A stretch of DNA of 33,798 nucleotides from assembly GCA_024276705.1 (NCBI GenBank), contig JAJRWS010000266.1, forward strand, positions 1 through 33,798, given 5' to 3'. The notes beneath the pieces are model-generated. The model did not search any database and had not been told where the DNA came from. It saw nothing but the letters and a program-made list of their open reading frames with translations. Below are positions 1 through 33,798 of this stretch, one piece after another. Source of the stretch: Planctomycetota bacterium (GTDB lineage: Bacteria; Planctomycetota; Planctomycetia; Pirellulales; Lacipirellulaceae). The translations under genes and the position numbers were made by a program. Positions within the stretch are counted from its first letter, which is position 1. Each line of letters begins with the position of its first letter.

Positions 1-9
1 CCTTTTTCA

Positions 10-1674
10 CTAGTGGACCAGCTCGAGGCCGAAGTTCACTCCGTTGACGAAAATGCTTTGGTTGCCACCTTCGAGCAGGCCCATGTCCGGCAAATACCAA
101 CGTACGGTTTGCGAGGCTCGGGTGATATTGTCGATGTAGGTAGCCGTGTAGCCCAGCTTCAGGGCAATCGCGCTGGTCAACTGGTAGCCTGCTTCAGCTC
201 GGAACTCGGCCGTGGGAGCAAAACTGTTTTTTGTCCTGCTGTAAGCAAACGCGGTTGGCTGGGCGCTGGCCAGGCTGTTCAATCCGCCGGGGATCAGGTC
301 TTCGCCAATCGCCCCATCTTGTTTCTGGTTCTGGATATTGTAGCCGAACATGAAGCGGCCATCGAGATTCATGAACCAGCGACTGTGGAGTTGCTTGCTC
401 CACATCGCCCGGAGCTGAGGGCCGACAATCTGATTGTAGGCACGTGTATTGGCATAAGTACGCCCCAGGATATCGCCCTTGCCTTCAAAGTAGAACGTGT
501 CTCGGAGCGAGAGGAAGCGAACGCCATAGGCGACACTGAAACGGTTGCTTTGTCCTTTCACGGGCAAGTGGCTGTTGTCCAGTTCGTAAGTCTTCATGAT
601 TTCCACGCCCTGACTCTCGGTGACATTTTTGATGTACACATTGTCGAAGCGGATGTTGAACAGGTGCAGGTCGTCGTAATCGATGCCGTTGCCAACAACG
701 ACTTCATTTCCATCGGCGTCCACGGCTACGACAAAGAAGAACCCCGGGAGCGTATCGCCATCCAGATCGTCGGCGATACCATCGGCTCCCGTATTCACTG
801 TGCCATCCGCGATTTGAAGTTGAACTCGAGTGTTGCCATTGATGTCGGTGGTGATGGTTTGAGCGACTCCCGTGACGAGCAGCCTGCGACCCGGTCCGCC
901 GATTGTGGGGGCTGCCTGTTCGGATTCTCCCGGGTCCGGCGTGGTCCAGTAGTCACGGAAACCGAGCAAGTAGCCTTCTGGGGTTTCAAAATTGACATGC
1001 ACACTACCGAAACCATTGCGGCTGGTGGACAGGTTGGCGCTGCCGGCCAGGAAATTGGTCTGCCCATCGGGCGTGAGATACGATATCCCGCCAGGCGAAA
1101 TATCTGGATCCCAGTTGATATTGAGCGGGTTCAGAAACTGACTATTCAAAGGAAGCGTGTTAGGCAGGATGATTTCCTGGAATCCGTAAATGGCCGAAGT
1201 GGTTACTTTGGGGCCGTCCAGGACACCGACCAGCCACCCGTGCTGGCCATTGAAGTGGCCGAATTCGTACCGACTGCCGCCGCCAAAGTCGGCATCCGGC
1301 TGGGCGTCCTGAATGCCATTGATAATACTGTAGTTAGGAGGCGGAGTGCCTTCGGAGAACGGACTGACACCAGACGGATTGCTGGTTCCAAAAATAACTT
1401 CCGAGGGAACCACCAGGCCCTTCTTGCCGATCGTAACCGTTTCGCCCGAGGCGTACCAACTGAGCTTGTCGTAGTTGACGAAATAACCACAACTTTTCTG
1501 CAGCGGCCGGCAGTTGAAATCAAAATCAACCGGGGAGAACCACCGGGTGTCGTAGTCGCAGCAGTCATCACAGAAAGCATCCTCGGCCCGAGCTGAGGAT
1601 GCTAGCATGAAGGCCAGCAGGCAGGCGGCAATCCACTGGGAAGTATGGCGATTTTTATTTGTTCGAGCAACCAT
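10..1674 (-). CDS. BBP7-family outer membrane beta-barrel protein
   Basis: A 554-residue secreted protein, probably an outer-membrane barrel of the planctomycete BBP7 family. Residues 1-30 form a signal peptide (basic start, hydrophobic IAACLLAFMLASS, then SARA before the likely cleavage site). A Cys-rich patch CDDCCD follows at about 35-40. The middle (about 290-320) has an acidic DLDGDTLPG / DADGNE stretch that could bind calcium. The C-terminal half alternates polar and hydrophobic residues and carries the features I associate with BBP7: FAPTAEFRAEAGYQL, IALKLGYTATYIDNITRA and a closing FVNGVNFGLELVH. The family is known mainly from Planctomycetes; its function is unknown. It is transcribed alone, leftward, from a 5' region with a short hairpin and a 14-bp palindrome. 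I am confident of the family, not of any role. Confidence 0.85.
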   Translation of the reverse strand: MVARTNKNRHTSQWIAACLLAFMLASSARAEDAFCDDCCDYDTRWFSPVDFDFNCRPLQKSCGYFVNYDKLSWYASGETVTIGKKGLVVPSEVIFGTSNPSGVSPFSEGTPPPNYSIINGIQDAQPDADFGGGSRYEFGHFNGQHGWLVGVLDGPKVTTSAIYGFQEIILPNTLPLNSQFLNPLNINWDPDISPGGISYLTPDGQTNFLAGSANLSTSRNGFGSVHVNFETPEGYLLGFRDYWTTPDPGESEQAAPTIGGPGRRLLVTGVAQTITTDINGNTRVQLQIADGTVNTGADGIADDLDGDTLPGFFFVVAVDADGNEVVVGNGIDYDDLHLFNIRFDNVYIKNVTESQGVEIMKTYELDNSHLPVKGQSNRFSVAYGVRFLSLRDTFYFEGKGDILGRTYANTRAYNQIVGPQLRAMWSKQLHSRWFMNLDGRFMFGYNIQNQKQDGAIGEDLIPGGLNSLASAQPTAFAYSRTKNSFAPTAEFRAEAGYQLTSAIALKLGYTATYIDNITRASQTVRWYLPDMGLLEGGNQSIFVNGVNFGLELVH

Positions 1675-1692
1675 CGGATACCCTTGTCGATG

Positions 1693-1711
1693 ACACCCGC
1701 CAAGCGGGTGT
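1693..1711. repeat. Short hairpin in the 5' region of the BBP7 gene
   Basis: ACACCCGC (1693-1700) pairs with GCGGGTGT (1704-1711) across a 3-nt loop. It lies 18 bases before the BBP7 start codon and so within the probable leader. Its core resembles the REP-like CCACCCGC/GCGGGTGG hairpins at 27.2-27.4 kb. It could act in the leader mRNA or be a repeat remnant. Confidence 0.5.
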
Positions 1712-1819
1712 GGTGCTGTTGGGCTCGCATTTCCAACATCAGCGAGCGCGGACTGTCTGTGCCGGTAATATCGGCCGGGATGGCCGTAGGAGTTGAGTAA
1801 GATCGGTAAAGACTATGGA

Positions 1820-1833
1820 ATTTACCGGTAAAT
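1820..1833. promoter_or_regulatory. Perfect 14-bp palindrome ATTTACCGGTAAAT
   Basis: A self-complementary 14-mer about 146 bases upstream of the BBP7 start codon, in otherwise unannotated DNA. Its symmetry and AT-rich flanks suit a dimeric regulator's operator, but no regulator is known and no second copy was noticed. It could equally be chance. Confidence 0.25.
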
Positions 1834-1850
1834 CACGGATTGGGTGCTAG

Positions 1851-1992
1851 CAGAGAAAAGCGGAGAGCAGAGAGCAAAGGGTGGAGAGCAAAAGAGGGCG
1901 AGGTCAGTAAGAAAGCGGAGGGCGCAGCAGGGGTGGGGGTTGGTCTAATTTTCGTCCGTAAACCACCAGCTCCGCTGGTGAGTACCCATCAG
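1851..1992. repeat. Purine-rich dispersed repeat tract, copy 1
   Basis: The 20-mer AGCGGAGAGCAGAGAGCAAA occurs exactly at 1859-1878, 2328-2347 and 3862-3881, each followed by variants of GGAGAGCGCAAGAGGGCGGGGTC. This copy continues into GGTCTAATTTTCG (1940-1952) and a CCACCAGC/GCTGGTG hairpin (about 1964-1981). I see no credible gene in 1675-2388: ORFs there have low-complexity translations made by the repeats. Confidence 0.7.
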
Positions 1993-2008
1993 GCTCCGCC
2001 GTTCCGTC

Positions 2009-2205
2009 GTACTCGTGCTCGTACTCGTACTCGACTGGAACCATTGCATTCAACAGAAACATAAGGCCATGGATATTGATGATGAACCGACCTTGCCTTC
2101 CAGTCGGGTTCGAGTACGAGTACCGCTGGGCTGAGTACGAGTACGATATTTATTCTCTAGCCCCTTTTAGGGGTTTTCCTCAAGCCACCGGCTCTGCCGG
2201 TGGTC
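2009..2205. repeat. (GTACTC)n composite palindromic element, copy 1
   Basis: GTACTCGTACTCGACTGGAA near 2020-2040 is mirrored by TTCGAGTACGAGTACCGCT at about 2109-2127 and GAGTACGAGTACGA at about 2133-2146, so the tract can fold back on itself. It is followed by an AGCCCCTTTTAGGGGTTTT hairpin and by CCACCGGC-TCT-GCCGGTGG (2185-2203). The same order of blocks recurs at 27038-27237 and, shortened, at 27238-27363. The short terminal hairpins resemble REP sequences; this is a dispersed non-coding element, not a gene. Confidence 0.75.
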
Positions 2206-2213
2206 GCTGACTC

Positions 2214-2276
2214 TCGGTCCACCAGGCATCCAACCCGATGGACGCACAAGCCGAAAACTTAGACCTGACCCCTTCG
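2214..2276. repeat. 63-bp direct repeat, copy 1
   Basis: Identical base for base to 3920-3982. It ends CCGAAAACTTAGACCTGACC followed by CCTTCG. Its reverse complement, AAGGGGTCAGGTCTAAG, resembles ends of REP sequences associated with RAYT (Y1) transposases; this likeness is from memory. In copy 2 the element is completed by an upstream GGTCTAATTTTCGG, which pairs with CCGAAAACTTAGACC; here that left arm is missing. Confidence 0.75.
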
Positions 2277-2388
2277 CCCAGGTAGCCCCTACACGCCCCG
2301 CAAGAGAGTGGGCAGTGGGCAGTAAAAAGCGGAGAGCAGAGAGCAAAAAGCGTAGAGCGCAAGAGGGCGAGGTCTGCCCTTCATGCCT

Positions 2389-2588
2389 CTATCGGGATCG
2401 GGACTCGGGATCGCCATCGCTATCGAATTCCGTGAATGCGTAAGGAGCGAAATTCTCCTTGACCGAGTAGCTTCTGCCTCCCAGGCGACTGAGCATGGCG
2501 ACAATACGGTCCGATTCTATTTTTCGTCGTCGACTTTCTGCTTTATCGAGAGGCGGTAAACATCCAGTTTTTCGTGTCTCAGACCCAC
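2389..2588 (-). pseudogene. Internally deleted four-helix-bundle (TIGR02436-type) gene, copy A
   Basis: Read leftward from 2588, a GTG start gives VGLRHEKLDVYRLSI, the N-terminus I recognise from planctomycete four helix bundle proteins (23S rRNA intervening-sequence/Avd-like). The frame then reaches a stop. After a frameshift the family C-terminus resumes as ESDRIVAMLSRLGGRSYSV, ending in an acidic Asp/Ser tail at 2389. The central helices are missing, so about 60 residues remain of a usual 120-140. The inverted copy at 4052-4252 has the same structure and the same deletion. The 3' end consists of TCGGGATCGGGACTCGG-type repeats. Not functional as a protein. Confidence 0.75.
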
Positions 2589-2854
2589 GTTATTTCGATA
2601 ACGATCCTGATAGTTTTGATGGTGCTAGTAAAAAACCTCGGCCCATAGGGCTGACTCAATCCCAGCCAGTGCCGTGAGGCACCGGTTTTTTGCCTGCCAT
2701 TTCTCTCCACGCTTCGTTTTTCTCTTGCAATTTGTTTCTGCTGCCAGGCAGGGGTATACTTGCAGAGCGCTGCCCAGGACGCCTGGGGAACGAATGAGTG
2801 GATCCCGGCCCTCCCAATCCCCAGTCCTCACCCCCCAGCCCTGGTAGAATTCGC

Positions 2855-3817
2855 ATGAAACAGACCGCACTTTGGCTCTTGACGGTATTGGCCGCCCTCG
2901 GTGGGCTTGTTTTGCCCACTTGGGCCGCGCCGCCAGTGACACTCGAAAGGGAACCGGCCTCAAGGGAGACTGTCAGCAACGAAACAACTGGCAGGCAGGC
3001 TCCCATGGGGGAGAAGTGGGTTCGGATCCAGCATGACAAACAGGGGGAACCGCTGGCGATGCAAACGGCCATTGTTCGTTACGTTCCCCGCGAGGTGGTC
3101 GAGGATCCCAGCAAAGATCCTTTGACGGTCGACCTGGTAGGGGCGGTTCATATTGGCGATCGGGCCTATTATCGAGAACTGAATCGACGCTTTCGGCAAT
3201 ACGATGCGTTGCTCTACGAATTGGTAGCTCCGGAAGGCACCTACGTGCCTCGAGGCCATGGCACCTCCAACTCCAATCCACTTGGAGCGATGCAGAATGC
3301 CATGAAAAATATGCTGGAAGTGGAGCACCAGTTAGAGCAGGTCGACTACACCCGGCCTAATTTTGTCCATGCCGATTTGTCGCCACAAGAATTCATGCAG
3401 TCGATGAAACGACGCGATGAAAGTTTCATGAAGATGTACTTTCGGATGCTGGGTCAGGCGCTTGCCCAGCAAAGCCAGCAATCGGTTCAGGGGGAATCGG
3501 CCGATCTGGACTTTTTTTCAGCCTTGTTTGCAAAGGATAGGGCTCGGCAATTGAAAATTGCCATGGCAAAACAGTTTGGCTCGATGGAAGCCTTCCTGGC
3601 AGGCATGTCTGGACCGGAAGGGTCGACCTTGATTACCGAGCGTAACAAGCGTGCTTTACAGGTACTGAGGCAGCAAATGGATGCTGGCAAACGCAAGCTG
3701 GCCATTTTCTACGGCGCTGGTCACTTGACTGACATGCAGCAGCAATTGATGGAACAATTTGATTTTGTGCCAGTAAAGACCACCTGGATTGATGCCTGGG
3801 ACTTAAGGGAGCAGTAA
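2855..3817 (+). CDS. Secreted TraB/GumN-like (PrgY/Tiki superfamily) protein
   Basis: A 320-residue protein with a signal peptide (MKQTALWLLTVLAALGGLVL, then LPTWAAP). The mature part has features of the TraB/GumN superfamily, whose members are putative metal-dependent proteases related to Tiki: a first histidine motif VDLVGAVHIGDRAYY, the acidic YDALLYELV, an ITERN motif, and a second histidine motif FYGAGHLTDM near the C-terminus. I chose ATG 2855 because it begins the signal peptide; an in-frame ATG at 2798 would add 19 residues of repeat-derived sequence. It stands alone between two repeat tracts, and the stop codon runs straight into the purine-rich repeat. The substrate is unknown. Confidence 0.75.
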   Translation: MKQTALWLLTVLAALGGLVLPTWAAPPVTLEREPASRETVSNETTGRQAPMGEKWVRIQHDKQGEPLAMQTAIVRYVPREVVEDPSKDPLTVDLVGAVHIGDRAYYRELNRRFRQYDALLYELVAPEGTYVPRGHGTSNSNPLGAMQNAMKNMLEVEHQLEQVDYTRPNFVHADLSPQEFMQSMKRRDESFMKMYFRMLGQALAQQSQQSVQGESADLDFFSALFAKDRARQLKIAMAKQFGSMEAFLAGMSGPEGSTLITERNKRALQVLRQQMDAGKRKLAIFYGAGHLTDMQQQLMEQFDFVPVKTTWIDAWDLREQ

Positions 3818-3908
3818 GAAAGTGGAGAGCGCAAGAGGGCGGGGTCGTTAAGAAAGCGGAAAGCGGAGAGCAGAGAGCAAAAAGCGGAGAGCGCAAGAGG
3901 GCGGGGTC
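3818..3908. repeat. Purine-rich dispersed repeat tract, copies 2-3
   Basis: Directly after the TraB-like stop codon, GGAGAGCGCAAGAGGGCGGGGTC occurs twice in slightly different forms around the exact 20-mer AGCGGAGAGCAGAGAGCAAA (3862-3881). The same block in reverse orientation lies downstream of trmB (about 6147-6230). No ORF here is credible. Confidence 0.7.
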
Positions 3909-3984
3909 TGGTCTAATTTTCGGTCCACCAGGCATCCAACCCGATGGACGCACAAGCCGAAAACTTAGACCTGACCCCTTCGTC
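3909..3984. repeat. REP-like palindromic element containing the 63-bp repeat, copy 2
   Basis: GGTCTAATTTTCGG at 3910-3923 pairs with CCGAAAACTTAGACC at about 3957-3971, one base unpaired, making a long hairpin whose loop contains the GGCATCCAACCCGATGG block. Positions 3920-3982 are identical to 2214-2276. This looks like the complete form of the element; the 2.2-kb copy lacks the left arm. Confidence 0.7.
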
Positions 3985-4051
3985 GAGGCGGGATCGGGGC
4001 CGCTATCGGGATCGGGATCGCTATCGGGATCGGGATCGGGATCGAAATAAC

Positions 4052-4252
4052 ATGGGTCTGAGACACGAAAAACTGGATGTTTACCGCCTCTCGATAAAGA
4101 AGTAAAGTCAACAACGAAAAACGGAATTGGACCGTGTTGTCGCTATGCTCAGTCGCTTAGGCGGCAGAGGCTACTCGGTCAAAGAAGATTCCGCTCCTTG
4201 TGCATTCGCGGAATTCGATAGCGATAGCGATCCCGAGTCCCGATCCCGATGA
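4052..4252 (+). pseudogene. Internally deleted four-helix-bundle gene, copy B
   Basis: ATG 4052 gives MGLRHEKLDVYRLSIKK and then TAA. The family C-terminus continues in another frame as KTELDRVVAMLSRLGGRGYS, followed by VKEDSAP and a tail of Asp/Ser/Pro/Arg. The first 46 bases after the start codon are identical to the inverted copy at 2389-2588, and both copies lack the same middle. The gene is flanked by simple repeats that are each other's reverse complement: GGATCGGGATCGCTATCGGG-type repeats at about 3990-4044 and CGATAGCGATCCCGAGTCCC at about 4225-4250. The remnant therefore sits in a long potential stem, as in 23S rRNA intervening sequences. Confidence 0.75.
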
Positions 4253-4508
4253 GCAAAAAAATGGTGCCTATGGCACGATCCAGGTAGCCCCTACATACAG
4301 AGCCAAGGTCAGGAGAACGGGGCCTGAAATTTCGGCTTCCTGCCAATTTTTCGGGTTCACCCCATTGCTGGCGGGCGGTATACTGCGAGGTTTCGGTGTT
4401 TAGGGCTCCAATAGCAGCGGGCGTTCCCTTTCGCCTGGCCACGTTGTCCAAACCGTAAACCGCCAAAACAAACTGTCGACCGTAGCCAAGAATACCAGGA
4501 GAATTCCC

Positions 4509-4607
4509 ATGGCAAAGCCAGGCCGCAAAGTCAAGAAAGCCAATCACGGCAAACGCCCCGCATGCAGCCGCCCGCGCAAGCAGCGCAGGCAGCGTGTTAA
4601 GACATAG
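4509..4607 (+). CDS. Small basic protein (32 aa), possibly ribosome-associated
   Basis: A 32-residue ORF, MAKPGRKVKKANHGKRPAC followed by an Arg/Lys/Gln-rich tail ending RVKT. A strong ribosome-binding site, AGGAG at 4497-4501, lies 7 bases before the ATG, which makes this much more than a chance ORF. Fourteen residues are Lys or Arg. Very small basic proteins of this kind are usually ribosomal or nucleic-acid binding, and I have a weak memory of similar KVKKANHG peptides in other planctomycetes. The 250 bases upstream hold no other gene and should contain its promoter. The function is inferred from composition only. Confidence 0.6.
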   Translation: MAKPGRKVKKANHGKRPACSRPRKQRRQRVKT

Positions 4608-4882
4608 TGTCAGTAGTTCCAAAAATGGCCGATGAAGCCGACCCGAGTCGCGTGCTAGCTGCTAAAGGCGTTGGTTTTCGGGCGGCTTATCGCCTTGCTT
4701 CACGTAGGGTTAAGCGGCAATTTGGAAGTACTGAATGTAGAGTATTCTCTTCGCTCAACCCCATGCAACGCTGGACGGATGTGCCGCCCGAGCAGTACGT
4801 GACATGCGGGAAAGATGTTGGCCGGATCGGCTCCATCCGCCGAACTTAGAACTACCCAACTTCCTTCGCCGAAAGGTATTCC

Positions 4883-5395
4883 GTGGCAGTCAAAGACCTG
4901 ATCTGCGATCCGGCTCAGCTTGATTTCGAGCATATCGTGGCGGATTTGGACGAGATCCGACGATACAATCCCCAACGTTACGAAATGGAGCAGATCACGG
5001 CGATCGTCGTGGATGATTTCGAGGCGGGTATCTGCATTGGCTACAAGGATCTTACCGACCAGGAATTCTGGGTGCGAGGCCACTTGCCCGGTATGCCGCT
5101 GATGCCCGGAGTGATCATGTGTGAGATTGCTGCCCAGCTCTGCTCCTTCCATGCCCATAAGCATGACTTGCTGGGCGAAGGGATCGTCGGGTTTGGTGGA
5201 CTGGATGATGTCCGATTCCGTGGCGTGGTCCGGCCTGGTGACCGGTTGGTGATTGCTTGCAAGAAACTCAAGGTTCGTCGTAGCCGGATGATCACCTGTC
5301 TGTTTCAAGCATTTGTCGGCACGACATTGGTCTGCGAAGGCCATCTCCGTGGCATTCTGCTCCCCAAATCGGCCCTGTCTGCAATCTCTGACTGA
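4883..5395 (+). CDS. FabA/FabZ-like 3-hydroxyacyl-ACP dehydratase (hotdog fold)
   Basis: A 170-residue protein starting at GTG. The FabZ signature is clear at residues 62-85: FWVRGHLPGMPLMPGVIMCE followed by IAAQL, with the catalytic His67 and Glu81 in their expected places. Family enzymes dehydrate 3-hydroxyacyl-ACP to trans-2-enoyl-ACP in fatty-acid elongation. The protein is somewhat longer than typical FabZ (about 140-150 aa), with an N-terminal extension of about 35 residues. Its TGA is followed at once by the trmB reading frame, so the two are probably co-transcribed. It could be the housekeeping FabZ or a paralogue serving another acyl pathway; the sequence does not decide. Confidence 0.85.
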   Translation: MAVKDLICDPAQLDFEHIVADLDEIRRYNPQRYEMEQITAIVVDDFEAGICIGYKDLTDQEFWVRGHLPGMPLMPGVIMCEIAAQLCSFHAHKHDLLGEGIVGFGGLDDVRFRGVVRPGDRLVIACKKLKVRRSRMITCLFQAFVGTTLVCEGHLRGILLPKSALSAISD

Positions 5396-5449
5396 GTGCA
5401 AGAGGGAGTCTTTGGTACTTCTGCAATCCGAATTCCGCATTTCTTTCCC

Positions 5450-6091
5450 ATGGGCCGACGTGCACTGCGAAAAATTGATCCGACGCTCGACTTGTCGGGC
5501 CATTTCTGTGAACTCGGCCAGTTCACTCCGTCTTGGGGCGCCCAGGACCTCTTTGGCCGGAACGCACCTCTGGAGGTTGAAGTCGGTTCGGGAAAAGGAC
5601 TCTTTCTGGAGACAGCTTCGCTAGCGTTGCCCCAGCACGATTTTCTGGGGATTGAAGTCTCCCATAAATATGCCCGCTTCACTGCCGCCCGGCTGGCCCG
5701 TCGTAGTTTGCCCAACGCTCGAATTGTGCATGGCGATGGCTTGAGGCTCTTTCGTGAGATCTTACCCGATCGTGGAGTTGCCGCGGTCCATGTCTATTTT
5801 CCCGATCCCTGGTGGAAAAAGAGGCACCGTAAACGACGCCTGCTCAGCGAGCCGTTTCTGGAAGATGTGGTACGTGTTCTCGTGCCGCATGGCCGTCTCC
5901 ATTTTTGGACCGATGTGAAAGAGTACTTTGAAACCACACTCGATCTGATTGCCCGGAAGATCCCATTAGAGGGGCCATTCCAGGTGCCCGAGCAATCTGC
6001 CGAGCACACACTAGATTACCGCACGCACTTCGAGCGCCGGACCCGGTTGCACGCAGACCCCGTCTACCGGTCAGAGTTTGTCAAGCTGTAG
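5450..6091 (+). CDS. trmB: tRNA (guanine-N7-)-methyltransferase TrmB
   Basis: A 213-residue SAM-dependent enzyme that makes m7G46 in the variable loop of tRNAs. Visible signatures: the SAM loop LEVEVGSGKGLFLE (residues 41-54), IEVSHKYA (69-75), and the TrmB hallmark YFPDPWWKKRHRKRRLL (116-132) that binds tRNA and the target base. The C-terminus (YRTHFERRTR) is also typical. The frame is open from GTG 5396, right after the fabZ-like stop, which would add 18 residues; ATG 5450 fits the usual family N-terminus better. It is probably expressed with the dehydratase gene. Confidence 0.92.
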   Translation: MGRRALRKIDPTLDLSGHFCELGQFTPSWGAQDLFGRNAPLEVEVGSGKGLFLETASLALPQHDFLGIEVSHKYARFTAARLARRSLPNARIVHGDGLRLFREILPDRGVAAVHVYFPDPWWKKRHRKRRLLSEPFLEDVVRVLVPHGRLHFWTDVKEYFETTLDLIARKIPLEGPFQVPEQSAEHTLDYRTHFERRTRLHADPVYRSEFVKL

Positions 6092-6146
6092 TGGCGAGGG
6101 GTCGGGAACCATGTGAGTAGGGACTACCCGGTATGAAGGGGGCCAG

Positions 6147-6230
6147 ACCCCGCCCTCTTGCATTCGTCGTCTTTTTGCTCCTCCGCTCTCCTTTCTTTCA
6201 CTGCCCCCTGCCTACTGCCCCCTGCCTGCT
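6147..6230. repeat. Dispersed repeat, inverted orientation, between trmB and the ArsM-like gene
   Basis: CCAGACCCCGCCCTCTTGC at about 6147-6165 is the reverse complement of the GCAAGAGGGCGGGGTCTGG block at 3.9 kb. It is followed by pyrimidine-rich CTCCGCTCTCC and two copies of CTGCCCCCTGCC. It lies between two convergent genes and I see no terminator-like stem with a T run. Confidence 0.6.
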
Positions 6231-6233
6231 CAC

Positions 6234-7469
6234 CTAGCAGCATCCGTCTGTGCCACAGCAGTTGTCCCCTGGCAACTGGGTGGTGTGGTAGCCAACACCT
6301 TTCGTTTCGCGCGGGTCACGCAGCAGGTTGCGGCGGCAGTCGAAATCAGCAGCCTGCTCCTTGGGCACGGCTTCTCGGGGGGGTACCGACGTGATGTGCG
6401 ATGCATACGGGTCGCGGCCGTAGATTTCATACGTTTTGCCACATACGGCTGTCCGTTCGCCCCGCACAAGCGTATGGCCGTCGTCGTCAAGAACTTGCTT
6501 CCAAGGACCTTGATAGATGACTGCCTGCTTCTGATCGAGACAAGGGCCTTCCTTGCCTTTGTAGGCACGCACCGTAATACTGCGAAATTCGATTCCTTCG
6601 ACGGTAGCCCAGGCTGCCTCTTGCCGGGCAACAATTTCCACGCCATAGAATCCCGCGTTTGTAAAGGCTTCGAGGAAATCAGGTTCTACGAATGCGCCAC
6701 TGATGCATCCACTCCATAATTGTGGGTCATCCTGGAGATGCTGGGGCACGGGCTCATCGCATACGATGTCGCTAATGACGGCCCTTCCTCCACGCTTCAG
6801 AACCCGGTGTAGTTCGCGAAACAACTTTTGGCGGTCGTCCGGTCCGACCAGATTCAGCACGCAGTTGGAAACCACCACGTCGATCGAGTCGTCGGGTATC
6901 ATGGGAGACGTTTCACGGAGCCCTTCGGCATGGGCTTCAGCTCGCAGCCAATCGCTGCTGGAAGTGACCGGATTTTGAGCCAGGTAGGCCTCGAACGCCT
7001 CCAGGTCCAGAGCCAGATCCTGGATGCTTCCTTTACGGAATTCCGTGTTCTGGTAACCAAACCGTTCGGCCATGGGTTGCTGGTATTTGCGGGCCAGAGC
7101 CAGCATCTGGTCGTTGCGGTCGACACCCATGACATGGCCTTCAGACCCCACGATCTGCGCCGCGATGTAACAAATCTTGCCTCCTCCACTACCCAGGTCA
7201 AGTACGTGTTCACCAGGAAACACATGTTTTGAAGGATCGCCGCAGCCGTAGTCACGTTGGATGATTTCCTCCGGGATGGCCGCCAGATATTCCGGGTTGT
7301 AGTCGACCGGGCAGCATAAGGCCGGTTCGGCTTCCTGGGCTGCCGTTTCGTACCGTCTGCGGACGGCCTGCTCGACATCCAGGGGTGACTGGGTCTGATG
7401 CTCCAGATCGGTTTCGTGCCGATGGTTGCCGTTCTCGGATTTGAACGTCTGGGAAGATAAATCAATCAT
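6234..7469 (-). CDS. arsM: ArsM-like arsenite S-adenosylmethionine methyltransferase
   Basis: A 411-residue class I methyltransferase. The SAM site is HVLDLGSGGGKICYIAA (88-104). The three cysteines that bind As(III) in characterised ArsM/AS3MT enzymes have counterparts: Cys76 in RDYGCGDPS, Cys203 in VVSNCVLNL and Cys255 in WSGCISGAF. Substrate is therefore probably trivalent arsenic, methylated for volatilisation or detoxification. A C-terminal extension of about 110 residues ends in CCGTDGCC (404-411), a likely metal or metalloid site. I start at ATG 7469 (MIDLSSQ); the frame is open to 7559, but that extension is not family-like. No arsR or arsenic transporter is adjacent. A related methyltransferase with another substrate is possible. 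Confidence 0.75.
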   Translation of the reverse strand: MIDLSSQTFKSENGNHRHETDLEHQTQSPLDVEQAVRRRYETAAQEAEPALCCPVDYNPEYLAAIPEEIIQRDYGCGDPSKHVFPGEHVLDLGSGGGKICYIAAQIVGSEGHVMGVDRNDQMLALARKYQQPMAERFGYQNTEFRKGSIQDLALDLEAFEAYLAQNPVTSSSDWLRAEAHAEGLRETSPMIPDDSIDVVVSNCVLNLVGPDDRQKLFRELHRVLKRGGRAVISDIVCDEPVPQHLQDDPQLWSGCISGAFVEPDFLEAFTNAGFYGVEIVARQEAAWATVEGIEFRSITVRAYKGKEGPCLDQKQAVIYQGPWKQVLDDDGHTLVRGERTAVCGKTYEIYGRDPYASHITSVPPREAVPKEQAADFDCRRNLLRDPRETKGVGYHTTQLPGDNCCGTDGCC

Positions 7470-7686
7470 TTCGTGGGACACGCCGGGTTGCCTCCGTGGG
7501 GATCCATTCGAAGAAAATTCAGTCGACCTGCAATTCGGGTGCGCAGGGTGCCTGGTCAATCTACGGATTCTAATCCTTCCGGGCCAGTAAGTCTGTGTGC
7601 CTTTTCACATCCTTGCTTGCAGGGGCGACTTTCTTGGCGGGGTGGCGCCGATTGGGTCGACAGGCACGCCACAAAGCTTAGAATGA

Positions 7687-9030
<1,344 letters not shown>

Positions 9031-9039
9031 ACGCGTAAC

Positions 9040-9492
9040 ATGCCCAACCCATCGATAACCGATTCGCCCTGGTTGTGGCTGGCTCTGTTCACCGCCGTGG
9101 GACTGGCCGCCTTGTTGGCCACGGGTGGTAAATTCGGTAAGCGGCAGTCGGGTATCGAGCGTCGCTATCAAGCTCGGGATTGGCAAGCTCGGGATTGGCA
9201 AGCTCGGGATTGGCAAGCTCGGGATTGGCAAGCTCGGAATTGGCAAGCCCCAGATCGGTCGGTTCAAACCGATCGGGTTCATGCTTTGGACCATGAGGCT
9301 GCGGCGGAAAACAAAGCCAGCGAGAGTCCGCGAGCAGACTCAGGGCAAGTGGCAACTCCAGATTACTCCACTCCGAAGAAGACGCTTGTTGGCTTGTGGC
9401 CGTTGGCAGGTGTGCTGGGTACGCTTTGCGCGACCTCTCTGCTGATGTTGTATTGTACGCGCAGGTGGGGCAGCCATGGTTTGGATCCTTGA
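9040..9492 (+). CDS. Small membrane protein with QARDW tandem repeats
   Basis: A 150-residue protein I do not recognise, starting 9 bases after the eno stop. Two hydrophobic segments are visible: WLWLALFTAVGLAALLA near the N-terminus (about 11-27) and a segment near the C-terminus (about 116-140, GLWPLAGVLGTLCATSLLML). Between them is a polar linker with five copies of QARDW encoded by a 15-bp tandem repeat (9169-9243), then an Ala/Glu-rich stretch. The last 17 bases overlap the next gene, pointing to coupled translation. Two membrane helices with a hydrophilic loop are likely; function is unknown. Confidence 0.6.
   Translation: MPNPSITDSPWLWLALFTAVGLAALLATGGKFGKRQSGIERRYQARDWQARDWQARDWQARDWQARNWQAPDRSVQTDRVHALDHEAAAENKASESPRADSGQVATPDYSTPKKTLVGLWPLAGVLGTLCATSLLMLYCTRRWGSHGLDP
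9169..9243 (+). repeat. 15-bp tandem repeat inside the post-eno membrane gene
   Basis: Unit CAAGCTCGGGATTGG: four exact copies, a fifth with one change (9229-9243) and a decayed sixth (9244-9258). Because 15 is a multiple of three, copy-number changes keep the frame and only lengthen or shorten the QARDW linker. Confidence 0.95.
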
Positions 9493-10039
9493 AAATCCGG
9501 TACCGATTTGGGCCACCGGCGCGGTGCTGGGAACCCTGGCGGGACTGGTATTCCTGACTCGACGTACGCTGGTTCCATTGCTTGTGCTGGCAGGTATCGT
9601 GGGCTTCACGTTATTGTTGGCATTGTTGGAGCAATTGGTGGTCACCCAGAGAGAAGAGGTCGAACGGGCAACCTACCAGTTGGCCGCTGCGATTGAGGCG
9701 AATGACCTGGAGGCGGTCTTGGCATTCCTGGCCCCCACGGCCAAAAAAGTTCGGAGCGATGCCCAGGCTTTGCTGGCCCGTTTGCAGGTGGCCAAAGCAC
9801 ATGTCGGGGGTACACTCCATGTGGATATCGACTCGAATGGGTCGGGCTCCAATGGATCTGGGCCGGAAGCGATCAGCCGCTTTCGGGCATTGGTTGACGC
9901 AGTCGATCGCCGTGGAGGAATGAAGATCGTCTATTATGACGAAGTTCAGCTTCATTGGGCTAGCCAGGATGGGCGTTGGCGAGTAACCAGCTACACAGCA
10001 AAAAATGGGGGACGGTGGGCTGGGGATAGGGGGCAGTAG
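9476..10039 (+). CDS. Membrane-anchored protein with an NTF2-like domain
   Basis: A 187-residue protein. Two adjacent hydrophobic stretches (IWATGAVLGTLAGLVFL, about 11-27, and LVPLLVLAGIVGFTLLLALL, about 32-51) form a membrane anchor or hairpin. The soluble part (about 60-180) begins REEVERATYQLAAAIEANDL and ends VQLHWASQDGRWRVTSY, a pattern I associate with NTF2/SnoaL-like domains (helix, then curved sheet); this is a fold-level guess. The start overlaps the previous gene by 17 bases. The final codons and TAG (GATAGGGGGCAGTAG) come from a low-complexity repeat that also ends the DJ-1-like gene on the other strand at 10649. Confidence 0.6.
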   Translation: MVWILENPVPIWATGAVLGTLAGLVFLTRRTLVPLLVLAGIVGFTLLLALLEQLVVTQREEVERATYQLAAAIEANDLEAVLAFLAPTAKKVRSDAQALLARLQVAKAHVGGTLHVDIDSNGSGSNGSGPEAISRFRALVDAVDRRGGMKIVYYDEVQLHWASQDGRWRVTSYTAKNGGRWAGDRGQ

Positions 10040-10090
10040 GGGTGTAATCGGCGTCCCGCCAGCAAATTGGGACGCTGGAACGTCTCATTT

Positions 10091-10122
10091 ATCAATAGTT
10101 ATTTATCAATAGTTATTTGTCA
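10091..10122. repeat. Left inverted repeat flanking the four-helix-bundle gene
   Basis: ATCAATAGTTATTT is tandemly duplicated (10091-10104, 10105-10118). The 17-mer TCAATAGTTATTTGTCA at 10106-10122 is the exact reverse complement of 10545-10561 on the other side of the gene. Confidence 0.85.
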
Positions 10123-10155
10123 TTGGTTTTGACGGTAGATCATTCGTCGACGATT

Positions 10156-10521
10156 CTATTTCTTTTTCGCTGTTTTGACGGAGGTATTGAGGATACGGCA
10201 AAGCTGCTGGTTTTCGTCGATCAGTGCTGCAAGTAGATCTGTCGTCATCAGCTCGGCCTTGCAGACCATTCTGAGCCAGACGCTCGTTTCATTCAGTTCT
10301 TTCAGGGCGATCTTTAACTTGTGGACAAAGTCTGCATTACTTTCGGCACCTCGTGCTTCCGCGTAATTCGGAGCTGGTGATGTGCCAGATCGCAGCAGTT
10401 GCCCCGCGATATGCTTGCCCACTGGCGTCTTTGGAAGTTTGTCTGCAACCTTGATCACACGAACTGCAAAATCAATGAGCCGTTCTTCCAAATTGTCCGC
10501 GCTGGCCAAGTCCCCCATCAC
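10156..10521 (-). CDS. Four helix bundle protein (TIGR02436/IVS-type)
   Basis: A 121-residue, apparently intact member of the four-helix-bundle family first seen as ORFs in 23S rRNA intervening sequences and related to the Avd accessory protein of diversity-generating retroelements. Family features: LIDFAVRVIKVADKLPKT, GKHIAGQLLRSGTSPAPNYAEA and DFVHKLKIALKELNETSVWL, and a Lys-rich tail. The N-terminal MMGDLASADNLEERL is more divergent. It sits inside a 17-bp inverted repeat (10106-10122/10545-10561) that could bring both gene ends together in DNA or RNA. No reverse transcriptase or rRNA lies nearby. Compare the two deleted relatives at 2.4 and 4.1 kb, which belong to a different subfamily. 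Confidence 0.85.
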   Translation of the reverse strand: MMGDLASADNLEERLIDFAVRVIKVADKLPKTPVGKHIAGQLLRSGTSPAPNYAEARGAESNADFVHKLKIALKELNETSVWLRMVCKAELMTTDLLAALIDENQQLCRILNTSVKTAKKK

Positions 10522-10544
10522 TCCCTCAAATAATAAAGGACAAT

Positions 10545-10561
10545 TGACAAATAACTATTGA
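10545..10561. repeat. Right inverted repeat flanking the four-helix-bundle gene
   Basis: TGACAAATAACTATTGA, exact reverse complement of 10106-10122. It lies 24 bases upstream of the four-helix-bundle start codon, in an AT-rich patch unlike its GC-richer neighbours. Confidence 0.85.
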
Positions 10562-10648
10562 CAATTCTCTATTCAAGCGGACGGAACATTTCCAGATTCC
10601 TCGGCGGGTTGCCGGTTACACCCAGGCAGTAGGCAGGCGTTCTTTTCT

Positions 10649-11224
10649 CTACTGCCCCCTGCCCACTTCTTCCGCAAACATCATCGGTTTGCGGACGTTT
10701 TCGGCCACTTCCTTGCCCAGGAGCCGATGGACCAGTTGCAGGGCGAATTCGAAAGATACCCCGGGCCCCCGCCCGGTGACCAGGTGGTCATCGACCGCTA
10801 TCGAAGTTTCGGTATAAACCGCTCCGGCTTGTTCGATGGTTTTGCGCACCGATGGGTGGGAGGTGACTTTGCGGCCTGAAAGAATGCCCGCGGCTGCCAA
10901 TACTATGGGGGCCGCGCAGATTGCCCCCAGCCACTTTCCTTGGTTGTGGAAGCGGCGGACCATCTCCAAAACGCGTTCGTCCGAAGCGAGACGTTCTGCT
11001 CCGGCAGTCCCGCCGGGCAGCATCAACAGATCGGCTTCTTCCTGACCGGTGAGCAGGCCTTCACTCGTCAACAGGACTCCACGGCTTGCCACGATTGGGT
11101 TTTTCTTGGAGAGGCCAAGTACCTGCACGTGGGCGCCTGAACGTCGCAAGACATCCACGAGGATGACCGCTTCGGATTCTTCGACTCCTTCGGCAAGAGG
11201 CAGGATGGCGGTGATGGAGGGCAT
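10649..11224 (-). CDS. DJ-1/PfpI family protein
   Basis: A 191-residue member of the DJ-1/ThiJ/PfpI superfamily. Features: MPSITAILPLAEGVEESEAV with the conserved Glu16 beside the nucleophile pocket, LLMLPGGTAGAERL, and the nucleophile elbow GAICAAP with Cys103. Family members act as deglycases, chaperones or redox sensors; which applies here is not visible. The frame stays open to 11767, but that extension is the antisense of the glycine-rich gene at 11265-11999, so I start at ATG 11224. The stop TAG lies in a GGGGGCAGTAG repeat. The gene is 40 bases downstream of the glycine-rich secreted gene. Confidence 0.88.
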   Translation of the reverse strand: MPSITAILPLAEGVEESEAVILVDVLRRSGAHVQVLGLSKKNPIVASRGVLLTSEGLLTGQEEADLLMLPGGTAGAERLASDERVLEMVRRFHNQGKWLGAICAAPIVLAAAGILSGRKVTSHPSVRKTIEQAGAVYTETSIAVDDHLVTGRGPGVSFEFALQLVHRLLGKEVAENVRKPMMFAEEVGRGQ

Positions 11225-11264
11225 TGGGATGTTTGAAGTGTGATCGATGATCGATGAACTGGGG

Positions 11265-11999
11265 TTAAGGGCGTCTTCCGCTCCCTTCGCCGCCGTCGGT
11301 GGGGGGGTGTGGGTCGTAGGGACGCTGGTCTCGTGGTTGCCAGTAGAATTCCCGGTTAGAACGCGAGCGGTCACGGCTGGGATATCCATCGGCTGCATCC
11401 GGATCGAGACGCCGGGCATCGGGTCCACGGTATCTTGGGCGTTGGAAGCCGGGGCGTTGCAGGCGGTTGTAACGTCCATCATAACCAGGATCGACTCCGT
11501 AGCCTGGGTCGACACCATATCCGGGACGCCCACCGTAACCACCATAGCCGCCGTACCCCCACCCGTTACCGCCATAATTTCCGTAACCACCATAGCCACC
11601 AGCACCAAAGCGGCCGCCACCCACGGTTGAGCCTCGCCAGGCATCGTGGAATCGCTCCCATTGGGCGTCCATGCCACCAAGGCCATTGCCGTAGCTCTGG
11701 ACACGATAACGGGTATCGGCTGAGCCATCCGCGCCACGCAACACGGTGCGCGAACGGGAATAGCCACTGGTGATCTGGCGTACGTCGGGAAGTGGTTCGA
11801 TGGCCGGTTTCATCGCGTATTGGGCCACCCGGGCTCCGCTTTCGGGGTCGTGGCTGTACTGGCTACGGCGGAAGATCCAGCTATCGCCCTGGCCGCATGG
11901 CTCGTCGGCTGCCACCGTGGCGATCAGTAACCAGGCCATGGACAAGCCAAGCAGGATACGCCTTGGTAATGCTCGTGGGGTACGGGGTAGGTTATTCAT
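11265..11999 (-). CDS. Secreted glycine/tyrosine-rich protein
   Basis: A 244-residue protein with a signal peptide (RRILLGLSMAWLLIATVAA, cleavage near ADEP). The middle (about 127-175) is Gly/Tyr-rich, made of GGYGGYGNYGG-like steps and GYGVDPGYGVDPGY. The C-terminal third is Arg/Pro/Asp-rich (RDRSRSNREFYWQPRDQRPY) and probably disordered. I recognise no domain. Such composition suits a cell-surface or matrix protein. It lies between the lipoprotein and DJ-1-like genes on the same strand. Confidence 0.65.
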   Translation of the reverse strand: MNNLPRTPRALPRRILLGLSMAWLLIATVAADEPCGQGDSWIFRRSQYSHDPESGARVAQYAMKPAIEPLPDVRQITSGYSRSRTVLRGADGSADTRYRVQSYGNGLGGMDAQWERFHDAWRGSTVGGGRFGAGGYGGYGNYGGNGWGYGGYGGYGGRPGYGVDPGYGVDPGYDGRYNRLQRPGFQRPRYRGPDARRLDPDAADGYPSRDRSRSNREFYWQPRDQRPYDPHPPTDGGEGSGRRP

Positions 12000-12043
12000 C
12001 GGTGAGAATCTCGGGAGACAAGCAGGATTTTATAGTTTCGTAG

Positions 12044-12547
12044 TCAATCTGCCGTGGTTTCTTCAGCAGGTTCATCGCCGGGCTGGCTGGCTTGAACTTT
12101 GAGCGTATGATCCTCAGGGTCGTAGAGATACTCCTGGCCTTCGTCCAATTCGGGTAATGCAATCTGATTAACACTGACGATTTTGTCCATGAATTCATCA
12201 TGGCTTTTTGGGTAGTTGCCATGCTCGGCGTTGTACAGATCCAGGGCATGGTTGATGTTGTTGATGATCATCTGGTGCTCGGCCCAGAACCGGGCGCCAA
12301 ACACGGCTCCCGCGTAACCACCCACGCTACGCGAACGTTTTCCTCGTTTAGGGTCGTTGGCAGTAAATTCCCGCGGCTGCGCCGGTTCGGTTGCCGCCGG
12401 TTCGTCCTCTTCAGAGGGCGAATTTTCCACGACCGGAATGGGTTCAGGCTTGTCGATTTCTGGCATTTCACAGCCGATTTGACCGGCCAGTAGCAGGCCT
12501 ATGGCCAATAATCCAAGGAGGGAGGTTAGGGTGTAACGGGTATTCAT
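12044..12547 (-). CDS. Probable lipoprotein with a pseudopilin-like C-terminal region
   Basis: A 167-residue protein. The N-terminus (LTSLLGLLAIGLLLAGQIGC) looks like a lipoprotein signal with Cys26 as lipidation site, although Gln at -3 is unusual. A Pro/Glu-rich linker follows. The C-terminal part (about 90-160) has NINHALDLYNAEHGNYPKSH, EFMDKI and EYLYDPEDHTLKV, the pattern of the globular part of type II secretion major pseudopilins (residue, then YP, then a late Y/DP), although the pilin N-terminal helix is absent. GGAG on the coding strand 8-9 bases before the ATG supports the start. It is 45 bases downstream of surE. Function unknown. Confidence 0.65.
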   Translation of the reverse strand: MNTRYTLTSLLGLLAIGLLLAGQIGCEMPEIDKPEPIPVVENSPSEEDEPAATEPAQPREFTANDPKRGKRSRSVGGYAGAVFGARFWAEHQMIINNINHALDLYNAEHGNYPKSHDEFMDKIVSVNQIALPELDEGQEYLYDPEDHTLKVQASQPGDEPAEETTAD

Positions 12548-12592
12548 GATTCGTTCTCCACACGCAAGTAATCGTAGCCTATTGCGATTCTC

Positions 12593-13366
12593 TCAACCCT
12601 CAACCTTCAACTCCCAATCTCGCATCGCTTCAAGTTGGTCATGCTGGGTCATGTCGAAGGCCAGCGGGGTCAGCGTGATGTGGCCTTCCCGCAACGCCGA
12701 AAGGTCGGTCTCGATATTGTCTGGTGGTGCAGGTTGCATGCCAGTTGCCCAGTAATAGGGGCGACCACGTGGGTCATGCCGTTTTTCGAACGATTCTCCC
12801 CATGGGGCGATTGCCATTGGTAGTACACGGACTTTTGCCGGTTGGTCCAACGCCGAAACAGGCAGATTCAGGTTGTACAATTGAGGTTGGTTACCTTTTT
12901 GTTTTAATATTTGCTCGATGAGCGCAACTGCGATTTGGGCGGCTTGTTCGTAGCGTGCATGTTCATCGTATTCCAACGACACCGCGAAACTGGTAACACC
13001 AAAAAAGGCTCCTTCAATCGCCGCGGCCACGGTCCCTGAATAAAGCACGTTAATTCCGGTATTCTGGCCACTATTGATGCCACTGACCACCAATTGGGGC
13101 CGCTCTGGGCAAAGCTCCGTAATGGCCAGTTTGACGCAATCGGCTGGACTTCCTTCGACCGCCCAGCCGCGCCACTGATCCTTTTCATAGACTTTGCGAG
13201 CCATCAATGGAGTCAAGTAAGTGATGGAATGGCCGACACCGCTTTGTTCGGTCAGGGGGGCGGCAACCGTCACATGACCCAATCGCTGCAATTGGCGTTC
13301 CATTGCCGCCAGCCCTGGAGCGTGTATCCCATCGTCGTTGGTGAGCAGGATTTGCACGTGGGCCAC
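12593..13366 (-). CDS. surE: 5'/3'-nucleotidase SurE
   Basis: A 257-residue SurE phosphatase acting on nucleoside monophosphates (survival protein E). The metal-binding start is VQILLTNDDGIHAPG with Asp11-Asp12. Other signatures are VAAPLTEQSGVGHSIT, VEGSPADCVKLAI and VVSGINSGQNTGINVLYSGT(V)AAA. Start is GTG 13366; no upstream ATG fits. The gene is divergent from guaA. Length is normal for the family. Confidence 0.95.
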   Translation of the reverse strand: MAHVQILLTNDDGIHAPGLAAMERQLQRLGHVTVAAPLTEQSGVGHSITYLTPLMARKVYEKDQWRGWAVEGSPADCVKLAITELCPERPQLVVSGINSGQNTGINVLYSGTVAAAIEGAFFGVTSFAVSLEYDEHARYEQAAQIAVALIEQILKQKGNQPQLYNLNLPVSALDQPAKVRVLPMAIAPWGESFEKRHDPRGRPYYWATGMQPAPPDNIETDLSALREGHITLTPLAFDMTQHDQLEAMRDWELKVEG

Positions 13367-13452
13367 GTCCTATCAGTAAAGGGTTTTTCTTTTGCCAGGG
13401 CATAGGTGGACTCCTCAATATAATCCTATCCGCTGCGTTTTCCCAGCCACGC

Positions 13453-13470
13453 TGTGGCCAAAAGGCCACA
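13453..13470. other. Hairpin TGTGGCC-AAAA-GGCCACA between surE and guaA
   Basis: Perfect 7-bp GC-rich stem with an AAAA loop in the 289-base region between the divergent surE and guaA genes. There is no T run on either side, so it is not a typical intrinsic terminator. It could be part of the guaA leader. I see no purine-riboswitch core around it. The rest of the region (13367-13655) shows nothing further. Confidence 0.4.
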
Positions 13471-13655
13471 TGGTTGACCCCCAATGTGGTGTATGGGAAA
13501 CAAGTGCCTGCTTTCCGGATTGAGGCTATGGACTCCCGACCCGTGACGATTCATAATGCCGCGTTTCCCCTTCACCCCATTTTCCATTGCCTCAGCACGA
13601 CCGTTTGAATGCCGAGGCTTTGAGGCGAAGTCCGCCAGTATTCGAGGGCTCCTTC

Positions 13656-15248
13656 ATGACGCAGACGGCCCAGTCTTCTACCTCTATCCCGCTAGCACAT
13701 TGTGATACGGCTTCTGAACGTGTATTGGTGCTCGACTTCGGTTCGCAATACGCGCAGTTGATTGCTCGTCGTGTGCGCGAACAGCAGGTCTACTGTGAGA
13801 TTGTCCGGCACGACATCTCCGCTGATCGCATCCGTGAGCTAGAACCCAAGGGAATCATCCTCTCAGGCGGGCCGGCGAGTGTCTACCAGGATGACGCGCC
13901 TCAATGTGATGGGGAACTGTTTCGCTTGGGAATTCCCGTGCTGGGAATATGCTACGGTATGCAGTTGGCATGCCAGGCATTGGGAGGCAAAGTTGACAAT
14001 GCGCCATCGCGCGAGTATGGCCGGGCGCATTGCCATATCGATAATTCCAGCGACCTGCTGGCCGGCATATCAACCGAAACTCAGGTCTGGATGAGCCATG
14101 GGGACCAGATTGCGGGCATCGCCGACAGTTTTATGTCACTGGCTCATACCAGCTCTTGCCCGTTCGCTGCGATCAAGCACCAGGAATTGCCAATTTACGG
14201 TTTGCAGTTTCATCCGGAAGTCACGCATACGCCCGAAGGGGGCAAGATGCTAGGCAACTTCCTGCGAGGCGTATGTGGCACTTCGGGGAAATGGAAACTG
14301 GGCGATTTTGCGGCCGAAACGGTTGCCCAGATTCGCGCTCGTGTGGGGAATGACCGGGTGATTTGTGGTCTCTCGGGAGGTGTCGATTCGGCAGTGGTCG
14401 CAGCTTTGCTGGCCGAGGCGATTGGGCCGCAACTTTCCTGCATTCTCGTGGACAACGGATTGTTACGGCAAGACGAGGCGCAGGCCGTCATTCGGGAGTT
14501 TTCAGCCCACTTCAAGACAGACTTGCATGTGGTCCAGGCCGAGGACCGTTTTCTCGGGGCCCTTGCCGGAATCACTGACCCGCAGGAGAAACGGCGCCGC
14601 ATTGGGCATGAGTTTATCGGCTGCTTCACGGCCGAAGCGGGAAAAATAGAAGGCGCTCGTTTCCTGGCCCAGGGCACGCTTTATCCGGATGTCATCGAGA
14701 GTGGTGCCGCGGTCGATGGCCCGGCCGATACGATCAAACTGCATCATAACGTGGGTGGCTTGCCTGACGAATTGGGGTTCGAGTTGATTGAGCCCCTGCG
14801 TGATCTGTTCAAGGACGAGGCACGCCGGCTTGGCCTGCAATTGGGTTTGCCCGAGGAGATTGTCTGGCGGCACCCGTTTCCCGGGCCGGGTCTGGCCGTA
14901 CGCTGCCTGGGCGAGGTCACGCGCGAGCGGCTCATGGCCTTGCGGACAGCCGATGCTATTGTCGTTGGCGAAATTCGACAGGCGGGGCTCTACCGAGAGA
15001 CTTCGCAATCGTTTGCCGTGTTGTTGCCGGTTCAAAGTGTCGGAGTCATGGGCGACTCGAGGACCTACGACGACGCGATTGCGGTACGCAGTGTCAATAC
15101 GGATGATTTTATGACGGCCGACTGGAGCCATTTGCCTTATGATTTGCTGGCCCGTATTTCGACTCGAATTATCAACGAAGTTTCTGGCGTAAACCGAGTT
15201 GTTTATGACATCAGCAGTAAGCCACCGGCCACGATCGAGTGGGAATGA
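13656..15248 (+). CDS. guaA: GMP synthase (glutamine-hydrolysing)
   Basis: A 530-residue enzyme converting XMP to GMP with ATP and glutamine. The N-terminal class I glutamine amidotransferase has [20 protein letters not shown], the nucleophile Cys99 in GICYGMQL, and His186/Glu188 in FHPEVTHT. The ATP-pyrophosphatase domain has the PP-loop [10 protein letters not shown], and the dimerisation domain ends [19 protein letters not shown] as expected. I start at ATG 13656; the frame is open further upstream but that part is not family-like. A heptamer repeat starts six bases after the stop. Confidence 0.97.
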
Positions 15249-15252
15249 AACA

Positions 15253-15283
<31 letters not shown>

Positions 15284-15356
15284 CAGTCAGCCGGTGTCGC
15301 GTCGAGAGTGTTACGCTGCATCTGCATGTATCCATTGAAATACCAGACTATAAAAT

Positions 15357-17036
15357 ATGGCCAAGCAATATATTTATCAGATTTCCGGACTGACCAAGAA
15401 GATCGGGCAGCGAGAGATTCTCAGCAATATCCATCTGGCCTTTTATCCGGGGGCGAAGATTGGCGTGCTGGGACGCAATGGGTCGGGGAAGAGTACGCTG
15501 CTGCGGATCATGGCAGGGATCGATCGAGAATTCGACGGCGAGGCGCGGCTGACCGACGGTTTTACCGTGGGACTATTGCAACAGGAGCCCCAACTGAATT
15601 CGCAAAAAGACGTTTTTGGTAATGTCGAGGAAGCGGTTGCCTCCACCCGCGGGTTACTCCAGGAATTTGAACAGATGGGCGAACTCTATGCGGATGTCGC
15701 GGACGACGCGGCGGCGATGGAAAAGCTGATGAATCGCCAGGCGGCGTTACAAGACAAGATCGATGTTCTGGGAGCCTGGGAGCTGGACCGGCAGGTGGAG
15801 ATCGCCATGAGTGCAATGAACTTGCCGCCAGGCGACGCCGAAGTGTCCCGACTTTCCGGTGGTGAACAGCGAAGGGTTGCATTGTGCAAAATTTTGCTCC
15901 AGCGGCCCGACCTCCTGCTGTTGGACGAGCCTACGAATCATTTGGATGCTGAAAGTGTTGCCTGGCTGGAAAGGCATCTGGCTGAGTACCCGGGGACCAT
16001 TGTTGCGGTCACGCACGATCGCTATTTCCTGGACAACGTGGCAGGCTGGATTCTGGAACTGGATCGTGGGCAGGGCATTCCGTGGCAAGGGAACTATACC
16101 TCTTGGCTCCAGCAAAAGCAGACTCGTTTGCAGCAAGAGGAAAAAAAATCTTCCGCCCGGCAGCGGACCCTGGCACGCGAATTGGAGTGGGTTCGTATGG
16201 CTCCCAAAGCGCGACAGGCGAAAAATAAAGCCCGTATCAAGGCCTACGATTCGTTGGTTGCCGAAGAATTTGAAAACCGGCCGGAAGAGTTAGAAATCCA
16301 GATTCCACCCGGTCCCCGGCTGGGTGATCTTGTGATCCAGGCCAGTAATCTCTCAAAGGCCTATGGCGATTGCCTGCTCCTGGATAAGGTGAATTTTCGT
16401 TTGCCAGCCGGTGGCATTGTGGGGATCATTGGGCCAAATGGGGCTGGTAAAACCACTCTGTTACGGATGCTGATGGGGCAGGAGGAACCTGACCATGGCA
16501 CATTGGAGTTGGGCCCCACGGTTTGCCTCGGTTATGTTGACCAAAGTCGTGACGGCCTTCAGGACGATAAGAGTGTGTATGACGAAATCTCCGGCGGGCA
16601 TGAAACGTTGGAGATGGGGGGACGCAAAATGAATGCCCGGGCCTATGTCGCGCGGTTTAATTTCCAGGGTCCCGATCAGCAGAAAAAGGTCGGTGTGCTC
16701 TCAGGCGGTGAGCGAAATCGGGTGCACCTGGCCAAATTGTTGCGACGTGGTTCCAATGTGTTGCTCTTGGATGAGCCGACCAACGACCTGGATGTTGATA
16801 CATTGCGGGCTCTGGAGGAAGCGATTGCCAATTTTGTCGGCTGCGCGGTGGTGGTCAGTCATGATCGATGGCTGCTCGACCGCCTGGCTACTCATATCCT
16901 GGCTTTTGAAGGCGACGGATATGTTCACTGGTGCGAAGGGAACTTCGATACCTACCAACGCGAACGCCGGCAACGGCTGGGTGAGGATGCTGACACGCCG
17001 GTACGATTTCGTTATAAAAGGTTGCAACAGCATTAG
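15357..17036 (+). CDS. ettA: ABC-F ATPase EttA (energy-dependent translational throttle)
   Basis: A 559-residue cytosolic ABC-F protein with two nucleotide-binding domains and no membrane domain. NBD1: GRNGSGKST, signature LSGGEQRRVALCKILLQRPD, Walker B LLLLDEPTNHLD. Linker (about 240-320) rich in Arg/Gln/Lys: the P-site-tRNA interaction motif. NBD2: GPNGAGKTT, LSGGERNRVHLAKLL, VLLLDEPTNDLDVDTL. Length and the start MAKQYIYQISGLTKKIGQRE fit EttA (about 555 aa), which binds the ribosomal E site and tunes the first elongation step to the ATP/ADP ratio. The final TAG is part of the inverted repeat at 17032. Confidence 0.9.
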   Translation: MAKQYIYQISGLTKKIGQREILSNIHLAFYPGAKIGVLGRNGSGKSTLLRIMAGIDREFDGEARLTDGFTVGLLQQEPQLNSQKDVFGNVEEAVASTRGLLQEFEQMGELYADVADDAAAMEKLMNRQAALQDKIDVLGAWELDRQVEIAMSAMNLPPGDAEVSRLSGGEQRRVALCKILLQRPDLLLLDEPTNHLDAESVAWLERHLAEYPGTIVAVTHDRYFLDNVAGWILELDRGQGIPWQGNYTSWLQQKQTRLQQEEKKSSARQRTLARELEWVRMAPKARQAKNKARIKAYDSLVAEEFENRPEELEIQIPPGPRLGDLVIQASNLSKAYGDCLLLDKVNFRLPAGGIVGIIGPNGAGKTTLLRMLMGQEEPDHGTLELGPTVCLGYVDQSRDGLQDDKSVYDEISGGHETLEMGGRKMNARAYVARFNFQGPDQQKKVGVLSGGERNRVHLAKLLRRGSNVLLLDEPTNDLDVDTLRALEEAIANFVGCAVVVSHDRWLLDRLATHILAFEGDGYVHWCEGNFDTYQRERRQRLGEDADTPVRFRYKRLQQH

Positions 17037-17148
17037 AACGTGTTTTAAAATCCAGAAAGCTCACCTGCGAAGCGGCTCTTTTTCCCCTCGGTGCGCTTGC
17101 GGGAGGGGGTTCAGGTTAGGGCATTTGGATTTTAAAACACGTTCTAAT
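17032..17148. mobile_element. MITE-like palindromic element with perfect 23-bp inverted repeats
   Basis: The arms at 17032-17054 and 17126-17148 are perfect reverse complements; the left begins ATTAGAACGTGTTTTAAAAT. They enclose 71 bases with a GCGCTTGCGGGAGGGGG block. No ORF is inside. The left arm supplies the TAG stop of ettA and the right arm ends 32 bases before the H1-like start. Size (117 bp), symmetry and absence of a gene suit a miniature inverted-repeat element or large REP. In RNA it would form a strong hairpin and may terminate or stabilise ettA mRNA. No clear target-site duplication is visible. Confidence 0.65.
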
Positions 17149-17179
17149 TGTCATTTTCATCCGGATGGAGTTTACTAAA

Positions 17180-17488
17180 ATGTCGATCGTACGCGTTGGA
17201 GCCACGGAGCAGTATTCCGAAAATTGGGATACCATCTTTACCAAGGGTAAAAAGAAAACGTCGAGCAAAAGCAAGCAGGCAGTAAAAAAGAAGCCACGGC
17301 CTAAACAGTCGCTGAAGAAAAAGCCCGCGCCGAAAAAGAAATCTGCGGGGAGGAAGACCAAGGCCCCATTGACGAAGGGGCGAAAATCGGCCAAAAAATC
17401 GCCAAAAAAGAAGACGGTGGCCAAGAAGACGAATACCAAGAAGACGAAGGCCAGGAAGAACGCTAAGAAGAAATCCAGCAGGAAATAA
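17180..17488 (+). CDS. Lysine-rich histone-H1-like protein
   Basis: A 102-residue very basic protein. The first about 27 residues (MSIVRVGATEQYSENWDTIF) are of ordinary composition and look like a short conserved head. The rest is almost wholly Lys, Ala, Pro, Thr, Ser and Arg in KKxxPKK, KKTxxKK and AKK patterns, like the tail of eukaryotic H1 and of bacterial H1-like nucleoid proteins. DNA binding and nucleoid compaction are therefore plausible. GGAG at 17167-17170 is 9 bases before ATG 17180; an in-frame ATG at 17165 overlaps that site, so I prefer 17180. Its head resembles a planctomycete conserved protein, from memory. Confidence 0.75.
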   Translation: MSIVRVGATEQYSENWDTIFTKGKKKTSSKSKQAVKKKPRPKQSLKKKPAPKKKSAGRKTKAPLTKGRKSAKKSPKKKTVAKKTNTKKTKARKNAKKKSSRK

Positions 17489-17544
17489 TCGGCCAAGAGA
17501 CTTGCAATGCGAAAGGCCTCCGGCAAGGTGTGGCCCGATTATTT

Positions 17545-17576
17545 CCCCGAGAAACCCCCAGCTCTGCCGGTGGAAC
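17545..17576. repeat. REP-like fragment upstream of the selenoprotein gene
   Basis: CCCCGAGAAACCCCCAGCTC followed by TGCCGGTGG. A related CCCGAGAAAACCGCCGGCTT followed by TGCCG lies at about 26975-26999, and the tail matches the CCACCGGC-TCT-GCCGGTGG hairpin at 2185. It ends about 25 bases before the selenoprotein ATG. Confidence 0.45.
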
Positions 17577-17600
17577 CTCACTTTATAAACCAGGAGTAGG

Positions 17601-17828
17601 ATGATGAAGGTCCGCATAGAATACTGCTCGTTGTGAAATTACGAACCCCAGGCGGTCAGTTTGGCGGCCAAATTATTAGTGGAATTCAAGCAAAAGATTG
17701 CCGGTTTGGAACTCGTCCCATCCGGCGGAGGTTGTTTTGAAATCGACGTGGATGGGAAGCGTATTTATTCCAAGCTCGAAACCGATTCCTTCCCTGACGA
17801 GGAAGAAATCTTGAAGCGGCTCGGTTGA
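17601..17828 (+). CDS. Rdx-family (SelW/SelT/SelH-type) selenoprotein with in-frame TGA
   Basis: A 75-residue thioredoxin-fold protein read through an in-frame TGA (17634-17636) as selenocysteine, giving EYCSLUNYEPQA: a CxxU redox motif near the N-terminus, exactly where Rdx proteins have CxxC or CxxU. Codons after the TGA stay in frame and carry other family marks: LAAKLLVEFKQKI, LELVPSGGGCFEI (the ELxPGxGGxFE-type strand), VDGKRIYSKLETDSFP (family: IxSKxETGRFP) and EEEILKRLG. AGGAG at 17592-17596 precedes ATG 17601 by 4 bases and ATG 17604 by 7, so 17604 may be the true start. The downstream stop TGA is 17826-17828. Substrate unknown. Ordinary ORF calling misses this gene. Confidence 0.85.
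17634..17674 (+). promoter_or_regulatory. Candidate bacterial SECIS hairpin after the UGA
   Basis: After the UGA, AGUUUGG (17658-17664) can pair with CCAAAUU (17668-17674), including one G-U, leaving the 3-nt loop CGG. The loop begins 28 bases after the UGA and has G residues, within the loose spacing and loop-G rule for bacterial SECIS elements. The stem is short and was found by eye; a folding program might prefer another structure. Confidence 0.35.
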
Positions 17829-17834
17829 TGGTAA

Positions 17835-18398
17835 TCACGCTCGCGACAGATACTCGCCCGTGCGGGTATCGATTTTGATCGTTTCGCCTTCTTTCAAGTA
17901 TTCGGGAACCTGGACGATCAGGCCCGTCTCGAGCGTTGCCGGTTTGTTGCGAGACGTGGCCGAGTTGCCTTTGATGCCGGGATCGCAGCCGGTAACCTTC
18001 AGTTCCACCGTGGTGGGCAGTTGCAAACCGACGCAGCCACCGTTGTAGATTAGAGCCAGCAGGCCTTGGAGATCTTCGGTGATGTATTGCATTTCGTGTG
18101 ACACATCGCCCATGGTAAGCGAGTATTGATTGTAGTCTTGCTGGTCCAGAAAATGGACCTGGTCTCCGTCCGTGTACATCAGGGTAACTTCGCGGCGTTC
18201 AAAATCGGCTTCCTCCAGATTATCAGTGCCTTTGCAGGAAAAGTCGGTTTTTTGCCGCGTTACCAGATTGCGGGCTCGGAATTTGTACAGCGTAGCTCCA
18301 CCTCGAGCGGAGGGAGTCTGCACGGAGATGGACTCGACGATCAGGGGGGCGTTTTTTTGTTTTAGGATTGCGCCTGTTTTAATGTCTTTTGCGAGCAT
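17835..18398 (-). CDS. efpL: Elongation factor P-like protein EfpL (YeiP)
   Basis: A 187-residue paralogue of EF-P with the three-domain layout of YeiP/EfpL. The domain I tip is SVQTPSARGGATLYKFRARN, with Arg32 where EfpL has Arg and many EF-Ps have a modified Lys. Domain III has GIKGNSATSRNKPATLETGL and IVQVPEYLKEGETIKIDTRTGEYLSRA, nearly the YeiP consensus. EfpL relieves ribosome stalling at prolines and other motifs. The gene converges on the selenoprotein gene with 6 bases between their stop codons. Confidence 0.88.
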   Translation of the reverse strand: MLAKDIKTGAILKQKNAPLIVESISVQTPSARGGATLYKFRARNLVTRQKTDFSCKGTDNLEEADFERREVTLMYTDGDQVHFLDQQDYNQYSLTMGDVSHEMQYITEDLQGLLALIYNGGCVGLQLPTTVELKVTGCDPGIKGNSATSRNKPATLETGLIVQVPEYLKEGETIKIDTRTGEYLSRA

Positions 18399-18442
18399 CG
18401 TCGAATTACGGATTGAGATTAAGAGTAGGATTAAGATGAAGC

Positions 18443-18477
18443 GTAGCCGTTCGTGGCCAGAGGTAGCGAACGGCTAC
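18443..18477. repeat. REP-like hairpin with 11-bp perfect stem at a gene end
   Basis: GTAGCCGTTCG (18443-18453) pairs with CGAACGGCTAC (18467-18477) over a 13-base loop. The TAG stop of the 177-aa gene (minus strand, 18474-18476) lies inside the right arm. It is between that gene and efpL on the same strand and could modulate read-through. It resembles REP-type palindromes. Confidence 0.7.
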
Positions 18478-19007
18478 AGGACTTCTCCGGAGGCGGGGTC
18501 GAAGGTTAGGCCCTCCGTGAGTGTTGCCAACGCATCAACAACGGTCAACAGGCAGGTGGGATCGAGCATATCCAGGGGGCCGTCGTCATCGGGGAAATCC
18601 TCTTTGAGAGAGAATGCATCGCCGCCGCCAAAAGGGGCTGCCGTGGAGTTCCCGCCAGTTTTGCGTTCAAAGTGGGCTACGTCGAGTCGAGCATTGGCGA
18701 TCATGAGTTGCTGCAACTGTTCGGCGGGCAGTTGGCTTTGCAATTCTTTCGCCCATTCCAGATTCTGTTCGACCACCGCGGCGCCCGTTTCATAGCTCAC
18801 TTCAACCGCGGCGTGGTCTTCTTGAGATTCCACCAGGAGCGAGGCGAAGAGGCCGTCGTCATCGGCGGCCAGATTCTCCAGTTGAAGCCGGCCACCCGCT
18901 TTGAGCAACGCGTCCTCGACTTGAGAGAGTGTGGGACGTCGAGTGTGAGGAAACAGGATAAAGTAGGTTTCTCGCCAGAGTAATTCGTCGGATTTGCTGC
19001 TGGACAT
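18474..19007 (-). CDS. Conserved-looking hypothetical protein, 177 aa
   Basis: I do not recognise this protein. It has no signal peptide or membrane segment and is acidic. It starts MSSSKSDELLWRETYFILFP and has an alpha/beta look (SQVEDALLKAGGRLQLENLA, LFASLLVESQEDHAAVEVSY), a helical middle (NLEWAKELQSQLPAEQLQQL), a Gly/Asp-rich stretch and a hydrophobic end (LLTVVDALATLTEGL). AAGGAG on the coding strand 6-7 bases before the ATG is a strong ribosome-binding site. It follows the 79-aa gene by 21 bases, so it is probably in an operon with it and proC. The stop codon lies in a REP-like hairpin. Confidence 0.7.
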   Translation of the reverse strand: MSSSKSDELLWRETYFILFPHTRRPTLSQVEDALLKAGGRLQLENLAADDDGLFASLLVESQEDHAAVEVSYETGAAVVEQNLEWAKELQSQLPAEQLQQLMIANARLDVAHFERKTGGNSTAAPFGGGDAFSLKEDFPDDDGPLDMLDPTCLLTVVDALATLTEGLTFDPASGEVL

Positions 19008-19028
19008 GCGTGCTCCTTCCTAACGCGT

Positions 19029-19268
19029 TTACCATGACTGGTCGTCTGAGTCCAGAGAGCCGAGCCCACCTTGCCACTGTTCCAGTTGCTGGATAATGAT
19101 ATCCCGCTCTTCGGTGTTAGCCCAAACCGATTCTCCCTGTTCCAGACGAATTTCGTAACTACCCTCACGAACACAGCCCTCTTCACCACAAAAGTGCGGA
19201 GTCGCCGCGACCCACATGATCCGGTAGAGGGGAATGAATTTGTCGTCGATGTTACAAAGGATCGACAT
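19029..19268 (-). CDS. Small hypothetical protein, 79 aa
   Basis: Unrecognised 79-residue protein, MSILCNIDDKFIPLYRIMWV and then AATPHFCGEEGCVREGSYEI. It has three Cys (5, 27, 32) with CGEEGC as a possible metal or redox site, and an acidic, Gln-rich C-terminus. AGGAG 8 bases before the ATG supports translation. It lies 15 bases after proC and 21 bases before the 177-aa gene, all on the minus strand. Confidence 0.65.
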   Translation of the reverse strand: MSILCNIDDKFIPLYRIMWVAATPHFCGEEGCVREGSYEIRLEQGESVWANTEERDIIIQQLEQWQGGLGSLDSDDQSW

Positions 19269-19283
19269 GGATACCGCTCCTGC

Positions 19284-20114
19284 CTATGGGTTGCCTAACT
19301 GAATGGAACGTCTGGTAGCCGCTTCAACGGCCGCTTGAAACGCCGTGGAACCACCGAGTTTCGTCAGTGCATCAAGACCGGCCAGGGTGGTGCCACCGGG
19401 GCTGGTGACCTGGTCGCGCAGCTCCGCCGGCGCAAGTTTTGTGACAAGTATCATTTCCGCCGCCCCCCGAACGGTTTGAGTGGCTAATTGCAGGGACAAA
19501 TCGGCTGGCAACCCCATCGCCTGGCCACCTTGTGCCAACGCTTCGATCATGCTGTAAACAAACGCTGGCCCCGAACCGGAGAGGCCGGTGACGGCATCGA
19601 GCTGCTGCTGGTCGACTTCCCACGCCGAGCCAACGCTTTCCAGGATTTTTCGTACCAGCCGGCCATCCTCTTCCGTGGCTGTTGGCCCACGGCTGTAGCA
19701 ACTGGTGCCACAGCTGATCAGGCAGGGTGTGTTGGGCATCACTCGGATCAGGCGTGTCTTGGGGGGCAGACCGTGCGCCAGTCGAGACAATGGAATTCCC
19801 GCTGCGATAGAAACCAGCAAGTGTCCGGGAGTTACCATGGAAGCGATTGACGTTAGCACCTCGGCCATTTTTTGCGGTTTGACTGCTAGCACCACGATGT
19901 CCGCGTCCGCCAGCACCTGCCGGTTCTCTTCGCATATCCGTGCTGCGGGTACCATGGCGGCAAAGTGCTCGCGTGCTGCTGCTGCTGGATCGCTGGCCAC
20001 CAGGCGACCGGCAGCTATCAGGCCTGATTCCATGCAGCCTTTGGCCAATGCGGTTGCCATCCGGCCCGCTCCAAGGAAGCCAACAGTTTGGTCGATGGGT
20101 TGCAAGGTAATCAC
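19284..20114 (-). CDS. proC: Pyrroline-5-carboxylate reductase
   Basis: A 276-residue enzyme catalysing the last step of proline synthesis (NAD(P)H-dependent reduction of pyrroline-5-carboxylate). The Rossmann start is TVGFLGAGRMATALAKG; then VVLAVKPQKMAEVL, RVMPNTPCLI, and the C-terminal signature LDAVTGLSGSGPAFVYSMIE and LRDQVTSPGGTTLAGLDAL. The frame is open to 20729, but that part is antisense to the next gene. No ATG fits the family N-terminus, so the start is GTG 20114 or TTG 20105. It probably leads a minus-strand operon with two small unknown genes. Confidence 0.93.
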   Translation of the reverse strand: MITLQPIDQTVGFLGAGRMATALAKGCMESGLIAAGRLVASDPAAAAREHFAAMVPAARICEENRQVLADADIVVLAVKPQKMAEVLTSIASMVTPGHLLVSIAAGIPLSRLAHGLPPKTRLIRVMPNTPCLISCGTSCYSRGPTATEEDGRLVRKILESVGSAWEVDQQQLDAVTGLSGSGPAFVYSMIEALAQGGQAMGLPADLSLQLATQTVRGAAEMILVTKLAPAELRDQVTSPGGTTLAGLDALTKLGGSTAFQAAVEAATRRSIQLGNP

Positions 20115-20430
20115 GTGGATTTGCGGTGTGAGATTGAAGGGTGAGGTCGAAGGCAGGCACTGCTGGCAAATGCAGTGGGCAGTATCTATCGTACGACATC
20201 GCGCTCTGGACGACAATTCCATCCGGTTTGCTGGGGAAATCGGCGGGGATGGAGAATGGCTGCAGCCAACTCCTCTGGACAAAGGAGTTCCGTTTTGACA
20301 CACTCCGCCGCCTGTTTGACACACTTCTGGCGAAATGATTGCCGGAAATGTCAGTTGCCCTATTGTGGCGGATGCCCACCGCATCCGTCGAACGCTCCGA
20401 CTTTTTGGTGAGTCGTTAGGAGGAAAAGCC

Positions 20431-20967
20431 ATGGTGGTTTTACGTCTTTTCATTGCTTGTTTGGCCTGTTTTTGCTTGTGGGTGGTCCCAATCCAGGCAA
20501 CGGCACAGTTGTTGAACCGCCCCACGAGTGCAGGGACCGATAAGACCGCCCAGGGTGCAGGTGTGATTACGGCACAAGTGTCAGGAAAGGAATCCAAGGA
20601 TTCGTCGGCTGTCAAGCAGACCAACTGGTACAGTGTGCCCATGCCTAAAATCACGATGCCGAAAATAGAAATACCCCGGTTTAGCATGCCATCATTCATG
20701 GCATCAGACAGCAAGTCCTCGACCGCCAAGCCGTCGATGTTTGCTCCCTTGACCGCAGGCGCTCATAAAATCAGTGATGGATCCAAGAAAGCATGGGAAG
20801 GTGCGAAGGACATGCTTCGATTTGGTCGAGGGCAGTCGAAAAAGCCAATGCCCCAGTCCACTTCGGTAAAAAGGCCCTCCCTGTGGGAGCGAATGTTCAC
20901 GCCCAAGGAGCCGGAAGGTCCCAGGACCGTTGCGGAATGGATGGCCCAGCCTCGACCCGATCTCTAA
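20431..20967 (+). CDS. Secreted hypothetical protein, 178 aa
   Basis: Unrecognised protein with a clear signal peptide (MVVLRLFIACLACFCLWVVP, cleavage near IQATAQ). The mature part is basic and low in complexity, with a PMPKITMPKIEIPRFSMPS stretch of xMPKI-type repeats, then Ser/Lys-rich sequence, a short helix (KISDGSKKAWEGAKDMLRFG) and an EWMAQPRPDL end. A strong AGGAGG (20418-20424) precedes ATG 20431; earlier in-frame starts lack this. Two TTGACACACT copies (20295-20304, 20316-20325) lie upstream and may include a -35 box, though no clear -10 follows. Followed after 11 bases by a lipoprotein gene. Confidence 0.65.
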   Translation: MVVLRLFIACLACFCLWVVPIQATAQLLNRPTSAGTDKTAQGAGVITAQVSGKESKDSSAVKQTNWYSVPMPKITMPKIEIPRFSMPSFMASDSKSSTAKPSMFAPLTAGAHKISDGSKKAWEGAKDMLRFGRGQSKKPMPQSTSVKRPSLWERMFTPKEPEGPRTVAEWMAQPRPDL

Positions 20968-20978
20968 GGAATGCCTCA

Positions 20979-21233
20979 ATGGATTACATTACTCCTCTAC
21001 GGCGGCAGGCTGACAGGCTGGTCTTCGGTTGCTTGACTCTGTTTAGAGCTACGGGGCTTGTAGCTGCGGGGCTTGTCGTTGCGGGGCTTGTCGTTGCGAG
21101 TGGCTGCCAAGGTTTAAGCAGTTCATCGCTGATTCCTGGGTTGGCCGAATCGCGGCGTGAGCGGCAAATCGTCCGCCAGGCGGAAAACGATCCGTTCCCA
21201 TCACCAGGCGATGTCGGAATCCTGTCTGAGTGA
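20979..21233 (+). CDS. Small predicted lipoprotein, 84 aa
   Basis: An 84-residue protein. A long hydrophobic signal made partly of repeated GLVVA (encoded by CGGGGCTTGTCGTTG copies around 21054-21098) ends in the lipobox VASGC. The mature part is only about 40 residues, with a basic SRRERQIVRQAE segment and DPFPSPGDVGILSE. AAGGA (20966-20970) is 8 bases before the ATG. It follows the 178-aa secreted gene by 11 bases and is probably co-transcribed with it. Function unknown. Confidence 0.65.
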   Translation: MDYITPLRRQADRLVFGCLTLFRATGLVAAGLVVAGLVVASGCQGLSSSSLIPGLAESRRERQIVRQAENDPFPSPGDVGILSE

Positions 21234-21249
21234 AAAAGGAGCCCCTTTT
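21234..21249 (+). terminator. Weak candidate terminator after the lipoprotein gene
   Basis: AAAAGG (21234-21239) pairs with CCTTTT (21244-21249) directly after the stop codon. The stem is short and AT-rich with only four T residues, so this is a weak candidate. Confidence 0.25.
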
Positions 21250-21321
21250 CCACTTTGGCCGACAGGCTCATAATCGTAGGCATATCCTTTCACTCTGTCG
21301 CTTCACGATTGCTGGCCTGCC

Positions 21322-22593
21322 ATGCCCAAGCCCAACTCGCCCCTATCCAAGCTGCCATCGATTCATGAGCTGATCAGGCACCCACAGGTGCAGACCGTGG
21401 TGAATCGCATCAATCACTCGACTCTCGCGGAACGAGCCGCTCAATTTTTAGAAGAGCTGCAATCGTATCTACGCCGGCGTGCCGAACAGACGCCGAATAT
21501 TCAACAAATCGCCGAGCGTTTTGCCCGCCATTTGTTGGGACATGGTGATACGGGAGCTCTGGTAATGAATGCAACGGGGGTGGTGATTGGGGCGGAATTT
21601 GTGGTGCCGCCCTTAGCGGAAGCCGCAGTCCAGGAAATCGTTCGTTTAGCGAGTGAGTATCACCTTGCTCCCAGTCAGTATCAGGTATGGCCGAATGGGG
21701 CCGAGCAAAATGGTATTGGACAAAATGGTGCCGGGTCGGCGCAAGTTGGTATGGAGTGGGCGAAGCAGTTGGACCAGTTGCTGCAGGAATGCACAGGTGC
21801 TGAATCGGCATGGGTCGCCTCCAGTACGGCCAGTGCTCAATTGTTGATTCAAATGGCCTTGGGGGATACATGCGAAGTGCTGTTGGCGGGGCCCGCGGGG
21901 CTTGTCGACTCGGCAACCTTGGGACTGGCAGGCATTGCACCGATTTCAACACGACTGGCAGGGGAAAATAGGATCGTGCTGGTCGAGGGAACCGGCATGC
22001 TAGGAGGCCCTGCTTGTGGTATTATTCTGGGGCAGCGAAAGCGGGTCGATAAGTTGCGCCACCACGCTGCGGCACCCATGTTGGCTGCCAATTCACTAAC
22101 CTGTGCCGCGCTACGGGCGACGCTCAATCTTTACCGAACGGAACAGCTTCCTGTACACCAGATTCCCATTCTGCAATTGCTGTCAGCACCGTTGGATAAT
22201 TTACGTCAGCGCGCTGAGCGTTTAGCGCCACTCATGCAAGAATGCGCTGCCGTTGCGGAAGCCGAGTCGGTCGAGGGAGATTCCCCCTGGTGCCAAATGG
22301 GGCCGGAGGATGAGCCAGCCAGTGGTGCCTCGCTGCCAGCCAGTGGTGCCTCGCTGTCGGCCAGTGGTGCCTCGCTGTCGGCCAGTGTTTCCTCGCTGTC
22401 GGCACCTACCTGCTCCATTGCGTTGCGGCCAGCGGCGGAAGGCCCAGAGGCAGCCAGATGCTTACTGCGTAGCCTTCGAAGCGGCCAACGTCCCGTTCTG
22501 GCCCGTTTGGCCAATGAGCGAGTCATGCTTGACATGCGTTCGGTTTTTCCACGATGGGACCAGGCATTGGTCGCCGCAGTGGAACAAGCTTAG
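21322..22593 (+). CDS. SelA-like protein lacking the PLP lysine and part of the PLP core
   Basis: A 423-residue relative of L-seryl-tRNA(Sec) selenium transferase. The N-terminal domain fits SelA (LSKLPSIHELIRHPQVQTVV, AERAAQFLEELQSYLRRRA), as do VMNATGVVIGAEFVVPPLAE (SelA: INLTGTVLHTNLGRAxL), LLQECTGAESAWVASSTASAQLL, and MLGGPACGIILGQRK with LTCAALRATLNLYRT. Where SelA has SGDKLLGGP, this has EGTGMLGGP (222-230), so Gly225 replaces the PLP-binding Lys. About 85-90 residues of the PLP domain are also missing before that point. A 21-bp repeat adds a Ser/Ala-rich insert at 332-359. The ORF is intact, so a non-catalytic role or early decay are both possible. Confidence 0.7.
   Translation: MPKPNSPLSKLPSIHELIRHPQVQTVVNRINHSTLAERAAQFLEELQSYLRRRAEQTPNIQQIAERFARHLLGHGDTGALVMNATGVVIGAEFVVPPLAEAAVQEIVRLASEYHLAPSQYQVWPNGAEQNGIGQNGAGSAQVGMEWAKQLDQLLQECTGAESAWVASSTASAQLLIQMALGDTCEVLLAGPAGLVDSATLGLAGIAPISTRLAGENRIVLVEGTGMLGGPACGIILGQRKRVDKLRHHAAAPMLAANSLTCAALRATLNLYRTEQLPVHQIPILQLLSAPLDNLRQRAERLAPLMQECAAVAEAESVEGDSPWCQMGPEDEPASGASLPASGASLSASGASLSASVSSLSAPTCSIALRPAAEGPEAARCLLRSLRSGQRPVLARLANERVMLDMRSVFPRWDQALVAAVEQA
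22315..22398 (+). repeat. 21-bp tandem repeat in the SelA-like gene
   Basis: Four 21-base units (22315, 22336, 22357, 22378) sharing GCCAGTGGTGCCTCGCTG; the third and fourth begin TCG instead of CCA and the fourth has two more changes. They encode PASGASL, PASGASL, SASGASL, SASVSSL. The length keeps the frame. Absent from normal SelA proteins. Confidence 0.95.
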
Positions 22594-22721
22594 GCGCGCG
22601 CAAGTGTTTTGCTGGCAAGGTGTTGCAGTAAAATGTGAAAATAGTCCGATCTTGCCGGTTTTTACAGCGTACTGTACTATTACGCCACGGACTATCAATA
22701 ACTTTTAGCCAGAGGATAAGC

Positions 22722-24929
22722 ATGAGCTTGACCGTAGCCGGTTTGCCCACAGACGAGCAACGATTGGGATATTTACGACTGAAGAAGACTTCGATGTCCT
22801 TTTTGCGGTGGATGGTACCACTTCTAGTACTCGCTGGATTGGCCTCTTCCATGGTGTCGCGGCCTCTGCTGGCACGCCCCGGAGAGGCCCCACGGGACAA
22901 CCGGCGTATCGCCATTTTGGTCTCGCACTTGATGGATCGTCGCCACCTTTCCGACTTGCGCGTGGACGATGAAACTTCGAGACGTTGCCTTGCAATGTTC
23001 TTCAAGACTCTCGATCCCAGAAAACTATTTTTTCTGCAGGCCGATATTGATGAATTTTCACCGGAAAGCAGTCGTATCGACGACTACTTGAAACGTGGTG
23101 ACGTTCATTTGGCGGATCGTATTTTTGACCGTTTCCTGCAGCGGGTGGATGAACGAATCGCCGCCGCGCAAAAATACCTGGACCAAGAACACGATTTCAC
23201 CGCGGATGAAGAAATGGTCTATGATCCAGACGACATGACCTATGCCCACTCTATTGCGGAGGCCGATGAGCGCTGGCGGAAACGGGTGAAATATGATTTG
23301 TTGACCCATCTGGCCGATGGTAAGGAGTATGCGGAGGCGGTGGAGAAATTGCATAAGCGCTACCGAAGTATCGACAAGCGTTGGCATCAAACGGACAACG
23401 ATGAGTTGCTGGAGATGTTTCTTAGTGCACTCACGTTGAGTTTTGACCCGCACAGCAGCTATATGTCGCCCAGCACGTTGGAGAATTTTACGATTCAGAT
23501 GCGATTGGAGTTGAATGGAATTGGTGCTTCGTTGGAATCTAAATATGGCGAGACGATTGTACGCCGGATTGTACCCGGAGGAGCAGCCGATAAAGATGGC
23601 CGTTTGAAAGTGGGCGATAAAATTACTGGGGTCGCTCAAGGTTCGAGTGGTGAAATGATTGATATCATCGACATGAAGATCAACGATGTTGTCCAATTGA
23701 TTCGTGGCAAGCCGGGGACGATTGTCCGTTTGGAGGTGGACCCCGAAGATAAGTCGGGTATTAAAGTGTTGGACATCACGCGTGCGCGGATCGAGCTGAA
23801 AGATAGTGAGGCACGCAGCCAGATTGTGGAGCGTTCTCAGCAGCAAGAAAACGTCACGACCGATACCGTAGCGACCTCGGTGGACACGTCTCAATCGCCT
23901 ACGGGCACGATTGTGGAACATGAGGACAAACAGGGCGGCGCCAAGTACCGTATCGGCGTGATCGATCTGCCCAGCTTCTACATGGATATGGAAGGTCGTC
24001 GTGCGGGCCGTTCGGATTACAAGAGTACCTCGCGTGACGTCCGTCGATTGCTGGAGCAATTCAATCGAGAAAACGTGGATCTGGTCATCATGGATCTTCG
24101 CTTCAATGGTGGTGGTTCGTTGCCCGAGGCCGTCGACACGACTGGATTGTTTATTAGCAAAGGCCCGGTCGTTCAGGTGAAGGGACCGGATGGTCGGGTG
24201 ACACCCTATCAGGACGATGATCCCGGGACGGTTTGGAAAGGCCCTTTGGTGGTACTCATCAACAAATTCAGTGCGAGTGCCAGTGAGATTTTTGCTGGAG
24301 CAATCCAGGATTACGGTCGAGGGGTGATCATTGGCGACCATGCCACGCATGGTAAAGGTACGGTTCAGCAATTGTTCGAATTGGGCCCGGCCATGTTCCC
24401 CGACGCGCCGAATTTGGGCGCGCTGAAGCTGACGATTCAGCAATTTTACCGGCCCAGCGGAGATAGTACCCAGAACCGTGGCGTCGTGGCGGATGTGGAG
24501 TTGCCTTCGCGGACAACTTATTGGGAAGAAATTGGTGAATCGAGTTTGGACTACGCGTTGAAATTCGACCAGGTACAGCCACTTCCGCACGAGAATTACC
24601 ATGAAGCCAACACCAAGCTTGTGCAGGAGTTGAACCACCGTTCGGAACGGAGACGGGCCGAATCCGAGTTCTTTACCAAGGAAGATCGCAAGATCAAGCG
24701 ATTCAGCAAACGGCAGAAAGAGTCCAAGGTTACCTTGAATCGTGAAAAGTTCCTGGCGGAACGAGCCGAAGAAAATACGGAGAAAGAGCAAGCGGATATT
24801 TTTAATCATCTACAGGATGAAGATCGTCCCGTTTTTGCGGAAACGCCTTACAATGAAGAAGTGCTTGCGATCGCCGTGGACTACCTGCGGCTCTTGCGAA
24901 GCAGCCAGGTCGCATTGACGAGGCGATAG
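22722..24929 (+). CDS. prc: C-terminal processing protease Prc/Tsp (S41A)
   Basis: A 735-residue periplasmic protease. Layout: signal anchor (about 25-50, SFLRWMVPLLVLAGLASSMV), helical N-terminal Tsp domain with LSFDPHSSYMSP, PDZ domain (IGASLESKYGETIVRRIVPG, KVGDKITGV), S41 catalytic domain and a basic, helical C-terminal region. The Ser-Lys dyad is in NKFSASASEIFAGA (517-521) and HGKGTVQQ (Lys545). Family members degrade misfolded or tagged periplasmic proteins and process C-termini. I start at ATG 22722, which AGAGGA about 6 bases upstream supports; ATG 22794 would give a shorter leader. Confidence 0.92.
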   Translation: MSLTVAGLPTDEQRLGYLRLKKTSMSFLRWMVPLLVLAGLASSMVSRPLLARPGEAPRDNRRIAILVSHLMDRRHLSDLRVDDETSRRCLAMFFKTLDPRKLFFLQADIDEFSPESSRIDDYLKRGDVHLADRIFDRFLQRVDERIAAAQKYLDQEHDFTADEEMVYDPDDMTYAHSIAEADERWRKRVKYDLLTHLADGKEYAEAVEKLHKRYRSIDKRWHQTDNDELLEMFLSALTLSFDPHSSYMSPSTLENFTIQMRLELNGIGASLESKYGETIVRRIVPGGAADKDGRLKVGDKITGVAQGSSGEMIDIIDMKINDVVQLIRGKPGTIVRLEVDPEDKSGIKVLDITRARIELKDSEARSQIVERSQQQENVTTDTVATSVDTSQSPTGTIVEHEDKQGGAKYRIGVIDLPSFYMDMEGRRAGRSDYKSTSRDVRRLLEQFNRENVDLVIMDLRFNGGGSLPEAVDTTGLFISKGPVVQVKGPDGRVTPYQDDDPGTVWKGPLVVLINKFSASASEIFAGAIQDYGRGVIIGDHATHGKGTVQQLFELGPAMFPDAPNLGALKLTIQQFYRPSGDSTQNRGVVADVELPSRTTYWEEIGESSLDYALKFDQVQPLPHENYHEANTKLVQELNHRSERRRAESEFFTKEDRKIKRFSKRQKESKVTLNREKFLAERAEENTEKEQADIFNHLQDEDRPVFAETPYNEEVLAIAVDYLRLLRSSQVALTRR

Positions 24930-24984
24930 TGAGACGCGAGTTGGATTGGTGAAAGAGTCGCCGGTGCTATCCAGCAACTTGCGC

Positions 24985-25806
24985 CTAACTCAGTGGTATT
25001 CGCATCCCGTCGTAGGCCAGTTTCATGCCCTCTGGTAGCAGGGCGCTGGTTTCCTCGTGCTCCAGGTCGTGGGACAGGTGCGTCAGCAATGTCTGTTTCG
25101 CCTTGAGGCGGGCTGCCAGCGAAACCGCTTCGTCCAGGCAGAAATGCGTGGAGTGCGGTTGGTGTCGCAGGCAATCCAGGATGAGCACATCCAGATTTTG
25201 CAATCGAGCCATGCTTGCTACCGGGATTGCGTTGGTATCGGTGCAGTAGGCGATGTTGCCAATCCGAAACCCAAGTACCTGCAGCCGTGGTCCGTGTTGA
25301 AGCCTTATCGGCACGATGCGCATTCCCAGTAGTTCGAACGGTTCCAGATCGATGGAGTGCAACTGGAGTTTTGGCGCTCCGCCCACATGCAAATTGGCAG
25401 GTGTGTTAAAGGCATAATCAAACGACTTGCGAATACGCCTCTCGACCCGTGTTTCACAGTAAATCGGAATAGGGCCACCCAGATAGAATTGCATCAGCCG
25501 TAAGTCATCCAGGCCAAACAGGTGGTCCGCGTGTCCATGGGTGTAAGCAACCGCATGAATGATGCCAATCTTTTCCCGCAGCAATTGACTGCGCAGGTCG
25601 GGTGGCGTGTCGATCAGCAAGTTTCCCTTGGGTAGACCCAGGACCACGCCACACCGAGTGCGATGATTTTTCGGGTTGTTACTGGCGCAAATGGGGCAGG
25701 GGCAGCCAATCATCGGAACTCCCACGGATGTGCCCGTACCGAGAAAGACCATTTGCCCTTGGATGTCGGGGGCCGCCATGGAGCGAGTAGGAGAGGAACT
25801 GGGCAT
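24985..25806 (-). CDS. MBL-fold metal-dependent hydrolase (PhnP-like)
   Basis: A 273-residue metallo-beta-lactamase-fold protein of the PhnP/cyclic phosphodiesterase type. The start of the fold is MVFLGTGTSVGVPMIGCPCP with ICAS, a PhnP-like CxC..C zinc site; the metal motif is YTHGHADHLFGLDDLRLMQF; further ligands are in YCTDTN, LILDCLRHQPHSTHF and LLTHLSHDLEHEE. PhnP hydrolyses cyclic ribosyl phosphate, but no phn gene is nearby, so the substrate is open. ATG 25806 directly abuts the trpD stop (25807-25809), implying translation coupling. Confidence 0.85.
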   Translation of the reverse strand: MPSSSPTRSMAAPDIQGQMVFLGTGTSVGVPMIGCPCPICASNNPKNHRTRCGVVLGLPKGNLLIDTPPDLRSQLLREKIGIIHAVAYTHGHADHLFGLDDLRLMQFYLGGPIPIYCETRVERRIRKSFDYAFNTPANLHVGGAPKLQLHSIDLEPFELLGMRIVPIRLQHGPRLQVLGFRIGNIAYCTDTNAIPVASMARLQNLDVLILDCLRHQPHSTHFCLDEAVSLAARLKAKQTLLTHLSHDLEHEETSALLPEGMKLAYDGMRIPLS

Positions 25807-26844
25807 CTACTGGCCCTCATGCGAAAGGCGGGCTAAGCGTTCAAGCAGGGTTGCTGCTTCGCCACGATCAATGGCCAGGGCTGCCTTCTCGGCGGCCAGC
25901 TTTGGCTGGCGACAATGGTCCGCGGCCACCAGGCCCGCCGCGGCATTGAGAATCACGATGTCGCGAGCCAGTCCCCGCCCTCCCGCTAGAATGTCGCGAA
26001 TCACCGTCGCACTGGCTTCGGGGCCCTCGACTCGCAAAGTGTTTTGCAGCCGATCGGCGGGGACTTGCTCGATGCCAAAATCTTCGGGCGTCCAGCGCAG
26101 CTCCTGGAGCTGGCCATTTTCAACCAGGGTGACCTGGGTTGTGCCGCCCAGAGTGACCTCGCCCAGCCCATCCTCGCCGCTGACAACCAACGCGCGAGTG
26201 GTGTCCAGCATGGCCAGTGCGGCTGCCAGCAGAGGACGCAGCTCTGGCAAGCCCGCGCCTAGCAATTGGTGAGAAGCCTGGGCGGGGTTCGATAACGGAC
26301 CCAGAATATTAAACAAGGTTCGAATGCCCAGAGCTTTGCGTACCGAAACGACATGTCGCATTGCCGGGTGCATGCGAGGCGCGAAGCAAAAGCAAATCCC
26401 CAGTTCTTCAAGACAACGTTCGACTTGGGGAAGCGTAGCCTCGATATTGACTCCCAATTGGGCCAGCACATCAGCCGAGCCGCTACGGCTGGTGACACTC
26501 CGATTGCCATGCTTGGCCACGGGTACCCCGGTTGCGGCGATGACCAATGCTGCGGCTGTGCTGATATTGAAGGTTGAGCTGCCCCCGCCACCCGTGCCAC
26601 AAGTGTCCAGCAGTTTCTCGTAAGGATTGCCGATGGTGGTCATTTGTTGTCGCATGGCCGAGGCCGCGCCTGCCACTTCGGCCACGGTTTCGCCTTTGAG
26701 GTGCAGCCCGGTCAACAGCATGCCGATCTGCTCGTCCGTGCACTGGCCGGACATGACCGCGTTGATTCCCGTGGTCATTTGTTCACGAGTCAAGTCTTTG
26801 CCTGCTGCAATGATCTCCAGCAGATGGTTGAAGGATTTGGGCAT
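25807..26844 (-). CDS. trpD: Anthranilate phosphoribosyltransferase
   Basis: A 345-residue TrpD joining anthranilate and PRPP in tryptophan synthesis. The PRPP and metal signatures are visible: LLDTCGTGGGGSSTFNISTA, VAKHGNRSVTSRSGSADVLAQLG, FNILGPLSNPA and ALVVSGEDGLGEVTLGGTT. The start at 26844 (MPKSFNHLLEIIAAGKDLT) fits the family. No other trp gene is adjacent; the downstream partner is the MBL hydrolase. Upstream lies a 550-base repeat tract that must hold its promoter. Confidence 0.95.
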   Translation of the reverse strand: MPKSFNHLLEIIAAGKDLTREQMTTGINAVMSGQCTDEQIGMLLTGLHLKGETVAEVAGAASAMRQQMTTIGNPYEKLLDTCGTGGGGSSTFNISTAAALVIAATGVPVAKHGNRSVTSRSGSADVLAQLGVNIEATLPQVERCLEELGICFCFAPRMHPAMRHVVSVRKALGIRTLFNILGPLSNPAQASHQLLGAGLPELRPLLAAALAMLDTTRALVVSGEDGLGEVTLGGTTQVTLVENGQLQELRWTPEDFGIEQVPADRLQNTLRVEGPEASATVIRDILAGGRGLARDIVILNAAAGLVAADHCRQPKLAAEKAALAIDRGEAATLLERLARLSHEGQ

Positions 26845-26974
26845 GGTTCGCGCATTGTGGAGTAGGATGGAAATGATCGCATTGTAACCATTTGGGCTCC
26901 ATACGGGAAATGGTGTATCTGTCTATTACGAGGGCGTGGGGGAGATAGGACGCATCGGGAAATATAATTATTGT

Positions 26975-27000
26975 CCCGAGAAAACCGCCGGCTTTGCCGA
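26975..27000. repeat. REP-like fragment upstream of trpD
   Basis: CCCGAGAAAACCGCCGGCTT followed by TGCCG, related to the fragment at 17545-17576. The rest of 26845-27037 holds no credible gene. Confidence 0.4.
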
Positions 27001-27037
27001 AGGACTGGCAGAGTATGATAGCTCCGTAGTGATATTG

Positions 27038-27237
27038 TTCGTGCTCGTACTCGTACTCGACTGGAACCATTGCATGCAACAGAAACAAGAGGCCATGGAT
27101 ATTGATGATGACTGACCTTGCCGCCAAGTTGGGTTCGAGTACGAGTACCGCTTTGCTGAGTACGAGCACGATATTCTCTCCCCGGCTCCTTTGAGGAGCC
27201 TTCCTCAAGCCACCCGCTATGCGGGTGGTACATGACT
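27038..27237. repeat. (GTACTC)n composite palindromic element, copy 2
   Basis: Same block order as 2009-2205: GTACTCGTACTCGACTGGAA, ACCATTGCATGCAACAGAAA, GGCCATGGATATTGATGATG, TTCGAGTACGAGTACCGCTT, a hairpin GGCTCCTTTGAGGAGCC, and the REP-like hairpin CCACCCGC-TAT-GCGGGTGG (27210-27228). Confidence 0.75.
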
Positions 27238-27363
27238 GATGATGACTGAGGTGGCCTCTCACTTGGATTCGAGAACGAGTACCGCTATGCTGAGTACGAG
27301 TATGATATTTATTATCCAGCCTCTTTTAGGGGCTTTCCTCAAGCCACCCGCCTGGCGGGTGGC
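27238..27363. repeat. (GTACTC)n composite element, copy 3 (shortened)
   Basis: Directly joined to copy 2. It lacks the left (GTACTC)n arm but keeps GATGATGACTGA, TTCGAGAACGAGTACCGCT, GAGTACGAGTATGATATT, a CCTCTTTTAGGGG block and the hairpin GCCACCCGC-CTG-GCGGGTGGC (27343-27363). It ends 40 bases before the esterase start codon. Confidence 0.75.
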
Positions 27364-27403
27364 ACGTGACTGTTTCGACCTCGCGCATCGATTGGAGAAA
27401 CGC

Positions 27404-29629
27404 ATGAGATATTCCGTCGCTTTCATTCTGCCGATTGTAATCGGCCTTCTGCCAATCGCCCATCGCTGCCCGGCAAATGAACCGGCCGAGCCGCGGATTC
27501 TCGGCGAAGGGCAAATCCTCGAAGATTGCCGGCATGAGCCGCTCAAAGATCTTCATGGGTACTTTCCATTTCATGTCCCCAGTACCCAGGAGGCGTGGCA
27601 GCGGCGCTCCGACGCGTTGAAACGGCAAGTTCAAGTTGCCACCGGATTGTGGCCGATGCCCGAGCGAACACCCCTCAAACCGGTTATCCATGGCCGCATC
27701 GAACGGGACGGTTTTACCGTGGAGCAGGTTTACTTCGAGTCGCTTCCCGGCTTTTTCGTCACCGGCCAGTTGTTTCGTCCCGCCGGGAAGGCAGGACCCT
27801 TTCCGGCCGTTCTTTGTCCGCACGGCCATGGTGGCAGGTTGCAGGATGCAGGCGCGCGTGTTCGGGTACAGATTACGCGTGGCGAAGAGCGATTCGAGGC
27901 ATCCGGCCGATTCCCCAAATTGGCCCGCTGTGCCCAACTCGCCCGGATGGGGTGCGTTACCCTGATCATCGACATGATTGGTTACGCGGACAACATGCAG
28001 TTGTCGCGCCAACTCGCGCATGGCTTCGCCAACAGGCGCCCAGAAATGGAAAACGCGAATTCGTGGGGTCTTTACAGCACCCAGGCGGAACTTCGCTGCC
28101 AGTCCATCCTGGGCATGCAAACATGGAATTGCATCCGGGCGCTCGATTTCCTCTGCGCGCTGCCTGATGTCGATTCGTCTCGCATTGGGGTAACCGGTGG
28201 GAGCGGCGGTGGCACGCAAACGATTCTCCTGGGTGCTCTCGACTCGCGGCCCACGGTCGCTTTTCCGCAGGGGATGGTGTCGACTTCGATGCAGGGAGGT
28301 TGCACCTGTGAAAACTGCTGCCTGTTGAGAATTGGCACGGGCAACGTCGAACTTGCGGCCCTGTTCGCCCCCAAACCCCAGGCGATGACCACTGCCGACG
28401 ACTGGACCAAGGAGATGATGACACGCGGTTTTCCGGAACTCAAAAGCCTGTATGCGCTGCTCGGGCGTCCGGACCATGTCGCCTGCACGCCCTATCTGCA
28501 TTTTCCACACAACTACAACTACGTCACCCGGGCCCGGATGTACGAGTGGTTTAACAAATACTTGCGTCTGAGACTCGATGAACCCATCGTCGAAGAAGAC
28601 TACAAGTTATTGGCCGGAGATGAGTTGACGGTGTGGGACGAGGAACATCCTCAGCCGGCCCGGCGGGGCGATGACTTTGAGCGGGAACTGGTGGCCTATC
28701 TTACGCAAGCGTCCGAGCGTCAAATCGGTGCGTTGGAACCGACTGACGAAAACGCCCGCAAGACCTACCGCGAGGTAGTCGGTGGGGCGGTGGAGGCAAT
28801 CATCGGTCGCACCTCGGAGGATGTTGGCCCGATCAAGCCGCATCGGGTCGCTACAATCGACAGGGGATCCTACGATCTCGGCAAATGCCGGCTGGCTGTT
28901 CCACGACACCAAGAGCAAGTACTCGCAATCCGACTGTTTCCGAAAGAGGCCGACTGGAACGGGCAGGTTGTCCTCTGGCTCACCGGAGCCGGAAAGCAGA
29001 GGCTATTCGAAGCGGCCGCAAAGCCAACTACCGAAGTTGCGAAACTTCTCTCCGCCGGATACTCGGTGGTGACCGCCGATCTGGTAGGCCAGGGAGAGGC
29101 TGCGCTGGCCGGGGCGGCCGAGGGACAAAACCGGGCCGTCGCCAATCCTCGTGAGTACGCCGGTTATACTTACGGGTACAATACGCCCCTCCTGGCCCAA
29201 CAGGTGCACGATGTCCTGACGCTGGTCGAGTGGTTACGCAGCGGCGATGGCGACATTCGATCTGTGCAACTGGTTGGCACGGGTGCCGCCGGCGTGGTTG
29301 TTGCCGCCGCTGGAGCGGTCATCAAGGAATCGACCGGCGCAGCGGCAGTCGTCGATGTGGCGATCGAGACGGACGGCTTTCGTTTTCGCCAGTTGAGCGA
29401 CTACCGCGACGCCCGTTTTCTGCCGGGAATTGTCAAATATGGTGGCCTGCCGGCCCTGTTGGCCCTGAATGCCTCGCGCAATGTCCGTGTCTTCGATCCA
29501 CAACCGGAACCGCCGCTACTCACGAAGGCTTTCGCGGCGTTGCCAGGCAAAATGACATGGACCGCTGCCGCTGGGAGTTCCGGCGCGAATGGCACTCATG
29601 CCGCGGTTGTCGACTGGCTTACCAGGTAA
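27404..29629 (+). CDS. Secreted alpha/beta-hydrolase (acetyl-xylan-esterase-like) with a second, degenerate hydrolase half
   Basis: A 741-residue exported protein (signal RYSVAFILPIVIGLLPIA). The N-terminal half is an alpha/beta hydrolase of the acetyl xylan esterase/prolyl oligopeptidase-like group: FPAVLCPHGHGG, TLIIDMIGYADN, nucleophile Ser267 in GVTGGSGGGTQT, then CTCENCC and the His region PHNYNYVTRARMYEWFNKYL. The C-terminal half again follows the hydrolase pattern (VVLWLTGAGKQRLFEAAAK, GYSVVTADLVGQGEA, IRSVQLVGTGAAGVVV), but the nucleophile position is Gly627 in GTGAAG. It may deacylate polysaccharides. GGAG 6 bases before ATG 27404 supports this start over the repeat-derived upstream frame. 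Confidence 0.75.
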   Translation: MRYSVAFILPIVIGLLPIAHRCPANEPAEPRILGEGQILEDCRHEPLKDLHGYFPFHVPSTQEAWQRRSDALKRQVQVATGLWPMPERTPLKPVIHGRIERDGFTVEQVYFESLPGFFVTGQLFRPAGKAGPFPAVLCPHGHGGRLQDAGARVRVQITRGEERFEASGRFPKLARCAQLARMGCVTLIIDMIGYADNMQLSRQLAHGFANRRPEMENANSWGLYSTQAELRCQSILGMQTWNCIRALDFLCALPDVDSSRIGVTGGSGGGTQTILLGALDSRPTVAFPQGMVSTSMQGGCTCENCCLLRIGTGNVELAALFAPKPQAMTTADDWTKEMMTRGFPELKSLYALLGRPDHVACTPYLHFPHNYNYVTRARMYEWFNKYLRLRLDEPIVEEDYKLLAGDELTVWDEEHPQPARRGDDFERELVAYLTQASERQIGALEPTDENARKTYREVVGGAVEAIIGRTSEDVGPIKPHRVATIDRGSYDLGKCRLAVPRHQEQVLAIRLFPKEADWNGQVVLWLTGAGKQRLFEAAAKPTTEVAKLLSAGYSVVTADLVGQGEAALAGAAEGQNRAVANPREYAGYTYGYNTPLLAQQVHDVLTLVEWLRSGDGDIRSVQLVGTGAAGVVVAAAGAVIKESTGAAAVVDVAIETDGFRFRQLSDYRDARFLPGIVKYGGLPALLALNASRNVRVFDPQPEPPLLTKAFAALPGKMTWTAAAGSSGANGTHAAVVDWLTR

Positions 29630-29774
29630 AGCCATTGCACTGGGCTTGAGGTTTGTAGTCTGGAGGCATGTCGCGGATGTTCGTTTGGGCATGCCGCGGG
29701 GTTGGGCATCGTTATGCCGCCACCGATTTCCGAGTCATTGAATGCGGCTTTTCTACCATGAAAGCGATCCATCC

Positions 29775-31057
29775 ATGAAACCTACCGTTTCTCGGCGTAC
29801 GGTTCTGCTGGGTTCCACTGCGGCAACTCTCTTGGCCGTATTTCCGAAGCAGGCTGACGCCAGAGGTTCAAATGACAAGGAAGGGACAGGCGATCGTGGG
29901 ACGATCCTGACACGTCCTATCCTTGAATTCAAACTGGAATCGACCAAGTTGTATAAGGATCCGTTCTGGGATGTCCAGCTCGATGCTTTGGTCAGAAGTC
30001 CCGATGGACAAGAGCAGCGAATTCCTGCGTTTTGGAGTGGCGGTTCGGAGTGGCGATGGCGATTCTCGGCACACCAATCGGGAATTTATCGATACCAGAC
30101 GATTGCCAATGATCCAGGAAATCAAGAATTGCACGGTGTGACGGGCGATTTTCAAATCGACGAATATTCCGCTGGCAATCCTCTGTGGAGCCAAGGAACT
30201 TTGCAAGTCTCCGTGAACCATCGATATCTCGAAACGACGGATGGCGAGCCTTTTTTGTGGTTAGGGGACACCTGGTGGATGGGACTCACCGACCGGCTCT
30301 CCTGGCCCAACGAATTCATCCAGCTCACCTCCGATCGGCGTGCCAAAGGATTCAACGTGGTCCAGTTAGTCGCGGGACTTTATCCCGACATGGACTCGTT
30401 TGACCCGCGCGGTAAAAACGAAGCCGGTTTTCCCTGGGAAGCCAACTACCAACGAATCAATCCCTCTTGGTGGGATCTGGCCGATCAGCGAATTGGGTAC
30501 CTTGTCGATTCGGAAATAAGGCCTTGTATCGTCGGTTGTTGGGGGTACTACTTGAAAAAAATGGGCATGAAAAAGATGCGTGCACACTGGCGTACCGTCA
30601 TTGCCCGATGGGGCGCGTCTCCGGTAATTTGGTGCCTGGCCGGGGAAGGTTCGATGCCTTGGTACTTGTCCAACAGCCGAGCGGAGGAACAATCCGCACT
30701 CGAGAAAGGCTGGACCGACCTGGCACGCTATGTACGCCAAACGGACCCCTTTCAGAGGTTAATCACCATACACCCTTCTCGATCTTCACGCGAAACGATC
30801 CGTGATCCCGCGGTGCTCGATATGGACATGCTGCAGACCGGGCATGGTGACTATCGATCGATTCCGGCCACGCTGAAGCAGATCTCCAATGCGGTCAATC
30901 AGGAGTCGGTCATGCCGGTGAAGTGACTCCTGTTGGCGACATTCAGGCAGGCAAAAAGGGTCGCCAAAAACTCGACCTTTTCCCCGAACAACGCGATTGG
31001 GTCATTATTCTTCAACATGAATACTCTACCGATGGAACCCATGACCAGGTAAAATAG
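29775..31057 (+). pseudogene. DUF5060/DUF4038 apiosidase-like glycosidase, broken by an internal deletion
   Basis: The open part (29775-30926) has a Tat-like signal (SRRTVLLGSTAATLLAVFP), a DUF5060-like beta domain (FWSGGSEWRWRFSAHQSGIY) and much of a DUF4038 TIM barrel (FLWLGDTWWMGLTDRL, GFNVVQLVAGLYPD, VIWCLAGEGSMPW). It stops after QESVMPVK, just where the family continues NGEVCYEG. From 30920 another frame encodes what looks like the end of the usual C-terminal domain, EVTPVGDIQAGKKGRQ then FPEQRDWVIILQHEYSTDGT, to TAG at 31055-31057. A deletion of roughly 130-150 codons with frameshift at about 30920 explains both. An alternative start ATG lies at 29742. Confidence 0.65.
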
Positions 31058-31175
31058 TTGTTGGGAATTAGCCCGTATTTGTTCCGTACATCCTGAGTAC
31101 GGCGAAGGCTCTCCTTCTTCTAGTCAAGAAGGCAGTGCCCCAGGATTTGGCAATCGAACACCAACCGGTTCTAAA

Positions 31176-32486
31176 ATGGCTGGCCATCCGATCAAATCGC
31201 GACAGCGATTGGGCAAATACCGTATTGTAAGCCGCCTGGGAGAAGGCGCTTTCGCCAGTGTGTTCAAGGCGGTCGACACGCTCGAGGGGATTTCGGTCGC
31301 GTTGAAAATTCCCCATGATCATCTGGTCACCGAAAACGTGCTGGCCGAATTTCGCCAGGAGATCAAGTTGGCCGCTCGACTGAAGCATCCCAACATCTTG
31401 CCACTGAAGACGGCCGATTTTATCGAAGGCCGGCTGGTGCTGGTTTACCCTTTGGGTGAGAAGACTCTGGATCAGCGTTTGCGATCACGAATCGCCTTGA
31501 AATCGGTTCTCCACTATACGGATCAAATACTAGCCGCCGTGGCATGTGCGCATGAGTATCGAGTGATCCATTGCGACATCAAACCAGACAATTTACTGTT
31601 GTTCCCTGACGGGCTATTGAGGTTGACCGATTTTGGGATCGCCAAGGTTGCCTTGCGTACTTTGCGGGCGTCAGGTTCTGGCACGGTGGGCTATTGCGCG
31701 CCGGAGCAGGCGATGGGCAAGCCGTCGTTCCATTCCGACGTCTTTTCACTAGGACTGGTCTTTTATCGCATGCTCAGCGGTTGCCTGCCGGAATGGCCGT
31801 TCGATTGGCCACCTCCCAGTTATGAACGCCTGCGCAGGCGTATCCATCCAGACTTGCTGCAATGGGTGCGCCGGGCCATCGAGATTCGTCCCGAGAAACG
31901 GTTTGTCGATGCTATTCAGATGCAGGCAGTCTATTTACGGCTCAAACCGCGAGCTTTGCTCCACGGGAGCCCCCAGCGTGCGGTTGGACCGAGCCGCGAG
32001 TCACGCGATTGGCGGACCGTGCAACGCAAACAATTTCAACGCCAATATGGCAAAGTCCTGCGGACTCACTCTGTCTGTACCCGTTGCAATGGCCCGGTTG
32101 CGGAGAGCATGACCACCTGTCCCTGGTGTGGTCAGGGACGCGCTGTCCATCGCGATGCCACTCGTTTTCCAATCCATTGCCCCCGCTGTCAGCGGGGTTT
32201 GAAGCTCGATTGGACCTATTGCCCCTGGTGCTATGGAGAAGGCTTTGAAGTCTCTTCTACACGCCAGTACTCGGATACCCAATACGCAGCCAGGTGCTCC
32301 AACCAGGCTTGTGTACGCAAGCAACTGATGCCGTTCATGCGATATTGCCCTTGGTGTCGGCGGAAAGTCAGGAGAAAATGGAAAGTTGAAGGGGTGTCGG
32401 ACCGCTGCCGGTCTTGCGGCTGGGGCGTGGTGCGGGAATTTTGGACTTTTTGCCCTTGGTGCGGTAAACCTTTGGGAAGATCGTAG
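31176..32486 (+). CDS. Ser/Thr protein kinase with a C-terminal zinc-ribbon array
   Basis: A 436-residue cytosolic Hanks-type kinase. Gly loop LGEGAFASVF (21-30), Lys44 in VALKIP, catalytic loop HCDIKPDNLL (132-141) with Asp134 and Asn139, DFGIAK (152-157) and GYCAPEQAMG. The loop has Cys in place of the usual Arg (HCD not HRD), marking a non-RD kinase. After residue 290 come four pairs of CxxC knuckles, each second one CPWC: 301/304 with 315/318, 335/338 with 349/352, 374/379 with 391/394, 411/414 with 426/429. They should bind four zincs and may recruit substrate or sense metal. No membrane segment. The PP2C gene follows after 2 bases. Confidence 0.9.
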   Translation: MAGHPIKSRQRLGKYRIVSRLGEGAFASVFKAVDTLEGISVALKIPHDHLVTENVLAEFRQEIKLAARLKHPNILPLKTADFIEGRLVLVYPLGEKTLDQRLRSRIALKSVLHYTDQILAAVACAHEYRVIHCDIKPDNLLLFPDGLLRLTDFGIAKVALRTLRASGSGTVGYCAPEQAMGKPSFHSDVFSLGLVFYRMLSGCLPEWPFDWPPPSYERLRRRIHPDLLQWVRRAIEIRPEKRFVDAIQMQAVYLRLKPRALLHGSPQRAVGPSRESRDWRTVQRKQFQRQYGKVLRTHSVCTRCNGPVAESMTTCPWCGQGRAVHRDATRFPIHCPRCQRGLKLDWTYCPWCYGEGFEVSSTRQYSDTQYAARCSNQACVRKQLMPFMRYCPWCRRKVRRKWKVEGVSDRCRSCGWGVVREFWTFCPWCGKPLGRS

Positions 32487-32488
32487 GA

Positions 32489-33298
32489 ATGGAAGACTGC
32501 AAAAAGGTCTATTTCGATCAGCGCATGCGGCAACCGGAGATGCTGCGGTTGGCAGGTGGTCGGGCGTGCCTGTTTTCATCACGCTGCCCTGGCAAGGAAA
32601 CGCCCAATGAGGATGCCGCGGCCCTGGTCGACGTCGACGACCGGTCGGCCGTACTGATTGTCGCGGATGGACTTGGCGGGGGGGCCGCCGGGGAACTGGC
32701 TTCCCGGCGGGCCGTGGAAAGTCTTCGTGCAACGATTGATGAGGCGCGTGATTCCGCGAGCCTGTTGCGAACCGCCATCATCAGTGGGTTTGAACGGGCC
32801 AACGCGGTGGTGCGAGAACTGGGAATGGGAGCCGCTACCACGCTGGCGGTGGTCGAACTGCTCGATGGAGTTGCCCGCTCCTACCATGTGGGCGATTCAA
32901 TCGTTCTGGTGGTGGGGGGCCATGGAAAAATTAAGCTGCAAACCGTTTCCCACTCGCCGGTCGGTTACGGAGTGGAGTCGGGGTTGCTTGGCGAAACCGA
33001 GGCGATGCACCACGCCGAGCGGCATATCGTCTCGAATGTGATCGGCTCGCCGGAAATGCATATCGCCATTGGCCCTCCCGTTACCTTGGCGCCTCGCGAT
33101 TCGGTGTTGGTGGCCAGTGACGGGTTGTGCGACAATCTCGATTGGGACGAAATCGTGGAGACCCTTCGTAAGGGTCAGCTTTCTCAATCGGTTGCCAGCC
33201 TGGCCGCCCGGTCGCTCGATCGGATGAACCACCCGACCGATGGCCAGCCTTCGAAGCCGGACGATTTGACGATCATCGCCTTTCGTCTGGGCGGCTGA
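32489..33298 (+). CDS. PP2C-family Ser/Thr protein phosphatase
   Basis: A 269-residue PPM/PP2C phosphatase. Metal-binding residues are visible: NED (Asp42), VLIVADGLGGG (Asp60-Gly61), VLVASDGLCDNL (Asp211) and SKPDDLTIIAF (Asp259). The YHVGDSIVLV strand and the GVESGLLGE region fit the fold. The ATG is 2 bases after the kinase stop, so the pair is almost certainly one operon with the phosphatase opposing the kinase. The first 25 residues are not conserved-looking, and a slightly later start is possible. Confidence 0.9.
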   Translation: MEDCKKVYFDQRMRQPEMLRLAGGRACLFSSRCPGKETPNEDAAALVDVDDRSAVLIVADGLGGGAAGELASRRAVESLRATIDEARDSASLLRTAIISGFERANAVVRELGMGAATTLAVVELLDGVARSYHVGDSIVLVVGGHGKIKLQTVSHSPVGYGVESGLLGETEAMHHAERHIVSNVIGSPEMHIAIGPPVTLAPRDSVLVASDGLCDNLDWDEIVETLRKGQLSQSVASLAARSLDRMNHPTDGQPSKPDDLTIIAFRLGG

Positions 33299-33314
33299 AG
33301 TAGCAATGAAAAAG

Positions 33315-33367
33315 GCCACCGCCGCAATCGTTTCGCTGGAGGGGGCAAACGAAGTGCAAGCGGTGGC
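33315..33367. other. Inverted repeat after the PP2C gene
   Basis: GCCACCGC (33315-33322) pairs with GCGGTGGC (33360-33367) across 37 bases, 17 bases after the PP2C stop. No T run follows, so it is not a classic terminator. It adjoins the larger palindromic element starting at 33370. Confidence 0.4.
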
Positions 33368-33369
33368 TC

Positions 33370-33487
33370 AATGCCACTTACTTTGAGCCGTAGGCGCTAG
33401 CCTCGGGTGTCTTGGAGACAACGCAAATTTTACAACACCCGACGCTAGCGCGTACTCAGGTGTTGAAATGGCCAAAGTAATTGGCAT
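33370..33487. repeat. Nested inverted-repeat element (REP/MITE-like), 118 bp
   Basis: Outer arms AATGCCACTTACTTTGAGCC (33370-33389) and GGCCAAAGTAATTGGCATT (33469-33487) are nearly complementary. Inner arms at 33390-33410 (GTAGGCGCTAGCCTCGGGTG...) and 33434-33454 (ACACCCGACGCTAGCGCGTA...) match at 19 of 21 positions. No ORF lies inside. Mismatches in both arm pairs suggest an older element or one maintained as RNA structure. Confidence 0.65.
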
Positions 33488-33798
33488 TGGACGGAGGCCC
33501 GATCGGTTCGTACTCAATCCACTTTAAATCCGCGGCCTCTGGCCGTGCGACCCTGACATGCTCTGCCGGTCCGGCGAGAGTTTTTCAAGGCCATCTCCTT
33601 AAACGACTTCTTTACATCCGCCATGGATTGAAAGTTCAGGCCTTGAATCGTACTCGTACTCAGGCGCCAGCCGGTACTCGTACTCGAAAGGACTGGACAT
33701 TAATCGAACCGATCTTTGCCACGATCGCGTGGATGTATAACGCCTTTCGATCGATTGGTCGATTCCTCGTTCTTCCGCCCAGCACCATGTTGACGGCG
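33488..33798. other. Gene-poor right end with (TACTCG)n repeats
   Basis: I see no convincing gene here. TCGTACTCGTACTC (about 33649-33661) and GTACTCGTACTCG (about 33674-33686) are direct copies of the (GTACTC)n arm of the composite elements at 2.0 and 27.0 kb. A 36-codon basic ORF on the minus strand (33514-33624) has no ribosome-binding site and is not called. Confidence 0.5.

Follow-up and report, generated by a model that had tools for sequence, protein, structure and literature searches.

A putative selW-like selenoprotein gene with an in-frame UGA codon in a member of the Lacipirellulaceae

Positions 17604-17828 on the forward strand of the window, that is, of the whole 33,798-nucleotide stretch analyzed here, very probably constitute a functional selW-like (Rdx family) selenoprotein gene of 74 codons, including one UGA that would be read as selenocysteine (Sec), plus the stop TGA. 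The proposal of a true selenoprotein, made in the original prediction, is backed by the presence of selC, selA and selB in the genome, by the conservation of the UGA in relatives and by a covarying SECIS element. It is plausible that the gene was overlooked by standard gene finders, which are based on stop codons; it is a clean and checkable example, and its order holds about 65 relatives built in this way.

Reading frame, product and family

Regarding its reading frame, the gene opens at ATG 17601 or 17604 (+), meets an in-frame TGA at 17634-17636 and runs to the next in-frame stop, TGA 17826-17828; an AGGAG ribosome-binding site, read directly at 17592-17596 (+), lies 7 nt 5' of ATG 17604. 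All these elements had been listed in the original prediction and are present on direct reading. The codon at position -10 from the U is ATG in 56 of the 66 aligned copies, so 17604 is the likelier start and 17601 the alternative. Translation from ATG 17601 with TGA as U gives MMKVRIEYCSLUNYEPQAVSLAAKLLVEFKQKIAGLELVPSGGGCFEIDVDGKRIYSKLETDSFPDEEEILKRLG; counted from ATG 17604, the redox pair of the 74-residue product is C8-x-x-U11. This CxxU motif (C-S-L-U) is encoded at 17625-17636 (+), with its Cys and TGA invariant in 66/66 copies, and U11 occupies, at the same codon as in the relatives, the second redox position of the CxxC/CxxU pair to which the TGA had been assigned.

As for the family, the claim that the translation matches Rdx on both sides of the TGA was borne out by a translated search, which placed the product in Rdx/SelW above curated cut-offs; with Cys substituted for Sec in scoring, it reached 75.9 bits with PF10262 Rdx (cut-off 22.6), 70.2 bits with TIGR02174 (cut-off 34.2) and, as a narrow pass, 89 with NF041051 (cut-off 88). 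When the whole assembly was searched in six frames, the gene was the only TIGR02174 match (E=4.9e-17), with one TGA inside. The AlphaFold model, also computed with Cys for Sec, had a pLDDT of 93 and a pTM of 0.80, and its order of elements is E-H-E-E-E-H-H, with CxxU between strand 1 and helix 1 of a thioredoxin-like fold. It superposed on the crystal structures of SelW-family proteins from Agrobacterium, Pseudomonas, Vibrio, Streptomyces and Bordetella with TM values of 0.88-0.94 at about 1.0 Å (0.92 and 1.0 Å for 2fa8). The fold is thus shared, at TM about 0.9 and 30-36% identity, with Agrobacterium Atu0228 (2fa8), Vibrio 2p0g and Pseudomonas 2obk/2oka; Atu0228, however, has Cys (CTQC in the alignment) where the window gene has UGA, and it is nearer to the Cys paralogues of the family (CxxCRWLLRAAWMAQELL) than to the NYEPQAVSLAA type. 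Mouse selenoprotein W (2npb) belongs to the Rdx family too (sequence match E=3.4e-6; Foldseek TM 0.72), with the difference that the SECIS of eukaryotes is located in the 3' UTR (PMC1088965), whereas the hairpin of the window gene is within the coding sequence. A CxxU pair in a SelW fold implies thiol/selenol redox chemistry, and the product is most likely a small redox protein that would cycle through a Cys-Sec selenenylsulphide.

The statement that the Rdx family often uses Sec agrees with the literature, where it is among the commonest known bacterial selenoproteins: SelW-like CxxU proteins rank first in abundance among the selenoprotein families both of the Sargasso Sea, with 48 genes (PMC1088965), and of the GOS marine metagenomes, with 427 Sec against 56 Cys forms (PMC2398784); Sec-using bacteria have few known Cys forms (PMC1794560). 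Planctomycetes with the full Sec machinery and selenoprotein genes have been described as well, namely the Porphyra isolates P1 and P2, in a paper whose main text is without SelW (PMC4807772). Given the abundance of SelW-like proteins and these published Sec-using planctomycetes, the window gene is an addition to an already well-known family. It shares with the bacterial SelW-like selenoproteins the CxxU pair, the small thioredoxin-like Rdx protein and a bacterial SECIS (bSECIS) right after the UGA, and nothing fundamental differs; its planctomycete lineage is marked by a strongly constrained CAGUYUG loop and by a recurrent EttA/EfpL neighbourhood.

The UGA codon and the downstream hairpin

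The UGA at 17634-17636 (+) is assigned to Sec, the genome having tRNA-Sec, selA and selB, and every relative carries TGA at that codon. In the GTDB family, an Rdx copy with an internal TGA occurs in 8 of 44 genomes, and the order-wide search of 397 genomes returned 66 TGA-containing copies, window gene included, all with CxxU[N/G/D][Y/F] and the TGA at the same codon. Likewise, the 80/80 nearest relatives (one genome scanned per GTDB species) carry TGA, and not TGC/TGT, at the Sec codon; the 66-copy and 80-relative sets partly overlap, as some contigs are in both, and they are not fully independent. These 80 relatives are mostly metagenome assemblies of Planctomycetota and Verrucomicrobiota, with a few others, and include the strain Aquisphaera insulae JC669. 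An unrelated sequence after the TGA in close relatives had been named as the result to look for against the prediction; the check was run, and the sequence found there is related. Since homology extends to either side of the TGA, and since 65 other copies and the 80/80 relatives have TGA at this codon, a chance origin of the frame is, by sequence comparison, excluded. The search of plasmids returned distant copies only, with less than 60% identity. The possibility that the Cys copies of the family are orthologues was rejected, since they form a distinct CRWLLRAAWMAQELL subfamily, and one genome (G033) carries both types.

Downstream of the UGA, and inside the coding sequence, the MFE structure and covariation define a candidate bSECIS hairpin, GGC.GUCA(GUU)UGGC.GCC, at 17651-17669 (+), with the apical loop GUU at 17659-17661; it starts 14 nt after the UGA, and its loop, GU first, 23 nt after. 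The accepted UGA-to-loop range is 16-37 nt, and in E. coli fdhF the loop GU is one codon nearer to the UGA than these 23 nt. The criterion published for bSECIS elements is that the apical loop be small and contain a conserved G (PMC1088965). In the window sequence alone the hairpin is not significant, as 26% of the synonymous nulls fold equally well and single-sequence folding gave z from -0.1 to -0.6 (z=-0.6 with dinucleotide shuffling); moreover, G21/G33 is mismatched. The Rfam scan of the hairpin region returned nothing credible.

The comparison among relatives gave a different picture, to be read with the caution that the pooled hairpin and covariation statistics ignore kinship and that relatedness inflates the pooled hairpin values: over 66 sequences, the mean hairpin energy had z=-7.3 against synonymous-codon nulls, and the loop-closing pairs 24-30 and 25-29 were found in 54/66 MFE folds, versus about 3/66 in the nulls. 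The Ser codon of the loop (position +8) reads AGT in 62 of 64 sequences, versus an 18% AGT usage in the genes of the genome (binomial P about 1e-43). In the 43 aligned sequences, the covariation score was 0.250 versus 0.131 when shuffled (0/500), it dropped to 0.149 or less when the partner was slid by 1-3 columns, and changes on both sides occurred in the pairs 21-33, 23-31 and 24-30. Taken at the sequence level, the element appears as a conserved bacterial SECIS with compensatory changes and extreme synonymous constraint across relatives, and it lends itself readily to testing what a SECIS requires outside Proteobacteria.

The proposed decoding would proceed as follows: the ribosome would start at ATG 17604 and arrive at UGA 17634; SelA would make Sec on tRNA(Sec), encoded by selC, from selenophosphate; and SelB-GTP with Sec-tRNA(Sec) would bind the SECIS hairpin through its GU apical loop. 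Selenocysteine would then be delivered at the UGA, and translation would continue to TGA 17826, with a 74-residue thioredoxin-like Rdx protein bearing the Cys-x-x-Sec pair as the expected product.

Selenocysteine machinery and alternative readings

The search for selB, selC and selD suggested with the original prediction succeeded for the first two and not for the third. A tRNA-Sec with anticodon TCA maps at 654-748 of contig C359 (63.3 bits versus a gathering threshold of 47, with ARAGORN in agreement), and the same contig carries selA at 3003-4451 (491.7 bits, cut-off 267.9), beyond the genes asked for, and selB at 6910-8829 (322 bits, cut-off 242.25). These genes sit on a contig other than that of the window gene, in a metagenome-type bin with 2.9% contamination, so that they might in principle be binning strays. 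As for selD, it was not found in this assembly, which is 85% complete in 698 contigs; weak matches on contigs C444 and C589 were rejected since, judged by sequence and gene neighbours, they look like ThiL and HypE. It exceeds the cut-off in six of the seven family relatives with UGA-Rdx (G016, G017, G018, G019, G031 and G033), and the seventh, G013, has a selD fragment at a contig end; the gene is taken as unassembled in this genome. Regarding fdhA as a second selenoprotein gene, there was no match over the cut-off, and no TGA within the matches listed.

Among the 44 family genomes, selA occurs in 8/8 of those with UGA-Rdx versus 6/36 of the others (Fisher, 1.7e-5), and selA or selB in 8/8 versus 7/36 (3.6e-5), values that are only a rough guide because these genomes are related. 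The 15 genomes with only Cys forms of Rdx had selA in 0/15, a tRNA-Sec over 60 bits in 0/15 and selB in 1/15. As a separate observation, the SelD matches of nine genomes (L046-L054; G002, G010, G015, G017-G020, G022 and G033) lie within open frames of about 737-805 aa, and SelD is apparently fused to another domain there; the corresponding frames of G031 and G039 have 365-434 aa.

It is very improbable that the locus yields only a 10-residue peptide, or that translation restarts past the UGA: such a reading could draw on the failure to find selD, as the strain might not make Sec, but SelA, SelB and tRNA-Sec are intact, selD is over the cut-off in nearly all the family relatives with the gene, and a restart would lose two of the best conserved parts, strand 1 and the CxxU site. 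That a suppressor tRNA, or a general reassignment, makes the UGA code for Cys or Trp deserves hardly any credence; UGA is reassigned in some bacteria, and the paralogues do have Cys at the family position, but the gene and its close relatives terminate on TGA too, besides TAA and TAG, and the long genes of the window are normal under table 11. In addition, the genome encodes tRNA-Sec(UCA), SelA and SelB, the UGA form goes together with selA, and the hairpin after the UGA is conserved. Finally, a pseudogene or a sequencing error, with a Cys codon (TGC/TGT, one base away from TGA) mutated or misread in this fragmented assembly, has a negligible probability and is already refuted by the independent TGA-bearing assemblies, with the same-codon TGA in the other copies of the order and in the nearest relatives, the frame and family motifs intact on either side of it, and the downstream hairpin conserved at synonymous sites.

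Gene neighbourhood

The less expected features of the locus are the EttA-selW-EfpL neighbourhood and a SelA-like protein devoid of its lysine. Upstream of the putative selenoprotein gene, ettA, encoding the ABC-F energy-dependent translational throttle, occupies 15357-17036 (+; TIGR03719, 902 bits, over the cut-off) and is a recurrent neighbour; downstream, and convergent, the recurrent neighbour is an EF-P/EfpL-type elongation factor at 17835-18398 (-), with Pfam EF-P domains over the cut-off and 212.4 bits with NF003392 EfpL, just below the cut-off of 216. Further along, at 18474-19007 (-), orf18474 encodes a 177-residue protein with no Pfam match, and it is found beside 17/65 UGA-selW loci of the order. 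Within flanks of about 2 kb, and for loci that are related, EttA is near 21/65 and EF-P near 12/65 of these loci, and at least one among EttA, EF-P/EfpL and orf18474 flanks 26/65 of them versus 0/33 of the Cys-paralogue loci. This translation-linked neighbourhood of the Pirellulales (ettA, selW, EF-P/EfpL and orf18474) raises the idea, rather unlikely as it stands, that the CxxU protein might serve the redox control of a translation factor and not general thiol chemistry; drawn from gene order alone, it hints at where to seek a partner of bacterial SelW, as a lead and not as a demonstration.

The SelA-like protein is encoded at 21322-22593 (+), 3.5 kb downstream of the selW gene, and scores 131.8 bits with TIGR00474, below the cut-off of 267.9; it is without the lysine of the SGDK motif of SelA and has EGTG there. 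Most of the 44 family genomes, whether or not they have the Sec trait, contain SelA matches of this sub-cut-off kind, and all those aligned are without the lysine. Its role as a second Sec-synthesis gene was rejected, as the SGDK lysine is missing and the protein is present regardless of the Sec trait; judged from its residues, it is a conserved SelA-like pseudoenzyme.

Two further elements were noticed. At 17165-17488 (+), between ettA and the selW gene, there is a frame for a 107-residue Lys-rich protein of low complexity, like a histone H1 tail, with no match in Pfam or NCBIfam. The other, at 17035-17145, spans 111 bp and is bounded by perfect inverted ends of 20 bp, AGAACGTGTTTTAAAATCCA; the reversed-pattern control of these ends gave 0 matches in the genome, whereas the ends themselves had 16, allowing up to 2 mismatches, several of them paired 111 bp apart, and the element appears to represent a MITE-like repeat family.
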